Source: Arcobacter venerupis | GTDB taxonomy: Bacteria > Campylobacterota > Campylobacteria > Campylobacterales > Arcobacteraceae | Direction of reading: 5' to 3' | Assembly: GCF_013201665.1 (NCBI RefSeq) | Contig: NZ_CP053840.1 | Location: 930,001-994,000, forward strand | DNA length: 64,000 nt | Part shown: piece after piece, positions 1-64,000 of the stretch | Position numbering within the stretch: position 1 is the first letter of the stretch | Layout: each line of letters opens with the position of its first letter | Translations under genes and position numbers: made by a program | The notes under the pieces: model-generated | Databases searched by the model: none | What the model was told of the DNA's origin: nothing | The model's input: only the letters and a program-made list of their open reading frames with translations

Positions 1-1751
1 GAAAAATCACTTTTATTACAATTTAAAATTAAATCATTATCATAAACTAATGAACATTTTATATTATTTTCTTTTAAAATTAAATGTAAAAAGTTTTTAG
101 TATTCATAACACTTTCTACTAATTGAAAGTTTGTTATTTCTCCTTCTTTATTAAAAAAATTTGTAAAATTTTCTATTGTAAGAGATAATTTATTTGTATT
201 ATCAATTATTGAATCGCACGATTCATTAAAAGTAATATCATTTAGTAAATTTAGCTCTTTTTGAAGTTTCATTCCACTTGTAATCGTACTTATAACACTT
301 AAAGGTTGTCTCCACTGATGAGCAATATGATTAAGAGTATCTGAAATAGCAGCAATTTTTGATTGTTGAAAGAGTATTCTGTCTTTTTCTTTGTTATTTT
401 CTATTTGTAATATTTCTTGAGTTATATCTGTTAAAGTAACAATAATTAATTCTTGAAGTTTAAATTTTGAGCATTTAATAGAAAAATGTGTTATTTCATT
501 TTTCATATTTTTCATGGCAACTCTAAAGTTTTTTGTTGGATTTGCAAGTATATACTCTGCCCAATTTTTTCCATTATAATATTTTTCAATGATATATATG
601 TCATCTTTCATATCAATAAAAGAAGTACAAATACACTTATATTTTTTTACAAAACTGCTTAAATCATTTGTATCACTAAAGAATTCGTACAATCTTTGAT
701 TTGAATCAATTAATTCAATCCCATTTGTAATTACAATTATATTTTGTTGAGAATTAAGAATTGATTCTTTTTTTTGTTCTTGAATTTTCAACTGTTTTAG
801 ATAATTTGAATATAAATAAAGTAAAAAAGAGAAGAAAATAATTATCAATGCAATCACAGAAATCATTATAATTTGAATTTTAAAAGATTTCACTATTTGA
901 ATATCAATATCATTTAAATCCACAAAATTTATAATGTCTCCTAATCTTTCATGTTTATCATTAAAAAGATTATATTTTGAAATTAAATAATTTTTTTCAA
1001 TTATGTAAGTATCAATATTTAAATAGTTTTCTATTTTATTGTTACTAAGATAATTAATTAAGTCTTTATCAGCATTTTTATTTGCTATATAATAGTCACC
1101 TATAAATGTTTTTGTGTAAGGAAGTTTGAGAACTTCTTTATATTTTTTATCTGTAATTACAATCGAATTAATATTATTTTCTTTTAAATCATTAGCAATT
1201 GAATCAAAATGGCTAATTACTTCAATTGCTCCTAAAAAATTATTTTCTTTATCAAGAATAGGTGATCTGGCTTTTATTGTCATTGAATATAAAGCTACAC
1301 TGATCGAAGTTGAAATTGTTTTATTTTCAATAAAATTCTTTAAATCTTTTCTAAAAAGAAGATTATCTCCTTTTTTATCAGTCCATGAACGATAGATACT
1401 ATTTCCATTTTTATCAACAATTTGAATCCAAATATTTTTGAATTTCGTATTATCTCTCATTTGTTGGGAAATTTCTTTGTAATTAAAATTATCATATTGC
1501 CCATTGATAATAAATTTTTGTAATTCATTATCTTTAGCAAGTGCTAAAGCTATTGATAAAGTGGCATCTCTTTTATTTTTTAAAAAATTATCAGTTAATT
1601 TTAAAATATTTTTATTTGTTGAATCATAAATAGAAGTTAGAAGAGTTTTTTGTTTATCTAAAATATAGTAGTACGTTCCTGAGACTATAAATATAGTTAA
1701 AATTAAAAATGAGATGATAGCAATGAAAATATTTTTTTTATTTTTGTACAT
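1..1751 (-). CDS. Membrane-bound sensor histidine kinase (3' end outside window)
   Basis: Reading the minus strand from an ATG at 1751 gives an open frame that runs off the left edge (583 complete codons). A hydrophobic segment at about residues 6-24 and a second at about 288-312 bracket a roughly 260-residue extracytoplasmic sensor region. A PAS-like region follows, then the H-box HQWRQPL with the phospho-accepting His at about residue 478. This HQWRQPL form is typical of Campylobacterota kinases. Only about 106 residues after the His lie in the window, so the ATP-binding N and G boxes cannot be seen. The sensor part resembles a Cache-type ligand domain by layout only. No response regulator is visible; a partner may lie to the left. 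The kinase role is firm, the signal is unknown. Confidence 0.85.
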   Translation of the reverse strand, partial: MYKNKKNIFIAIISFLILTIFIVSGTYYYILDKQKTLLTSIYDSTNKNILKLTDNFLKNKRDATLSIALALAKDNELQKFIINGQYDNFNYKEISQQMRDNTKFKNIWIQIVDKNGNSIYRSWTDKKGDNLLFRKDLKNFIENKTISTSISVALYSMTIKARSPILDKENNFLGAIEVISHFDSIANDLKENNINSIVITDKKYKEVLKLPYTKTFIGDYYIANKNADKDLINYLSNNKIENYLNIDTYIIEKNYLISKYNLFNDKHERLGDIINFVDLNDIDIQIVKSFKIQIIMISVIALIIIFFSFLLYLYSNYLKQLKIQEQKKESILNSQQNIIVITNGIELIDSNQRLYEFFSDTNDLSSFVKKYKCICTSFIDMKDDIYIIEKYYNGKNWAEYILANPTKNFRVAMKNMKNEITHFSIKCSKFKLQELIIVTLTDITQEILQIENNKEKDRILFQQSKIAAISDTLNHIAHQWRQPLSVISTITSGMKLQKELNLLNDITFNESCDSIIDNTNKLSLTIENFTNFFNKEGEITNFQLVESVMNTKNFLHLILKENNIKCSLVYDNDLILNCNKSDF

Positions 1752-1861
1752 TAATTATAGACTTATTAGTAGATTTATATGTATTGATTGTATTAAAAGA
1801 TAACTTTTCTTTTGATTAAGGTTTTCATTTAGAATTAATAAATTTGTGATAAAATCACACC

Positions 1862-2923
1862 ATGATAAAAAGATACCCAACTAAACAAATATTCGTCGGA
1901 AATGTACCGATTGGTGGCGATGCTGCTATTCCTGTACAATCAATGACATTCACAAAAACATCAGATGTAAAAGCAACAGTTGAACAAATTACAGCTTTAC
2001 ATTTTGCTGGTGCTGATATAGTAAGAGTTGCTGTTCCAAATATGGAAGCAGCCTTAGCGTTAAAAGAGATTAAATCACAAGTTTCACTACCACTTGTAGC
2101 AGACATTCATTTTCATTATAAATTAGCTTTAATTGCTGCTGAAGTTGTAGATTGTATTAGAATAAATCCTGGAAATATTGGAGATAGAAAAAGAGTTCAA
2201 GAAGTTGTTAAGGCTTGTATAGAGCGAAATATACCTATTAGAATTGGAGTAAATTCAGGGTCGCTTGAAAAACAGTTTGAAGATAAATATGGACAAACAC
2301 CTGAGGGTATGGTTGCAAGTGCTGATTATAATATCAAATATCTTGAAGATTTAGGTTTTACAAATATGAAAATTTCTCTAAAAGCTAGTGATGTTCAAAG
2401 AACAGTTGAAGCTTATAGAAGATTAAGACCTATGAATAACTATCCATTTCACCTTGGAGTAACAGAAGCTGGAACACAATTTCACTCAACAATCAAATCT
2501 TCAATTGCTTTAGGTTCACTTTTACTTGATGGAATAGGTGATACTTTAAGAGTTTCAATGACTGGAGAACTTGAAGAAGAGATAAAAGTAGGGCGTGCAA
2601 TTTTAAAAGATGTTGGAATTGCAAAAGATGGTTTGAATATTGTTTCATGTCCTACTTGTGGAAGAATTGAAGCAGATTTAGTAAGTGCAGTTAGTGAAAT
2701 AGAAAAAAGAACAAAACATATAAAAACTCCACTTGATGTTTCAGTTATGGGTTGTGTTGTAAATGCAATCGGAGAAGCAAAATCTGCTGATGTTGCAATT
2801 GCTTTTGGAAAAGGAAGCGGACTTGTAATGAAAAAAGGTGAAATTATTGCCAAATTGTCAGGAGATGCGTTGATAAATAGATTTATAGAAGAAGTTGAAA
2901 TCGAAGCAGAAAAAAGAAAATAA
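1862..2923 (+). CDS. ispG: 4-hydroxy-3-methylbut-2-enyl-diphosphate synthase IspG
   Basis: IspG (GcpE) converts methylerythritol cyclodiphosphate to HMBPP, the penultimate step of the MEP isoprenoid pathway, using a 4Fe-4S cluster. The 353-residue length fits the short bacterial form. The N-terminal TIM-barrel part carries the PVQSMT motif near residue 25, and the C-terminal cluster domain has CPTCGR with Cys263 and Cys266 plus Cys298 in GCVVNAIGE, the expected ligand set. The ATG start is the natural family start. The stop codon overlaps the dnaB start by one base (TAATG), so the two genes are probably translated from one message. Nothing looks abnormal. Confidence 0.97.
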
Positions 2924-4365
2924 TGGATAGCGTATATAGTATAAATATAGAAAGAGCTGTTTTAAGTTCTATTTTATTTAACCCTGAAGAACTTGAAGAT
3001 GTTTTAGGCGTATTAAAACCTAAAGATTTTTATTTACCTGCACATAAAAAAATATTTGAGGTAATGGTAAAACTTCATAACGATGATATGCCCATTGATG
3101 AAGAATTTATAAGAAAAAGAGTTGATGCAAAAGATGTTGATGACTCAATTTTATTAGAAATTTTATCAGCTAATCCAATTACGAATACTTTAGCATATGT
3201 AAGAGAAATCAAAGATGGTTCAGTAAAAAGAGAGTTAGCAACACTCGCAACAACAATAAAAAAAGTAGCCATTGAAGAAGAAATGAGTGCAAATGAAGCA
3301 CTTGATACAATTCAAGGTGAACTTTATAAAATCTCTACAGATTCTGCAACTAGCGAATTAAAAGATATGAAAGCTATAACTCATGATACTCTTTCATATA
3401 TAGAGCAAATGAAAAAGATGGGGAATAAACATCTAATAGGTGAAACAACCGGATTTGAGGCACTTGATAGAAGAACAACAGGTTTTAACTCAGGGGATTT
3501 AATTATAATTGCTGCACGTCCTGCGATGGGGAAAACAGCACTTGTTTTAAATATGGCTTTAAAAAATGTTGAAGCTGGAAAAGGTGTAATATTTTTCTCC
3601 CTAGAAATGCCAGCAGAACAATTAATGTTAAGGATGTTATCTGCTAAAACTTCAATTCCATTACAAAATCTTAGAAAAGGTGATATGGACGATCAACAAT
3701 GGACTAACTTAAGTGGTGCATTTGATGATTTAAATACTAAAAAACTTTTTGTTGATGATGGTGGAAGTATTAATATTAATCAACTTCGTGCGAGAGTGCG
3801 AAAACTTGCTCAGAATGAATCTAATAATATAAAACTTGTTATCATCGATTACCTTCAACTAATGCAAGGAACTGGAAATAAAGATAGACACCAAGAGGTT
3901 TCTGATATTTCAAGGGGTTTAAAAATGCTTGCAAGGGAGATGAAAATTCCTATTATTGCCCTTTCTCAGTTAAATAGGGGACTTGAAAATAGACCAGATA
4001 AAAGACCAATGTTATCAGATTTAAGAGAATCTGGAGCAATTGAGCAAGATGCTGATATTATCATGTTTGTTTATAGGGATGATGTTTATAAAGAGAGAGA
4101 TGAAGCAAGAAAAGAGAAAGAAGCAAAAGATAAAGGTGAAGATTATAAATCAAAATTTATAAATAAACCAGAAGAAGAGGCAGAAGTAATAATAGGAAAA
4201 CAAAGAAATGGACCAATTGGTACTGTAAAACTTAACTTCCAAAAAGCACTTACAAGATTTGTTGATAAAGAGAATGAGCATAATAGTTCGCCAATAGAGA
4301 TGGTGTTTGAAAATATTGCAGACACTGAGAGAGAAACAAATATTGATATACCAGATATTTTGTAG
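2923..4365 (+). CDS. dnaB: Replicative DNA helicase DnaB
   Basis: DnaB is the hexameric helicase that unwinds DNA at the replication fork. The 480-residue protein has the N-terminal DnaB domain (about 5-105), a linker, and the RecA-like C-terminal motor. Walker A is ARPAMGKTA at about residue 198, Walker B is the LVIIDYLQLM region, and the LSQLNRGLE and DLRESGAIEQDAD motifs are also present. The length is normal. An acidic and basic stretch near residues 390-415 is an insertion of low complexity. The gene starts on the last base of ispG. It is the last conserved gene before the polysaccharide locus and so marks its left edge. Confidence 0.97.
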   Translation: MDSVYSINIERAVLSSILFNPEELEDVLGVLKPKDFYLPAHKKIFEVMVKLHNDDMPIDEEFIRKRVDAKDVDDSILLEILSANPITNTLAYVREIKDGSVKRELATLATTIKKVAIEEEMSANEALDTIQGELYKISTDSATSELKDMKAITHDTLSYIEQMKKMGNKHLIGETTGFEALDRRTTGFNSGDLIIIAARPAMGKTALVLNMALKNVEAGKGVIFFSLEMPAEQLMLRMLSAKTSIPLQNLRKGDMDDQQWTNLSGAFDDLNTKKLFVDDGGSININQLRARVRKLAQNESNNIKLVIIDYLQLMQGTGNKDRHQEVSDISRGLKMLAREMKIPIIALSQLNRGLENRPDKRPMLSDLRESGAIEQDADIIMFVYRDDVYKERDEARKEKEAKDKGEDYKSKFINKPEEEAEVIIGKQRNGPIGTVKLNFQKALTRFVDKENEHNSSPIEMVFENIADTERETNIDIPDIL

Positions 4366-4474
4366 AAATGTGTAAACTTGTTATTAGATAAATGGTTGTA
4401 TAATCGCCATTTATAATAATAAATTCATTTAAATAATAATATTATAGGTACAAATTCTCCTTATGTGAAAAAAA

Positions 4475-4507
4475 GAGTCATTAGTGAGTCATTTGATTAG
4501 ATATAAT
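4475..4507 (+). promoter_or_regulatory. Candidate promoter with 11-bp-spaced direct repeats, upstream of the polysaccharide locus
   Basis: GAGTCATT occurs at 4475-4482 and again at 4486-4493, so the period is 11 bases, about one helical turn. A TATAAT box follows at 4502-4507, 27 bases before the TTG start of the Wzz gene. A similar pair sits upstream of the lipoprotein gene at 57387-57935. The spacing is what tandem response-regulator sites look like, but no regulator can be assigned. Confidence 0.45.
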
Positions 4508-4533
4508 CACGAACTTAATTTTAGGAAATTACA

Positions 4534-5637
4534 TTGCAAAACAAAGAGCATATATTAGAAGACGAAATAGATTTAAAAGAATTATTTCATATACTTAACA
4601 ATAAAAAGTTTTTTATATTAATTATAACTTTAGTTGTAACTTTAGTAGGTGTAATTTATATTACTATGAAAAAATCTATATATGAAGTAAAATCTGTAGT
4701 TAGAATTGGTTATATAAATTCTACTTTAGTTGAAAATAGTAATATTTTAGAAACAAAACTTAGATTGATTTTTGCAGGTAATAATGAATCAAAAATTACA
4801 AAAGATGATGGTATTTTAACTGCTGTATCAGGTATTAAGAAAGTTGATAATTTTTTAGAAATTACAACTCAAGCATATTCAAATGAAATAGCCATTAAAA
4901 AAAATAAAGAAGTAGTAGAATTTTTGCAAAATGAGTATAAATACAAAATAGATGAATTTATATTAAAAACAAATTTAAATATAAAAAATATAGAAAGTCA
5001 ATTATTATATGTTGAAACTATAGATAAACCTAATATAAAACAAAGTATACAAAAAATAAAAGAACAACAAATCCCTCGGATAGACCAAGAAATTGACCTA
5101 CTTAAAAATGTTGAGTTGAAATCTATAGAAAATAAATTAGAATTTAATCAGAAAAAATTAAATGAGTATCAAAATGATAGTATGAAGATAACAAATCAAA
5201 AATCAACTGATAATAGTCAAAATATGCTTATGTCTGTACAGCTTTTAAATACTCAGAATTTGATTTTAAGTATACAAAATACGATAGAAAATTTAAAAAA
5301 AGAAAAAGAAAATATATTAAATCTTAAGTTAAAAGATTTAGAGATGAAAAAAGAAAATTTAATTAATGAAGACATAAAAAGATTAGAAATAGAATTAAAT
5401 ATGAATTTAGAGAAGAAAATAAATGATTTAAATAATAATTTAGATTTTGAAAAATTAAAACTTACAAATTCAATAGCAAAAAACAGTGAAATAATAGGAA
5501 ATATTATGGTAAATGAAGAACCTATAAAACCTAATAAAATTATTATTGTAGTTTTCTTTGTTGTAGGGATTATATTATCGTTTTTTTTAGTATTTTTCAT
5601 GCAATTTATTAATAGTATGAGAGAAGAAAAGAAATAA
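4534..5637 (+). CDS. wzz: Wzz/PCP-1-type chain length determinant protein
   Basis: Inner-membrane protein expected to set polymer length in Wzx/Wzy-dependent O-antigen synthesis. The 367-residue protein has an N-terminal membrane segment (about 28-50), a long lysine- and asparagine-rich helical periplasmic region (about 50-330) with strong coiled-coil character, and a C-terminal membrane segment (about 334-357) preceded by the proline-containing EEPIKPNK motif. This two-helix layout defines the polysaccharide co-polymerase family. No C-terminal tyrosine kinase domain is present, which favours O-antigen over capsule. The start is TTG at 4534, preceded by TAGGAAA. The next gene begins 1 base after the stop. 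Confidence 0.85.
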   Translation: MQNKEHILEDEIDLKELFHILNNKKFFILIITLVVTLVGVIYITMKKSIYEVKSVVRIGYINSTLVENSNILETKLRLIFAGNNESKITKDDGILTAVSGIKKVDNFLEITTQAYSNEIAIKKNKEVVEFLQNEYKYKIDEFILKTNLNIKNIESQLLYVETIDKPNIKQSIQKIKEQQIPRIDQEIDLLKNVELKSIENKLEFNQKKLNEYQNDSMKITNQKSTDNSQNMLMSVQLLNTQNLILSIQNTIENLKKEKENILNLKLKDLEMKKENLINEDIKRLEIELNMNLEKKINDLNNNLDFEKLKLTNSIAKNSEIIGNIMVNEEPIKPNKIIIVVFFVVGIILSFFLVFFMQFINSMREEKK

Positions 5638-5638
5638 A

Positions 5639-6658
5639 TTGAAAATTTTAATAACGGGTGGAGCTGGATATATCGGCTCTCATACACTTATTGAATTAGA
5701 TAAATCAGGCTATGATTTTATTGTATTTGATAACTTATCAAACTCATCAAAAGAAAGTATAAAAAGAGTAGAAAAGATTATAAATAAATCTATTTATTTT
5801 GAAGAAGGTGATGTTAGAGATAAAAAAGCTTTAGAAGAAGTTTTTAAAAAATATGATATAGACTCAGTGATTCATTTTGCAGGACTTAAATCTGTAGGTG
5901 AATCGGTTTGTGAACCTTTAAAGTATTATGATAACAATATAACAGGAACTTTAGTTTTATTAGAGGTTATGGAAAAATTTAATTGTAAAAAGATAGTATT
6001 TAGCTCTTCAGCAACTGTTTATGGAAATCCAAGTTCAAATCCAATAAAAGAAGATTTCTCAGTAGGAAATACTACAAATCCTTATGGTAGAACAAAATAT
6101 TTTATAGAAGAGATATTAAAAGACCTTTATTCAAGTGATAACTCTTTTCAAATAGCAATATTAAGATATTTTAATCCAGTTGGTGCCCATGAAAGTGGAA
6201 CTATTGGAGAAGATCCAAATGGAATTCCAAATAATCTTATGCCTTTTATAGCACAAACAGCTGTAGGTAAAAGAGAATTCTTGAGTATTTTTGGTGGAGA
6301 TTATGATAGTGCTGATGGAACAGGTGTTCGAGATTATATCCATGTGGTTGATTTAGCTTGTGGACATGTCAAAGCAATTGATTATTTAAATAAAAAAACT
6401 AGAATTGAACCTTTGATTGTAAATTTAGGAACAGGAATAGGTTATAGCGTATTAGATATGGTAAAAGCATTTGAAAAAGCAAGTGGGAAAATTATACCAT
6501 ACAAAATAGTAGAAAGAAGAGAGGGAGATATCTCAACTTGTTATTCAAATCCAAGCTATGCAAAAGAGATTTTTGATTGGGAAGCTAAAAAAACAATTGA
6601 AGATATGTGTATTGATAGCTGGAAATGGCAAAGTAATAATCCTGATGGATATAATTAA
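5639..6658 (+). CDS. galE: UDP-glucose 4-epimerase GalE
   Basis: Extended SDR enzyme that interconverts UDP-Glc and UDP-Gal, and in many Campylobacterota also UDP-GlcNAc and UDP-GalNAc. The NAD-binding GGAGYIGS motif lies at residues 7-14, the SSSATVYG strand is near 122, and the catalytic Tyr149/Lys153 pair lies in YGRTK. The 339-residue length is normal. The start is TTG at 5639, 1 base after the wzz stop, so it is probably translated with wzz. An 87-base gap follows, which may hold a further promoter for the rest of the locus. The exact substrate preference cannot be read from the sequence. Confidence 0.92.
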   Translation: MKILITGGAGYIGSHTLIELDKSGYDFIVFDNLSNSSKESIKRVEKIINKSIYFEEGDVRDKKALEEVFKKYDIDSVIHFAGLKSVGESVCEPLKYYDNNITGTLVLLEVMEKFNCKKIVFSSSATVYGNPSSNPIKEDFSVGNTTNPYGRTKYFIEEILKDLYSSDNSFQIAILRYFNPVGAHESGTIGEDPNGIPNNLMPFIAQTAVGKREFLSIFGGDYDSADGTGVRDYIHVVDLACGHVKAIDYLNKKTRIEPLIVNLGTGIGYSVLDMVKAFEKASGKIIPYKIVERREGDISTCYSNPSYAKEIFDWEAKKTIEDMCIDSWKWQSNNPDGYN

Positions 6659-6745
6659 AATTGATATGTGAGATAATAAACTTATTAAATATTAAGGAAA
6701 ATTAATATTATAGTAAAAATGATTTTGTGTGAAGGAATATAATAA

Positions 6746-7798
6746 ATGAAATATGATGAAATAAAAAAAGAATTATTAGTTAATCCAAAAACTTGGCTTG
6801 TTTCAGGCGTAGCTGGATTTATTGGTTCAAATTTAGCAGAAGAATTACTAAAATTAAATCAAAAAGTAGTAGGCCTTGATAATTTCGAAACAGGTCATAA
6901 ATACAATCTTGAACATGTAAAGAATTCTGTATCTAAGAATCAATGGAACAACTTTACTTTTATTGAAGGTGATATTAGAAACTATGAAACTTGTAATGAA
7001 GTTACTAAAAATATAGATGTAATTCTTCATCAAGCTGCACTTGGTTCAGTTCCAAGATCTATTGATAATCCAGTTAATACAAATGCTTCGAATGTAAGTG
7101 GATTTTTAAATATGCTTACAGCAGCTAAAGATAATGGTGTAAAAAGATTTGTTTATGCATCAAGTTCATCTGTTTATGGTGATTCTGCAGAACTTCCAAA
7201 AGTAGAGGCAAGAACAGGAAATCTTCTTTCACCTTATGCAGTTACTAAATACGTAAATGAACTTTATATGGGTGTTTTTTATAAATGTTATAATTTCGAA
7301 TCAATAGGACTTAGATATTTCAATGTATTTGGTAAAAGACAAGATCCAAATGGCGCTTATGCGGCTGTTATGCCAAAATGGATATCTCAAATGATAAATG
7401 GTGAAGATGTATTTATAAATGGTGATGGAGAAACTTCAAGAGATTTTACTTATATTGATAATGTAGTTCAAGCAAATATATTGGCTGGAACTACAACAAA
7501 CTCTCAGGCTTTTGCAAAAGCTTATAATACAGCCGCATCAGGAAGAGAGACTCTAAATAATCTTTTTTCTGCTATTAAAAATGGTTTAGAAGAAAAACTT
7601 CCTAACCTAAAAATCAAAGATGCGATATATAGGGATTTTAGAGCTGGAGATATAAGACACTCAAATGCAAATATAGATCAAGCAAAACAACTTTTAGGAT
7701 ATGAACCAACACATAACTTAGAAGAAGGTTTAAAAGAATCTCTTAGTTGGTATATAAATGATATTAAAGGAAATAAATTAAATGACAAATGTAAATAA
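6746..7798 (+). CDS. wbpP: UDP-N-acetylglucosamine 4-epimerase (WbpP/TviC type)
   Basis: Extended SDR that makes UDP-GalNAc from UDP-GlcNAc. The protein (350 aa) matches the WbpP family from end to end as I recall it: GVAGFIGSN at residues 21-29, HQAALGSVPRSI, SSSSVYGD, Tyr164 and Lys168 in YAVTK, and the RYFNVFGKRQDPNGAYAAV stretch. An RBS-like GAAGGA lies upstream of the ATG. The gene overlaps the next one, a TviB/WbpO-type dehydrogenase, by 17 bases. The pair forms the known route UDP-GlcNAc to UDP-GalNAc to UDP-GalNAcA. Confidence 0.92.
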   Translation: MKYDEIKKELLVNPKTWLVSGVAGFIGSNLAEELLKLNQKVVGLDNFETGHKYNLEHVKNSVSKNQWNNFTFIEGDIRNYETCNEVTKNIDVILHQAALGSVPRSIDNPVNTNASNVSGFLNMLTAAKDNGVKRFVYASSSSVYGDSAELPKVEARTGNLLSPYAVTKYVNELYMGVFYKCYNFESIGLRYFNVFGKRQDPNGAYAAVMPKWISQMINGEDVFINGDGETSRDFTYIDNVVQANILAGTTTNSQAFAKAYNTAASGRETLNNLFSAIKNGLEEKLPNLKIKDAIYRDFRAGDIRHSNANIDQAKQLLGYEPTHNLEEGLKESLSWYINDIKGNKLNDKCK

Positions 7799-9041
7799 TA
7801 TAAAAATTTGTGTAATTGGTCTTGGTTATGTAGGACTTCCTTTAGCTCATGCTTTTTCTGAAAAATATGAAGTAGTTGGATTTGACATATCACAATGGAG
7901 AATTGATGAATTATCATCTGGTTATGATAGAACTTTGGAGCTAAATGAATCTCAAGTAAAAGAAGCTATCAAAAATGGTATGAAATTTTCTTTAAACATA
8001 AATGATATTAGAGATTGTAATATTTATATAGTTACCGTTCCAACACCAATAGATAAAAATAAAAGACCAGACTTAACTCCTTTAATAAAAGCAAGCGAAA
8101 CAATTGGAAAAGTGCTTAAAAAAGATGATATCGTTATCTACGAATCAACTGTTTATCCAGGAGCTACAGAAGAAGACTGTGTTCCAGTTTTAGAAAAATT
8201 CTCAAATATGAAATATAATGTTGATTTCTTTTGTGGATATTCTCCTGAGAGAATCAATCCAGGTGATAAAGAACATACAGTTACAAAAATTCTAAAAGTA
8301 ACATCAGGTTCAACTCCTGAGATTGGTATCAAAGTGAATGAACTATATGCAAGTATTATAACTGCAGGTACTCACTTAGCTCCCACAATCAAAGTTGCAG
8401 AAGCTGCAAAAGTAATAGAAAATTCTCAAAGAGATATAAATATCGCATTTGTAAATGAACTAGCAATTATTTTTAATAAGTTAGGAATTAATACAAATGA
8501 TGTACTTGAAGCAGCTGGAACAAAATGGAACTTTTTACCATTTAGGCCAGGATTAGTTGGTGGACATTGTATAGGAGTAGACCCATATTATTTAACTCAT
8601 AAAGCTCAACAAGTAGGATATAACCCAGAAATCATTCTATCTGGAAGAAGATTAAATGATAATATGGGAATCTATGTAGCTAATCAAGTAATTAAACTTA
8701 TGATAAAAAAAGGTCATAAAATAGAAGGTTCAAAAGTACTTGTGCTTGGAATTACTTTTAAAGAAAATTGCCCAGATATTAGAAACTCAAGAGTAATAGA
8801 TGTTATTTCTGAACTACAAGAGTTTGGATGTGATATAACAGTATCTGATTATTGGGCTGATAAAGCTGAAGTAAAAAATGAATACAATCTAAACTTAGAG
8901 AATAATGTTAACTTTGATGACTATGAAGCTATTGTAATGGCTGTTTCACATGAAAAATATAAAACTTTAACTTTTGATAATAAAGATCAAGTTGTTTATG
9001 ATATTAAAAGTATTTTAAAAAATAGTGATGGAAGATTGTAA
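7782..9041 (+). CDS. wbpO: UDP-N-acetylgalactosamine 6-dehydrogenase (WbpO/TviB type)
   Basis: NAD-dependent UDP-sugar 6-dehydrogenase that oxidises a nucleotide sugar to its uronic acid, here most likely UDP-GalNAc to UDP-GalNAcA. The Rossmann motif GLGYVGLP is near residue 13, the ESTVYPGATEE motif is in the N-terminal half, and the catalytic Cys263 lies in GGHCIGVDPYYL. The length of 419 aa and the sequence around GTKWNFLPFRPGLVGG fit the TviB/WbpO branch rather than UDP-glucose dehydrogenase. The start overlaps wbpP, consistent with coupled translation. The product is predicted from family membership and its wbpP partner. Confidence 0.9.
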   Translation: MTNVNNIKICVIGLGYVGLPLAHAFSEKYEVVGFDISQWRIDELSSGYDRTLELNESQVKEAIKNGMKFSLNINDIRDCNIYIVTVPTPIDKNKRPDLTPLIKASETIGKVLKKDDIVIYESTVYPGATEEDCVPVLEKFSNMKYNVDFFCGYSPERINPGDKEHTVTKILKVTSGSTPEIGIKVNELYASIITAGTHLAPTIKVAEAAKVIENSQRDINIAFVNELAIIFNKLGINTNDVLEAAGTKWNFLPFRPGLVGGHCIGVDPYYLTHKAQQVGYNPEIILSGRRLNDNMGIYVANQVIKLMIKKGHKIEGSKVLVLGITFKENCPDIRNSRVIDVISELQEFGCDITVSDYWADKAEVKNEYNLNLENNVNFDDYEAIVMAVSHEKYKTLTFDNKDQVVYDIKSILKNSDGRL

Positions 9042-9044
9042 TAA

Positions 9045-9914
9045 ATGAAAGGGATAATATTAGCAGGAGGAAGTGGAACAAGACTTTATCCAGTAACAAA
9101 AACTATAAGCAAACAACTACTTCCTATTTATGATAAACCAATGATTTATTATCCTTTATCTGTTCTAATGCTTGCAGGAATTAAAGAAATATTAATTATT
9201 TCTACTCCTCAAGATATTGGAAAATTTGAAGAACTATTAGGAAATGGTAGTGATTGGGGTATTAGTTTAGAGTATAAAATACAACCAAACCCTGATGGGC
9301 TAGCACAAGCATTTATTTTAGGGGAAGATTTTATAGGAAGAGATAGTGTTTGTTTAATCCTTGGAGATAATATATTCTATGGACAAGGCTTTTCTCCTAT
9401 GCTTAAAGCAGCATCTTCAATAAAAGATGGTGCAGTTGTATTTGGATATCAAGTAAAAGACCCTGAAAGATTTGGTGTAGTTGAATTTGATGAAAATAAA
9501 AAAGCAATTAGTATTGAAGAAAAACCAACTAAACCAAAATCAAACTTTGCAGTAACTGGATTATACTTTTATGATAATGAAGTAATAGAAATTGCAAAAA
9601 ATGTAAAACCATCACCAAGAGGAGAACTAGAAATTACAACAGTAAATGAAGAATATCTAAAAAGAGATAAACTAAAAGTTGAACTTCTAGGACGTGGATT
9701 TGCTTGGTTAGATACAGGAACTCATGATAGTTTGATTGAAGCTGGCCAATTTGTACAAACAATTGAACATAGACAAGGTTATAAAATAGCTTGTTTGGAA
9801 GAAATAGCCTATAACAATAAATGGATTTCAAAAGAACAAGTATTAAAAATTGCGAAACCATTATCTAAAAATGGATATGGACAATATCTAATAGATTTGA
9901 TTAAAGAGAAATAA
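9045..9914 (+). CDS. rmlA: Glucose-1-phosphate thymidylyltransferase RmlA
   Basis: RmlA condenses dTTP and glucose-1-phosphate to dTDP-glucose, the first step to dTDP-deoxysugars. The nucleotide-binding motif [12 protein letters not shown] is at residues 8-19, and LGDNIFYG and the EKPTKPKS segment are present. The 289-residue length is normal. It begins 3 bases after the previous stop and directly abuts rmlB. rmlC and rmlD are absent from this window, so the dTDP-4-keto-6-deoxyglucose made with RmlB probably goes to the amino sugar branch encoded at 13268-14713 and not to rhamnose. Confidence 0.95.
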
Positions 9915-10934
9915 ATGAAGAATATATTGCTAACAGGAACAGCTGGATTTATAGGATCAAACTTTGTTTCATATTTTTTAGATAAATATCCAGAATATAA
10001 TCTAATAAATTTAGATTTATTAACTTATGCAGGAGACCTTGAAAATCTAAAAGAGTGTGAAACAAACCCAAGATATAAATTCATAAAAGGTGACATTTGT
10101 AATAGAGAATTAGTTGAATTTATATTTTCTGAATATGATATAAAAGGTGTAATTCATTTTGCAGCAGAATCACATGTGGACAACTCTATTAAAAATCCAG
10201 GGGTATTTGTCCAAACAAATGTAACTGGAACTTATACACTTGTTGATGTTTCAAAAAACTATTGGATGGAAAAACCATTTTTATATAAAGAAAAATATCA
10301 AAATGCAAGATTTCATCATATTTCAACTGATGAAGTATATGGAACACTTTCTTTAAATCCAGAAGATATGTTTACTGAATCAACACCTTATGCTCCAAAC
10401 TCACCTTATTCAGCAACAAAAGCAAGTAGTGATATGATAGTAAAAGCATATACTGAAACATATGGAATGAATACAGTAATTACAAATTGTTCAAATAATT
10501 ATGGACCAAAACAACATGATGAAAAATTAATTCCTACAATTATTAGAAATGCTCTAAAAGGAAATTCTATTCCAATCTATGGTGATGGAAAGAATATTAG
10601 AGATTGGTTATATGTACTTGATCATTGTAAGGGAATAGATTTAGTTTATCACATTGGTAAAAAAGGCGAAACTTATAATATTGGTGGAGGAAATGAACGA
10701 ACAAATCTGCAAATTGTAAATATAATTTGCAGTATTTTAGATAAAGAAGTACCCAAAAAAGAATCATATTCTGAATTAATTACTTTTGTAGAAGATAGAG
10801 CAGGACATGATAGAAGATATGCAATTGACGCAACAAAACTTGAAAATGAACTTAGTTGGAAAGCAGATGAAAATTTTGATAGTGGGATAGTTAAAACTAT
10901 TAATTGGTATTTAAATAAATATGGAGTTAAATAA
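9915..10934 (+). CDS. rmlB: dTDP-glucose 4,6-dehydratase RmlB
   Basis: NAD-dependent SDR that converts dTDP-glucose to dTDP-4-keto-6-deoxyglucose. [10 protein letters not shown] is at about residues 7-16, and [10 protein letters not shown] and STDEVYGTL are present. The active-site YSATKA motif is in the usual place, and [13 protein letters not shown] is a strong family signature. The 339-residue length is normal. The ATG follows the rmlA stop with no gap. The stop is followed by a single base and then the ATG of wecB. Confidence 0.95.
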
Positions 10935-10935
10935 A

Positions 10936-12069
10936 ATGAAAAAACTATTATTAATATTTGGAACAAGACCAGAAGCAATAAAAATGGCACCATTAGTAAA
11001 AGCATTTGAAAATGAGCCAACAATAGAATCAAAAGTATGTGTAACAGCACAACATAGAGAGATGCTAGATCAAGTTCTTGAAATGTTTGATATAAAGCCT
11101 GATTATGACTTGAATATTATGAAAACAGGACAAGATCTTTTTGATGTAACTACTAATGTTCTTTTAGGATTAAAAGATGTTCTAAATGATTTTAATCCTG
11201 ATGTTGTTTTAGTTCATGGTGATACTACAACTACAAGCGCCTCTTCATTAGCTGCTTTTTATAATAAAATAAAAATAGGACATGTAGAAGCAGGCTTGAG
11301 AACAGGTGATATGTATAGTCCTTGGCCAGAAGAAGCAAATAGACAAATAACTGGTGTATTAGCTAACTATCATTTTGCTCCAACATCAACTAGTGCCAAT
11401 AATCTTCTAAAAGAAAATAAAAATCCAAATGATATTATTGTAACTGGTAATACAGTTGTTGATGCACTCTTTTTAGCATTAGATAAAATAGAGAATAATG
11501 ATGAATTAAAAAGTAAAATATTAAATAATATAAACTCTCAATATAAAATAGATGAAAATAAAAAAATTATACTTGTAACTGGACATAGAAGAGAAAATTT
11601 TGGACAAGGATTTGTAAATATTTGTGAAGCATTAAAAACTCTTGCACTAAATAATCCTGATATTGATATAGTTTATCCAGTACATTTAAATCCAAATGTT
11701 CAAAAACCAGTAAATGAAATACTTTCAAATACCTCAAATGTATATTTAATAGAACCACTTCAATATGAACAGTTTATTTATATGATGAATAAAGCATATT
11801 TTATAATCACTGACTCAGGTGGAGTACAAGAAGAAGCTCCATCTCTTGGTAAACCAGTTCTTGTAATGAGAGATACAACAGAAAGACCAGAAGCAGTTGA
11901 AGCAGGAACAGTAAAATTAGTTGGAACAAATAGAGAATCTATTATCAAAGAAGCACAAAAACTTTTAGATAATAAAGAAGAGTATGAGAAAATGAGTAAA
12001 GCACATAATCCTTATGGAGATGGTAAGGCTTGTGAGAGAATTGTTAATTTTATTAAGGATGTGAAGTAG
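10936..12069 (+). CDS. wecB: UDP-N-acetylglucosamine 2-epimerase WecB
   Basis: Non-hydrolysing epimerase that makes UDP-ManNAc from UDP-GlcNAc. The [12 protein letters not shown] motif opens the protein, HGDTTT and [10 protein letters not shown] follow, and the C-terminal half has TGHRRENFG and [15 protein letters not shown] chose the ATG at 10936 over the in-frame ATG at 10921: the later start places the family motif at residue 8, has GGAG 9 bases upstream, and lies just past the rmlB stop. The length from this start is 377 aa, normal for the family. The gene pairs with wecC next door. Confidence 0.93.
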
Positions 12070-12070
12070 T

Positions 12071-13267
12071 ATGAATCAAAATAAAAAAATATGTGTGATT
12101 GGACTTGGATATATAGGACTTCCTACAGCTGCATTATTAGCAAATAGAGGATATAATGTACATGGTGTGGATGTTGTTCAAAGTACTGTTGATACAATCA
12201 ATCAAGGTAAAATTCATATAGTAGAGCCAGAACTTGATACATTTGTACAAAGTGCTGTAAATAGTGGAAAACTAAAAGCTAGTTTACTTCCTGATGTTGC
12301 TGATGTGTTTATCATAGCTGTGCCTACTCCATTTCATGAAGGATATGTACCTAATGTTGACTATGTTGTATCTGCAACAAAAGCAATATCTCCTTATGTA
12401 AAAGACGGTGATATCGTAATTCTAGAATCAACATCCCCTGTTGGAACTACTGAACTAGTAGAAGAAACTTTAAGAGCTGAGAATGTAGATACTAATAAAC
12501 TTTATATTTCTCATTGTCCTGAAAGAGTACTTCCTGGTTATATTATGAGAGAACTTGTTGAAAATGATAGAATTGTAGGTGGATTAACTCCTGCAGCAAC
12601 TGCAAAAACTGTAGAGTTTTATGAGACTTTTGTAAGTGGAGCAGTTCTTTCAACAGATGCAAGAACTGCAGAAATGGCAAAACTAACTGAAAATTCATTT
12701 AGAGATACTAATATAGCTTTTGCGAATGAGTTATCAATGCTTTGTGATAAGTTTGATATAAATGTATGGGAGCTTATATCTCTGGCAAATAGACACCCAA
12801 GAGTAAATATACTTCAACCAGGAGCTGGAGTTGGAGGTCACTGTATAGCTGTAGATCCATGGTTTATTGTACATGCAGGTGGTGAAATGGCAAAGATGAT
12901 AAGAACAGCAAGAGAAGTAAATACATATAAAACTGAGTGGGCTATAGAGAAGATAAAAAATGCAGCTTTGAAGTTTGAATCTGAGAATGGAAGAAAAGCA
13001 AAAGTTGCTTGTATGGGACTGGCTTTTAAACCTGATATTGATGACTTAAGAGAATCACCAGCTTTATATATAACTAGAAGACTAAAAACTGATGGCATAT
13101 ATGTGTTAGCTGTAGAGCCAAATATAGATAGTCATAAAGAGTTTGAAATAGTAGATTACAAAGAAGCATTAGAGAACGCTGATATAGTTACTTTTTTGGT
13201 AGGGCATAAAGAGTTTAAAAAACTGGATATTAAGACTGATTTGGATTTTTGTGGAGTGTTAAATTAA
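12071..13267 (+). CDS. wecC: UDP-N-acetyl-D-mannosamine dehydrogenase WecC
   Basis: Oxidises UDP-ManNAc to UDP-ManNAcA in two NAD-dependent steps. GLGYIGLPTAA is near residue 10, ESTSPVGTTE is present, and the catalytic Cys258 lies in GGHCIAVDPWF. The SLANRHPRVNI stretch is typical of WecC and separates it from the WbpO paralogue at 7782. The 398-residue length is a little shorter than the E. coli enzyme and ends at FCGVLN without obvious damage. It sits 1 base after wecB and directly before the fdtA-like gene. Confidence 0.92.
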   Translation: MNQNKKICVIGLGYIGLPTAALLANRGYNVHGVDVVQSTVDTINQGKIHIVEPELDTFVQSAVNSGKLKASLLPDVADVFIIAVPTPFHEGYVPNVDYVVSATKAISPYVKDGDIVILESTSPVGTTELVEETLRAENVDTNKLYISHCPERVLPGYIMRELVENDRIVGGLTPAATAKTVEFYETFVSGAVLSTDARTAEMAKLTENSFRDTNIAFANELSMLCDKFDINVWELISLANRHPRVNILQPGAGVGGHCIAVDPWFIVHAGGEMAKMIRTAREVNTYKTEWAIEKIKNAALKFESENGRKAKVACMGLAFKPDIDDLRESPALYITRRLKTDGIYVLAVEPNIDSHKEFEIVDYKEALENADIVTFLVGHKEFKKLDIKTDLDFCGVLN

Positions 13268-13627
13268 ATGGCTAGAATAATTAATTTACAAAAATTTAGT
13301 GATGAAAGAGGAAGTTTAACTGTAGTAGAAAAAATACTTCCTTTCGAAATAAAAAGATTTTACTATATCTACGATGTTACTTCTAAAAGAGGTGGTCATA
13401 GGCACAAAAAAACTATACAAGCATTGATGAGCTTAGGTGGAAGCTGTGAAGTATATGTAAATAATGGACAAAAAGAAGAGATTTTTTTACTAGATAGCCC
13501 TACTAAATGTTTGATATTAGAGCCAGAAGATTGGCATACTATGGATAAATTTTCAGAAGGTTCTACTTTGTTGGTTTTTTCTTCGGAGTTTTATGATAAA
13601 GATGATTATATTGATGAAGAGTACTAA
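13268..13627 (+). CDS. fdtA: dTDP-4-oxo-6-deoxy-glucose 3,4-ketoisomerase (FdtA/QdtA type)
   Basis: Small single-domain cupin of the WxcM-like/FdtA family (119 aa). The members of this group move the keto group of dTDP-4-keto-6-deoxyglucose from C4 to C3, giving either the galacto (FdtA) or the gluco (QdtA) 3-keto sugar. His44 and His46 in GGHRHKK match the catalytic histidine pair, and the ERGSLTVVE opening is typical. ATG abuts the wecC stop, and the aminotransferase gene abuts its own stop. FdtA and QdtA cannot be told apart reliably by eye, so the stereochemistry of the final sugar is open. Confidence 0.85.
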   Translation: MARIINLQKFSDERGSLTVVEKILPFEIKRFYYIYDVTSKRGGHRHKKTIQALMSLGGSCEVYVNNGQKEEIFLLDSPTKCLILEPEDWHTMDKFSEGSTLLVFSSEFYDKDDYIDEEY

Positions 13628-14713
13628 ATGATTGAATATGAAAATTTACAAAAAGTTAATGAAAAACTATTTGATAAATATAAAGAAAACTTTGATGTCT
13701 TTATGAAAAGTGGCTGGTATATTTTAGGAAGCCAAGTGAATAAATTTGAAAAAGAATTTGCCAATTTTTGTACTACAAACTATTGTGTTGGATTAGCTTC
13801 TGGGCTTGATGCTTTGATTATTGCAATCGATGCATTTGATTTCCCAAAAGAAAGCGAGATTATTGTTCCATCTAATACCTACATAGCAACAATCATGGCA
13901 ATAGTAAGAAATGGATTTAAGCCAGTACTAGTCGAACCAAATATAGCAACATACAATATTGATAGTGTGAAAATAGAAGAAAAAATCACAAATAAAACAA
14001 AAGCTATTTTAGTAGTACATCTATATGGAAAAGCATGTGAGATGGATAAAATAAGCCAAATAGCCATGAAATATGATTTAAAAATCATCGAAGATTGTGC
14101 TCAAGCCCACGGTGCGAAATATAAGAATCAAAAAGTAGGAAGTTTTGGTATTGGCTGCTTTAGCTTTTACCCTACTAAAAATCTTGGTGCATTAGGTGAT
14201 GCTGGAGCTATTACATGTGATGATAAGAACTATGTAAACAAAATCAAAGCTCTCAGAAACTATGGAAGCTCTACAAAGTACTATAATGATGTTCTAGGAT
14301 ATAACTCACGATTAGATGAAGTACAAGCAGGATTTTTATCTATAAAACTACAAATGCTTAATGAGATAACAAACCATAAAAGGGAACTTGCAAAAATGTA
14401 CATGGATAATCTAAATGACAATTTTGTAAAACCTGTTGTTGATACAGATTATTTTGATGTATATCATATTTTTAATATACGACATTCTAAAAGAGATGAA
14501 GTTAAAGAATATTTATTAAATAATAATATTAAAACAGAGATACATTATCCTCTTGCACCTCATAAACAAAAAGCAATGAAAGGTATTATTGATGGTGATT
14601 ACCCAATTAGTGAAGAGATACACAATACAACACTTAGTTTGCCAATATCATATTTTCACACAAAAGATGATATTTTGAAAGTTTGTGAAGTTTTAAATAG
14701 GTTTGTGAAATGA
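13628..14713 (+). CDS. fdtB: PLP-dependent dTDP-3-keto-6-deoxyhexose aminotransferase (FdtB/QdtB type)
   Basis: DegT/DnrJ/EryC1-family sugar aminotransferase (361 aa). With the ketoisomerase just upstream it would give dTDP-3-amino-3,6-dideoxy-hexose (Fuc3N or Qui3N). Lys184 in [12 protein letters not shown] is the PLP-binding lysine, and EDCAQAHGA is the cofactor strand. The family assignment is firm. The substrate rests on the gene pair. The acetyltransferase that normally follows (FdtC or QdtC, a hexapeptide-repeat protein) is not in this window. The stop overlaps the next gene by 4 bases. Confidence 0.87.
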
Positions 14714-15843
14714 TTACCACTATCGTAGATAAAACATATCTCTATAAAGAAGCTAGATATTTACTTGCCAGTATATATAAATATATGCCAGATGAAAAAA
14801 TATATCTATTTTTAGTTAATTGTGATGAACATGTTAAAAAAGACATTTTAAATTGGAATCCTAACGTAATTATAGATTTTAGAATTTTTGATGTGCCAAA
14901 AGAACAACATAAATCATATATGTATGTGATGATGACTTTTGTTTTTGATTGGTTATTAAATGAGACTAAAATCAAAGAAGATATTATATATCTTGATGCA
15001 GATATAGTTTTAAAAGATAGTTTAAAAGATTTATATTCTCAACTAGAAAAGCATGACTTGATGTTTAGATACCATCCTTTTAATCGTATAAAAGGACCTA
15101 CTTCTGAAGAGTTTGGAGGTATTATGAATAATGGTTGTGTAGTTATGAAAAATAATTTAGTTATGGCTGAATATTCAAAAAAGCTGAAGCAAAATATTCA
15201 AAACTATTTAGATACAAAAAAAGATCCAGTGATTTTTGTAGAGGAAGCAAAAGTTATAACATGTATAGACCAAGAGATGGAATTTACTACCTATATAGAG
15301 ATGAAGGATAAGATAAACTTTTTTGCATTAGATAATATATATAATGACACACAATATACAAATATCGGAACAGTTTGGCATGCAAAAGGTGTACATAGAA
15401 CTTATCCTGAGTATTTAATAGAATGTTATAAATATGGGCGAAAAGATGTAAATATTACTAAAGAGTATTTAAGACTTTACTGTCGTAAGTTTAAAAAACT
15501 AATAAAAAGTTTTTTTATAGAACCTGCTGAAAGTTTCGAGATAAAAGAGTTAGATGATATTTTCAAAAGCACAGATATAGAAAATATAGTTGTAGTAAAT
15601 AGTAGTTTTTATTTAGATAATATAGTTTTACTTAAAGAAAAAACTATTAAATGCTATGACACAGACCCAGTGATTTATTATAAAAATAAGAATATATTAA
15701 AAAATAGTAATATTTTTCACGAATATATTGTGTATGATACACAATATATTGAAAAAAATAATTGTGATTTATTGATTTATGAAAATAAAAACACTAAAGT
15801 AATTTTATTATTAAACTATGAAATTAAAATAACAAAAGATTAA
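14710..15843 (+). CDS. GT8-like glycosyltransferase with an extra C-terminal region
   Basis: The first roughly 260 residues look like a GT-A glycosyltransferase: a DxD motif (Asp96-Ala-Asp98) in [11 protein letters not shown], an [10 protein letters not shown] strand, and a late TVWHAKGVH segment that could bind the nucleotide. The order and spacing are most like GT8 enzymes that use UDP-sugars. Residues from about 285 to 377 form an additional domain ([19 protein letters not shown] onward) that I do not recognise. The ATG overlaps the aminotransferase stop by 4 bases. The donor and acceptor are unknown. Base composition is more AT-rich than the sugar-nucleotide genes, as is usual for glycosyltransferases in these loci. 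Confidence 0.72.
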
Positions 15844-15846
15844 ATA

Positions 15847-16722
15847 ATGAATGAATATAAAATATCTAATACTTATACAATGCATACAAAAAATATTGGT
15901 GATTTAGCTAAAATCAAAGCAGTTTTAATAAAAAATCAAAATAAATATTATAAATTTTTGTATCCTGAGTGGACACATTATGTACGAGACAAAGAAATAG
16001 AATTATTAGCCTTAAGGTTAAATAAAAATCAAAAAATATTGGAAATTGGAAGTGGAGATGGTTATATAGCTTATGTATTAAAAGAAAAATATGGTTTAAA
16101 TGTAACAGCATCAGATATAGAGCCACGTTACCCTCAATACACTAATGTTTTAAAGCTTGACGGACAATCCACACAATTACAAAATAGTCAATATGATGTA
16201 ATAATTTCAGTCCATGTATTAGAACATATTGAAAATATCAACAGTGCACTAGGAGAATTCAAAAGACTTTTAAAAAATGATGGATATATGTATCATTTAG
16301 TTCCTTCTACTGGAATAATGTTTTTTACTACATTAGTTCAACCTTTATCTTATTTTAGAGGTATATTTTTATATTTAAATGGATATTTTTATTTAAAATA
16401 TAAACCTTTTAAAAATAAAAATATATTACGGTTTTTTAAAAATTTTATTTTGTTTATTAATCCATATAATTTATTTTGGGGAACTGGACATGGGATAAAT
16501 AATAGATTAAATTGTTTTAAAAACTGGAAAACTACTTCATGGAGCAAAATATTTAATAAAAATAATTTACAAATTGTCAATATTGAAGTAAGTACTATCG
16601 CATACAGTGTTCATAAGATTTTTCCTTTCAAATTCTTATCTTTTAGAAAATGGCTTGCTTCTAAAGGGTTCTCTTCCGCCAATCTATTTATACTAAAAAA
16701 AGAACAAAATAATGATATGTAG
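15847..16722 (+). CDS. Class I SAM-dependent methyltransferase
   Basis: A Rossmann-type methyltransferase of 291 aa. Motif I (LEIGSGDGYIA) lies at about residues 65-75, an acidic loop ASDIEPRY follows, and the post-motif region has SVHVLEHIENI. The C-terminal third is rich in aromatic residues and may sit on the membrane or bind a lipid or glycan acceptor. In this position it may methylate a sugar of the repeat unit or cap the chain. The stop overlaps the next methyltransferase by 11 bases, so the two are probably made together. Confidence 0.8.
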   Translation: MNEYKISNTYTMHTKNIGDLAKIKAVLIKNQNKYYKFLYPEWTHYVRDKEIELLALRLNKNQKILEIGSGDGYIAYVLKEKYGLNVTASDIEPRYPQYTNVLKLDGQSTQLQNSQYDVIISVHVLEHIENINSALGEFKRLLKNDGYMYHLVPSTGIMFFTTLVQPLSYFRGIFLYLNGYFYLKYKPFKNKNILRFFKNFILFINPYNLFWGTGHGINNRLNCFKNWKTTSWSKIFNKNNLQIVNIEVSTIAYSVHKIFPFKFLSFRKWLASKGFSSANLFILKKEQNNDM

Positions 16723-17536
16723 TATTTGTAATAATAAATTATATATTGTAAATAAACAAAAATACTCATTTTTTAAATGTGAAAATTGTAAAGCAATCTA
16801 TAAAGCCTTTACTATTTTAAATGATTATAGTACTAATTCTGAAGATTATAATAAAATAACTAATAAAGATTATTTCAATCAAAATGTAATGTCTTTTGCA
16901 AATAATCCTATAATGGAAATAATAAAAATATATGCAAGTGATACATCAAAAATTTTAGATATAGGATGTTCAAATGGAGCGTTTTTAAAAGCTTTAAAAA
17001 GTAATAATATTAATAATGTTTTTGGAATTGATATCCAAGAAGATACTATAGAATTTGCACAAAAACAAAACTTACAATGTTATTATGGACTTTTCCCAAA
17101 TAAAATTCCTAAAGAACTTGAACAAAAATACAATATTATTACAAGTTTTGAGAATATTTATTATATGCCTAATTTAATAGATTTTTTTGAAAAGGCTATT
17201 GATTTACTTGAAAACAATGGAAAACTAGTATTAAAGTTTAATCAATCTAGTTCAAGTTATTATATTAAATACCCTTATCATATTAGAGTAGTTGATTTTA
17301 ATGTATTTATAAATATAGAAACCATTATTTTTTTAGCTAATAAATATAAGCTGAATATTTTAGACGTAAAAGCTTTTAGCAGTAGTTATATTAGTGATTA
17401 TTTTGGATATAGCTCTTGGAAAACAAAACCAAAAAAAGAAAAAAATTTTTTTTTAAAAGTTTTTGATAAATTATCTGGCTATGTAATTCCTATTAAGTAT
17501 ACTGATAAAATTATTGTAGTTTTAGAGAAGAAATAA
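16712..17536 (+). CDS. SAM-dependent methyltransferase with N-terminal zinc ribbon
   Basis: A 274-residue protein that opens with a four-cysteine zinc-ribbon pattern (Cys3, Cys6, Cys23, Cys26) followed by a class I methyltransferase domain with ILDIGCSNG at about residues 81-89 and FGIDIQ after it. A zinc-binding N-terminus followed by such a domain occurs in C-methyltransferases of deoxysugar pathways and in many polysaccharide loci. The C-terminal segment is lysine- and aromatic-rich. A T9 run preceded by A7 near 17439-17454 lies inside the coding region close to its 3' end. Substrate unknown. Confidence 0.78.
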   Translation: MICSICNNKLYIVNKQKYSFFKCENCKAIYKAFTILNDYSTNSEDYNKITNKDYFNQNVMSFANNPIMEIIKIYASDTSKILDIGCSNGAFLKALKSNNINNVFGIDIQEDTIEFAQKQNLQCYYGLFPNKIPKELEQKYNIITSFENIYYMPNLIDFFEKAIDLLENNGKLVLKFNQSSSSYYIKYPYHIRVVDFNVFINIETIIFLANKYKLNILDVKAFSSSYISDYFGYSSWKTKPKKEKNFFLKVFDKLSGYVIPIKYTDKIIVVLEKK

Positions 17537-17538
17537 AT

Positions 17539-18954
17539 TTGAAAACAAGTAATCAGTTTAATAAAATATTTAAACATGGAAGTGGATACTTTCTAGTAAG
17601 TTTGCTCACTAAAGCTACAGGGTTTATTCTACTTCCTATTATCACAAGATACTTATCACTTGATGAATATGGTCTGTATACGAATATTCAGTCAGCACAA
17701 ATGATTATGTATCTTTTTGCTACATTTAGTCTTGATGCTGCGTATGGAAGATTTATTTATGATTATAATACTTCTAAAAAAAGACTTATGTTGCTTACAA
17801 GTACTATTTTTACAGTATTTATAGTTTGGAATATATTTTATTTAGGCTTATCTGGTGTTGGTGTTTATTATTTGATTGATAGCTGGGGTTTTCAAGAGCT
17901 ACTTATAGCTTTTCTATTACCTTTTATAGTCTTATTTCAGCAGTTTGTCGCTTTAAATACATCTCTTATGCAGTCTAGGCATTATACTCGAAAATTGTTA
18001 TCTATTACTACAAGTGCATTTTTTGTGACTCAAGTTGTAGTTTTAATATCTTTAATTGTATTTGATTTAGGAATTCATTCTTTTTTTATAGCTCAGTTTT
18101 TAGTTGGATTTGTTGTAATGTTTATACATATAAATCTTATGAAAAAAGAAGGATTGTTAAAGTTATTTATCTTTAAAAAAACTACTTTTAAAAAGAACTT
18201 TAAGTATGCATTAGGTTATATGCCAGCTTCATTTAGTGGATGGATATTTACACTTAGTGATAGATACATCATCACTTATTATGTATCTTTATCTATGGCG
18301 GGTAAATATTCTTTTCTTGTACAATTAACTATGATAATACAATTTATTATGCAAGCAATAGATACTGCATATGGACCTATATTCATGGCTTTGATGAAAG
18401 AAAAGACACAGGAGAATATAGATAAAATGAAATCTTACTTTACAGTTATGACCTTTTTCCTTTTATCAGTATATTTGAGTATGGTATTATTTATGCCTTT
18501 TATAATTGATTCTTTTTTTCCAGAACATTATAGAGGAGATTATTTACTTATATCAATATTATCTATGGGGTTTGTATTTTTAGCAATTCGAAAAATGTTT
18601 GCTAATGCACTAGTGTATTACAAAAAATCTTTTTGGATAAGTATTAGTGGATATATACCCGCTATAGTTAACCTTGGTCTGAATTTTATATTTGTTCCAA
18701 AATATGGGATGTATGCAGCTGCTTGGTCAACATTGGCAAGTTTTTTCTTATATGGGACTATTGTATTTTTTATGGCTCAAAAGTTACAAAAATTTGAATT
18801 TGATTATCTAAAAATAGCTATATTTTTTATAATTGCTACATCATTTACTGTTATTAGTTACGAATATTCAAATTTGGTAGTAAATTTTATTTTGATAAGT
18901 TTATTTTTATTACTAGGATATTTTAGTGGAATAAATAAGTTGATTAGGAGTTAA
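17539..18954 (+). CDS. wzx: O-antigen flippase Wzx (polysaccharide transport protein, MOP superfamily)
   Basis: A 471-residue multi-pass membrane protein, about 12-14 hydrophobic helices, with the opening GSGYFLVSLLTKATGFILLP that is characteristic of polysaccharide exporters. It would flip the undecaprenyl-PP-linked repeat unit across the inner membrane. The start is TTG at 17539, 2 bases after the preceding stop, with GAGAAG upstream. Together with the Wzz and Wzy candidates it defines a Wzx/Wzy pathway. No ABC-transporter genes (wzm, wzt) are present, which supports that. Confidence 0.88.
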   Translation: MKTSNQFNKIFKHGSGYFLVSLLTKATGFILLPIITRYLSLDEYGLYTNIQSAQMIMYLFATFSLDAAYGRFIYDYNTSKKRLMLLTSTIFTVFIVWNIFYLGLSGVGVYYLIDSWGFQELLIAFLLPFIVLFQQFVALNTSLMQSRHYTRKLLSITTSAFFVTQVVVLISLIVFDLGIHSFFIAQFLVGFVVMFIHINLMKKEGLLKLFIFKKTTFKKNFKYALGYMPASFSGWIFTLSDRYIITYYVSLSMAGKYSFLVQLTMIIQFIMQAIDTAYGPIFMALMKEKTQENIDKMKSYFTVMTFFLLSVYLSMVLFMPFIIDSFFPEHYRGDYLLISILSMGFVFLAIRKMFANALVYYKKSFWISISGYIPAIVNLGLNFIFVPKYGMYAAAWSTLASFFLYGTIVFFMAQKLQKFEFDYLKIAIFFIIATSFTVISYEYSNLVVNFILISLFLLLGYFSGINKLIRS

Positions 18955-18955
18955 A

Positions 18956-19858
18956 TTGATAAAAAAAATAATTAGAAAATGGTTGAAACCAAATGGCATA
19001 TCTGTATTACTTGCAGCGCAAAACGAAGAAAAAACAATTAGATTATGTGTAGAATCTTTTTTAGAATTTGGTGATGAAATTATCATAGTGACAAATGGTT
19101 CGACAGATAACACAAGAGAAATATGTAAAGAGTTAGTTAAAGAATGCCCTGATAAAGTGCAGTTTTATGACAAACCTGACCTTCCTGATTTGTATTATAA
19201 TAGAGCTTATGCATTAACTAAAGCTAAGTATAGATGGATTGCAAAGTTCGATGCTGATTTTATTGCATATAATGATGAAGATGCTGATTTGAGTATCAGT
19301 CATTTAAGAAAAAGAATTTTAAATACTATACCTTTTTGGTTGATATCATTTAGAATAAAACTTGTAAATATATATAAAACTATAAGACAATGTGGTATAG
19401 ATAAACGTGAAAGAAAAATGGGTGATAATAAAAAGAAAGAAGGACACTATGTACCACCTATTTATACAGAGATGGATAAAATTTTTTTAAATACGCCATT
19501 GTTGAAGTTTAAAAGAATGGGTAGAACTGAACATATACCATATACAAGATTATACTTAAAATACAAAACATCAAATCCTTCCTTTTTTCACTTAACTCTT
19601 AAATCTGAAGAGAACCTTTTTTACAGATCAGAAAGAACAAATTGGAGAGAAAAAGGTGATTTTGAAACTTACCCTACATTAGAAGATTATATTTTAAATT
19701 ATGTTTTACCTCAGAAGTACAAAACTACGAAACATGAAGCAATCAAAAAATATAGTAAAAATCATGTTGAACCTTATCTCATGAAATATGATGAAGATAG
19801 AAATTATCCTTATCCTGAGAGAATAAAAAAAGAGATGGATAGTGGATATTTTAACTAA
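18956..19858 (+). CDS. Family 2 glycosyltransferase
   Basis: A 300-residue GT2 enzyme. The N-terminal motif ISVLLAAQNEEKTI and the IIIVTNGSTDNT strand are the nucleotide-binding elements, and KFDADFIAY contains the DxD metal site at about residues 97-99. The C-terminal part lacks membrane helices. The TTG start lies 1 base after the wzx stop. The end overlaps the next gene by 17 bases. The linkage made is unknown. Confidence 0.85.
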   Translation: MIKKIIRKWLKPNGISVLLAAQNEEKTIRLCVESFLEFGDEIIIVTNGSTDNTREICKELVKECPDKVQFYDKPDLPDLYYNRAYALTKAKYRWIAKFDADFIAYNDEDADLSISHLRKRILNTIPFWLISFRIKLVNIYKTIRQCGIDKRERKMGDNKKKEGHYVPPIYTEMDKIFLNTPLLKFKRMGRTEHIPYTRLYLKYKTSNPSFFHLTLKSEENLFYRSERTNWREKGDFETYPTLEDYILNYVLPQKYKTTKHEAIKKYSKNHVEPYLMKYDEDRNYPYPERIKKEMDSGYFN

Positions 19859-21491
19859 ACAATATAACTATATAAAATCATGCATAAATGACAAAAGGCA
19901 AATAGTAGATAAAAAACTAAAGTCACCTTTAGAGTTTCAGTATCATTATACATCCTTTATACTTTCATCAATAATGATGAATGATACCGAACATTTAGAA
20001 CAAGTTGTGCAATATTATCTAAGTATTTCAAAAGAGAAGATGAAGCCTTCAAATGATTTTAATGTGGCTTTGCTTTTGCTGGCACTTGAAAATGATAAAA
20101 ATAATTTACTTTCAGAATATAAAGAAGTTATTTTGAAAAGTATTTATCACAATAATGATGAAGAGCTATATAAACTAAATAATAACTTTAGAGCTTTACG
20201 ATTGGTTGGGCTTTTACTCGAAGATAAGATTACCCAAGAAAAGCTAAATACTATAAAGATAGACAAAGAGATAGAGTGGGTTTTAAATCTTCAGTTTGAA
20301 GATGGCTTTTTCCCTGATTCAAATATGAAATATGAAGTAGAAAAAAACAGAGGTGTACCACATCTTATATATCATACAAAGATAACTATGTGCTTAGGTA
20401 TAGCTTATCGTTGTACTCAAGATAGTAGGCTTTTAGAAACTTTTAACAAAGCTATAGATGTTTTATTAGATTTATCTATAGAGAATTATTACTTTTTTTA
20501 TGGAAGAAGTACAAATGCTCTTTTTGGTTATGGATCTTTTTATCTAACTCTAATGATGGCTTATAAGTTTAATAATGATGCAAAGTATTTAAAACTAGCA
20601 GAGGATGTTCTAATGTATTTACAAAAGTTTCAACATGATGATGGGCATGTATCTATAAACTTAAATCAAGACGATAGCAATCGCTTAGGTTTTGATGCAT
20701 ACATGTATGATTTAGTTTATAACACTTACTCAAATGCTATGTTTTTATATGCAAATAGTATAAAAAAAGATTTAATACCTTTAGAACTAAATGAAGAAAA
20801 AAAAAAGATACCAAATATAAGAGTTTATAAAGATAGTGGTTTTGTAGTGCATGAATATAAAAGTATAAAATACTGTTTTAACTATAAAGGGCATCAAGAT
20901 AGTTTAAAACATAGATTTGATAGTAGAGTATCACCTTTTTCACTACTATATTTTCAAAAAGATGGGCAAAACTTGCTTCCTGCAGTTGGATACAAGCCTA
21001 GAGGGATTTTATCTTTGGTTGAAAAGAAATTTCATTTTAAAAAGATATATGCAAGATGGTATCAGTTGGTAAATTATGATTGGCTCCCACTTTTTAGTGG
21101 AAATAGCTTTTTTTATGAAAAAGATGGGATGAAGTTTTATCCTTTTAGATGTGTAAAGATGTTAAAATTAAGAAATATTTTAATACTTAAGTTTGAATCA
21201 AAAGCAAGAAAACTTTTTAGTAAAAAAGAGACTTTTGATAAATTCGTTATAAGTATTAAACTTTTAAAAGAGCCAAAATGTAAAATTATATTTTATGAAA
21301 AAGTTGATGAACTCTTTTTTACATACAGAGAAATACAAGAGCAAAATAATTTTGAATATAGCTTTTCAAAAGAGTATAAAAAGTTAAAAATTCTCAGCAT
21401 AGAAACAAGTTATAAAAAAGCGGATTTACATAGATGTAGATTTGAAGATATTAAAAAACTAGAGATAAAGGTAAAAACAAGTGATAGCTAA
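19842..21491 (+). CDS. Predicted alpha/alpha-barrel protein of unknown function in the O-antigen locus
   Basis: A 549-residue cytosolic-looking protein starting with GTG at 19842 inside the end of the GT2 gene. Residues about 60-310 show repeated helix-hairpin patterns with glycosidase-like aromatic and acidic clusters, for example FEDGFFPDSN, GRSTNALFGYGSFYL and FQHDDGHVSINLN, which fits a six-hairpin (alpha/alpha) barrel. Residues about 330-549 are beta-rich. The two-part layout recalls polysaccharide lyases and heparinase-like proteins, but I see no recognised catalytic motif and I do not assign an activity. An A10 run lies at 20797-20806. It overlaps the following nitroreductase-like gene by 11 bases. 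Confidence 0.6.
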   Translation: MDILTKQYNYIKSCINDKRQIVDKKLKSPLEFQYHYTSFILSSIMMNDTEHLEQVVQYYLSISKEKMKPSNDFNVALLLLALENDKNNLLSEYKEVILKSIYHNNDEELYKLNNNFRALRLVGLLLEDKITQEKLNTIKIDKEIEWVLNLQFEDGFFPDSNMKYEVEKNRGVPHLIYHTKITMCLGIAYRCTQDSRLLETFNKAIDVLLDLSIENYYFFYGRSTNALFGYGSFYLTLMMAYKFNNDAKYLKLAEDVLMYLQKFQHDDGHVSINLNQDDSNRLGFDAYMYDLVYNTYSNAMFLYANSIKKDLIPLELNEEKKKIPNIRVYKDSGFVVHEYKSIKYCFNYKGHQDSLKHRFDSRVSPFSLLYFQKDGQNLLPAVGYKPRGILSLVEKKFHFKKIYARWYQLVNYDWLPLFSGNSFFYEKDGMKFYPFRCVKMLKLRNILILKFESKARKLFSKKETFDKFVISIKLLKEPKCKIIFYEKVDELFFTYREIQEQNNFEYSFSKEYKKLKILSIETSYKKADLHRCRFEDIKKLEIKVKTSDS

Positions 21492-22341
21492 ACTCATAAT
21501 ATATTTAAAAGCATTAAAAACTTTTTTAAGAACAAAGTCAATCAAAAGAGCAAAGTTTTTGATTTATGAGCAAGATATAGATGTATCAAAATTTGATGAT
21601 GATATGCTGATAGCCCAACTTGGTTACTTTGGACACCATACAGAAAAAGCACTCAAACATCATAATCGTGGAGAAAGAGGGAAACACAAAAGAGATAAAC
21701 TATTACAACTAGTAAAAGAAGCTGAAAAAAGAAATATACAAGAAGCAAAACTCATAGAGTGGGTAAAACACCTCATAGAGTACTATGATACAAACAAAGA
21801 AATATATATAAAAAAAACAGATGAAATAAAAGTACATCCACAAAAAGATGAAATACTAAAGTTTATAAAACAAAGAACTACAACAAGATTTTGGCAAGCA
21901 AAAGAGATAGATGATGAGATTATTAATGATATACTAGAAACTGCTATGAGTTCAGCTCTATCTTGTAACAGGCAAACCATAAGATTTGCAGTAGTTAAAA
22001 ATAAAGTTGAAAATATGGTTGTAGGAGATAGTAACAACAAAAGTATGTTCGATAAAGCTCCTGTCGCTATATATGTGGCAGATGATGAAAGATTTTTTCC
22101 AGAAAAATATGGAAATGCTTTGGATGTAGGTGGAGTATGTAGTTTAATTCAACTAGCTGCAAGTGCTTATGGAATAAGTGGGAGTTGGATATATCATAGT
22201 GAATCTTATGAACAGAATAGATTAAAGAAACAATTAGGATTTAAAGACTATATGTACATTTATTCATCTATTACTTTAGGGTACTCAAGTGATAAGCAAG
22301 AAAAACCACCTCGGTGTAAAGTTAATAGGTTTATAGTTTAA
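21481..22341 (+). CDS. Nitroreductase-family flavoprotein with an N-terminal helical extension
   Basis: A 286-residue protein. Residues about 120-286 match the nitroreductase fold: the RTTTRFW opening binds the FMN phosphate region, SSALSCNRQT is the second motif, and ISGSWIYH and SITLGYSS complete the pattern. The first roughly 110 residues are helical and contain GHHTEKALKHHNRGERG, resembling the HxxEKG motif that precedes nitroreductase domains in other polysaccharide loci. GTG start at 21481 overlaps the alpha-barrel gene, so the two are likely linked in function. A redox step on a sugar or its amide is possible but not shown. Confidence 0.72.
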   Translation: MIAKLIIYLKALKTFLRTKSIKRAKFLIYEQDIDVSKFDDDMLIAQLGYFGHHTEKALKHHNRGERGKHKRDKLLQLVKEAEKRNIQEAKLIEWVKHLIEYYDTNKEIYIKKTDEIKVHPQKDEILKFIKQRTTTRFWQAKEIDDEIINDILETAMSSALSCNRQTIRFAVVKNKVENMVVGDSNNKSMFDKAPVAIYVADDERFFPEKYGNALDVGGVCSLIQLAASAYGISGSWIYHSESYEQNRLKKQLGFKDYMYIYSSITLGYSSDKQEKPPRCKVNRFIV

Positions 22342-22342
22342 A

Positions 22343-23512
22343 ATGAAAACTAAAATTTATTACTTAACCCGTTCATACTACCCATACCAAAAAGGTGGTG
22401 GTCCACTTATGAGAACAGGTGCGGTGAAATACCTAAAAGAACTTGGTTGGGATGTGATTGTTGTAATGCCAAACTATGATACTAAAGAGTTTAAAATTGA
22501 AGATGACATTTGGCAGATACCTTTTAAGGGTAAGCATATTCAAAAGTTAGCATCTCTTTTTGAAAGAGTGGGGATATATGAAGATTATCTTGATAAGTGG
22601 CTGGATTATGTTTTGAAGTATCTAAAAAATAAAATATCAAAAGAAGATATGATTTTTGCCACAAGTGGTGGTGAACTGGGTATGATAAAATTGGGATCAC
22701 TTTTACAAGAGAAAATTGAATGTAAATTTGTAGTGAATTTTAGGGATCCTTTAAACTATGGATATATGAATGGTCTTAGAAGAGATAAAAAACCTCATAT
22801 AGGTAGAATTAAAACTCATGAGAAGTATATACAAAACGCTAATTTGATTATCACTTCATCAAAGTATTACGCGGATACTCTTAAAAGACAATTTAGTAAT
22901 TTAGCTGATAAAATTCATAATAACTATTTTGGATATATAAAAGAGATTGATTTGTCTCAGTATAAAAAACAACTATCAGATAAACTCAGAATTGCTTATG
23001 CTGGGATGATGAGTAGTACTCAAAAACCAGAATTGCTTTATGAAGCATATAAAAAACTAAACAGTAGTGATGTAGAGCTTTATTTTATAGGAAATAGAAA
23101 GAATTATAAACCATTACAGAATATAGACGATAACAATGTATATTTTATTGACTTTTTACCTCATGAAGAATTTTTGAAGTTTATGTGTGAAAATATAGAT
23201 GTAGGATTTGTAAGTTTGGTAAATGATTACTATGGAGCTTGTGTACCATCTAAAATTTATGAATATATTAATTTAGGATTGCCTATGCTTGGGGTATTAC
23301 CAAATGGTGATGGTAAGGAGATGATAAATGATATGGGATTTGGACTTGCTTGTAGTTATAATGATATATGTAAATTAAGTGAAAATATAAAAGAGATGTT
23401 GGATGATAAAATATTGAGAGAATATAAGATAAATGTGTTGGATAAAAAAGTTGAATTTTCTATGGAAAAGAAGATAAAAGAAGTAGAAATATTATTGAAA
23501 GAGATTAGTTAA
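22343..23512 (+). CDS. Family 4 glycosyltransferase
   Basis: A GT-B fold glycosyltransferase of 389 aa. The N-terminal half begins with YYLTRSYYPYQKGGGPLMRT, the acceptor-side motif of GT4 enzymes. The C-terminal half has RIAYAGMMSSTQKPELL and the SKIYEYINLGLPML segment that binds the donor nucleotide, with Lys and Glu in the expected positions. It follows the nitroreductase gene by 1 base and precedes the polymerase gene by 2 bases. The donor sugar cannot be read from sequence. Confidence 0.85.
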   Translation: MKTKIYYLTRSYYPYQKGGGPLMRTGAVKYLKELGWDVIVVMPNYDTKEFKIEDDIWQIPFKGKHIQKLASLFERVGIYEDYLDKWLDYVLKYLKNKISKEDMIFATSGGELGMIKLGSLLQEKIECKFVVNFRDPLNYGYMNGLRRDKKPHIGRIKTHEKYIQNANLIITSSKYYADTLKRQFSNLADKIHNNYFGYIKEIDLSQYKKQLSDKLRIAYAGMMSSTQKPELLYEAYKKLNSSDVELYFIGNRKNYKPLQNIDDNNVYFIDFLPHEEFLKFMCENIDVGFVSLVNDYYGACVPSKIYEYINLGLPMLGVLPNGDGKEMINDMGFGLACSYNDICKLSENIKEMLDDKILREYKINVLDKKVEFSMEKKIKEVEILLKEIS

Positions 23513-23514
23513 AT

Positions 23515-24588
23515 ATGCATTATTTTCTTTGGATAAATTTAACTATACTTTTAAGTATTTTATCATTTTTATTAAAAAAAATTAGAATAAGTAATTATTT
23601 AATAAATACACATATTTTGATTACGATAGTCCTGCTTTTAGGATTTTATGTTTTTAGAGATATAAAACTAGGTTCTGATTTTCAAGGATATGTTTCTCAT
23701 TATGATATGCTTCTTAATAATGAATTTTCAATACTTGCAAAAGAAAAAGAATATTTATATATTTTTTTAGAAAAAATATTTGTATTTTTTAACTTGCCTT
23801 ATGAGGTGTTTTATGGATTTTTGTATACAATAATTTATATCTTCATATTTAAAGCTACTAACAAGTATTATTTTCTTTCTCCTCTAATAGTTTTTTCAAT
23901 TTTTGTAGGTGGATTTTTCTTTTTTTCCTTGTCTGGAGTACGACAGTCTTTATCAATTGCAATATTTTTTTATTCAATAACTTTTATAATTAATAAAAAT
24001 ATAATCCAATATATCTTAATGATTTTTTTTGCTTCATTATTTCATTTAAGTGCTATCGTTCTTTTACCTTTATATTTCATAAATAAAATTAAATATTACT
24101 ATAAGTTATTTCTATTTATATATATACTTACAATTATTCCTCAAATTAAATTTTATATTAATATTTTTGTAGAAATATTAATGAAAAAAACAATTGAGTT
24201 GATTCCATTGTTAAGCCCATATTTAAATTATTTAGAAACAAATAAAGTTTTACAAAATGGGGATACAAGTCTCGGATTTGGTTTTGTCTTAATGCAACTA
24301 ATAAATTTTATAATATTAATAAGGGCAAAGAGTATATTATCAGTTAATCATTATTTTAAAGTCTATTATATATTATTTTTTATAAGTTGTACAATGTATA
24401 ATCTTTTTTACAATGTTGAATTAATAACAAGAATAAATATATATTTTAATATTTCTTTTTTAATTGTATTTTCTTTAACTATATATTACTCATATACAAA
24501 ATTTCAACAAATCATTTCACTATTTTTAATTTTTTTTAGTATTATTTTAGTTCAAGGAAGAATCAATGCCCTTCTTAATTATTTGTAA
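23515..24588 (+). CDS. wzy: O-antigen/polysaccharide polymerase, EpsG-like (Wzy role)
   Basis: A 357-residue integral membrane protein with about 10-11 hydrophobic helices. The segments GSDFQGYVSHYD, SGVRQSLSIAIFFYSI and SLFHLSAIVLLPLY are typical of the EpsG family of polysaccharide polymerases. It is the only polytopic protein in the locus other than Wzx, the AT3 acyltransferase and the WbpL/WbpM proteins, so it is the natural Wzy candidate. Very AT-rich, as Wzy genes usually are. The name is given for role, not for demonstrated homology to a named Wzy. Confidence 0.8.
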   Translation: MHYFLWINLTILLSILSFLLKKIRISNYLINTHILITIVLLLGFYVFRDIKLGSDFQGYVSHYDMLLNNEFSILAKEKEYLYIFLEKIFVFFNLPYEVFYGFLYTIIYIFIFKATNKYYFLSPLIVFSIFVGGFFFFSLSGVRQSLSIAIFFYSITFIINKNIIQYILMIFFASLFHLSAIVLLPLYFINKIKYYYKLFLFIYILTIIPQIKFYINIFVEILMKKTIELIPLLSPYLNYLETNKVLQNGDTSLGFGFVLMQLINFIILIRAKSILSVNHYFKVYYILFFISCTMYNLFYNVELITRINIYFNISFLIVFSLTIYYSYTKFQQIISLFLIFFSIILVQGRINALLNYL

Positions 24589-24603
24589 ATGTAAGAGGTG
24601 TAT

Positions 24604-25728
24604 ATGAAACAAAAAATATTATTTATTTTTCCTGTATTAGGACAACCTAGAGATTCTAAAAGAGTCTCTATGGTTAAAGAGTTTTGCTTTGATGTAAAAG
24701 TGAGTGCATTTGAGAGGGATTATCATAAGGGAAGACTACCTGATTGTGAGAGTGTATCATTAGGAAAAATATCTCATGGTAAGTACCTTAACCGTATTTT
24801 AAAAATACTTAAGGCTCTTCCTTTACTTCGAGAAGAGATTAAAAAATCTGACATTATTTATGCTTCAGGTCCTGATATGGCATATATGGGTTTAATAGCA
24901 GCGTTAGGGCTAAAAAAACCACTTATTATTGAAGTAGGAGATATTCGTGAAATACAAGTTAAGAAAGGTTTTATAGGAAATTTTATTAGAAGAATCGATA
25001 ACTATTTGGTGAATAAATGTTCTTTAATTATTGTAACTGCACCTGATTTCTTAAATCAATATTATAAAAAATGGCTCAATTTAAAAATACCAGCTATTAT
25101 TTTAGAAAATAAGTTGGAAAAAAATTTAAATAATGGCATATCTAATAAAATAAAGAATTTTAAAGGCAAAATAAAAATAGGTTATTTTGGACTTATAAGG
25201 TGCCCTTGGTCTTTTGAAGTGCTGAAGCAGTTTGCTCTTAAAAATACTCAAAATGTAGAAGTAGTAATAGCGGGATATCCAATGAATCCATCAAACATAG
25301 AAAAGGCGATTGAAGGTATTGAAAATATGAAGTATATAGGTGAATATAAGTCTCCTGATGATTTATATTCCTTGTACAATCAAGTGGATATAGTATGGGC
25401 AAGTTATGAGTATATAAAAGATGATGATTGGAATCTAAAGTGGGCAAGAACAAATAGATTTTATGAAGCATGTTTTTTTCAAAAACCAATTATTTCAAGA
25501 CATACTTCAAATGATGGAAATGCAGTAGAAAAATACAATATTGGAATAACATTGAAAAATAGAGATATAAATAAAACAATAAATGAATTAGAAAAGGTAA
25601 ATCATTCAAAGTTAAAGATTTGGACTGAAAATATTAAAAAACTACCAAAAGAATATTATATTTATACAAATGAATATGATACGTTTAAAGAAGCATTATT
25701 AAAAGTGGGAGAAAAGTGTGATAAATAA
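24604..25728 (+). CDS. Family 4 glycosyltransferase
   Basis: A GT-B glycosyltransferase of 374 aa. It opens with ILFIFPVLGQPRDSKRV, has YASGPDMAYMGLIAAL in the acceptor domain, and shows KIGYFGLIRCPWS at the start of the donor domain. I chose ATG at 24604 over GTG at 24598 because AAGAGG lies 5 bases before the ATG. The end overlaps the amidotransferase gene by 11 bases. Position next to the amidino-sugar trio suggests a shared sugar, which is inference. Confidence 0.8.
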   Translation: MKQKILFIFPVLGQPRDSKRVSMVKEFCFDVKVSAFERDYHKGRLPDCESVSLGKISHGKYLNRILKILKALPLLREEIKKSDIIYASGPDMAYMGLIAALGLKKPLIIEVGDIREIQVKKGFIGNFIRRIDNYLVNKCSLIIVTAPDFLNQYYKKWLNLKIPAIILENKLEKNLNNGISNKIKNFKGKIKIGYFGLIRCPWSFEVLKQFALKNTQNVEVVIAGYPMNPSNIEKAIEGIENMKYIGEYKSPDDLYSLYNQVDIVWASYEYIKDDDWNLKWARTNRFYEACFFQKPIISRHTSNDGNAVEKYNIGITLKNRDINKTINELEKVNHSKLKIWTENIKKLPKEYYIYTNEYDTFKEALLKVGEKCDK

Positions 25729-26860
25729 AAGAAAATATCAAATTTGTACAAATTGTGTTATGGATACTACAGATTCTAAAATAAGTTTTGATGAAAATGG
25801 AGTTTGTGATCATTGTCAAACATTTAATAAAGATATAAAACCAAACTGGCATACTGATGAAAAAGGTTTTGAAGAAATTTCTAAAATTGCTGAACAGATT
25901 AAAAAAGAAGCTTTGGGAAAAGATTTTGATTGTATTATTGGTATGAGTGGAGGTATTGATAGCTCTTATTTAGTGTATTTAGCAAAAGAAAAATTAGGGT
26001 TAAGACCTTTAGTTTTTCATGTTGATGCTGGATGGAATTCTCAACAAGCAGTACATAATATTGAGCAAATTGTAGACAAGCTAAATTTGGAGCTTTATAC
26101 AGAGGTTATAGACTGGGAAGAGATGAAAGATTTACAATTGGCATATTTCAAAGCTGGTGTTTCCAATATTGATACTCCTCAGGATCATTCTTTTTTTGCT
26201 ACTATGTATAAATTTGCACAAAAATATGATGTCAAATATATCTTAACAGGAGGAAATTATTCGACTGAATGTATAAGGAATCCTTTAGAGTGGATGTATT
26301 ATCAATCTGATTCTATACAGTTAAAAGATATTCATAGTAAATTTGGCGCAAAGCCACTTAAGAATTTTCCTGTGACAAATATTCTTTGGCACAAAGTTTA
26401 TTTGCCATATATTAAAAAAATAAAACTTATTAGACCTCTTGATTTTATGCCATATAATAAAGAAGAAGCAACTCAGTTTTTAGTTGATAAATTCGGTTAT
26501 CAAAGATATGTACAAAAGCATTTTGAGTCAAGATTTACTAAGTTTTATGAATCTTATTGGCTCCCTAAAAAGTTTGGATTTGATACAAGAAAGGTACAGT
26601 ATTCAAGTTTGATTGTAACTGGTCAAATGACTAGAGAAGAAGCATTAGAAAAATTAAAAAAGCCCGCATATGACGAAGAAACTATTAAACAGGATTTTGA
26701 ATATATAGCAACAAAAATAGGCATTACTTTAGAAGAACTTCAAGGTTATATGGATGCTCCAAATAAAACATATAAAGATTATAAGAACCAAATGACTATT
26801 TATGATTTCGGAGCAAAAATACTAAAAATGTTAGGTATAGAAAAAGGTGGTAAAAGATGA
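25718..26860 (+). CDS. N-acetyl sugar amidotransferase (WbpG/WbuX/PseA family)
   Basis: A 380-residue PP-loop ATP pyrophosphatase that activates an N-acetyl group of a nucleotide sugar so that ammonia can replace the oxygen, giving an acetamidino group. Four cysteines (10, 13, 30, 33) form a zinc-ribbon-like cluster, and the PP-loop SGGIDSS is at about residues 76-82. GGNYSTECIRN and the C-terminal YDEETIKQDF stretch are family features. GTG start overlaps the upstream glycosyltransferase. The adjacent hisH and hisF paralogues supply ammonia. WbpG acts on an aminomannuronate precursor, PseA on pseudaminic acid and WbuX on a FucNAc; which applies here is unknown. Confidence 0.88.
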   Translation: MINKRKYQICTNCVMDTTDSKISFDENGVCDHCQTFNKDIKPNWHTDEKGFEEISKIAEQIKKEALGKDFDCIIGMSGGIDSSYLVYLAKEKLGLRPLVFHVDAGWNSQQAVHNIEQIVDKLNLELYTEVIDWEEMKDLQLAYFKAGVSNIDTPQDHSFFATMYKFAQKYDVKYILTGGNYSTECIRNPLEWMYYQSDSIQLKDIHSKFGAKPLKNFPVTNILWHKVYLPYIKKIKLIRPLDFMPYNKEEATQFLVDKFGYQRYVQKHFESRFTKFYESYWLPKKFGFDTRKVQYSSLIVTGQMTREEALEKLKKPAYDEETIKQDFEYIATKIGITLEELQGYMDAPNKTYKDYKNQMTIYDFGAKILKMLGIEKGGKR

Positions 26861-27468
26861 TTGGTATTATTGATTATGGAGTAGGAAATATAAAAGCTTT
26901 TGCAAATATATACAAAAATTTTGATCTACCTTTTAAAATTATAAAAAATATAGCTGAATTTGAAAATATAACTAAATTAATTCTTCCTGGGGTTGGTTCT
27001 TTTGATCATGCAATGACAAGTTTACAAAATTCAGGAATGAGAGAAAAACTTGATGAGTTAGTTTTAGAAAAAAAAATCCCAATGATAGGCATTTGTGTAG
27101 GTATGCAAATGCTTGCAAAATCCAGTGAAGAGGGAACTTTAAATGGATTAGGTTGGATAGATGGTGTTGTAAAAAAGTTTGATAAATCAAAAATAAAGAA
27201 TGGACCATTACCACATATGGGATGGAATAATCTTAATATAGAAAAAAAAAATAAAATATTTGAAAATCTTGAAGAAAATCCACGATATTATTTTTTACAT
27301 TCATATTATTTTGAATGTAATAATAAAGATAATGTGATAGCAACTGCAACTTATGGAGAAAAATTTGATTGTATGATTAATCATGAGAATATCTATGGTA
27401 TTCAGTGTCACCCTGAAAAAAGCCATTATAATGGAATACAACTTTTAAAAAATTTTGGAGAACTGTAG
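26857..27468 (+). CDS. HisH-like glutamine amidotransferase of the amidino-sugar module
   Basis: A class I glutaminase (203 aa) homologous to HisH. The catalytic triad is complete: Cys80 in GICVGMQML, His185 and Glu187 in QCHPEKS. It would hydrolyse glutamine and pass ammonia to the HisF-like partner. It lies 4 bases inside the amidotransferase gene and abuts the hisF paralogue. No other histidine gene is near, so this is the dedicated polysaccharide copy rather than the histidine pathway enzyme. An A10 run at 27242-27251 lies mid-gene. Confidence 0.88.
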   Translation: MIGIIDYGVGNIKAFANIYKNFDLPFKIIKNIAEFENITKLILPGVGSFDHAMTSLQNSGMREKLDELVLEKKIPMIGICVGMQMLAKSSEEGTLNGLGWIDGVVKKFDKSKIKNGPLPHMGWNNLNIEKKNKIFENLEENPRYYFLHSYYFECNNKDNVIATATYGEKFDCMINHENIYGIQCHPEKSHYNGIQLLKNFGEL

Positions 27469-28227
27469 ATGTTAGCACCTAGAATAATACCTTGTCTTTT
27501 AGTACACAATAAAGGATTAGTAAAAACAGTAAAGTTTAAAGATCCAAAATATGTGGGTGATCCTATTAATGCAGTAAAGATTTTTAATGAAAAAGAATCT
27601 GATGAATTAATGGTTTTGGATATAGATGCAACAGTTGAACATCGAGAACCAGATTATAAAATGATTGAAAATTTAGCGACTGAATGTCGAATGCCTTTGT
27701 GTTATGGGGGCGGAATTAGAACAGTAGAACAAGCTACAAAAATATTTAATCTTGGTGTAGAAAAAATAGCATTAAGTTCTGCTGCAATTGAAAATCCAAA
27801 ATTACTTACAGATATTGCTAAAGAAGTTGGAAATCAAAGTGTTGTAGTAGTAATTGATGTAAAGAAAAGAATGTTTGGTGGATATGATGTATATACTCAT
27901 AATGGTACAAAAAAAACAAAAATTGATTTGGAAAAATTTGTCATAGATTTACAATCTTTTGGTGTTGGAGAAATAGTTATAAATTCTATAGATAATGATG
28001 GAGTTATGAAAGGTTATGATTTAAATTTAATTGAAAAAATTAAACCGTTAATAGATATTCCAATGACTGTTCTTGGTGGAGCTGGTTCATTAGATGATGT
28101 TAGTTCACTAATTGAAAAATTTGGAATTATAGGCTGTTCTGCAGGAAGTTTATTTGTTTTTAAAGGTAAGTATAAAGCAGTTTTAATTAATTATCCAAAT
28201 AAAACAGATAAAGAAAAGATTCTATAA
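27469..28227 (+). CDS. HisF-like barrel protein of the amidino-sugar module (one catalytic Asp missing)
   Basis: A 252-residue (beta/alpha)8 barrel clearly homologous to HisF. Numbering matches the Thermotoga enzyme as I remember it without gaps at the start. Asp11, one of the two catalytic aspartates of the cyclase reaction, is Leu here (RIIPCLLV), while Lys19 and Asp130 (VVVVIDVKK) are kept. This supports a role in channelling ammonia to the amidotransferase rather than making IGP. It directly follows the HisH-like gene. Assignment as HisF paralogue is firm; loss of cyclase activity is inferred. Confidence 0.87.
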   Translation: MLAPRIIPCLLVHNKGLVKTVKFKDPKYVGDPINAVKIFNEKESDELMVLDIDATVEHREPDYKMIENLATECRMPLCYGGGIRTVEQATKIFNLGVEKIALSSAAIENPKLLTDIAKEVGNQSVVVVIDVKKRMFGGYDVYTHNGTKKTKIDLEKFVIDLQSFGVGEIVINSIDNDGVMKGYDLNLIEKIKPLIDIPMTVLGGAGSLDDVSSLIEKFGIIGCSAGSLFVFKGKYKAVLINYPNKTDKEKIL

Positions 28228-28230
28228 TAT

Positions 28231-29274
28231 ATGAAAAAGAATAATTTTGATTTATTAAGGCTTATTGCTGCTTTGCAAGTTGTATTAATGCATACTACTA
28301 AACATGTTCTGTTAGAGCATAATTATAATTTAAATGTTTTTTGGGCTTCTGTAATAAAAATTTTATCATATATTGAAGGAGTTCCAATCTTTTTTCTAAT
28401 AAGTGGATTTCTTATTACAATGTCTTATGATAGAAATTCAAATCTAAGAGATTATATTCAAAATAGATTTTTAAGGATTTTCCCTGGATTATATTTAAAC
28501 ATTTTTCTTGGTGTTATAATATTATATTATTTTGGATATCTACATCTTAATCTAGAATTTTTTAGTTGGTTAATAGCACAACTTACCATAGTTCAGTTTT
28601 ACAACGCAGAAATGTTTAGAGGATTTGGAGTAGGTGTAATTAATGGTTCTTTATGGACTATTTCAGTTGAATTATCTTTTTACATTATTTTACCAATACT
28701 ATTTATACTTTTTAAGAAACAAAAAGTTTTTTTTATAATCATTTCATTAGTTTCTTTTTTTATTTGGAATTATGATTTAAATAATACAAAAGATGTGTTT
28801 ATTAATAAGCTAGTACATGTATCTATTCTTCCATATATATTTTTATTTATAATTGGTATATGTTTTTATAAATTTTTTAATAAAGTAAAGATTTATATTG
28901 AAAATAAATTCGTACTTTGGTGTATTCCTTTTATAGTCTTCAACAGTGTTATTTATTATTTTAGTATTGAAGCTAATTTTTTTATTAATATTCTAAAATG
29001 GTTTATTTTTTCATTTTTAATTTTTTCATTTGTTTTTTCATTTAAAAATTTAAGTTACAAAATATTGTATGGAAATGATTATACTTATGGAATATATATA
29101 TATCATATGTTAGTAATAAATATTTTAGTTCATTTAAATTTTGTAGCTGAGATTAAATACTTTGTAATAGCTATTGTTTTAAGTATCATTTTAGGTATAT
29201 TTTCTTGGCATTTTATTGAAAAACCAATGTTAAAGTTAAAAAAACATAGCATATTTAAACAAAGAGAAAAATAA
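28231..29274 (+). CDS. Membrane acyltransferase, AT3/OafA family
   Basis: A 347-residue polytopic membrane protein of the acyltransferase 3 family, which O-acetylates or otherwise acylates glycans on the periplasmic side. The opening NNFDLLRLIAALQVVLMH contains the conserved RxxA and His elements, RFLRIFPGLY follows, and NGSLWTISVELSFYIILP is a strong family motif. It has no SGNH extension. It starts 3 bases after the hisF paralogue. Acyl group and target sugar are not predictable; it could also stand in for the missing N-acyltransferase, but AT3 proteins usually O-acylate. Confidence 0.85.
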   Translation: MKKNNFDLLRLIAALQVVLMHTTKHVLLEHNYNLNVFWASVIKILSYIEGVPIFFLISGFLITMSYDRNSNLRDYIQNRFLRIFPGLYLNIFLGVIILYYFGYLHLNLEFFSWLIAQLTIVQFYNAEMFRGFGVGVINGSLWTISVELSFYIILPILFILFKKQKVFFIIISLVSFFIWNYDLNNTKDVFINKLVHVSILPYIFLFIIGICFYKFFNKVKIYIENKFVLWCIPFIVFNSVIYYFSIEANFFINILKWFIFSFLIFSFVFSFKNLSYKILYGNDYTYGIYIYHMLVINILVHLNFVAEIKYFVIAIVLSIILGIFSWHFIEKPMLKLKKHSIFKQREK

Positions 29275-29285
29275 TAGGAATTAAT

Positions 29286-31421
29286 ATGAAACAACTTATC
29301 CAATCATTCAAAACAGGGGAATTAGGTCTTTTTAATGTACCAGCACCGGTGTGTGAAAAAAATGGTGCATTAGTTCAAACAACAGTTAGTCTAGTAAGTG
29401 CAGGAACAGAAAAGATGCTAGTAGATTTTGCTAAAAAATCTATGTTAGCAAAAGCAAAAGATAGGCCAGATTTAGTAAAACAAGTAATAGACAAGATGAA
29501 AAAAGAGGGTGTGAGAAACACTCTTGAAAAAGTATTTACTAAGCTTGATACTCCTATCCCTTTGGGTTATAGTTTATCAGGTCGAGTAGTGCAAGTAGGC
29601 GATGAACTAAGTGGTATAAACATAGGTGATAGAGTAGCTTGTGGAGGTGCAGGATATGCAAACCATGCAGAGATAAACTATGTACCAAAAAACTTGATGG
29701 TAAAAATACCTGATGGTGTAGATGATATAGATGCTTCTTTTGTAACAGTTGGAGCAATTGCGCTTCAAGGAGTGAGACAAACAGCACCTTTACTTGGTGA
29801 AAAGATTGCAGTGATGGGTCTTGGACTTTTAGGGCAATTAACAGTTCAATTACTTAAAGCAAATGGATGTAAAGTGATAGGAAGTGATATAGATCCAGAT
29901 AAAATGGCATTAGCTAAAAAACTTGGATGTGATGAAGTATGTCATGCAGGTGAATTGATTTCTAAAGCTAATGAATTTACTTGTGGATATGGAGTTGATG
30001 CTGTTATCATTGCTGCCTCGACTAGCTCAAATCAGCCTATTACTGATGCTGCTGAAATAAGTCGTATGAGAGGAAGGGTTGTACTTGTAGGTATGGTAGG
30101 TATGGATGTACCAAGAAATACATACTACAAAAAAGAGTTGGAGATAAAACTTTCTATGGCTTATGGTCCAGGAAGATATGACCCTGAATATGAAGAAAAA
30201 GGAATAGACTATCCTTATGATTTAGTAAGATTTACAGAACAAAGAAACTTTGAAGCGTTTTTAGGGCTTATTGCTGAGGGAAAAATTACTCCGAAAGAGC
30301 TTATTACTCACTTTTATAACTTTGATGATGCGATGAGTGCTTATGATTTATTAGAAGGAAGAATTCAAGAGAAATATTTAGGAATAGTTTTAAATTACAA
30401 AAAAAATATAAATCTTGAAGATGAAAAAATAGTTCAAAGAACTGAAAAAAAGATAAGTAGCGAAAAAGTAAATGTAGGACTTATTGGAGCTGGAAATTTT
30501 ACAAAATCAGTTATTTTACCAAATATTCAAAAAGTTGGTGAGTATGAGCTTGTAGGGCTTTGTACAGCAACTGGAGTGTCAGCACAAGGAACAGGTAAAA
30601 AATATGATTTCAAATACATTACTACTGATAGTGATGAAATATTTAAAAATAGTGAGATAAATTCAGTTTTTGTAACTACAAGACATAATGATCATTCAAA
30701 AAAAGTATTAAAAGCGATAGAGTCAAAAAAACACTGCTTTGTAGAGAAACCTCTATGCATATATGAAGAAGAACTAGAAGCTATAAAAGAAGCTTACACA
30801 GGGGAAACTCTAGTGCAAGTGGGATTTAACAGAAGATATTCACCTATGATAGAAAAAATGAAAAAATCTATTAATGGACAAATATCAGTAAACTATAGAG
30901 TAAATGCAGGAATAATTCCTAAAAATGTCTGGATACAAGATAAAACTATAGGTGGAGGAAGAATTATCGGTGAGGTTTGCCACTTTATAGATACATGTAG
31001 TTATCTCATAGAAAGTGATGTTGTAAGTGTATTTGCATCAACAGTAAATAAAGCTGACCAATCAATTCCAGATGAGGATAATGTAAATATTATATTAAAT
31101 TATACAAATGGAAGTACAGCAACTATAAGCTACATGGCTTTTGGTGATAGTAGCATGCCAAAAGAGTATATAGAAGTATTTGGTAGTGGTGTAAGTATGC
31201 AGATGAATGATTTTAGAGAACTTACAATCTTCAAAAAAGGAAAAATATCAAAAGAAAAAAGTGCTAATCAAGACAAAGGTTTTGTAAATGAATTTAAAGC
31301 TTTTAAAGAAGCTGTAAAAAGTGGAAATGAAGCTATAAGTTTTGAAAGCATTTATAATACTACAAAAACTACATTTAAAATCTTAGAGTCTATTCGAAGT
31401 AAGAGTTTAGTGGAAGTTTGA
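29286..31421 (+). CDS. Bi-domain oxidoreductase (zinc-type ADH-like plus Gfo/Idh/MocA)
   Basis: A 711-residue fusion. Residues about 1-365 are a medium-chain dehydrogenase-like domain with an alanine-rich NAD-binding stretch (GEKIAVMGLGLLGQLTVQLL). Residues about 390-711 are a Gfo/Idh/MocA domain with VGLIGAGNFT and the EKP motif (HCFVEKPLCI). This fusion occurs in O-antigen and capsule loci beside heparinase-like proteins, as here. A nucleotide-sugar or glycan oxidation is likely but the substrate is unknown. The cysteine and histidine set of a structural zinc site is not obvious. The stop overlaps the next start (TGATG). Confidence 0.82.
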   Translation: MKQLIQSFKTGELGLFNVPAPVCEKNGALVQTTVSLVSAGTEKMLVDFAKKSMLAKAKDRPDLVKQVIDKMKKEGVRNTLEKVFTKLDTPIPLGYSLSGRVVQVGDELSGINIGDRVACGGAGYANHAEINYVPKNLMVKIPDGVDDIDASFVTVGAIALQGVRQTAPLLGEKIAVMGLGLLGQLTVQLLKANGCKVIGSDIDPDKMALAKKLGCDEVCHAGELISKANEFTCGYGVDAVIIAASTSSNQPITDAAEISRMRGRVVLVGMVGMDVPRNTYYKKELEIKLSMAYGPGRYDPEYEEKGIDYPYDLVRFTEQRNFEAFLGLIAEGKITPKELITHFYNFDDAMSAYDLLEGRIQEKYLGIVLNYKKNINLEDEKIVQRTEKKISSEKVNVGLIGAGNFTKSVILPNIQKVGEYELVGLCTATGVSAQGTGKKYDFKYITTDSDEIFKNSEINSVFVTTRHNDHSKKVLKAIESKKHCFVEKPLCIYEEELEAIKEAYTGETLVQVGFNRRYSPMIEKMKKSINGQISVNYRVNAGIIPKNVWIQDKTIGGGRIIGEVCHFIDTCSYLIESDVVSVFASTVNKADQSIPDEDNVNIILNYTNGSTATISYMAFGDSSMPKEYIEVFGSGVSMQMNDFRELTIFKKGKISKEKSANQDKGFVNEFKAFKEAVKSGNEAISFESIYNTTKTTFKILESIRSKSLVEV

Positions 31422-32950
31422 TGGATAAATATATCAGATTATTTAATACAATTAAATATCTAAAATATACTCAGATTTACTATAGATTATTTTATTTTGT
31501 TAGAAGTAGATTTAGAAAAATCACTAGATTTAAATATAAATTTGAAAAAGAATCAAATTCAATTGCTTTGAAACTAATAAATTCATGTGAGTATTATAGC
31601 AGTTATAAAGATAATGAATTTAATATGTTAAATCTATCAAAAAAGTTTTATGATAGAAAAGACTGGAACTATGGTGATTATGGAAAACTTTGGACTTATA
31701 ATCTCACATATTTTGAATATTTAAAAGAAAAAGAAGATGTAAATTTGATATATGATTTTATCGAAAATATAGAGAGAATAAAAGATGGACTTGAACCCTT
31801 CCCTATAAGTCTGAGAGGGATAAATTGGATAAAATTTTTGATTAAGCATGAGATAAAAGATAAAAAGATAGATTATAGTTTATATGCTCAATATTATATG
31901 TTACTTGATAATTTAGAATATCATTTACTTGGGAATCATTTATTAGAAAATGGATTTAGCCTTTTGTTTGGAGCTTACTATTTTCAAGATGAAGTTTTAT
32001 ATAAAAAAGCTAAAGAGATTTTAGAAAAAGAGTTAGAGGAACAGATACTTGATGATGGAGCTCATTTTGAATTAAGTCCTATGTATCATCAGCTTATGCT
32101 TTTTAGAGTATTAGATTGTATAAATTTAGTTCAAAATAATAGTTTGAAAGAGCAGGAATTATTAGAATGTTTAGAAGAAAAAGCTTCCTTGATGTTAGGA
32201 TGGCTTGAAAATATTAGCTATGAATATGGTGAGATCCCACTTTTAAATGACAGTGCAAATAAAATAACTCCAACTTCTGTAGAACTTTTTGATTATTCTT
32301 TAAGATTAAATTTAAAAATTGTTGTGAAAGATTTAAATCAGTCAGGTTATAGAAAAAGAAAAAAAGAAAAATATGAATGTATAGTTGATGTTGGAAAAGT
32401 TGGTGCTAATTATATCCCTGGTCATGCCCATGCAGATAGCTTCAATTTTGAATTATATATCAAAAACAAACCTTTCATAGTAGATACTGGACTTAGCACA
32501 TATAATATTGGAAAACAAAGAGATTATGAACGAAGTACAAAATCTCATAATACAGTTGAAATCAATAGTGAAAATAGTAGTGAAGTTTGGGGTGGATTTA
32601 GAGTTGCAAATAGAGCAAATATTGTAGAATTTATTGAAAAAGAAGATTTTATAAAAGCGACTCATGATGGATATAAAAAGAAATTTAGTATTTTACATAC
32701 AAGAGAATGGAAATTTGAAGAAGATAAAATTATCATAGAAGATAGTTTAAATAAAGAATGTAATGCAATTGCAAGATTACATTTTTATTCAGATGTAACA
32801 GAGAATGAAATATTAGAAAAAATAGATTTAGGAAATTTACAATATAAAATAGAAACTTATAATTATGCACCTGAATTTAATAAAACTCTAAAAGCTTTAG
32901 TTTTAGAGATATCATTTGAAAAAAAGTTGAAAGTAGAGATAAATCTATGA
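31421..32950 (+). CDS. Heparinase II/III-family protein of the O-antigen locus
   Basis: A 509-residue protein with an N-terminal alpha-barrel (about 60-300) and a C-terminal beta-sandwich. The GHAHADSFNFELYI motif, near residue 330, is the signature of heparinase II/III domains, and ERSTKSHNTVEIN follows it. No signal peptide is visible, so it is probably cytosolic, which is odd for a lyase and suggests action on lipid-linked or nucleotide-linked intermediates, or a non-lyase role. I chose the ATG at 31421 over the TTG at 31418 because it forms a TGATG overlap and GGAAG lies upstream. Its end overlaps the GT4 gene by 4 bases. Confidence 0.82.
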   Translation: MDKYIRLFNTIKYLKYTQIYYRLFYFVRSRFRKITRFKYKFEKESNSIALKLINSCEYYSSYKDNEFNMLNLSKKFYDRKDWNYGDYGKLWTYNLTYFEYLKEKEDVNLIYDFIENIERIKDGLEPFPISLRGINWIKFLIKHEIKDKKIDYSLYAQYYMLLDNLEYHLLGNHLLENGFSLLFGAYYFQDEVLYKKAKEILEKELEEQILDDGAHFELSPMYHQLMLFRVLDCINLVQNNSLKEQELLECLEEKASLMLGWLENISYEYGEIPLLNDSANKITPTSVELFDYSLRLNLKIVVKDLNQSGYRKRKKEKYECIVDVGKVGANYIPGHAHADSFNFELYIKNKPFIVDTGLSTYNIGKQRDYERSTKSHNTVEINSENSSEVWGGFRVANRANIVEFIEKEDFIKATHDGYKKKFSILHTREWKFEEDKIIIEDSLNKECNAIARLHFYSDVTENEILEKIDLGNLQYKIETYNYAPEFNKTLKALVLEISFEKKLKVEINL

Positions 32951-34110
32951 GAATATTAGTATTGAGTTTTTATTATGCTCCTGATTTATGTGCAGGTTCA
33001 TTTAGAACAACTGCTTTTGTAGAAGAGTTAAAAAAACAAATAAACCCTAACGACAAAATAGAAATAATAACAGCTATGCCAAATAGATATGGTAGTTTTA
33101 GTGAAGATGCTAAAGAGTTTGAGAAACTAGAAGAAAATATTAATATAACTAGAATAGATTTAGGTACTCATAAAAGTGGATTTGTAGATCAGTCAAAACT
33201 TTTTTTAAAATTCGCATGGCAAGTTATGAAAGTAGTGAAAAAAAGAGAAAAATATGATTTAATATATGCAACTTCATCAAGACTTATGACAGCTTTTTTA
33301 GGAAGTTTAATAGCAAATAAGCAAAAAGCAAAATTATATTTAGATATTAGAGATATTTTTACTGACACTTTAGAATCTGTGTTTGCAAAAAGTAAATTAA
33401 GATATGTAATTCCAATTTTTAGAAAAATAGAAAAATATACTATTAATTCAGCAACTCATATAAATCTAGTATCAAAAGGTTTTGAGAAGTATTTTAAAAA
33501 TATTAATAATAAAATTGCATATAGTTTCTATACAAATGGAATAGATGATGTGTTTTTAGAGTATAGCTTTATACAAGATAAAAAAAATGAAAAAATAATT
33601 ATTACTTATGCAGGAAATATAGGAGAAGGTCAAGGCTTGGAAAAAATAATTTCTGCAATGGCTAAAAAACTTGGAGAAGAGTATGAAATACATATCATTG
33701 GTGATGGAGGAAGAAAAAAAGCTTTAATAAAAAATTTAAAAGATATTGAAAATGTAAAACTTTTTACTCCTGTAAATAGAACAAAGTTACTTGAAATTTA
33801 TAAAAATAGTGATATTTTATTTTTACACTTAAATGATTATGAAGCTTTTAAAAAAGTACTTCCTTCTAAACTTTTTGAATATGCTACTACAAATAAATTT
33901 ATAATAGCAGGTGTTAGCGGATATGCTAAAGAATTTATTGAAGAAAATATAAGTGATGCTTTTACTTTTGAGCCATGTAATGCTAATGACTTTTATGAGA
34001 AGTTTAAAAAAGTAGAAACCATTACTAATGTAAATAGAATTTCTTTTGTAGAAAAATTTAAAAGAGAAAATATTATGAATAAAATGGCTAAAGAGGTATA
34101 TGAGATATGA
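32947..34110 (+). CDS. Family 4 glycosyltransferase (WbuB-like)
   Basis: A 387-residue GT-B glycosyltransferase. The opening ILVLSFYYAPDLCAGSFRT is typical of WbuB-like GT4 enzymes, followed by YATSSRLMTAFLGSLIA and the LYLDIRDIFTDTLESV segment. The donor domain has ITYAGNIGEGQGLEKI and LPSKLFEYATTNKFI. It overlaps both neighbours by 4 bases (ATGA). WbuB acts early on undecaprenyl-linked FucNAc in E. coli, and the WbpV and WbpL genes next door suggest a similar early step here. Specificity is inferred. Confidence 0.85.
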   Translation: MRILVLSFYYAPDLCAGSFRTTAFVEELKKQINPNDKIEIITAMPNRYGSFSEDAKEFEKLEENINITRIDLGTHKSGFVDQSKLFLKFAWQVMKVVKKREKYDLIYATSSRLMTAFLGSLIANKQKAKLYLDIRDIFTDTLESVFAKSKLRYVIPIFRKIEKYTINSATHINLVSKGFEKYFKNINNKIAYSFYTNGIDDVFLEYSFIQDKKNEKIIITYAGNIGEGQGLEKIISAMAKKLGEEYEIHIIGDGGRKKALIKNLKDIENVKLFTPVNRTKLLEIYKNSDILFLHLNDYEAFKKVLPSKLFEYATTNKFIIAGVSGYAKEFIEENISDAFTFEPCNANDFYEKFKKVETITNVNRISFVEKFKRENIMNKMAKEVYEI

Positions 34111-34964
34111 GACTTTTAATTACTGGCTCAAATGGTTTTGTAGGAAACTACTTCACAACTAAATATAAAAATAAATATAATATAAAAACTTTCAGCTTTT
34201 TAAAAGATGATATAAATAGTTTAAATTGTAGTGGTGTAGATATAGTTTTTCACCTATCAGCACTGGTGCACCAAATGGGTGGAGCAAGTGCTCTTGAATA
34301 TGAAAGAGTAAATGTAACTCAGACTTTACAACTAGCACAAAAAGCAAAAGAATCAGGTGTAAAACAATTTGTATTTATGAGTACAGTCAAAGTTTATGGA
34401 GAAGAAACAAATAATAAATATACTGAAAATAGTGTTTGTAATCCAGAAGATGAATATGGAAAAAGTAAACTGAAAGCAGAAAAAGAACTACAAAAACTTG
34501 AAAATGAGAGTTTTAAAGTAAGTATCATCCGAACGCCGATAGTTTATGGATATGGCGTAAAAGCAAATATAAAATCACTCGTAAATCTAGTAAATAAAAT
34601 ACCTATTTTACCTTTTGGAAAGATAAGAAATAAACGAAGTATGGTTTACATAGGAAATATTTGTCATTTAGTAGACACAGTTATACAAAAAGAACAATCA
34701 GGAATATTTTTAGCCTCAGATGATGAACCTCTTAGTACTTCAGAACTTATTGAACTTATAGCAAAAAATCTTGATAAAAAAATATATCTTTTAAAAATAC
34801 CATTTTTTGAAAGTTTATTAAAACTATTAAAACCATCATTTCATAAAAGACTTTATGGAAGTTTAGAAATAAATAATAGTCTTACAAAAGAGAAGTTAAA
34901 TCTAAAAAATCCTTATAGTGCAGAAGAAGGAATAAGATTAATGATAAAAGGAGAAATCATTTGA
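34107..34964 (+). CDS. wbpV: NAD-dependent 4-reductase/epimerase, WbpV type
   Basis: An extended SDR of 285 aa with TGSNGFVGN at residues 6-14, STVKVYGE in the middle and Tyr117/Lys121 in YGKSK. Family members WbpV and related proteins reduce UDP-4-keto-6-deoxy-GlcNAc to UDP-QuiNAc. The keto substrate would come from the WbpM-type dehydratase at 35961. It is slightly short for an extended SDR, as WbpV homologues are. It overlaps both neighbours by 4 bases. Confidence 0.8.
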   Translation: MRLLITGSNGFVGNYFTTKYKNKYNIKTFSFLKDDINSLNCSGVDIVFHLSALVHQMGGASALEYERVNVTQTLQLAQKAKESGVKQFVFMSTVKVYGEETNNKYTENSVCNPEDEYGKSKLKAEKELQKLENESFKVSIIRTPIVYGYGVKANIKSLVNLVNKIPILPFGKIRNKRSMVYIGNICHLVDTVIQKEQSGIFLASDDEPLSTSELIELIAKNLDKKIYLLKIPFFESLLKLLKPSFHKRLYGSLEINNSLTKEKLNLKNPYSAEEGIRLMIKGEII

Positions 34965-35923
34965 TTTATTTAGTACTTTTACTAATATCATTTTCATTAA
35001 CATATTTTATAAAAAACTATGCAATAAAAAAATCTCTAATTGCCCACGTAAATGAACGAAGTTCTCATACAACTCCTACTCCTCATGGTGGAGGAATTGC
35101 TATTTCTATTACTTGGTTTATAGGGTTAGTTTATCTATATTTTACAGCTCAAATAGAAACAAATCTTTTTTATGCATTACTTTTTGGTTTTATTATTTCA
35201 ATTGTGAGTTTTTTTGATGATATATATGAATTAAGTCCAAAACTTAGACTTATCACACAAGCTATAGTTGCAATTGCTGGACTTTATTGTTTAGGTGGAT
35301 TTGATAGTTTAACTTTTGGTATTTTTGATATTCAAAATCCAATTTTGACAAATATTTTTGCATTTTTTATGATTATTTGGTTTATAAATCTTTATAATTT
35401 TCTTGATGGAATAAATGGATATGCTGGCAGTGAAGCTATATTTTTAGCACTTGCTGGCTTTATTTTATTTGGTGGAAATCACTTTTTAGTGTTAATTGTT
35501 GCAGTTTTAGGATTTTTATATTGGAATTGGAATAAAGCAAAGATATTTATGGGAGATGTTGGAAGCACACTTTTAGGATATAATATTGCAATTTTCACTA
35601 TTTATTATGCAAATCAAGAAGCTTCAAATTTTTGGATTTGGATTATCTTATTTAGTGTTTATTGGTTTGATGCAACTTTGACTTTGATACGAAGAAAATT
35701 AAATAAAGAAAAATTATCTCAAGCACATAAAAAACATGCATATCAAAGACTTTCTCAAGTTGGGTGGAGTCATTTTAAAGTTACAAATTATTCAATATTA
35801 TTGAATATGGTATTATTTTGTATCATTTATTTTGTGTCAAATATTTTTATTGCTTTTATGTTTGCTTTAATATTTCTTATTTTAGTTATGAAGTTTATTG
35901 ATAGCAAAAAAAGATTTGAATAA
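34961..35923 (+). CDS. wbpL: Undecaprenyl-phosphate sugar-1-phosphate transferase, WbpL/WecA family
   Basis: Integral membrane enzyme (320 aa, about 10-11 helices) that starts repeat-unit assembly by moving a sugar-1-phosphate from UDP-sugar to undecaprenyl phosphate. The MraY/WecA motifs are present: FFDDIYELSPKLR, NLYNFLDGINGYAG, FMGDVGST and a C-terminal AHKKHAYQRL histidine motif. The start is TTG at 34961 with AAGGAG 7 bases upstream, and it overlaps wbpV by 4 bases. With WbpM and WbpV adjacent the primer is likely QuiNAc or FucNAc. Confidence 0.88.
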   Translation: MIYLVLLLISFSLTYFIKNYAIKKSLIAHVNERSSHTTPTPHGGGIAISITWFIGLVYLYFTAQIETNLFYALLFGFIISIVSFFDDIYELSPKLRLITQAIVAIAGLYCLGGFDSLTFGIFDIQNPILTNIFAFFMIIWFINLYNFLDGINGYAGSEAIFLALAGFILFGGNHFLVLIVAVLGFLYWNWNKAKIFMGDVGSTLLGYNIAIFTIYYANQEASNFWIWIILFSVYWFDATLTLIRRKLNKEKLSQAHKKHAYQRLSQVGWSHFKVTNYSILLNMVLFCIIYFVSNIFIAFMFALIFLILVMKFIDSKKRFE

Positions 35924-35960
35924 TTTTCAAAGATATTAAATAATTATTAAAAAGGTTTTC

Positions 35961-37703
35961 ATGAATTATTTACAAGACAAAAGATTTCTAGGAATTATAG
36001 CAACATTAGTGATATCTGTTTTTACTTTTTTTCTAGTAACAGTTTTATTAGCAAAAGAGTTGTCTATAGTTGCTTTGAGTATTATTCTATTTACAAGAGT
36101 TATTTGTTCTTTTTTATTTTTTGATGATTATAAACTTTCATGGTCAAAAGCATCTACAAAAACGGGACTTATGAAAGTTATATTAGCAATAATTAGTTTT
36201 TTAATTTATATGCCAATATTATATTATGGATTTAAATTTCATTTTAATATTATGTTTATTGATTTGATATTTTATACTTTTGCTGTAAATATTTTAGTGT
36301 ATGTTTACAAGTATTATCATACAGTTGGAAAAAACAAAAAAACAAAAAAATTGGTTATTTATGGAGCGGGTAAAGCAGGACTTCAACTTCAACGAGAATT
36401 TTTAAATAGTGAATATCATCTTGTATGTTTTATTGATGATGATGAAATTTTACATCATAGAAGTATAGATGGTATTTCTATATATTCACGGGATAAATAT
36501 TGTAGTTTATATGAGGGACAGAAGTTTGATATGATGGTTGTTGCAATTCCATCAGCAACAAAAGAGCAAATAAAATTAGTTTATGAAAATATGCAAAATT
36601 ATTTTGCAACTATTAAAATATTACCAACAATTGAAAAAATATTAAGAAAAGAAGAGTTTACAAAACAGTTAAAAGATATTTCAGTAGAAGACTTACTTGC
36701 TCGTCATCCAAAAGATTTAGATAAAAAACAAATAGAGAATTTTATAAAAAATAAAGTAGTTTTAATCACAGGTGCAGGTGGAAGTATTGGAAGTGAAATA
36801 AGTAGACAATGTAAACTCTTTGGTGCAAAACAATTAATACTTTTAGATCACAGTGAATTTAATCTTTATTCAATTATGGAAGAGTTAAAAGGTGATGATG
36901 TAATCCCTGTAATGCAAACAGTAAGAAATTCAGATTTTTTAGAAAATACATTTTCAAAATATAAACCACAAATAGTAATACACGCAGCTGCATATAAACA
37001 TGTTCCTTTAGTTGAAGATAATATTTTAGAAGGCATTTCTAATAATATTATAGGTACAAAAAACTGCATAGATATTTCAATAAAATATGGCGTTGAAAAA
37101 TTTGTATTAATTTCAACAGATAAAGCAGTTCGACCAACAAATGTAATGGGAACAACAAAAAGAATTTGTGAATTATATACTCAAAATGTAAAAAGTAACA
37201 CAACTGAAATAGTAGCAGTTAGATTTGGAAATGTTTTAGGAAGTAGTGGAAGTGTTATTCCTAAATTTAAAGCTCAAATAGAAGCTGGTGGTCCTATAAC
37301 TGTTACTCATCCAGATATTACAAGATATTTTATGTTAATTCCTGAAGCTTGCGAATTAGTTCTTCAAGCTGCAAGTATTGGAAAAGGTGGAGAGATATTT
37401 ATTTTAGATATGGGTGAACCTATTAAAATAGTTGATTTAGCAAAAAAAATGATTGCCTTATCAGGTAAAGAAAATATTGAAATAAAATATTGTGGTTTAA
37501 GAACGGGTGAAAAACTTTATGAAGAGCTTTTAATAAATGAAAGTGATAAAAGAACAGATTATGAATCAATCACAGTTGCAAATGCGACTTATTTTGATAT
37601 TGATGAACTAAATAAAAAAATTCAAGAATTATTAGTATGTGAAGATAAAATTTCAAAATTAAAAGAGATAGTTCCAGAATTTGAGCATAAGTTAAATAAT
37701 TAA
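35961..37703 (+). CDS. wbpM: UDP-GlcNAc 4,6-dehydratase, WbpM/PglF-type membrane protein
   Basis: A 580-residue inner-membrane dehydratase that makes the UDP-4-keto-6-deoxy-HexNAc used by WbpV. Four hydrophobic helices occupy about residues 8-120. A first Rossmann segment GAGKAGLQLQ follows near 132, and the catalytic SDR domain has GAGGSIGSE at about 271-279 and STDKAVRPTNVMGTTK. Met396 stands where most SDRs have Tyr, with Lys400, which is normal for this family. A Campylobacter PglF role in bacillosamine synthesis is possible too, but no pglE or pglD lies here. It ends the locus. Confidence 0.9.
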   Translation: MNYLQDKRFLGIIATLVISVFTFFLVTVLLAKELSIVALSIILFTRVICSFLFFDDYKLSWSKASTKTGLMKVILAIISFLIYMPILYYGFKFHFNIMFIDLIFYTFAVNILVYVYKYYHTVGKNKKTKKLVIYGAGKAGLQLQREFLNSEYHLVCFIDDDEILHHRSIDGISIYSRDKYCSLYEGQKFDMMVVAIPSATKEQIKLVYENMQNYFATIKILPTIEKILRKEEFTKQLKDISVEDLLARHPKDLDKKQIENFIKNKVVLITGAGGSIGSEISRQCKLFGAKQLILLDHSEFNLYSIMEELKGDDVIPVMQTVRNSDFLENTFSKYKPQIVIHAAAYKHVPLVEDNILEGISNNIIGTKNCIDISIKYGVEKFVLISTDKAVRPTNVMGTTKRICELYTQNVKSNTTEIVAVRFGNVLGSSGSVIPKFKAQIEAGGPITVTHPDITRYFMLIPEACELVLQAASIGKGGEIFILDMGEPIKIVDLAKKMIALSGKENIEIKYCGLRTGEKLYEELLINESDKRTDYESITVANATYFDIDELNKKIQELLVCEDKISKLKEIVPEFEHKLNN

Positions 37704-37761
37704 TTATCTTATTCTAAGAAATAACTAATTATAATCTTTAAAATTATTTTTAAGGATTATT

Positions 37762-38160
37762 ATGAAGTCAGCATTTTCACTTTTAGAACTTATCTTTGCA
37801 ATTGTAATTTTGGGAATTGTGGCATCCTTCGCAATTCCAAAATATATGGAAACTAAAGACACAGCTTTAGTGTCAACAATAAAAAGAGACATAAACACCG
37901 CGGTTACTTCAATTCAAAGTTATTATTTGCTAAATCAAAAAATTGATAAAATTAGTGATGCTTTAAGTGTAAATGATACTAATTGGACTCAAACTGATAC
38001 AACATTAGTTGATAAGAATAGTTGTTTAAGTCTTGAAATAAAAACTTCAGATAATAATGATAAAAAGATTGAACTAACTGTTGATTCTACAAAAGATACA
38101 ACAATTTGCAAAAAAATTAAAGATGCTAACATTGTAACAACATCTTATGAACTTTACTAA
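37762..38160 (+). CDS. Type IV pilin/type II secretion pseudopilin-like protein
   Basis: A 132-residue protein with a class III signal: a short basic leader MKSA followed by FSLLELIFAIVILGIVASFA, the hydrophobic N-terminal helix with Glu at mature position 5. A prepilin peptidase would cut before Phe5. The rest is a small polar domain with two cysteines (near 93 and 118) that may form a disulfide. TAAGGA precedes the ATG. It stands alone, 4 bases from the end of the convergent ligase gene; other pilus genes are not in the window. Natural transformation or secretion are both possible. Confidence 0.82.
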   Translation: MKSAFSLLELIFAIVILGIVASFAIPKYMETKDTALVSTIKRDINTAVTSIQSYYLLNQKIDKISDALSVNDTNWTQTDTTLVDKNSCLSLEIKTSDNNDKKIELTVDSTKDTTICKKIKDANIVTTSYELY

Positions 38161-38164
38161 ATCC

Positions 38165-38968
38165 TTACTCTTCTTTTCTAATTCGTAAAAAAGAAGCAAA
38201 TTTTGGTTTAGAATTTTTTGTTAAATCATAATATTTAAAAGTTACAATATCTCCAATTTTAGGAGGATTTTTTCTTTGCATATCTGAAAAACCTCCTCCT
38301 AAATTAAAAATAATTCCATTTTTTAATTTTACTTTTAAACTTTTAAATTCATTTACTTTTGAATAGTTTAAACCAATAACTAAAGCTTCATCATCATAAA
38401 ATTTTTTAACCTTCAAAATATTTTCACTTCTACCACTAAAATATTCTAATTTTGGATTTTTTAACATCAATCCCTCAGCTTTTTCATCAATAAGTTTTTT
38501 TAAATAATTATTTAGTTGCGCATCATTTTTACAGATTATTTGAGGAATTATTTTAATAAATTTATTTGGATTTTTATCTAAGTAATTTCTTATTTTTTCT
38601 AATCTTTTATCAAAATTTCCTGCTGTATTTGGAACTTCAAAGATATTATAAGTTATTTTTCCCCATCTTGATGATGGAGTAGTATCTAAAACAATATTCT
38701 GAATATTTTCAAAGTCGTCTCTTTTAGTCCATAATTCCCCATCAAGTTCAAAATCTGGAAAATCTTTTATAAACCAATCTGGGGCATAAATTTTATTTCC
38801 ATTTTTACTTAAAAACTCTTTGCCATTCCAATATGCCCTAATTCCATCAAGTTTTTCACTCATATACCAGTTGTTAATTTTATGTATTGATTTATCATAT
38901 GTTTTTGCTTTTTGGAGTTCTTGTGAATATAAGTTTATAAATAGAAAAATAAGAATTAATAATTTCAT
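38165..38968 (-). CDS. Secreted ATP-dependent DNA ligase, LigE-type
   Basis: A 267-residue minimal ATP-dependent DNA ligase. Motif I is SEKLDGIRAYW with the nucleotide-accepting Lys39, ELDGELW is motif III, AEGLMLKNP is motif IV, and LKVKKF is motif V. A signal peptide is visible (KLLILIFLFINLYS, cut near residue 15-17), so it acts in the periplasm. It has only the adenylation and OB domains, as LigE enzymes do. The replicative NAD ligase must be elsewhere. It is convergent with the pseudopilin gene. Confidence 0.9.
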   Translation of the reverse strand: MKLLILIFLFINLYSQELQKAKTYDKSIHKINNWYMSEKLDGIRAYWNGKEFLSKNGNKIYAPDWFIKDFPDFELDGELWTKRDDFENIQNIVLDTTPSSRWGKITYNIFEVPNTAGNFDKRLEKIRNYLDKNPNKFIKIIPQIICKNDAQLNNYLKKLIDEKAEGLMLKNPKLEYFSGRSENILKVKKFYDDEALVIGLNYSKVNEFKSLKVKLKNGIIFNLGGGFSDMQRKNPPKIGDIVTFKYYDLTKNSKPKFASFLRIRKEE

Positions 38969-39102
38969 TTTAGCCTAACTAATAATATAAAATATTATAT
39001 TTAATATATTCTTAAATATTTAAAAAACATCATAAAACAATAATAAATATTTAGATAGAATAAACAGCTTTTCACAAAGTAGTGAGTATAAAAGGATTTT
39101 GA

Positions 39103-39660
39103 TTGAGTGAAAATATTATATTAAGCGAAAAAGACAAAAAAATATTATTAGATTCAATAAGAAGTGTTAATGATTTCCCAAAGCATGGAATAGTTTTTAA
39201 AGATATTACAACTTTATTAAATAATAAAGAAGCATTCAAGCTTTTAATGAACCATTTAGAACAAAGATATAAATCTTATGATTTAGATTATGTCGCAGGA
39301 ATTGACTCAAGAGGTTTTATTTTTGGTGCAGCATTAGCTGATAGATTAGGTGTTGGTTTTGTTCCAGTTAGAAAAAAAGGTAAACTTCCAAGTACAACTG
39401 TATGTGAAAAATATGAGCTTGAATATGGCTTTGATGAAGTAGAAGTTCACCTTGATGCTTTTAATAATGAAAAAAATGTAAATGTTTTATTAATTGATGA
39501 TATTATTGTTAGTGGTGGAACTGCAAACGCAGCTGCTACATTAATCAAAAAATTAGATGTAAATTTAGTTGAGGTGTGTTTTTTAATGAATATACAAATA
39601 TTAGATGGTGCAAAAAAACTTAGAGATATTGTGCCAGTTTATTCGGTGTTAGAAATTTAA
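39103..39660 (+). CDS. apt: Adenine phosphoribosyltransferase
   Basis: Salvages adenine to AMP using PRPP. The 185-residue protein has the N-terminal [15 protein letters not shown] motif, the [10 protein letters not shown] segment, and the PRPP loop [17 protein letters not shown]. The start is TTG at 39103 with AAAGGA upstream. It lies 23 bases before trpB, and the two may share a transcript. The family's length and motifs are intact. Confidence 0.95.
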
Positions 39661-39683
39661 TAATTTAATAAAAAGAGAAATAA

Positions 39684-40892
39684 ATGAGTAATTATATTCC
39701 AAAACCAAGTATATACGACCCAGATGAGAAAGGTCAATTTGGTATTTTCGGAGGACAATATGTTCCTGAAACATTAATGCCAATTTTAAAAGAATTAGAA
39801 GTTGAATATAAAAAATATAGATTTGATAAAGAATTTTGGGCAGAGGTTAATTATTTATTAAAAGATTATGTAGGACGAGAGAATCCTTTATATTTTGCTA
39901 AAAATGTAAGTGATGAAATAGGTGCAAAAGTATATTTAAAAAGAGAAGATTTAAATCATACTGGTGCTCATAAAATAAATAATGTAATTGCTCAGGGTTT
40001 ACTTGCAAAGAAACTTGGTAAAACAAAAGTAATAGCAGAAACTGGTGCTGGTCAACATGGAGTTGCAACTGCAACAATTGCTGCACTTATGGGACTTGAA
40101 TGTACTATTTTTATGGGTGCAAAAGATGTTGAGAGACAAGAATTAAATGTATTTAGAATGAAACTTTTAGGAGCAAAAGTCATTGCTGTTCAAAGTGGAA
40201 GTAAAACATTAAAAGATGCTATGAATGATGCGATTAGATACTGGGTTACAAATGCACGAGATACTTTTTATATAATAGGTACAGTTGCTGGTCCTCATCC
40301 ATATCCTATGATGGTTCGTGATTTCCAAGCAGTTATTGGATTTGAATCAAGAAAACAAATACTTGAAAAAGAGGGAAGATTACCTGATTATGTACTTGCA
40401 TGTATTGGTGGTGGATCTAATGCTATTGGAATGTTTTCACACTTTTTAGAAGATAAAGAAGTTACTTGTATTGGAATTGAAGCTGGTGGTTTAGGTCTTG
40501 ATACTGATAAACATGGTTGTTCTCTAGAAAAAGGAAGTCCTGGAGTTTTACATGGACAATGTTCATATTTACTTCAAGATGAAGATGGACAAGTTTTAGA
40601 AGCTCATTCATTTAGTGCAGGACTTGATTATCCAGGAATTGGACCTGAACACTCTTTTCATAAAGATAATAAATCAGTTCAATATGATTCAATTACAGAT
40701 AAAGAAGCTTTAGATGCTTTTGTATGGCTTAGTAGAAGTGAGGGAATCATTCCAGCTTTCGAATCAGCTCATGCAATTGCATATTTGAAAAAAGCAAAAG
40801 ATAAATTTAAAGATAAGATAGTTGTTGTGAGTTTATCAGGACGTGGGGACAAAGACATGGTACAAGCAAAGAGTTTGTTAAATTTTGAATAA
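39684..40892 (+). CDS. trpB: Tryptophan synthase beta subunit
   Basis: PLP enzyme that joins indole and serine to tryptophan. The 402-residue protein is the TrpB1 type: [12 protein letters not shown] near the N-terminus, PLP lysine in [20 protein letters not shown], the phosphate-binding GGGSNA and the C-terminal SGRGDKD. trpA, normally adjacent, is absent; apt lies upstream and a DedA gene downstream. It has RBS AAAGAGAA. Confidence 0.95.
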
Positions 40893-40900
40893 GGGGCATT

Positions 40901-41611
40901 GTGAAAGAACTTTTTAGGAAAATTCAGCCTCATTCTGGGAAAATATTAGCATCTTTTTTGCTTATATTCTTTATATTTTTGGTGTATAATTTATATCAAG
41001 CACCAGTAGTTGGAATTGAAGAAAAATTTGTTTATTTACTCAAAAAGTATGGATATATAATTTTATTTATTTGGAGTATGCTTGAGGGTGAAGCTGGTTT
41101 GGTAATGGCTGGTTTATTATCTCATGCAGGAGATATGAATCTTTACATTGCAATATTTGTAGCAGGTCTTGGTGGCTTTGCAGGAGATCAAGTTTACTTT
41201 TATATTGGTAGATTTAATAAGTCATATGTTCATAAAAAATTTAGAGGTCAGAGAAGAAAATTTGCATTTGCTCATTTACTTTTAAAAAAACATGGTTGGC
41301 CAATAATTTTTGTTCAAAGATATATGTATGGAATGCGAACTATCATACCAATTTCTATTGGTCTTACAAGATATAGTGCTAGAATGTTTGCTTTTATAAA
41401 TCTTTTATCCGCTTGGTGCTGGGCAGCTTTAACGATTGTTCCAGTTTGGTATTTTGGTGATGAAATTTTAGTTGTTCTTGAATGGGCTAAAGAACATTGG
41501 TATTTGGCTATATCAATCGCTTTAGTCTTAGGTGGAAGTATTGTATATTATTTTAATAAAGCTACAAAAAAAGTAGAAAAAGGAAGTAAAAATGAAAATC
41601 AATTTGATTGA
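40901..41611 (+). CDS. DedA-family membrane protein
   Basis: A 236-residue inner-membrane protein with about 5-6 hydrophobic segments and the DedA (SNARE-associated/VTT) pattern: a re-entrant region around EGEAGLVMAGLLSHAGDMN, then GGFAGDQVYFYIGRF and the FVQRYMYGMRTIIPISIG motif. DedA proteins help recycle undecaprenyl phosphate and other lipids. The start is GTG at 40901, 8 bases after trpB, with AAGGGG upstream. It overlaps pepA by 20 bases. Confidence 0.88.
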   Translation: MKELFRKIQPHSGKILASFLLIFFIFLVYNLYQAPVVGIEEKFVYLLKKYGYIILFIWSMLEGEAGLVMAGLLSHAGDMNLYIAIFVAGLGGFAGDQVYFYIGRFNKSYVHKKFRGQRRKFAFAHLLLKKHGWPIIFVQRYMYGMRTIIPISIGLTRYSARMFAFINLLSAWCWAALTIVPVWYFGDEILVVLEWAKEHWYLAISIALVLGGSIVYYFNKATKKVEKGSKNENQFD

Positions 41612-43013
41612 TAAAGATGCAGAAAAAAATGGTTCAGAAATTGAAATTATTTTTGTAAAAGATATTAAAAATTTAGTTGATAAAGAGCTCTTAGAAACTT
41701 TAGAGTTTAAAGCAAAAGATGAAGCTTGTGTATTATTAGCAGAATCAAAAAAGATTTATGTAGGTTATGAAGAAGAAGATTATGACTCAATTGCAATTGC
41801 TAGTGCAACTGCAATTAAAAAACTTCAAACAACAAAATTTGCAAATGCAAAAATTGAACTAAATGATGTTTTAGAAAATAATTTCAAAGCTTTAGTTGAG
41901 GGTTTATTTTTAGGTGAATACAAATTTGAAAACTACAAATCAGAAAAAAATAGAAAGAAAATAGAAGTACAAATTTTAGTATCTGATAAAAACGATAAAT
42001 TAGAGCAAATATTAAATGAATCAAAAATTATCACAAAAGCTGTAAATAAAACAAGAAATATGGTAAATACTCCACCAGCTGATTTTTATCCAGAAGTTAT
42101 GGCTAAAATTGCAAAAAAACTTGCAAAAAGCGCTGATATTGAAGTTAAAATTGAGGGTGAAAAGTTTTTAAAAGAGAATGGAATGAATGCAATGCTTAGC
42201 GTTGGTCGTGCTTCTGTTCATGAATCAAAACTTATTCACTTAACTTACAAACCTAAAAACCCACAAGCAAAAATTGTATTAGTTGGAAAAGGTTTAACTT
42301 ATGATTCGGGAGGATTATCTTTAAAACCTGCTGATTTTATGGTTACTATGAAAGCTGATAAATCTGGTGGTTGTGCTGTTATGTCAACACTTTGGGCAAT
42401 TGCAAAATTAGAACTTCCTTTTGAAGTTCATGGAATTGTAGGAGCCGTTGAAAATATGATTGGTGGAAATGCATATAAACCTGATGATGTTTTAAAAGCA
42501 AAAAATGGTAAAACAATAGAAGTACGAAATACAGATGCCGAGGGAAGACTTGTTCTTGCTGATTGTTTATGTTATGCACAAGATGAAATAAAAGATGTTG
42601 ATTATATTTTTGATTATGCAACATTAACTGGCGCTTGTGTTGTTGGAGTTGGTGAATATACAACAGGAGTTATGGGAAATAATGAAATACTAAAAAGAAA
42701 TGCTGTTTTATCTGCTTTGAAATCTGGTGAATATGCTACAAGTTTAGATTTTAATAGATTCCTAAAAAAAGCAATTAAATCAGAAATTGCTGATATTTGT
42801 AATATTGCAAGCACAAGATATGGTGGAGCAATTACAGCTGGAATGTTTTTGGATAACTTTATTTATGAAGAAAATAAAGAAAAATGGATTCACTTTGATA
42901 TAGCTGGACCTGCATTTGTAGAAAAACCTTGGGGATATAATCCACATGGGGCAAGTGGAACAGGTGTTAGAATGACAATTAAATTTTTACAAGATATAGC
43001 TGAAAATAATTAG
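41592..43013 (+). CDS. pepA: Leucyl aminopeptidase PepA (M17)
   Basis: A 473-residue cytosolic zinc/manganese aminopeptidase. The catalytic domain has GKGLTYDSGGLSLKPADFM and the signature NTDAEGRLVLADCL, plus MKADKSGG with a metal-binding lysine and Asp. The N-terminal 150 residues form the usual macro-like domain. ATG at 41592 lies inside the DedA gene's end. The protein may also bind DNA as E. coli PepA does, but nothing here shows that. Confidence 0.95.
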   Translation: MKINLIDKDAEKNGSEIEIIFVKDIKNLVDKELLETLEFKAKDEACVLLAESKKIYVGYEEEDYDSIAIASATAIKKLQTTKFANAKIELNDVLENNFKALVEGLFLGEYKFENYKSEKNRKKIEVQILVSDKNDKLEQILNESKIITKAVNKTRNMVNTPPADFYPEVMAKIAKKLAKSADIEVKIEGEKFLKENGMNAMLSVGRASVHESKLIHLTYKPKNPQAKIVLVGKGLTYDSGGLSLKPADFMVTMKADKSGGCAVMSTLWAIAKLELPFEVHGIVGAVENMIGGNAYKPDDVLKAKNGKTIEVRNTDAEGRLVLADCLCYAQDEIKDVDYIFDYATLTGACVVGVGEYTTGVMGNNEILKRNAVLSALKSGEYATSLDFNRFLKKAIKSEIADICNIASTRYGGAITAGMFLDNFIYEENKEKWIHFDIAGPAFVEKPWGYNPHGASGTGVRMTIKFLQDIAENN

Positions 43014-43053
43014 TATAAATTAATTGTTTATAACTTAAAAGTTAAGGAATAGG

Positions 43054-44433
43054 GTGAAAAGAGTAGTTCAATTAAAAGAGTTTTGTGATTTTCTTAGAAT
43101 TAATAAAAATTTGATTATAGATAATTGGCTTAGTATTGATGAAGTTAAAAATATTTTTGCTATTCATGAATTAGTTTTAAGTTCAGAAGATAGAAAGGTT
43201 TTTTATGAGTTTTTTGATTGTCTTATTGGAGTGATGCAATGGGATGTGGAAATATCAGAGTGTCCAGTAAAAACAAAATTCTTGCAGATATTAAATAAAT
43301 CTTTTTTTAATATCTCTGAGCTATTTACACTATTAACTTGTTTAAAGAATAGTCTTACTTATTATTTTTATAAAGAGGGTATTTTCTCTTTTGTTTTATT
43401 AGACGATGTAGAAAAAAACTTTTTAAAAATAAGTAATGAACTATTTAATACTTATGAGCAAATAAAAGATAAAGATACTGATTATAGAGCTGATCATTCA
43501 AATTTATTAAATGAATATAAAAAAGCAGTTGATTTAAGTAATATTGTTTCTAAAACAAATCCAAAAGGTATTATCACTTATGTAAATGATAAATTTTGTG
43601 AAGTTTCAGGTTATAAAAGAGAAGAGTTAATTGGAAGACCACATAATATTGTACGTCATCCAACTATGCCTTCACGAATTTATAAAGAGCTTTGGGACAC
43701 AATAAAAGCAAAAAAAACTTGGAATGGATTAATAACAAATATTCAAAAAGATGGAAAAAGTTATACGGTTTATTCTACAATAGTTCCTATTTTAGATATA
43801 GATGGCGATATAGTTGAATATATTGCAATTCGACATGATGTAACTGAATTTGAACAAGCAAAAGAGCAACTAAGCACTTTAAATAAAGCCATGAAACATA
43901 AAGTTGATGAATTATATTCTATGGCTCAAACTTTTGAAGAACAAGCTTCTATTGATGTTTTAACAGGTGTTTTTAATAGAATGAAATTTGAAGAGTTTTT
44001 TGATTTAGAATTTCAAAAAGCAAAAATGCAAAGAAATCAACTTAGTATTATATTACTTGATATTGATAATTTTAAATCAATAAATGATACCTTTGGGCAT
44101 GATATAGGTGATGATGTTTTAAAAGTAATGACAAAATTAATATCACAAAATATCAGAAGTACAGATACTCTTTCAAGATGGGGTGGCGAAGAGTTTGTGA
44201 TTCTTTTACCTGGAACAAGTCTTGAACAAGCTAAACTTGTAGCAACAAATTTGAAAAATGTCATTTCAGGATATAAATTTGATACTTTAAATTATGAGGT
44301 AACGTGTAGTTTTGGAGTTGCAGTTTGTAATGATAGTGATAATAAAGAAAAATTATTTAAAAGAGTTGATACTGTTTTATATAAAGCCAAAAATAGTGGG
44401 AAAAATATAGTAATAGCAGAAGATGAAATTTAA
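43054..44433 (+). CDS. PAS-containing diguanylate cyclase
   Basis: A cytosolic 459-residue protein that would make cyclic di-GMP. Residues about 1-150 form an unrecognised helical domain, followed by an Aer-like PAS domain (about 168-275, TYVNDKFCEVSGYKREEL) and a coiled coil. The GGDEF domain has GGEEF at residues 377-381, and an RxxD inhibitory I-site (RSTD, 368-371) 5 residues before it. An active cyclase with product inhibition is expected. GTG start at 43054 has AAGGAAT upstream. A strong terminator follows. Confidence 0.9.
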   Translation: MKRVVQLKEFCDFLRINKNLIIDNWLSIDEVKNIFAIHELVLSSEDRKVFYEFFDCLIGVMQWDVEISECPVKTKFLQILNKSFFNISELFTLLTCLKNSLTYYFYKEGIFSFVLLDDVEKNFLKISNELFNTYEQIKDKDTDYRADHSNLLNEYKKAVDLSNIVSKTNPKGIITYVNDKFCEVSGYKREELIGRPHNIVRHPTMPSRIYKELWDTIKAKKTWNGLITNIQKDGKSYTVYSTIVPILDIDGDIVEYIAIRHDVTEFEQAKEQLSTLNKAMKHKVDELYSMAQTFEEQASIDVLTGVFNRMKFEEFFDLEFQKAKMQRNQLSIILLDIDNFKSINDTFGHDIGDDVLKVMTKLISQNIRSTDTLSRWGGEEFVILLPGTSLEQAKLVATNLKNVISGYKFDTLNYEVTCSFGVAVCNDSDNKEKLFKRVDTVLYKAKNSGKNIVIAEDEI

Positions 44434-44438
44434 CAGTT

Positions 44439-44477
44439 AATAGCTTGTATATTGATAAATATACAAGCTATTTTTTT
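44439..44477. terminator. Rho-independent terminator between convergent genes
   Basis: A 14-bp perfect stem (44439-44452 with 44459-44472) and 6-base loop followed by a T run to 44477. It sits 5 bases after the diguanylate cyclase stop and before the end of the convergent alcohol dehydrogenase gene. Because A/T runs lie on both sides it may work in both directions. Confidence 0.85.
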
Positions 44478-44502
44478 ACTTTATAAAGTCTTTTTTGTTT
44501 TT

Positions 44503-45651
44503 CTAAAAAGCATTATTTAAAATTTTTGTTAAAACATCTTTTGTGTAAATTTCTTTGATTCCAAAATATTGAGCATTTTCTAATAAGTTCTCTAATATCT
44601 TATCTGTATCACTTATTTGAATATTAAATTGACTAAGTTTTGTTGGAGTTCCCACTTTATTAAACCAAGCTTCAAGTGCATCAATTCCTTCCTCTGCTGT
44701 TTCAAGTTCAAAAATCTCTTTTGCAAATCTTTTAAATTGAGCTTCATTTTTACTTTTATACCATTTCATCCACGCTGGCATTACAACTGAAAGTCCTGCT
44801 CCATGAGGCACATTATATAAAGCAGAAAGTGAATGTTCTATCATATGATTTGGATATGAGAATTCTGATATTCCAACATATGTTAAACCATTTAATGCAT
44901 TTGTAGCTGCCCATGCAAACTCTGCCCTTGCATTATAATCATCTGGATTGTGTATTAAGATTTCTGTTGTTTGCATTACTGTTTTAATAATGGCTTCAAT
45001 TTGTCTATTAATATAAGTTGGGTGAATTGTTGCTGTAAAATATCCTTCAATTGAATGAGCAATAATATCAGCAGCTGAATATACTAAATAATCTTTAGAT
45101 ATTGTTTTCATTAATTCAGGATTGATAACTGAAACTTTTGGATAAAGTAATGGTGATTGAATTGCATATTTCTGTTTTGTATTTTCATTTGTTATAACTG
45201 CACCACAGTTCATTTCACTTCCAGTTGCTGCTAATGTTAAAATATCAAAAATTGGTAAAGCTTTTTGAACAAGAGCTTTTCCAATGAAAAAATCCCAAAC
45301 ATCGCCATCATATAAAGCACCCGCAGCAATAGCTTTAGAACTATCTAAAACAGAACCACCACCAACACTTAAAATTGCATCAACTTTTTCTTCTTTTGCA
45401 ATAGAAATTATTTCATAAACTTTTGAAAGAACAGGATTACTAACAATTCCACCAACAGCGATGAATTCAATATTATTTTCATTTAAACTTTTTTCAACAA
45501 TATCAAAAAGTCCATCTTTTTTAATTCTTTCGCTTCCATATGTAAGAAGTACTTTTTTGATATTACATTTTTTTAAATGTGTTCCTATTTCTTTTTCTTT
45601 ATCTTTTCCAAACTCAATTTTTGTTGGATTATAGAATGTAAAATTTTGCAT
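44503..45651 (-). CDS. Iron-containing alcohol/aldehyde dehydrogenase, YqhD-like
   Basis: A 382-residue group III alcohol dehydrogenase. The NADPH-binding GGGSVLDSSKAIA motif lies at about residue 96, and metal ligands are expected in YSAADIIAHSIEGY and in NHMIEHSLSALYNVPHGAGLS. E. coli YqhD reduces toxic short aldehydes with NADPH and is switched on by YqhC. A YqhC-like regulator gene is 3 kb away (48006-48917), and the operator-like motif at 45699-45735 sits upstream of this gene's TATAAT box. GGAG lies 7 bases before the ATG. The role in aldehyde detoxification is inferred from family and context. Confidence 0.88.
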   Translation of the reverse strand: MQNFTFYNPTKIEFGKDKEKEIGTHLKKCNIKKVLLTYGSERIKKDGLFDIVEKSLNENNIEFIAVGGIVSNPVLSKVYEIISIAKEEKVDAILSVGGGSVLDSSKAIAAGALYDGDVWDFFIGKALVQKALPIFDILTLAATGSEMNCGAVITNENTKQKYAIQSPLLYPKVSVINPELMKTISKDYLVYSAADIIAHSIEGYFTATIHPTYINRQIEAIIKTVMQTTEILIHNPDDYNARAEFAWAATNALNGLTYVGISEFSYPNHMIEHSLSALYNVPHGAGLSVVMPAWMKWYKSKNEAQFKRFAKEIFELETAEEGIDALEAWFNKVGTPTKLSQFNIQISDTDKILENLLENAQYFGIKEIYTKDVLTKILNNAF

Positions 45652-45673
45652 TTTAGCTCCTTTTATTTTTCTT

Positions 45674-45735
45674 ATTATAATTTGATTATGCGGTTTTACT
45701 ATAGAATAATATTCTAAATTAATTGCCTAATCCTA
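45674..45735 (-). promoter_or_regulatory. Operator-like motif and promoter of the YqhD-like dehydrogenase (site A)
   Basis: Read on the minus strand: TAGGATTAGGCAAT (45735-45722), 10 bases, TATTATTCTATAG (45711-45699), 19 bases, then TATAAT (45679-45674), which is 22 bases before the ATG. The same layout recurs at sites B, C and D. The second half overlaps the place where a -35 box would be, as in class II activation by AraC proteins. Confidence 0.7.
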
Positions 45736-45747
45736 CAAGATACAAAA

Positions 45748-46755
45748 TTATGATTTTTTAATAAATTTATTTTCTCTTTGCGAATATCTTGGGCCAACAT
45801 TTGGATATTTTTTTAATATAACTTCGATTTTTTCTAAATCAGATGAGCTTAAATTTAAATCGACAGCTTTGGCATTTGATTCTAAATAAGTTCTTTTTTT
45901 AGTTCCAGGAATTGGAATAATATTATCACTTTGAGCAATTACCCAAGCAATTGCTACTTGAGCTGTTGTTACATTTTTACTAAGTGCTAACTCCTCTAAT
46001 GCAGCAGTTAGTTTTTGATTATTTTGTAAATATTCTCCTTCATATCTTGGAAGATTTTTTCTAAAATCACTACTTGAAAGTGAATTAATGTCTAATTTAT
46101 TTGACATAAGTCCTCTTCCTAATGGTGCAAAAGGAACAAAAGTAATTCCTAACTCTTTTGTAAGAGGTAAGATCTCTTTTTCAACTTCTCTATATAGAAG
46201 TGAATATTCACTTTGAAGTGCTGAAATAGGGTGAATTGTGTGGGCTTTTTTTAATTCATCTGCTGTACATTCACTAAGTCCTAAATATTTTACTTTCCCC
46301 TCTTTAACTAATTGTGACATTGCCTCAATAGTCTCTTCTAAGGGAATATTTGGATCAATTCTATGTGCATAATATAAATCTATATAATCAGTTTTTAATC
46401 TTTTTAAACTATTTTCAACAGCCTCTTTTATATGTTTTACAGAACAATCAACATAAATACCACTAGCTATAAAAGAATCTCCTTTATTATCTGGCATTCT
46501 AAATCCAAATTTTGTAGCCATAAATATTTTGTCTCTATTATTTTTAAGCACTTGTGAAATTAACTTTTCATTTGTCCCATTTGCATAAATATCAGCACTA
46601 TCCCAAAAATTAATTCCAAGTTCAATTGAACGCTCAAGTGTTGCAATACTCTCTTTATCATCTTTATCCTCACCATAAGCAGCACTCATTCCCATACAAC
46701 CTAAACCAATTTTTGATAATTCTATATGTGTATTTGCAAATTTTCTATAATTCAT
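45748..46755 (-). CDS. Aldo/keto reductase
   Basis: A 335-residue TIM-barrel NADPH-dependent reductase of the AKR superfamily. The catalytic tetrad is visible: Asp52, Tyr57, Lys82 and His131. The protein starts LSKIGLGCMGMS and has the late IIPIPGTKKR phosphate-binding motif. AAAGGA precedes the ATG. It is on the same strand as the truncated SDR just upstream, whose promoter carries operator site B, so it is probably transcribed with it. An aldehyde detoxification role would match the YqhD-like gene, as dkgA and yqhD are co-regulated in E. coli. Confidence 0.9.
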   Translation of the reverse strand: MNYRKFANTHIELSKIGLGCMGMSAAYGEDKDDKESIATLERSIELGINFWDSADIYANGTNEKLISQVLKNNRDKIFMATKFGFRMPDNKGDSFIASGIYVDCSVKHIKEAVENSLKRLKTDYIDLYYAHRIDPNIPLEETIEAMSQLVKEGKVKYLGLSECTADELKKAHTIHPISALQSEYSLLYREVEKEILPLTKELGITFVPFAPLGRGLMSNKLDINSLSSSDFRKNLPRYEGEYLQNNQKLTAALEELALSKNVTTAQVAIAWVIAQSDNIIPIPGTKKRTYLESNAKAVDLNLSSSDLEKIEVILKKYPNVGPRYSQRENKFIKKS

Positions 46756-46839
46756 TTTCTATCCTTTTTATTATATTTTTTCTATGTAGCCCTAAACTTT
46801 TTCTTATTTCAATATTTACATTTTTAACTAATTTGTTGA

Positions 46840-47181
46840 CTAAATCAGCAACACTTCATCATATATTCCAATGGAACTAATAAAGATTAGTTTTTGTAAT
46901 CCTGTGTTTTTCATGGCTTTAATTATATTTTTTGCATGATTTTCTAAATCACCAGCTAAATTTGCATAAACTACATCTTTATTTTCCATTGCTTTTTCTA
47001 AATCACTTAAATTTAAGACATCTCCTTCTATAATGCAAATTTGTGAATTGTTATCTAAAAATCTTAAACGTTGAGCTTGCCTTAGGAAAAGAGTTAATTT
47101 TATATCTGCTTCTTCAAGGAAAAGTTTAATTACTTCTTTTGCAATTTGACCATTTGCTCCTAGAATTAATACATTTTTCAT
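46840..47181 (-). pseudogene. Truncated NAD(P)H-binding SDR (atypical, YwnB-like)
   Basis: The 113-residue frame starts normally with VLILGANGQIAKEVIKLFLE (NAD(P)-binding) and continues through FISSIGIYDEV, but then stops at codon 114. Full-length relatives have about 200-210 residues. The C-terminal half, including the substrate-binding part, is absent from the following 85 bases, so this looks like a 3' deletion remnant. It still has AAGGAAG upstream and operator site B in its promoter. It may now serve only as the first gene of the AKR transcript. Confidence 0.75.
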
Positions 47182-47211
47182 TTAATCTCTTCCTTTTTAT
47201 TTTATATAGTA

Positions 47212-47273
47212 ATTATATTTTTTTGGCAGAATTAGTAGATAGAATGATAGTTTATATTCATTGCCTAATTCTA
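47212..47273 (-). promoter_or_regulatory. Operator-like motif and promoter of the SDR-AKR unit (site B)
   Basis: Minus strand: TAGAATTAGGCAAT (47273-47260), 10 bases, TATCATTCTATCT (47249-47237), 19 bases, then TATAAT (47217-47212). Half-site order, the 10-base gap and the 19-base distance to the -10 box are identical to site A. It lies 31 bases before the start codon of the truncated SDR gene. Confidence 0.7.
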
Positions 47274-47349
47274 TGAATTAGTAAATTAGTTATATTTAAA
47301 CAAAAAGAGTTAAAATAAAAGTATAAATTTTAAAAAGAAAGTACATTAA

Positions 47350-47922
47350 ATGGCACAAAATGACAAATTAAAATGGGACAAAAAATATGAAAATACTCCA
47401 TTTTTACTCCAAAAAAGAGAAGCAAGTAAGAAACTAATAAATTTATTAGATAAAGTAAAAGGTAAAAAGGCTCTTGATGTGGCTTGTGGAGCTGGAAGAA
47501 ATTCTATTTATTTGGCATCAAAAGGTTTTGAAGTTCTTGCTATTGATATTTCACAAGTTGCATTAAATGAACTTGCTAAAAAGAATTTTAAAAATATAAC
47601 TTGTAAGTTAGTTGATTTAGATGATTATGAAATTCCTAAAAACTCTTATGACCTGATTATAATGACAAATTTTCTTGATAGAAATCTAATACCAAAATTA
47701 GCATCTGCACTCAAAATTGATGGAATTCTTTTTATAGAAACTTATATGCACCATATGTTAAATGAAAAACCAGCTTCAAATCCTGATTTCTTATTACAAA
47801 AAGATGAGTTAAAAACTTTTTTTGATGATAACTTTGAAATTTTAGATTATGATGAATTTGAAAATGAAGATTGTGAATTATTTAAAATGAAAAAACAATC
47901 AATAGAAGTAAAAAGAGTTTAA
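47350..47922 (+). CDS. Class I SAM-dependent methyltransferase (TehB-like)
   Basis: A small 190-residue methyltransferase. It opens WDKKYENTPFLLQKRE, then has the SAM motif KALDVACGAGRNSIYLASKG at about residues 38-57 and LAIDIS. The layout resembles TehB and related thiol- or tellurite-methyltransferases. It is transcribed away from the SDR-AKR unit. AAAGAAAG lies before the ATG. The substrate is unknown; detoxification would suit the neighbourhood. Confidence 0.82.
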   Translation: MAQNDKLKWDKKYENTPFLLQKREASKKLINLLDKVKGKKALDVACGAGRNSIYLASKGFEVLAIDISQVALNELAKKNFKNITCKLVDLDDYEIPKNSYDLIIMTNFLDRNLIPKLASALKIDGILFIETYMHHMLNEKPASNPDFLLQKDELKTFFDDNFEILDYDEFENEDCELFKMKKQSIEVKRV

Positions 47923-47980
47923 ATTATTATTTTATAAAAATTAGAAAATCTTAAAAATTCATATATGGATGAATATATTT

Positions 47981-48014
47981 ATTGCATAATTCTTTAAACT
48001 AAGAATTATGCAAT
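47981..48014. terminator. Large palindrome between convergent genes (terminator-like hairpin)
   Basis: A perfect 14-bp inverted repeat (47981-47994 and 48001-48014) with a 6-base loop. It covers the last codons of the araC-type gene and lies 59 bases after the methyltransferase stop. There is no T run on either strand, so termination is not certain. Each arm (AAGAATTATGCAAT) differs by one base from the first half of operator site D. Confidence 0.45.
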
Positions 48015-48917
48015 ATTTGCTTTTAGAAGACTTATATGTGCTTTTGGCGGTAATCCATACATTCTTGAGTATTCGCGACTAAATTGTGAAGGACTTTCAT
48101 AACCCACAAGAAAAGCTACTTGTGATGCATCAATATTTTGATTTAATAACATCTGTTTTGCTTCTTCAAGTCTAAGTTTTTTTTGGAATTGTATCGGTGT
48201 TAGTGTTGTTATTTTTTTAAAATTTGTATATAAAGATGATTCACTAATTGACATTTTTTTTGATAATTCTTTAATATTTAAATTTTCTGCAAAATTATTT
48301 CTAATTTCAGTGATTACTTTTACAATCTGACTTGATATTGAACCTTCCATAACATATTGTTTTAAAAAATCTCCACTATTTCCATTTAGTAAAACATATA
48401 AAATCTCTTTGATAATAAATGGTGATAAGAAATCAATATTTTTTTGAGGAGTATCTAAAAGTTTAATCAATCTTGAAATAGGGTTTAATAAATCCATACT
48501 CATATCATCAAAAAATAGACCTTTATCTGGTTTCTTTTTTGATTTAGCTTGTGTATCATTTAGCTCTTTTAATACTTCATAAATTTGTTCTAAACTAAAT
48601 GTAATTTTTAAAGCTAGATAAGGTTTTTCTTCAGAGGCTTCTTCAATTCTAACATTTGCTGGAACATGTGTTGAAGCTAATAAAAACTTTGATTCATTGT
48701 ATCCATACATATCATCACCAAAACCTACAGCTTTTGAACCTTGTAATGCAATACAAATTGATGGTTCAAAAATTACACTTACAAATTCAGATAATGTTGT
48801 TGTTGAATAAAGATGTAAAGAAGGTATTTTTGTATTAAGTAAGCCTTCTTTTTCATCAAATTTGTCTTTTAAAAAATTTATTAAATCTTTTCTGCTCAAA
48901 TCTAATAATTCATTCAT
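48006..48917 (-). CDS. AraC-family regulator, YqhC-like
   Basis: A 303-residue regulator. Residues about 30-185 are the AraC_N-type N-terminal domain (CIALQGSKAVGFGDDMYGY is diagnostic), and residues about 205-300 form two HTH motifs, the second being ASQVAFLVGYESPSQFSREY. E. coli YqhC, with the same architecture, senses aldehydes and activates yqhD and dkgA. Here a YqhD-like dehydrogenase and an aldo/keto reductase lie in the same cluster. Operator-like site C precedes the gene, suggesting autoregulation. GGAG lies upstream of the ATG. Confidence 0.88.
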   Translation of the reverse strand: MNELLDLSRKDLINFLKDKFDEKEGLLNTKIPSLHLYSTTTLSEFVSVIFEPSICIALQGSKAVGFGDDMYGYNESKFLLASTHVPANVRIEEASEEKPYLALKITFSLEQIYEVLKELNDTQAKSKKKPDKGLFFDDMSMDLLNPISRLIKLLDTPQKNIDFLSPFIIKEILYVLLNGNSGDFLKQYVMEGSISSQIVKVITEIRNNFAENLNIKELSKKMSISESSLYTNFKKITTLTPIQFQKKLRLEEAKQMLLNQNIDASQVAFLVGYESPSQFSREYSRMYGLPPKAHISLLKANIA

Positions 48918-48943
48918 AAAAAAACTCCTTTTATAAATAAAAG

Positions 48944-49004
48944 ATTATACTATATATAACAAATTTTCCCTATAACAATCTTCCATAATTATTGCCTGAT
49001 TCTA
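48944..49004 (-). promoter_or_regulatory. Operator-like motif and promoter of the AraC-type gene (site C)
   Basis: Minus strand: TAGAATCAGGCAAT (49004-48991), 10 bases, GATTGTTATAGGG (48980-48968), 18 bases, then TATAAT (48949-48944). The first half matches sites A and B at 13 of 14 or 12 of 14 positions. The second half is weaker. A weaker site at the regulator's own promoter is common in autoregulation. Confidence 0.6.
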
Positions 49005-49061
49005 CATTGAGCTTTGTTTTTTTAGTAGTTCTTCTATATTATTTTATTTAACTTTTATTTA

Positions 49062-49643
49062 TTAATAAATTGTGCTTAATTTTAAACAATAAAATAAATA
49101 TTTAGTATTTCTAATATAAATATTTCTATCTTTAAAAGCCTTTGCTGTTAAGATATTTCCTTCAATAGTGCTAAGTATAAATAATGATAACTCTTTTGTA
49201 TCTTTTGAAGAGAGTTCATTATTTTCTACAGCTTTAATGATTATGTTTTCAATAATATTTCTTAATCCATCATACTGTTTGTTTAACAGTATTTCAAATT
49301 CTTTATCATGATTTGACATCTCTTGAATTAGATTTGCTAAAGGACAACCTCTTTGAGATATTAAATCATATGATTCTATCAACATTTTCTCAAAATTTTC
49401 TAAATATGGAGCATTTCCATTTACTATTGCTTCATATTTTTGTCCAAAGATTTCTCTACTTTTTATTTCAACAGCTTCTAGTACCATCTCTTTTTTATTT
49501 TTAAAATAGTGGTATAAAGAACCTTTATTAAGTTCTGCTTTTTCTAAGATTTTTAATACTGAAGCCCCTTGATAACCATAGGTATAAACTTCATCAAATG
49601 TAATCTCTAATAATAAATCTTTTGTATCTTTTTTTGTTTTCAT
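49062..49643 (-). CDS. TetR-family repressor, NemR-like
   Basis: A 193-residue regulator with an N-terminal HTH (ASVLKILEKAELNKGSLYHYF, about residues 27-47) and a C-terminal ligand domain containing GCPLANLIQEMSNHD with Cys100. The position and setting of this cysteine match TetR proteins of the nem-operon type, which use it to sense electrophiles. It is divergent from the fabF remnant, SDR and RND pump genes, and three palindromes fill the space between. It probably represses both sides. The redox role of Cys100 is inferred. Confidence 0.85.
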   Translation of the reverse strand: MKTKKDTKDLLLEITFDEVYTYGYQGASVLKILEKAELNKGSLYHYFKNKKEMVLEAVEIKSREIFGQKYEAIVNGNAPYLENFEKMLIESYDLISQRGCPLANLIQEMSNHDKEFEILLNKQYDGLRNIIENIIIKAVENNELSSKDTKELSLFILSTIEGNILTAKAFKDRNIYIRNTKYLFYCLKLSTIY

Positions 49644-49659
49644 TGTTTACCTCTAAAGA

Positions 49660-49745
49660 ATTATATCAAAAAATTGACCTTAGAGTCAAAATATCTTGAC
49701 TTCAAGGTCAAATATTGTTATAATTTTTTTTGACTTCAAGGTCAA
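49660..49745. promoter_or_regulatory. Divergent promoter with three TetR-type palindromes
   Basis: Three copies of a 16-bp palindrome: TTGACCTTAGAGTCAA (49674-49689), TTGACTTCAAGGTCAA (49696-49711) and TTGACTTCAAGGTCAA (49730-49745). The middle copy provides TTGACT as a -35 box, then 17 bases, then TATAAT (49719-49724) towards the efflux genes. In the opposite direction the first copy gives TTGACT (49689-49684), 18 bases, then TATAAT (49665-49660) towards tetR. A repressor bound here would block both promoters. The -35 boxes are much better than the usual Campylobacterota promoters, which rarely have them. Confidence 0.85.
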
Positions 49746-49770
49746 ATGATAATTTTAATCAAAGGATTAG

Positions 49771-50144
49771 TATGAAAAGAGTTGTAATAACTGGAATGGA
49801 TATGATTACTTCACTTGGAAAAGATATGAACAGCTCTTTTTCAAATATTATAAGAGGTGAAATTGAAATTACAAAAATATCAAATTTTGATGCATCACAA
49901 CTTCCTGTTTAAACAGCAGGTGAAATAAAAGATTTTGACCCTAAAGATTATATTGATTTTGGAGTAGTAAGTGCTAGTGCAAAAAGCTGTAAAAATGGCA
50001 AAAAATCAAGATATCCAAAATGGTTGTGATTTAGACTATGTTCCAAATATAGCAAGACAAGACAAAATTTTCTATGCCATGAATAACTCTTTTGGTTTTG
50101 GTGGTACAAATGGAACAATAATATTTAAAAATATCCGAGGCTAA
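49771..50144 (+). pseudogene. Decayed fabF-like (beta-ketoacyl-ACP synthase II) remnant
   Basis: Starting at ATG 49771 (AAAGGAT upstream) the frame reads KRVVITGMDMITSLGKDMNS, a FabF N-terminus, up to a nonsense codon at 49910-49912. The reading resumes in frame with TAGEIKDFDPKDYIDF, then shifts near 49985 and continues as [15 protein letters not shown] and [15 protein letters not shown], the FabF C-terminus, ending at 50144. About 290 internal residues, including the catalytic Cys and two His, are missing. So there is one stop, one frameshift and a large deletion. It is the first gene after the TetR-controlled promoter. Confidence 0.88.
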
Positions 50145-50170
50145 GAATGAATTTAATAAAAAGGAAAAAT

Positions 50171-50920
50171 ATGAAAACAAATAATAAAAACACAATTTTA
50201 ATTACAGGAGGAGCAAGTGGTATTGGTTATGAATTTGCGAAACAACTTTGTGAAACAAATACCGTAATTATCACAGGACGAAATAAACAAAAGTTAGAAA
50301 AAGCAAAAGAAGAACTAAAAAATATTCATATTTTTGAATGTGATATGTCAAGTGCTAAAGATATAAAAGCCTTATATGAAATTATTTCATATGAATTCCC
50401 AGAACTTAATATTTTAATCAATAATGCAGGTATTATGAAAAAAATAGACTTGCAAAAAGAGTCAAATTATGAAATTCTTACAGAAGAGATTACAACAAAT
50501 TTAAATGGTACTATTTTTATGAGTACACTATTTTTACCACTTCTTAAAAAGCAAAAACAAGCTTCTATAATAAATATAACATCTGCATTAGGTTTTGTAC
50601 CATTAGCAGCTAGTCCAATTTATTGTGCATCAAAAGCAGCTTTACAATCATTTACAAAATCATTACGAATACAGTTGAAAAATACAAATATTAATGTTTA
50701 TGACATAGCTCCATCTGTAACAAAAACAGCAATCACAGATCAATTTAGTAATGAAGAACTTAAGAAAATGAAAATAATGACAACTACAACACTTGTGAAT
50801 AGTTCACTAAAAGAGATTAATAAAGGTACAAAAGATATTGGAATAGGTGAAACAAATGCATTAAAAATGTTAAATCGTATTTCTCCAAGTTTCGCTCTTA
50901 ATATGATTAATAAAGTTTAA
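50171..50920 (+). CDS. Short-chain dehydrogenase/reductase (DltE-like)
   Basis: A classical SDR of 249 aa. TGGASGIGYEFA is the cofactor motif near residue 13, INNAGIM is the NNAG element, and YCASK holds the catalytic Tyr and Lys. The first Met of the open frame is at 50147, but I use 50171: AAGGAA lies 4 bases before it and the cofactor motif then sits at the usual distance. It lies between the fabF remnant and the RND genes in the TetR-controlled unit. Substrate unknown. Confidence 0.85.
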   Translation: MKTNNKNTILITGGASGIGYEFAKQLCETNTVIITGRNKQKLEKAKEELKNIHIFECDMSSAKDIKALYEIISYEFPELNILINNAGIMKKIDLQKESNYEILTEEITTNLNGTIFMSTLFLPLLKKQKQASIINITSALGFVPLAASPIYCASKAALQSFTKSLRIQLKNTNINVYDIAPSVTKTAITDQFSNEELKKMKIMTTTTLVNSSLKEINKGTKDIGIGETNALKMLNRISPSFALNMINKV

Positions 50921-50943
50921 TAAAAAAGTATAGGAAAAACAAA

Positions 50944-52023
50944 ATGCATAAAAATAAATATCTTTTTTTAATATCACTATTATCCGTAACTTTTCTTTTA
51001 GTTGGCTGTGAATCACAAGTGAAAGATCCTCGTTTAGAAGATAAAGTTGTAAGTGTAATTAGTATAAAAAAAGCAAATAATCAAGAGCAAAGTTTTACAG
51101 GTATTGTAACTGCAAAAGTTCAAAGTAATTTAGGATTTAGGGTATCAGGTAAAATTATCAATCGTTTTGTAGATAATGGTCAAGAGGTTAAAAAAGGACA
51201 AGCTTTAATGAAAATTGATAATAATGACCTTAATTTATCAATAGCAGCAAAAGATAACGCTGTAAAAGCTTTAGAAGCACGATTTATATTAGCCAATACA
51301 GATGAAAAAAGATATAAAAAATTATTAACTGTTAATGCAATCTCTCAACAAGCTTATGATCAAGCAAAATCAGCAGCAGATTCAATATATGCAGAACTAA
51401 ATGCTGCAAAAGCACAAGTTCAAGTTGCAAGAAATGAAGCTTTATATTCAATATTGTATGCAGATTCAAATGGAACAATAGTTGAAGTTCTTGGTGAGGC
51501 TGGACAAGTTGTAAATGCTGGACAAACAGTTATTAAATTAGCGCACAGTGGCTCAAGGGAAGCAGCCGTGGATTTACCTGAAACCGTACGTCCTGAATTA
51601 AACTCAAAAGCACAAGCTAAGCTTTTTGGTAATGATGTTATAAGTAGTGTTATTTTACGTCAATTATCTGATTCAGCAGATGCATCTACAAGAACATATG
51701 AAGCACGTTATATTTTAAGTGGTGATATGCAAAAAGCTCCAATAGGCGCAACAGTAACAGTTTATTTATCAACTAATGAAAGTAGTAGTGATATAGAAGT
51801 TCCATTGGGTGCAATAACGAATGAAGGAAAAGGTGCAGGAGTATGGATGTATGATTCATCTACTTCTACAATTTCATTTAAAAAAGTTGAAATTACTTCA
51901 TTAACTTCTGAAACTGCTATTATAAAAAGTGGTCTTGGACTAAATGACAAAATTGTAGCTTTAGGTGCTCACTATTTACATGAGGGACAAAAAGTGAGAT
52001 TGAGTGACAGGGTAATAGAATGA
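50944..52023 (+). CDS. RND efflux periplasmic adaptor (membrane fusion lipoprotein)
   Basis: A 359-residue HlyD/AcrA-type adaptor. A lipobox LLVGC places the lipidated Cys at residue 22. The barrel-sandwich halves are GFRVSGKIINRFVDNGQEVK and SNGTIVEVLGEAGQVVNAGQ, separated by a helical hairpin (about 100-165). It links the inner-membrane pump to an outer-membrane channel. It overlaps the pump gene by 4 bases. No TolC-type gene is in the window, so a channel encoded elsewhere is expected. Confidence 0.92.
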   Translation: MHKNKYLFLISLLSVTFLLVGCESQVKDPRLEDKVVSVISIKKANNQEQSFTGIVTAKVQSNLGFRVSGKIINRFVDNGQEVKKGQALMKIDNNDLNLSIAAKDNAVKALEARFILANTDEKRYKKLLTVNAISQQAYDQAKSAADSIYAELNAAKAQVQVARNEALYSILYADSNGTIVEVLGEAGQVVNAGQTVIKLAHSGSREAAVDLPETVRPELNSKAQAKLFGNDVISSVILRQLSDSADASTRTYEARYILSGDMQKAPIGATVTVYLSTNESSSDIEVPLGAITNEGKGAGVWMYDSSTSTISFKKVEITSLTSETAIIKSGLGLNDKIVALGAHYLHEGQKVRLSDRVIE

Positions 52024-55000
52024 AAGGGTTTAATCTTTCAGCACTTGCTGTAAAAGAAAGGGCTATTACACTTTTTCTTCTGGTTTCTTTTGCTTTTGCA
52101 GGTATTTATGCTTTTTCAAAATTAGGTCGTGCAGAAGATCCCTCTTTTACGATTAAAATTATGACAGTAACTTCAGTTTGGCCAGGAGCAACTGTTGAAG
52201 AGATGCAAAACTTAGTTGCAGAACCACTTGAAAAAAGGTTGCAAGAACTAAGATGGTATGACCATGTTGAGACTTTAATGCGTCCTGGTTATACAAATAT
52301 GACACTTTTTTTCAAAGATACTATGCCTCCAAAAGAAGTTGCAGAACAGTTTTATGAAGCTCGTAAAAAATTAGGAGATGAGGCTAAAAGTTTGCCCTCA
52401 GGTGTAGTTGGCCCTTTTATTAATGATGAATATTCAGATGTAACTTTTACTTTATACTCTTTAAAATCTTCTGATTTACCCCAAAGAAAACTTGCTCGTG
52501 AAGCTGAAGTTTTACGTCAACAACTCTTACATGTTGATGGGGTTAAAAAAGTACATATTTATGGTGAACAAGCTGAAAAAATCTTTGTTGAATTCTCTTA
52601 TGCCAAATTAGCAAATTTAGGAATTAATCCAAAAGCTATTTTTAGTGCTATTCAAAATCAAAATAGTATGACTGCTTCTGGTTCGATTAATACCAAAGGA
52701 GCTGAAGTTTTCATTAGACTAGACTCATCTTATGATGATTTGGAAAAAATTCGCAATACCGCCATTGTTGCCAATGGACATACTTTTAAACTTTCAGATA
52801 TTGCTCAAGTCAAACGGGGTTATGAAGATCCTGCTAGTTATCAAATTCATAATGAGGGAGAACCTACACTTATTTTAGGTGTTGTTATGAAAGAGGGATT
52901 TAATGGTCTTACCCTTGGAGAAAATTTACAAAATGAAGAAAATAAAATTATTTCACAACTTCCTACTGGTATAAGTTTTACAAAAATAACTGACCAAGGT
53001 GTTGTAATTAAAGACTCTATTGATGAATTTTTAATGAAATTTGTTGTGGCTCTTTGTGTTGTTATGCTTGTAAGCCTAATTAGTATGGGATGGAGAGTTG
53101 GCATTGTTGTAGCTGCTGCTGTTCCACTTACTTTGGCAATTGTTTTTATTATTATGATTATGACAGATAGAGTATTAGATCGTGTGACCTTGGGTTCTTT
53201 AATTATTGGATTAGGGCTTTTAGTTGATGATGCAATTATTGCTATTGAGATGATGGTTGTAAAACTTGAAGAGGGCTTAGATAAAATACAAGCAGCATCT
53301 TATGCTTGGACACATGCAGCAGCTCCTATGTTATCAGGAACACTTGTAACTATTATTGGTTTTATTCCAATTGGTTTTGCCCATTCAACAGCGGGAGAAT
53401 ATGCTGGTAATATTTTTTGGATAGTTGGTTTTGCTCTTCTTGTTTCTTGGGTAGTTGCTGTTGTATTTACACCTTATTTAGGAGTAAAACTACTTCCTAA
53501 TATTAAACCAATAGAAGGTGGACATGAAGCTATTTATAATACTCCAAATTATAAAAGATTACGAAAAGCAGTTACTTGGGGTGTTAATCATAAAAAATCA
53601 GTTATTTTTACTGTAATTGGATTGTTTTTAGTATCTGGTATTGGAATGGGTATGTTAAAACAACAATTTTTCCCTACATCAGATAGATCTGAAGTATTAG
53701 CAGATATTCAAATGCCAAAAGGAAGTAGTATTGAAGCTACAAAAGCAGTTGTTACTGAAGTTGAAACTTGGCTTTTAAAACAACCAGAAGCCAAAAATGT
53801 TACTTCATATATAGGTGCTGGAGCTACAAGATTTTTCTTTTCATATAATCCAGAATTGCCAGATCCATCATTTGCAAAAATCATTATTAAAACAGCAAAT
53901 TCACAAGATAGAGATAATTTAAAATGGAGATTTAGAGAAGAAGTTGTAAAGGGTTTAGGCTCAAGTGCACATGTTAGAGTTTCTCAATTAGTATTTGGAC
54001 CTTTCCCTTTATATCCTGTGGATTTTCGTGTTATGGGTGAAAATACAGATAAACTAAGAGAAATTGCTAATGAAATAAAAGCTGTTATGACAGATAATCC
54101 AAACACAAGAGAAATCAATCAAGACTGGGGAGAACTTACTCCAGAAGTTCATTTTGCGTTGGATCAATCTCGTTTAAGATTGATTGGTTTAACACCACAA
54201 GATGTATCTGAACAGCTACAGTTTTTACTTAAAGGTATTCCTCTTACTCAAGTGCGAGAAGATATTAGAACAGTTGATATAGTTGCACGAAGTAATGGAA
54301 CTGATCGTTTAAGTCCTGATAAACTTACAAATTTAACATTGACAACAAATGAAGGTAAAGCTATTCCTCTTTCTCAATTAGGAGAAATTAAAGTTACAGA
54401 TGAAGATTCATTTTTACGCAGAAGAGATAGAACACCAACAATTAGTGTTAGATGTGACATTGCTGAAGGTTTACAACCACCTCAAGTTTCTAATGAGATT
54501 TATCAAGCAATTAAGCCAATAATAGCAAAATTACCACAAGGTTATCGTATTGAAGTTGGAGGAAATATTGAAGATTCAGAGAAAGCAAATAAAGCACTTT
54601 TACCAATTTTCCCTATTATGATAATTTTAACACTTTTTGTTATTGTAGTTCAAGTAAGATCTCTTTCAATGATGACAATGGTATTTTTAACAGCACCTCT
54701 TGGTTTAATTGGGGCAGTTCCTATTTTACTTTTGTTTAATCAACCATTTGGATTTAATGCAATTTTAGGACTTATTGGACTCTCTGGGATTTTGATGAGG
54801 AACACACTTATTTTAATTGTACAAATCAAAGATAATGAAAAAAGAGGGCATCATTCATATGATGCAATAATTGAAGCAACAGTTCAAAGAGCAAGACCAG
54901 TTATTTTAACAGCACTTGCTGCTGCATTGGCTTTCATCCCTTTAACTCATTCTGTATTTTGGGGTTCTATGGCATATACACTTATTGGTGGAACAATAGG

Positions 55001-55088
55001 TGGAACAGCACTAATTTTACTATTTTTACCAGCACTATATGCTGCTTGGTTTAAAATAAAACCAGTTGAAACTCGTATACTTAGCTAA
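52020..55088 (+). CDS. RND efflux transporter permease
   Basis: A 1022-residue proton-driven pump with 12 membrane helices and two large periplasmic loops. Asp403 and Asp404 in GLLVDDAIIAIEMM match the proton-relay aspartates of AcrB helix 4. In helix 10 the position of the AcrB lysine appears to be Arg927 (GILMRNTLILIV), which is less usual. The family is closer to the shorter AcrB-like pumps with a single adaptor. The unit is probably controlled by the TetR protein. Substrate unknown. Confidence 0.93.
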   Translation: MKGFNLSALAVKERAITLFLLVSFAFAGIYAFSKLGRAEDPSFTIKIMTVTSVWPGATVEEMQNLVAEPLEKRLQELRWYDHVETLMRPGYTNMTLFFKDTMPPKEVAEQFYEARKKLGDEAKSLPSGVVGPFINDEYSDVTFTLYSLKSSDLPQRKLAREAEVLRQQLLHVDGVKKVHIYGEQAEKIFVEFSYAKLANLGINPKAIFSAIQNQNSMTASGSINTKGAEVFIRLDSSYDDLEKIRNTAIVANGHTFKLSDIAQVKRGYEDPASYQIHNEGEPTLILGVVMKEGFNGLTLGENLQNEENKIISQLPTGISFTKITDQGVVIKDSIDEFLMKFVVALCVVMLVSLISMGWRVGIVVAAAVPLTLAIVFIIMIMTDRVLDRVTLGSLIIGLGLLVDDAIIAIEMMVVKLEEGLDKIQAASYAWTHAAAPMLSGTLVTIIGFIPIGFAHSTAGEYAGNIFWIVGFALLVSWVVAVVFTPYLGVKLLPNIKPIEGGHEAIYNTPNYKRLRKAVTWGVNHKKSVIFTVIGLFLVSGIGMGMLKQQFFPTSDRSEVLADIQMPKGSSIEATKAVVTEVETWLLKQPEAKNVTSYIGAGATRFFFSYNPELPDPSFAKIIIKTANSQDRDNLKWRFREEVVKGLGSSAHVRVSQLVFGPFPLYPVDFRVMGENTDKLREIANEIKAVMTDNPNTREINQDWGELTPEVHFALDQSRLRLIGLTPQDVSEQLQFLLKGIPLTQVREDIRTVDIVARSNGTDRLSPDKLTNLTLTTNEGKAIPLSQLGEIKVTDEDSFLRRRDRTPTISVRCDIAEGLQPPQVSNEIYQAIKPIIAKLPQGYRIEVGGNIEDSEKANKALLPIFPIMIILTLFVIVVQVRSLSMMTMVFLTAPLGLIGAVPILLLFNQPFGFNAILGLIGLSGILMRNTLILIVQIKDNEKRGHHSYDAIIEATVQRARPVILTALAAALAFIPLTHSVFWGSMAYTLIGGTIGGTALILLFLPALYAAWFKIKPVETRILS

Positions 55089-55116
55089 TTTATTAATAAA
55101 AGTGATTGCCAATTTA

Positions 55117-55177
55117 AAGAATTAGGCAATCCTTTTAGAAAATCATTCTACTTCTAATAGTTCTATTTAGTTATAAT
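55117..55177 (+). promoter_or_regulatory. Operator-like motif and promoter upstream of the broken MFS gene (site D)
   Basis: Plus strand: AAGAATTAGGCAAT (55117-55130), 10 bases, AATCATTCTACTT (55141-55153), 18 bases, then TATAAT (55172-55177). It matches the layout of sites A to C on the opposite strand. The bases GATTGCC at 55104-55110 pair with GGCAATC at 55125-55131, so the same region might also end the RND transcript, followed by CTTTT. Confidence 0.65.
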
Positions 55178-55194
55178 AATATTAATATATACAA

Positions 55195-55553
55195 TGGTCA
55201 AAAATGAAAAATAGTTTATGCAATTGCAAGTGGTATTGGAATTCCTATTGTTGCCATGATGATTTCAAAACATCATCAAAAGAAACAACTTTATATTGCC
55301 CTTTGTATGTTTTTATTTATCAACTTTAGTTCCAAATACAGCAACTATATTAGTAGGATTAAATAGTTCGATCGTTCAAATTGGATTTGCAGTTGGAGCT
55401 GCTATTGGTGGAATTGTTATTAGTATCTTCTCTATTAATGCAATTATTCCTATTGGAATAAAAAGTGTTATTGTAGAAATAATAATCTTTTCACTTTTAT
55501 TAAAAATTGAAAGAGAAAAAATTAAAAATAGTAAAATTTATTTAATACCTTAA
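55195..55553 (+). pseudogene. Decayed MFS transporter (AraJ-like efflux permease)
   Basis: A promoter with operator site D is followed by a damaged gene. An open stretch in one frame (from about 55212) reads YAIASGIGIPIVAMMISKHH, a helix-2/loop motif of MFS efflux proteins. A frameshift near 55325 joins it to another frame that reads SIVQIGFAVGAAIGGIVI and a lysine-rich tail ending at 55553, typical of the last two helices. The middle eight or nine helices are missing and no intact start exists. About 360 of an expected 1150 bases remain. Confidence 0.8.
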
Positions 55554-55691
55554 AAAAGAAATATTGCTGTATAGTGGAATCATCTGCATGAGTATAATAT
55601 TTCAGATCTTTTAAACTAGAAGTAACTTTATTTAAAATAGTTTGAAATATAAATTATATTAAGCCCAACTTGCAAAATAAAGGGGAAAATC

Positions 55692-56000
55692 ATGAATACA
55701 AAAGAAGCCTATAAACAAAAAATACAAGCTCAATTAGAATTAGTTCAAGCAAATCTTGAATTACTAAAAGCAAAAGCAAAAAATGCTAGTGCTGATATGC
55801 AAATTAGTTATGCTAAAGAAGTTGAAACTTTAGAAAGTAACTATAATATTGTTAAATCAAAACTTAACGAACTTGGCAATGCTGCCGAGGGTGTTTGGGA
55901 ACATCTCAAAAAAGATATTGAAAAAAGCTGGGATTCAATTGGAGCATATGCAAAAAAAACTCCTGATAAAATCGACGAAATTAAAAAGGACATCAAATGA
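55692..56000 (+). CDS. Small coiled-coil protein
   Basis: A 102-residue, lysine- and alanine-rich helical protein with heptad-like repeats from residue 5 to 65, then an amphipathic tail (EGVWEHLKKDIEKSWDSIGA). No signal peptide. AAAGGGGAAA lies upstream. Similar small coiled-coil proteins accompany entericidin-like lipoproteins in other Proteobacteria as stress genes; the next gene fits that. I cannot give a function. Its stop overlaps the next start (ATGA). Confidence 0.75.
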   Translation: MNTKEAYKQKIQAQLELVQANLELLKAKAKNASADMQISYAKEVETLESNYNIVKSKLNELGNAAEGVWEHLKKDIEKSWDSIGAYAKKTPDKIDEIKKDIK

Positions 56001-56158
56001 GAAAAAGTTTATCTTTTATAATATTTATATTTGTGCTATTAGCGGCTAGTGGTTGTGCAACATGGGAAGGCGCAAAACAAGATACTTCAGATGGTGCTCA
56101 ATGGAGTAAAGAAAAAGTTAATGATGGAGCTAAATATATAGAGAAAAAAACAGATTGA
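55997..56158 (+). CDS. Entericidin-like small lipoprotein
   Basis: A 53-codon gene, short enough to be missed by gene callers. The N-terminus MRKSLSFIIFIFVLLAASGC is a lipoprotein signal with Cys20. The mature part has ATWEGAKQDTSDGAQWSKEK, resembling entericidin EcnA/EcnB (small, Gly- and Lys-rich, following the lipidated Cys). The ATGA overlap with the coiled-coil gene indicates translational coupling. Entericidins are envelope-stress or programmed-death lipoproteins, but the family link is by style only. Confidence 0.75.
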   Translation: MRKSLSFIIFIFVLLAASGCATWEGAKQDTSDGAQWSKEKVNDGAKYIEKKTD

Positions 56159-56163
56159 TTTTA

Positions 56164-56187
56164 AACAATAGGGTAACACCTATTGTT
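56164..56187. terminator. Hairpin after the small lipoprotein gene
   Basis: A perfect 9-bp stem (56164-56172 with 56179-56187) and a 6-base loop, 5 bases after the stop codon. No T run follows on the plus strand, so it is a weak terminator candidate or an mRNA 3' stabilising hairpin. Confidence 0.45.
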
Positions 56188-56255
56188 ATGAAATACTGTT
56201 ATAATGCTTTTAAAGTTGAAGTTTAAAAAACTAATATACTATAAAAGGAGTTACA

Positions 56256-57335
56256 ATGAAAATTTTCTCTTTTATTATGGTTTTTGTATTTTGTTTACAT
56301 GCTGAATCTATTTCGCCTTTACCCTCTTCAAACTCTCTTTCATCCTTTGAAAAAAGCTCAACAGCCTTTGATATACAAACACTCAAAACATTATGGAAAG
56401 CTCGTATTAATGCAATACTAGCTCAAGGTGTTATTCCTTTGATTGATGCTGAATCATCATTTAATCCAAGTAAATTTGACTTACAAGATTACGCCAAAAT
56501 AATGGATGATAAAGGTGTTGCAATGATTGCTTTTTCACCACAAATTGGAGAGAAAGCTTATTCTAAAGACTCAAAACTTTGGCATGATTCACCAAGTGTT
56601 TTGATGAATGCAGATGCATCAAGATATATTCCCGCAAGTACAGCTGGAATTTATCCTGCTTGGACAAATGAATCAACAGCCTTTGTAAACGAAACAATAA
56701 AACAAGTAACAAAACAAAATTATCCACTTTTAGGTGAGTTCGAATTTAAACATTACCTCTCACCTCGTCAATATAAAAACAATGAAACCAATAGAGATAC
56801 AAATATTACTATAGATTCCCAAGCAGGACATCTGCTTTTTGCTTTCTCTCAAAAATCTGGACTTCCATTTCAAATACATTATGAAATAGAAGATTCTTTA
56901 TTAAAACCTTTAGAAAACATGCTTGATACTTATCCAAAAGCCAAAGTTATTTGGTGTCATTTGGCTCAAATTCGTTACCATGAAAAAGCACAACAATATA
57001 CTCCTGCTTTAGTGAGAGATTTAATCCAACGCCACCCAAATCTCTATTTTGATTTAGCTTTTGGTGATAAAGATTCACTTTATAAACCAAGTAATGAATT
57101 CCACTCAACGATTTGGGATAGAAGTTCAGGAAAACTAAAAAAAGAGTGGGCACAATTAATAGAAGATTATCCCTATCATTTTTTAACAGCCTTTGATATT
57201 GGTGGCGACCGTCAAGATGAGTTAAATGAAAAAATAGAAGTATCTCGTGAAGTTCTGAAAAGTTTAACTCCACAAACACAAAAAATAGTTGCATATAAAG
57301 CATTTTGGAAGTTGGTTTTTAATGAAGATATTTAG
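56256..57335 (+). CDS. Exported amidohydrolase-like metal-dependent hydrolase
   Basis: A 359-residue protein with a signal peptide (KIFSFIMVFVFCLHA, cut near residue 16). The rest looks like an amidohydrolase-2 type TIM barrel: PLIDAESSFNP near residue 60 in place of the usual HxH strand, LPFQIHYEIED, KVIWCHLAQIRYH with a metal-binding His candidate, and a final AFDIGGDR Asp. The N-terminal HxH metal motif is not obvious, so the metal site may be altered. It stands alone with its own GGAG. Function unknown. Confidence 0.68.
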   Translation: MKIFSFIMVFVFCLHAESISPLPSSNSLSSFEKSSTAFDIQTLKTLWKARINAILAQGVIPLIDAESSFNPSKFDLQDYAKIMDDKGVAMIAFSPQIGEKAYSKDSKLWHDSPSVLMNADASRYIPASTAGIYPAWTNESTAFVNETIKQVTKQNYPLLGEFEFKHYLSPRQYKNNETNRDTNITIDSQAGHLLFAFSQKSGLPFQIHYEIEDSLLKPLENMLDTYPKAKVIWCHLAQIRYHEKAQQYTPALVRDLIQRHPNLYFDLAFGDKDSLYKPSNEFHSTIWDRSSGKLKKEWAQLIEDYPYHFLTAFDIGGDRQDELNEKIEVSREVLKSLTPQTQKIVAYKAFWKLVFNEDI

Positions 57336-57353
57336 TTTGTAGTTTATAAAATG

Positions 57354-57379
57354 ATAAAAGAGGAGCTTTCCTCTTTTAT
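57354..57379. terminator. Bidirectional rho-independent terminator
   Basis: An 11-bp stem (57354-57364 with 57369-57379) with a GCTT loop. A- and T-rich flanks on both sides allow use by the convergent amidohydrolase and lipoprotein genes. Confidence 0.75.
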
Positions 57380-57386
57380 TATAAAA

Positions 57387-57935
57387 CTATTTAATTTCTT
57401 TAATTTCAGATGATTCTAAAGTAGAATCATTTTGATAATAACCAAGTTGTTTTAAATCATTTAAAACATTTTGAGCATCAAATGTTAAAATATTTGCTTG
57501 TTGCTCTTTATAAAGCTTAATTATTAATTTGGTTCTTCTTGGTATTGTATGAAGATTACATTTTGAAGAGATCATTTCTTCAAACATTGAAAATTCACAT
57601 TTATCTAAAAACTCTTTTGTAGTATTCATCATTGAACCATTTAGATTTGAAACAGATTGTGGTTCTATAATTGCAAAATATTTCATTCCTTTTTGTAAAG
57701 TTAATTCTGAAGATACTTGTAAACCAGCTCTGATAGAATGATTTAAATTTACATGTCTAAATGCACTATAGTCTCCAAGAGCATCTATTATATACGTGTT
57801 TTTATCTTTGGCTTCACAATTATTTACTACTTTGCAACTTTTTTCATTTACTAACATGACATTACTTTTACCTGAACATCCAGATAAAATCAAAATTAAA
57901 GTTATTCCAAATATTATTTTAATAATATTTTCCAT
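57387..57935 (-). CDS. Lipoprotein of unknown function
   Basis: A 182-residue lipoprotein with lipobox LILSGC (Cys20), so it is anchored in an envelope membrane. Four cysteines (near 33, 39, 112, 125) could form disulfides. I do not recognise the domain. The C-terminal half (from about NLNGSMMNTTKEF) is echoed in the decayed sequence at 58527-58930, so it belongs to a small local family. A pair of 11-bp-spaced direct repeats lies at 57993-58011, upstream of its start. Confidence 0.7.
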   Translation of the reverse strand: MENIIKIIFGITLILILSGCSGKSNVMLVNEKSCKVVNNCEAKDKNTYIIDALGDYSAFRHVNLNHSIRAGLQVSSELTLQKGMKYFAIIEPQSVSNLNGSMMNTTKEFLDKCEFSMFEEMISSKCNLHTIPRRTKLIIKLYKEQQANILTFDAQNVLNDLKQLGYYQNDSTLESSEIKEIK

Positions 57936-57992
57936 TTTTGTTTCCCTTTTTGTTTATTTAATAATAAAATCATTGTATTTTACAAAAAAAGT

Positions 57993-58011
57993 TGACTCAT
58001 AAATGACTCAT
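57993..58011 (-). promoter_or_regulatory. Direct-repeat regulatory site upstream of the lipoprotein gene
   Basis: On the minus strand ATGAGTCA occurs at 58011-58004 and 58000-57993, period 11. The core GAGTCATT and the spacing resemble the site at 4475-4493 (GAGTCATT repeated with period 11). A TACAAT box lies 15 bases downstream. Confidence 0.4.
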
Positions 58012-58209
58012 TTTAGGAATTTATAAAAATAAATAACTATCTTTCAATTTATATTACTTAAAAGTAATATTTTATGTATAAAATATTTATAATTATTTTA
58101 ATCTATTTTAGTGTAATTTCTTTTCTTTATTTTTAATATTTTTGTTGGGAATGAAACTAAGAAGTCTAAATATTATAAAAAGTAAACAGTTGTTATTCAT
58201 ATGAATTTA

Positions 58210-58524
58210 TTAATTCATATTTTTAATAGCTTTATCTTCATCAGAAGTTTCCACTGATTCAATTTTTTCCTTTTCTTTTTCTTCAATTACTTTCGTTTCT
58301 GAATTTTCTTCACTTTTTGGTTTTATTGCATTAACAGCTGCAGCTGGAGCAAGAATTGCTCCTTGTACTGCTAATGTTCCAATCATTCCAACACCTAAAA
58401 CTAAATAAACAGGTGTATTTACTGTATGCTTCAAGGCTTTTGTGGTAGTTGAATCCTCTTGTTTTACAGCACAACCACTAAAAAAAGTGATTGCTGTTAT
58501 GATTGAAATTGATTTTTTTAGCAT
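58210..58524 (-). CDS. Small lipoprotein
   Basis: A 104-residue lipoprotein with lipobox FFSGC (Cys17), a hydrophobic segment (about 37-65, VYLVLGVGMIGTLAVQGAIL) and an acidic, Lys/Glu-rich tail. I start at ATG 58524 because GGAAA lies upstream and the signal peptide then begins at residue 1; a TTG at 58536 is the alternative. No family recognised. It overlaps the end of the decayed lipoprotein fragment upstream. Confidence 0.7.
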   Translation of the reverse strand: MLKKSISIITAITFFSGCAVKQEDSTTTKALKHTVNTPVYLVLGVGMIGTLAVQGAILAPAAAVNAIKPKSEENSETKVIEEKEKEKIESVETSDEDKAIKNMN

Positions 58525-58526
58525 TT

Positions 58527-58736
58527 TTATTTCCAAACAATACTAAAATTAAAAGGTATCATGCTATATCTTCCATCAACTAATGTATAACCTTTTTGGA
58601 TTAACTCTTCTTTTATTTTAAGTTCAAGTACTTTAATTTCATAATCTTTTAAACCTTCAGTTGCATTCATAATTGAACCAAATTAATTAAGAGTTAAAAC
58701 TGATGATAGACCTAATATAAATACTTCTTTTCTCAT
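58527..58736 (-). pseudogene. Decayed lipoprotein paralogue, fragment 1
   Basis: The minus-strand frame starts at ATG 58736 with KEVFILGLSSVLTLN, meets a TAA stop, then continues in frame as FGSIMNATEGLKDYEIK and ends with MIPFNFSIVWK. GSIMNATE aligns with GSMMNTTK of the intact lipoprotein at 57387-57935. A leader-like hydrophobic start, an in-frame stop and partial homology indicate a broken gene. Confidence 0.6.
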
Positions 58737-58750
58737 TGTAATGGTCCTAG

Positions 58751-58930
58751 TTATTTATTTTCAGTTAAATTTTTTTGGAGTTCATCTTTCTTCTTTAAAG
58801 AATCTAACACTTCATTTGCATCAAATACAGCTACATTTGATGGTTTTTCTGTGTATATTTTTATTAAAAGTTTTGCAGTTGCATTATTATCATTTAAATG
58901 ACCTACTATATTAATAATTTGAAAATTGGC
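58751..58930 (-). pseudogene. Decayed lipoprotein paralogue, fragment 2
   Basis: The minus-strand frame reads AKLLIKIYTEKPSNVAVFDA and ends ELQKNLTENK, clearly parallel to TKLIIKLYKEQQANILTFDA in the C-terminus of the lipoprotein at 57387-57935. No start codon or lipobox is found upstream. The remaining 235 bases up to ychF hold no gene I can see. Confidence 0.65.
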
Positions 58931-59165
58931 TTTTTTTTATTGATTTATTTTAAGAATTGTTTGTCCACTTTATTATAAAATACTCTTTTTAATCAACTAT
59001 ACTCTTTTCCCAAATTTTAGAATTTCAAGAGAATTTCATTTTATTTACTTGAAATAAGTCTAATAATAAATATTTTATCTACTTCTTTGGCATTTTCGTT
59101 TATAATCTATTTTAAAATTACGATGTGATAATTATGAATATATCATTTAAGATAAAAGGATTATA

Positions 59166-60269
59166 ATGGGATTAGGTGTAGGAATAGTAGGACTTCCAAA
59201 TGTGGGTAAATCAACAACATTCAATGCTTTAACAAAAGCGCAAAATGCAGAGGCACAAAATTATCCATTTTGTACAATTGAGCCAAATAAAGCAATAGTT
59301 CCAGTTCCTGATAAAAGATTAACTGCCTTAGCAAAAATTGTTATCCCTGACAAAATCCAACATTCAACTATTGATTTTGTTGATATTGCAGGTCTTGTAA
59401 GAGGTGCTTCAAAGGGTGAGGGTTTAGGAAATCAATTTTTATCAAACATTAGAGAAGTTGAAGTTATTTTACATATGGTTAGATGTTTTGAAGATGGAAA
59501 TATTATCCATGTTGAGGGTGATGTAAATCCTTTAAGAGATATTGAAATCATTGAAACAGAGTTAATCTATGCTGATATTTCTCAATTAGAGAAAAAAATT
59601 GATAGATTAAAAAAACAATCAAAATCTTCAAAAGAAGCAGCGGCATCTTTAGTTGTAGCAGAAGATTTATTTAAACACTTAGAAGAGTTACAACCTGTAA
59701 AAACTTATGAAAATCAAGACAATGAAGTATTTGTTGCACTTGACAAAGAGATGAGATTTTTATCAAATAAAGATGTAATTTATGGAGCAAATGTTGATGA
59801 AGATTCTCTAGCAGATGGTGGAAATAAATTTGTTGATATTTTAAAAGAACACGCAGCAAGTGTTGGTGCTGATGTTATTGTTCTTTGTGCAAAAATAGAA
59901 GAAGAACTTGTAGGTCTTGAAGATGAAGAAGCAACGGAGTTTTTAGCAGATTTAGGTGTTAGTGAATCAGGACTAGAGCAAATCATTCATAAAGCTTTTG
60001 ATAAATTAGGATTACAATCTTATTTTACAGCTGGGAAAGTTGAAGTGAGAGCTTGGACTATTAGAAAAAATACAAAAGCACCACAAGCAGCGGCAGTTAT
60101 TCATAATGATTTTGAAAAGGGATTCATTAAAGCTGAGGTTATAGCTTATGAAGATTTCATAAATTTAGGTGGTGAAGCTAAATGTAAAGAAGCTGGTAAA
60201 TTAAGACTTGAAGGTAAAGAGTATGTTGTTCAAGATGGTGATATTATGCACTTCAGGTTCAATGTATAG
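59166..60269 (+). CDS. ychF: Redox-regulated ATPase/GTPase YchF (OLA1 family)
   Basis: A 367-residue ribosome-associated P-loop ATPase. GLPNVGKST at residues 9-17 is the P-loop, DIAGLVRGASKGEGLGNQFL contains G3, and the usual NKxD is replaced by NVDE, which marks the ATP-preferring YchF branch. The C-terminal TGS domain has EVRAWTIRKNTKAPQAA. AAAGGAT lies upstream. Length and motifs are normal. Confidence 0.96.
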   Translation: MGLGVGIVGLPNVGKSTTFNALTKAQNAEAQNYPFCTIEPNKAIVPVPDKRLTALAKIVIPDKIQHSTIDFVDIAGLVRGASKGEGLGNQFLSNIREVEVILHMVRCFEDGNIIHVEGDVNPLRDIEIIETELIYADISQLEKKIDRLKKQSKSSKEAAASLVVAEDLFKHLEELQPVKTYENQDNEVFVALDKEMRFLSNKDVIYGANVDEDSLADGGNKFVDILKEHAASVGADVIVLCAKIEEELVGLEDEEATEFLADLGVSESGLEQIIHKAFDKLGLQSYFTAGKVEVRAWTIRKNTKAPQAAAVIHNDFEKGFIKAEVIAYEDFINLGGEAKCKEAGKLRLEGKEYVVQDGDIMHFRFNV

Positions 60270-60332
60270 TAATTTATTTACTATTGATATAAGTTCGGTT
60301 ACAATATAAATAATAAAATTTAGGAGTTTACG

Positions 60333-61157
60333 TTGCCATCTAATAATATTTTAGAGAAGATAGAATCACTTCCACCACTGCCAAAAACGATAATTGAAAT
60401 AGAAGAGTTTAGAAAAAAATTAAATAAAGAACCAATAGATTTATTAAAAATAATCGAAAAAGATGCTTTAATAATTTCTACTTTATTAAAAATTTCTAAT
60501 TCTGCAATGTTTGGATTTCGTTCAAAAGTTGAAACTCCTAGTCGTGCTATAAATCTCTTAGGAATAAATTTTACAATTTCTATTGCAATTGGTGGAACAG
60601 TACAAAATTTATTGATGACAAATTTAGAGCCATATGGAATAAATAGTGATGATTTTATGAGAGCTTCAAATATCTCTTCAACATTAGCTAGTTTATGGTT
60701 ATCAAAAATTGATGTTGAATTAAAAGAAGAGATACTTCTTCCTGCTCTTTTACAAGAAACTGGTAAATTTATTTTGGCTGAACTGATTTTAAATGAAAAA
60801 AAATCTGAAGATTTCAAAAGTAAAATTGCATCAGGTAAAAGTGTAGAAGAGGTTGAAATGGAGTTATTGGGTGTAACAACTTCTCAAATAACAGCTCAAA
60901 TTTTTAGACATTGGAAACTAAGTGATAACTTGATTAATATGATTGAACATGTTGATGATATATCAAATGCAAACGCTGATTTTAAAAGAAAATCTCAAAT
61001 TCTAGATGTAATTAAAACTGCTTGTAATATAAAAGAGCCATTAAGTGATGCAAATATTGAAAAAGCAACTTTAAAAGCTGTAGCTTATGGTTTTGATAAA
61101 AAAGTATTTGAAAAAGCTATCGAAGTCTTACAAGATAGATTATTAGACGAACTTTAA
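60333..61157 (+). CDS. HDOD-domain signalling protein
   Basis: A 274-residue protein made almost wholly of an HDOD domain: LPPLPKTIIEIEEF at the start, ALIISTLLKISNSAMFGFRS, then TPSRAINLLGI. HDOD proteins lack HD-phosphohydrolase metal ligands and act as output or scaffold domains in chemotaxis, c-di-GMP and stress signalling. The TTG start has GGAG 8 bases upstream. It ends 4 bases from the convergent recO gene. Partner unknown. Confidence 0.85.
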   Translation: MPSNNILEKIESLPPLPKTIIEIEEFRKKLNKEPIDLLKIIEKDALIISTLLKISNSAMFGFRSKVETPSRAINLLGINFTISIAIGGTVQNLLMTNLEPYGINSDDFMRASNISSTLASLWLSKIDVELKEEILLPALLQETGKFILAELILNEKKSEDFKSKIASGKSVEEVEMELLGVTTSQITAQIFRHWKLSDNLINMIEHVDDISNANADFKRKSQILDVIKTACNIKEPLSDANIEKATLKAVAYGFDKKVFEKAIEVLQDRLLDEL

Positions 61158-61161
61158 TTCT

Positions 61162-61776
61162 TTATAAACCTTGAAGTAGAATATCCCAAAGGTATTCTAC
61201 TTCTTCATCATTAAAATTAATAACTTTCTTTTTTTCAAATAAATCTCTCATTTTATTTATTTCAAAAGCTTTTGAGTGAGTACATGTTGCATGAACTGGT
61301 AAAAATCCCCTTACAAGTGACACATCTTCATTTATAATATTTTCACAAATCAAACATTCTAAATCACTATGAAGTCGTCCTTCATACTCCAATAAAGAAA
61401 TATAAGATTCGCAGATTGCCCTAAGAGCATTTTGTTTTATCATAACATGTACAAGATTTTCTAAACAATAAAAATAAAAGGCATCAATTCCTTCTATATC
61501 TTTTAGATGAGGGTAAAAAAGTTTTATATATCTTTGCCAGCAGTACATTTTTTCATTATCAAGAATCCAAGGAAATCCTAGTTGAATTACATCTTTCAAT
61601 CTAGGAATTGTAGACCTTGTATTCTCAAGTTCAAAATCAATTTTATAACCTAAGTTTATATTAGAGTGTCTTGCTCCATAAAATCTGTAAGTTGTCATAA
61701 CCTCATGTTCTGTTAAAATTGATACGATTAAATCATCATCTTTTACAGGTTTAATATCAATAATATAACCTTGCAT
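61162..61776 (-). CDS. recO: DNA repair protein RecO (short Campylobacterota form)
   Basis: A 204-residue protein matching the divergent RecO of this phylum. RecO loads RecA with RecR on SSB-coated DNA. The N-terminal OB part is GYIIDIKPVKDDDLIVSIL, and the C-terminal part holds CLICENI and HATCTHSKAF with cysteines that recall the zinc site of other RecO proteins. It is about 30-40 residues shorter than E. coli RecO, which is usual here. The acidic gene at 61785 lies 8 bases upstream. Confidence 0.85.
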   Translation of the reverse strand: MQGYIIDIKPVKDDDLIVSILTEHEVMTTYRFYGARHSNINLGYKIDFELENTRSTIPRLKDVIQLGFPWILDNEKMYCWQRYIKLFYPHLKDIEGIDAFYFYCLENLVHVMIKQNALRAICESYISLLEYEGRLHSDLECLICENIINEDVSLVRGFLPVHATCTHSKAFEINKMRDLFEKKKVINFNDEEVEYLWDILLQGL

Positions 61777-61784
61777 AAAAAGAA

Positions 61785-62057
61785 TTAATCCTTGTCTTCT
61801 TCGTTATCTTCTTTTAACATTTCATTAATTTCTTCAATAATCTCTTTGCACTCTTCATCGTCAATTTCACCATTTTCTAAATCAACTAACATATCTTCAA
61901 AATCTTTTTTCATCTCTTGCATTTCAGTTAATTCTTCTTTTGTACTATCATCATCTTTTTTTGCAGCGATAATTTCAAATAACTCATCAATATAATCTTC
62001 AATTTCAATAAGTACTTCATTTTTTATTAAATCTTCTAACTCTTTTTGGATACTCAT
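61785..62057 (-). CDS. Small acidic protein of unknown function
   Basis: A 90-residue protein with very high Glu and Asp content, mostly helical, without signal peptide or membrane segment. It ends in an acidic tail (DNEEDKD). It lies 8 bases before recO on the same strand, so the two are likely co-transcribed. Such acidic proteins can bind basic partners such as nucleic-acid-binding proteins, but nothing here shows which. AAAAAAGGTG lies upstream. Confidence 0.7.
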   Translation of the reverse strand: MSIQKELEDLIKNEVLIEIEDYIDELFEIIAAKKDDDSTKEELTEMQEMKKDFEDMLVDLENGEIDDEECKEIIEEINEMLKEDNEEDKD

Positions 62058-62173
62058 TTTTACACCTTTTTTTAAATTTACGGATTATAACAAAAAAGAA
62101 CTACTCTTTTGCTTCAATATTATCATATGATTTTTGTGCTAGAATATCTTAAATAATTATGTAAGGAAAGTAA

Positions 62174-62491
62174 ATGGCAGAATTTAATAATGTTTCTATT
62201 GCTAAAGCAGCAAACATTCTTTTTGAGGGAAATATTACTAGTAGAACAATTGTATTAGAAGATGGTTCTAGAAAAACATTAGGAATTATGTTACCAGGAG
62301 AGTATGAATTAAATACGGTTCATAAAGAAGTTATGGATATTCAAAGAGGTGTTTTAGAAGTTATGTTACCAGCACAAGATTGGGTAAAATACGAAGGACC
62401 AGCGTCTTTTGAAATTCAAGCTAATTCAAAATTCAAATTAAGAGTACATAGTTTAGTTGACTATTGTTGTTCTTTTATAAAAAATCACTAA
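62174..62491 (+). CDS. ppnP: Pyrimidine/purine nucleoside phosphorylase PpnP
   Basis: A single-domain cupin (105 aa) of the YaiE/PpnP family, which splits several nucleosides with phosphate. The motifs KTLGIMLPGEYELNT, GVLEVMLPAQDWVKY and a final VDYCCSF match the family. It is about 10 residues longer than the E. coli protein at the N-terminus. AAGGAAAG lies upstream of the ATG. Confidence 0.88.
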   Translation: MAEFNNVSIAKAANILFEGNITSRTIVLEDGSRKTLGIMLPGEYELNTVHKEVMDIQRGVLEVMLPAQDWVKYEGPASFEIQANSKFKLRVHSLVDYCCSFIKNH

Positions 62492-62512
62492 TTTCCACTT
62501 TGTCATTTATTC

Positions 62513-62535
62513 ACAATGCGATAAAATCGCATTGT
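62513..62535. terminator. Short hairpin between ppnP and the convergent nosL-like gene
   Basis: A perfect 10-bp stem (62513-62522 with 62526-62535) and a 3-base loop. Neither strand has a clear T run after it, so termination strength is doubtful. Confidence 0.45.
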
Positions 62536-62543
62536 AATAAGAC

Positions 62544-63641
62544 TTATTTTAACATCTCTTCTTTAATTTCATCAAAACTTACAAGACTTTTACCAAAGTG
62601 ATCCGTCATAAATTTTTGTGCTTCATCTTTATTTTTAAAGGGAATTAACTCTTCACCCATTGGTCCATAAATATTTGAACCAATTACATAATAAGCTTTT
62701 TTTGCATCTATTAATTCAAGAGTATAATAATCAGTTGCATTGATTTGAGATATATCATCTTTTGTATGTGTGTGTTCATATTTTGATGGATTGAAATAAA
62801 ATTTCATCATATCTTTTACTCCATCAAAATAGTGATTATGTCCATCTTTTAATTGAATTTGAGCTACCCATTTTGGAAATTTTGAAACAAACATTCCACA
62901 TACTGGACACTTTGCATCTTCTGGTACTTTTATCATTTTTGATTTGTCAACGGCTAACATCGGGTCATATAAATAAATTGACACAGATTGTAACATTTGA
63001 GAATCTAAATTTTTACAAACATTATTGTCAATTAAATATTGTTTTGCTTCACCTATAGAATTAAACTCTTTTAATTCTATTTGGTTACATAAAGATTCAA
63101 ATATTTTTTTTCCTTTTTTTGCTATTGGAATTCTTTTTTCTTCTAAGCTTTTATTATCTTTATTTAAACCCTCTTTTGCAATTTTTAAACTTTCTTCAAA
63201 AGAGTGAATCTCACCACCAAAGTCTTTTTGAAATTTAATCGCAGCTTCTTTTGTAGAAAATGCATATTTACTAACAGGACTCATGGTTCCTGGTTTTGAA
63301 CTTCCAACTACATAAAAAGCTTTTGTTGCATCAATTAATTTTAATGAATTAGTATCCACAACTTGAATATTTTTTATTTTGTCATGGTAATCTTCGTGAA
63401 TTTCTGCTTGACAATGAAGAGAACAATATTGTTCTTTATGTCCATTTTTAAATTCTGTAACATGATTTGTTTTATAGAATTTTGTTAAAGGCATACCACA
63501 AACATCACAAAACTCTTTTGAAGAATTAGTCTTAACTAAAGTTGCATCTTTTGCTTCTACTGTTTGATACATTTCACCTGCATTTAAATTTGTAAACATT
63601 AATGCAAATAAAAACATAAGTAAACTTAGATTTTTTTTCAT
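62544..63641 (-). CDS. Tandem NosL-domain protein with a cytochrome-like middle
   Basis: A 365-residue exported protein (signal LSLLMFLFALMFTNLNA, cut near 21). It has two NosL-type copper-binding units: CDVCGM (Cys45, Cys48, Met50) and CPVCGM (Cys245, Cys248, Met250), each followed by a DAKKAYYV-like strand. The middle (about 175-225, GKKIFESLCNQIEL) resembles a c-type cytochrome start but lacks the CxxCH haem motif. NosL supplies copper to nitrous oxide reductase or to copper enzymes of the envelope. Here it is divergent from a probable ccoN, so copper supply to cbb3 oxidase is possible. Confidence 0.85.
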   Translation of the reverse strand: MKKNLSLLMFLFALMFTNLNAGEMYQTVEAKDATLVKTNSSKEFCDVCGMPLTKFYKTNHVTEFKNGHKEQYCSLHCQAEIHEDYHDKIKNIQVVDTNSLKLIDATKAFYVVGSSKPGTMSPVSKYAFSTKEAAIKFQKDFGGEIHSFEESLKIAKEGLNKDNKSLEEKRIPIAKKGKKIFESLCNQIELKEFNSIGEAKQYLIDNNVCKNLDSQMLQSVSIYLYDPMLAVDKSKMIKVPEDAKCPVCGMFVSKFPKWVAQIQLKDGHNHYFDGVKDMMKFYFNPSKYEHTHTKDDISQINATDYYTLELIDAKKAYYVIGSNIYGPMGEELIPFKNKDEAQKFMTDHFGKSLVSFDEIKEEMLK

Positions 63642-63954
63642 AATTTCCCCTTCTACTAAATATGGAAGATTATATTTAAATGAAGTTAATTTTTTGTTAA
63701 ATATTCTATTTTTACAAAATTAAGAATTTGTATTTAATGCCACTAAAGTGACACTATTTATAAATAGAATGAAAATATTTTAAATTACAAGGAGAAAAGA
63801 TATATAAAAATATTTAAGGTTGAGTTAAATTAAAATGTAATAGTTAATTATTCAGCATTTTAATTTTTCTATCTTCTGCGTTTAGGTAATAAAAATTAAT
63901 TAAACAGAATGTTTATAAAGAAATTTTTATTAATAGATTATTTAAAGGTTATAT
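63642..63954. other. Intergenic region between the NosL-like gene and probable ccoN
   Basis: About 313 bases with no gene. It is very AT-rich. An AAGGAG at 63791 is not followed by a usable start codon. CACT and AGTG at 63741-63750 form a small inverted repeat that could be a regulator site. The region should carry two divergent promoters. I see no terminator. Confidence 0.5.
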
Positions 63955-64000
63955 ATGAAAAACAATATACAAATTGAGTACGATTACTCAGTTGCAAAAG
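63955..64000 (+). CDS. ccoN: Probable start of cbb3 cytochrome oxidase subunit I (cut by window end)
   Basis: An ATG at 63955 opens a frame of 15 codons up to the window edge: KNNIQIEYDYSVAK. The YDYSVAK segment near the N-terminus is typical of Campylobacterota CcoN as I recall it. AAAGG lies upstream. The call depends on a short stretch, so it is likely but not proven. Confidence 0.68.
   Translation, partial: MKNNIQIEYDYSVAK

Follow-up and report, generated by a model that had tools for sequence, protein, structure and literature searches.

The window analysed here, a stretch of 64,000 nucleotides of the Arcobacter venerupis genome, carries a TetR-type regulator gene and, divergent from it, an operon with RND efflux genes. 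The 128-bp gap between tetR on the minus strand and the next plus-strand start codon at 49772 (49644–49771) raises the question of what controls the two transcription units and which signal would relieve that control. Three copies of one palindrome lie in this gap, and their layout and recurrence in other genomes make it very probable that they are operators of the adjacent TetR_C_13 protein, repressing both promoters. The elements concerned are the following:

49062–49643, minus strand: tetR, coding for a 193-aa TetR_C_13 (NemR/LmrA/AcuR-type) regulator with Cys100 and Lys168
49649–49654, minus strand: Shine-Dalgarno sequence of tetR, AGAGGT; the transcript is predicted, from the position of the -10, to start about here
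49665–49660, minus strand: -10 of the tetR promoter, TATAAT with extended TG, 18-nt spacer from TTGACT (49689–49684)
49674–49689, minus strand: operator O1, reading TTGACTCTAAGGTCAA on that strand and containing the tetR -35 (49689–49684)
49696–49711, plus strand: operator O2, TTGACTTCAAGGTCAA, containing the operon -35 (49696–49701)
49719–49724, plus strand: -10 of the operon promoter, TATAAT with extended TG, 17-nt spacer from TTGACT (49696–49701)
49730–49745, plus strand: operator O3, TTGACTTCAAGGTCAA, predicted to lie over the putative transcription start of the operon

All three sites are gapped palindromes of the form TTGAC-N6-GTCAA, with centres 22 and 34 bp apart, and this pattern is found nowhere else in the window, even at one mismatch. 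An earlier note on this DNA had described three 16-bp palindromes filling the gap between tetR and the efflux genes; the three sites are in place, but each is symmetric at only 12 of its 16 positions (the 5-bp arms are perfect, the core is N6), and they do not fill that gap, since a decayed fabF (49772–50144), on which the note is silent, and an SDR gene separate them from the RND genes. O1, read on the minus strand, differs from O2 and O3 at two core bases, which shows it to be inverted relative to them, so that nearly the same oriented operator faces each -35. The TTGACT boxes reported within two of the sites, with spacers of 17 and 18 to TATAAT in opposite directions, agree with our coordinates (O2 on the plus strand, O1 on the minus strand), whereas the promoters once called perfect are only near-consensus, at 11/12 with TTGACT instead of TTGACA; they are the best two among 13 promoter-like matches in 49000–50500. 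Because the -35 boxes are just 6 bp apart (49690–49695), polymerases should be unable to occupy both promoters at once, and O3, starting 5 nt past the plus-strand -10, should cover the start site. The tetR transcript, as predicted, would begin nearly at its Shine-Dalgarno sequence, with a leader of about 11 nt (49649–49665, minus strand).

A single palindrome of this type is uninformative: lone TTGAC-N6-GTCAA sites occur at background level, with 10 in the genome against 11 for a reversed control pattern. Clustering is another matter, as none of 20,000 dinucleotide-shuffled versions of 49644–49772 (129 bp) contained two or more sites, and 5 contained one. Of the ten sites in the genome (3.2 Mb), seven are clustered at three places, and at each of these a paralogous regulator lies alongside (the two outside the window share 41%, at 1.80 Mb, and 37%, at 0.43 Mb, identity with the window regulator); every cluster has a pair spaced 34–35 bp around a -10. 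Such a tandem pair, with sites 33–36 bp apart bracketing a -10, recurs in the family (36 of 104 genomes) and in the phylum sample (34 of 397), and the reversed pattern gave no tandem pair in any of them. The 36 family genomes with a pair all carry a close homologue of the regulator, which is present in 52 of the 104 (P about 1e-15, kinship being ignored), and a homologous TetR gene lies within 300 bp of 59 of the 64 distinct pairs. Three of the tetR-less pairs (L115:3125, L166:2000 and L173:2000) stand immediately upstream of a tautomerase, AhpD-like or EamA transporter gene (the AhpD-like label comes from inspection of the sequence, Pfam giving no match); a fourth (L052:2468) is found 20 bp beyond an EamA gene and has an unclassified gene downstream, and the fifth has no recognised target. 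These three gene classes are also found beside the regulator elsewhere, and the first four tetR-less operators are likely to be members of a regulon regulated in trans. With 59 of 64 pairs near a TetR homologue and most of the others at the usual target classes, the operator marks a regulon, and its consensus would let target genes be predicted genome-wide, including at sites with no adjacent regulator.

The geometry of the pairs points in the same direction. In 43 of 49 pairs a -10 (TATAAT, at least 5/6) follows the operator -35 at a distance of 16–19 nt towards the target, compared with 9.7% when spacers are shuffled and 3/50 in the reverse direction. The second operator starts 4–5 nt past the -10, and it keeps this distance while the operator spacing shifts (16 to 20) along with the -35/-10 spacer (16 to 19). 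Position 39 opens the recognition helix; of the 61 regulators that have sites, 59 carry Asn or His there, and of the 22 that have none, 14 carry Lys. Some of the sites counted here were assigned with one mismatch allowed. Three homologues sharing the helix-3 Asn have no exact adjacent site. Among operator-less homologues, a search for alternative palindromes returned only a TAGAC-N6-GTCTA pair, downstream of tetR and 45 bp apart, at the distant homologue L131, which may represent a related yet different operator code. Taken together, the shuffles, the recurrence, the reversed control and the adjacency to TetR genes argue that the sites are conserved TetR operators, and the window, having a 33–36-bp pair that brackets a -10 beside a TetR_C_13 gene, falls within the tandem-operator group of Campylobacterales as we define it here. 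No published description of an operator of the TTGAC-N6-GTCAA type in Arcobacter or Sulfurospirillum was found in the open-access papers searched. The comparison yields an operator consensus and a promoter geometry that can be put to the test for a regulator family widespread among Arcobacter-like bacteria and their relatives.

From the computed sites, their non-randomness, their geometry around the -10 and their co-occurrence with the regulator family and its targets, we infer binding, repression and induction along the following lines. The region 49644–49771 would act as a divergent promoter-operator, in which the product of tetR (49062–49643) binds O1, O2 and O3 as dimers. O1 would cover the -35 of tetR, O2 that of the operon of fabF stub, SDR and RND genes, and O3 the start site of this operon, so that RNA polymerase would be shut out of both promoters and one repressor is predicted to silence its own gene and the neighbouring efflux operon alike; the operator half-site TTGAC would serve at the same time as the -35 box. 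Steric repression of this kind is the best reading of the operator layout. A signal altering the C-terminal domain, for which a thiol-reactive compound at Cys100 is one candidate, might then free the protein and turn on the SDR and RND efflux genes. TetR repression had been predicted before from the locus itself, and the overlap of the operators with both divergent promoters, together with the comparative support from about 500 genomes, speaks for it.

The nature of the signal depends on the protein. The tetR product combines a TetR_N helix-turn-helix with an all-helical C-terminal domain (PF00440 at 38.4 bits, cut-off 24; PF16925 at 41.9 bits, cut-off 27) and, at the level of sequence, has a palindromic operator over its own and its target's promoter, as expected of the TetR family. 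Its structural model (pLDDT 86) matches TetR structures at Z 16–20; reduced NemR (4YZE) scores Z 20.2, which is within 1 of the top matches 2G7S, PA2196 and 3BRU, so NemR is not singled out by the fold alone. In a sequence alignment Cys100 falls on Cys106 and Lys168 on Lys175 of NemR, and the positions of NemR Cys21 and Cys116 are occupied by V19 and S110 (the NemR sequence used matches PMC7464077 in the positions of its Cys residues and was also cross-checked over residues 8–148). The TetR_C_13 domain, the match to 4YZE and the two aligned residue pairs bear out the earlier description of a NemR-like regulator with Cys100. Among 83 homologues, Cys100 is present in all and Lys168 in 79, and the invariance of Cys100 extends to clades that lack these operators, which makes it a family signature. 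The idea that Cys100 is diagnostic of electrophile sensing was rejected on this ground, and its conservation does not separate sensors from non-sensors.

Two kinds of signal have to be weighed, and for each the chance seems below even. A lipophilic, fatty-acid-like or drug-like compound may bind in the C-terminal pocket, as in AcrR, QacR or LmrA, with Cys100 having a structural role, and we regard this as falling just short of an even chance. TetR_C_13 includes proteins of the LmrA/YxaF type, TetR regulators classically control RND and MFS genes, and the ancestral-type operon of Aliarcobacter sp. STC_124 (locus L016), which has a fabF-type synthase, MFS, ADH, SDR and RND genes, would fit an acyl or amphiphilic substrate; the sequence, however, predicts no ligand, and the invariance of Gly99-Cys100 in 83 proteins whose targets differ suggests that these residues have a common function. 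A thiol sensor of the NemR/AltR type, in which reactive chlorine, thiosulfinates, quinones or aldehydes would modify Cys100 (perhaps together with Lys168) and all three operators would be released, is a tenable idea with the balance tilted somewhat against it. It would build on the alignment and conservation of the two residues, since in NemR a Cys106-Lys175 bond is reported to form under HOCl (PMC7464077) and in AltR, a NemR homologue of Pantoea, Cys100 is essential for thiosulfinate sensing (PMC13178969), and the SDR, together with the Fe-ADH of the sister operon, belongs to redox detoxification types. Against it, the Gly-Cys motif is common to other TetR_C_13-like structures (3QBM, 3EUP and 3BRU), Cys21 and Cys116, which have been named for the electrophile response of NemR (PMC7464077), are absent, and neither a NemA-type FMN reductase nor the glyoxalase GloA was found among the seven Pfam-scanned neighbours in 44503–55088 (SDR, RND adaptor, RND pump, AraC, AKR, Fe-ADH and NAD-binding).

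It is improbable that one of the two paralogues (at 1.80 Mb and 0.43 Mb) is the main occupant of these operators inside the cell, in place of the adjacent regulator. The TTGAC-N6-GTCAA half-sites and the 34–35-bp spacing are common to all three systems, and with such a shared half-site some cross-binding could occur, but the cores are of the YYYRRR type in the window and AAATCG/CAATTT and TAATTA/TATGTA at the other two, and helix 3 reads SLYHYF in the window regulator versus SMYHFF. That fortuitous repeats and promoter-like strings arose by chance in AT-rich DNA, where single palindromes and 9/12 promoter matches do sit at chance level in the genome, is ruled out for practical purposes by the absence of the clustered arrangement from all 20,000 shuffles and of reversed pairs from about 500 genomes.

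The tree of the 83 regulators contains an UP clade of 22 members, window included, in which the operators lie between tetR and a divergent target, and a DN group of 37 members, in which they lie downstream of tetR and ahead of a co-directional target. In both, the tetR-proximal site is the target -35 and the second site lies on the target start, O2 and O3 being the equivalents in the window and O1 an extra site. The 20 other UP-clade members (the loci of this clade among L024, L060-L079 and L136-L138) all have at most two sites, and their tetR genes all show the extended -10 TGNTANANT followed by N5-6 and ATG, with no Shine-Dalgarno sequence. As this agrees with the criterion for leaderless mRNA published for the phylum, gnTAnaAT-N5-9-ATG (PMC3847290), these genes are apparently leaderless. 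Within the clade, O1 as third operator and, for tetR, a -35 of TTGACT and a Shine-Dalgarno sequence are confined to the window and L016, hence O1 looks like a derived operator dedicated to tetR, and the triple site is best described as a putative lineage-specific elaboration; some DN-group members likewise have triple sites, arranged differently. A more far-reaching proposal would be that Cys100/Lys168 thiol-switch repressors form one class throughout the order Campylobacterales and share one operator code (TTGAC as the -35, the second site on the start point), to which the window lineage added a third operator, a tetR leader and a -35 for tetR itself; a tetR that apparently lacked a leader would in this way have gained an operator dedicated to its -35. 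As a whole, we consider this rather unlikely.

The history of the operon can be traced in part from the genes around the switch:

49772–50144, plus strand: decayed fabF-type (KAS II) gene, with a stop codon at 49910–49912 and internal deletions relative to the intact L016 homologue
50171–50920, plus strand: SDR oxidoreductase, start codon picked by homology (mechanical ORF from 50147)
50944–52023, plus strand: RND periplasmic adaptor
52020–55088, plus strand: RND (AcrB-family) efflux pump
44503–45651, minus strand: Fe-ADH, from the Pfam scan
45748–46755, minus strand: AKR, from the Pfam scan
48006–48917: AraC_N regulator gene, between Fe-ADH/AKR and tetR

The fabF stub measures 373 bp, with a stop at codon 47 and, relative to L016, deletions at short repeats; the first operon gene being broken, selection on the operon may be partly relaxed. 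L016, the sole close named relative (TetR 94%), has the order fabF, MFS, Fe-ADH, SDR, RND adaptor, with the locus ending in the first part of the RND pump, and the MFS and Fe-ADH genes are missing between fabF stub and SDR in the window. In the compared stretch (49067–52369), DNA identity is 93% over 890 bp from tetR through the operators to the fabF start and 97% in the last fabF piece, against 74% in the SDR-adaptor part (protein 73% for SDR and 63% for the adaptor), and the operators are identical although the regions differ elsewhere. At the thresholds used, SDR and adaptor were found only in the window genome and that of L016 among the 104 family genomes, and the adaptor turned up in none of the other 396 genomes of the phylum sample. 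This rarity and the uneven identity suggest a rare module of which a part was recombined or exchanged, and the regulatory region has been kept whole while the leading gene of its operon decayed and those behind it were exchanged or diverged. A mobile origin was considered and set aside, plasmid matches being limited to a 55-bp fabF piece and viral matches to none. Two apparent gene remnants lie nearby, a truncated NAD(P)H-binding protein (46840–47181, minus strand) and a fragment that by eye resembles the end of an MFS transporter (55296–55553, plus strand).

As to the aldehyde-detoxification cluster that the earlier note placed next to the switch, Fe-ADH and AKR genes do occur in the window, but they stand apart on the minus strand with the AraC_N gene intervening. 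Their orientation does not support membership of the TetR regulon, and they belong more likely to the AraC_N regulator. The Fe-ADH inside the L016 TetR operon is 68% identical to that of the window. The arrangement of AraC_N, AKR and Fe-ADH genes (44503–48917) somewhat resembles yqhC-yqhD-dkgA of E. coli (PMC5297802), and a second AraC_N paralogue (51%) is present at 2.35 Mb of the genome.

Several known systems come close to the window. E. coli NemR (nemR-nemA-gloA) has a TetR_C_13-type fold, the equivalents of Cys106 and Lys175 and, as predicted for the window, autorepression via an inverted repeat at its own promoter, but identity is about 19%, Cys21 and Cys116 have no counterpart, and NemR controls the co-transcribed nemA/gloA, whereas the window has three TTGAC half-site operators and a divergent RND/SDR target. 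Pantoea AltR (PMC13178969) has in common with the window a decisive Cys100 and, across its own promoter, an inverted repeat whose core is N6; unlike it, AltR is enterobacterial, recognises the box CAATCTAC-N6-GTAGATTG and serves the alt thiosulfinate genes. The best NCBIfam match is AcuR (NF051457), at 65.8 bits far under the cut-off of 247, and the C-terminal resemblance to the TetR_C_13 proteins LmrA/YxaF passes the Pfam cut-off; in both AcuR and LmrA-YxaF the likeness lies in the protein domain and the targets differ from those of the window. RutR belongs to another regulator subfamily with another function, and its model matches the window regulator only in the N-terminal domain, far under cut-off; its box TTGACCANNTGGTCAA presumably has the same TTGAC/GTCAA arms and 16-bp length as the window operators. 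Beside these systems, the window's operator-promoter region can be regarded, with good support from the comparison, as a predicted but genuine divergent TetR switch, of which the operator-over-promoter design is itself familiar.
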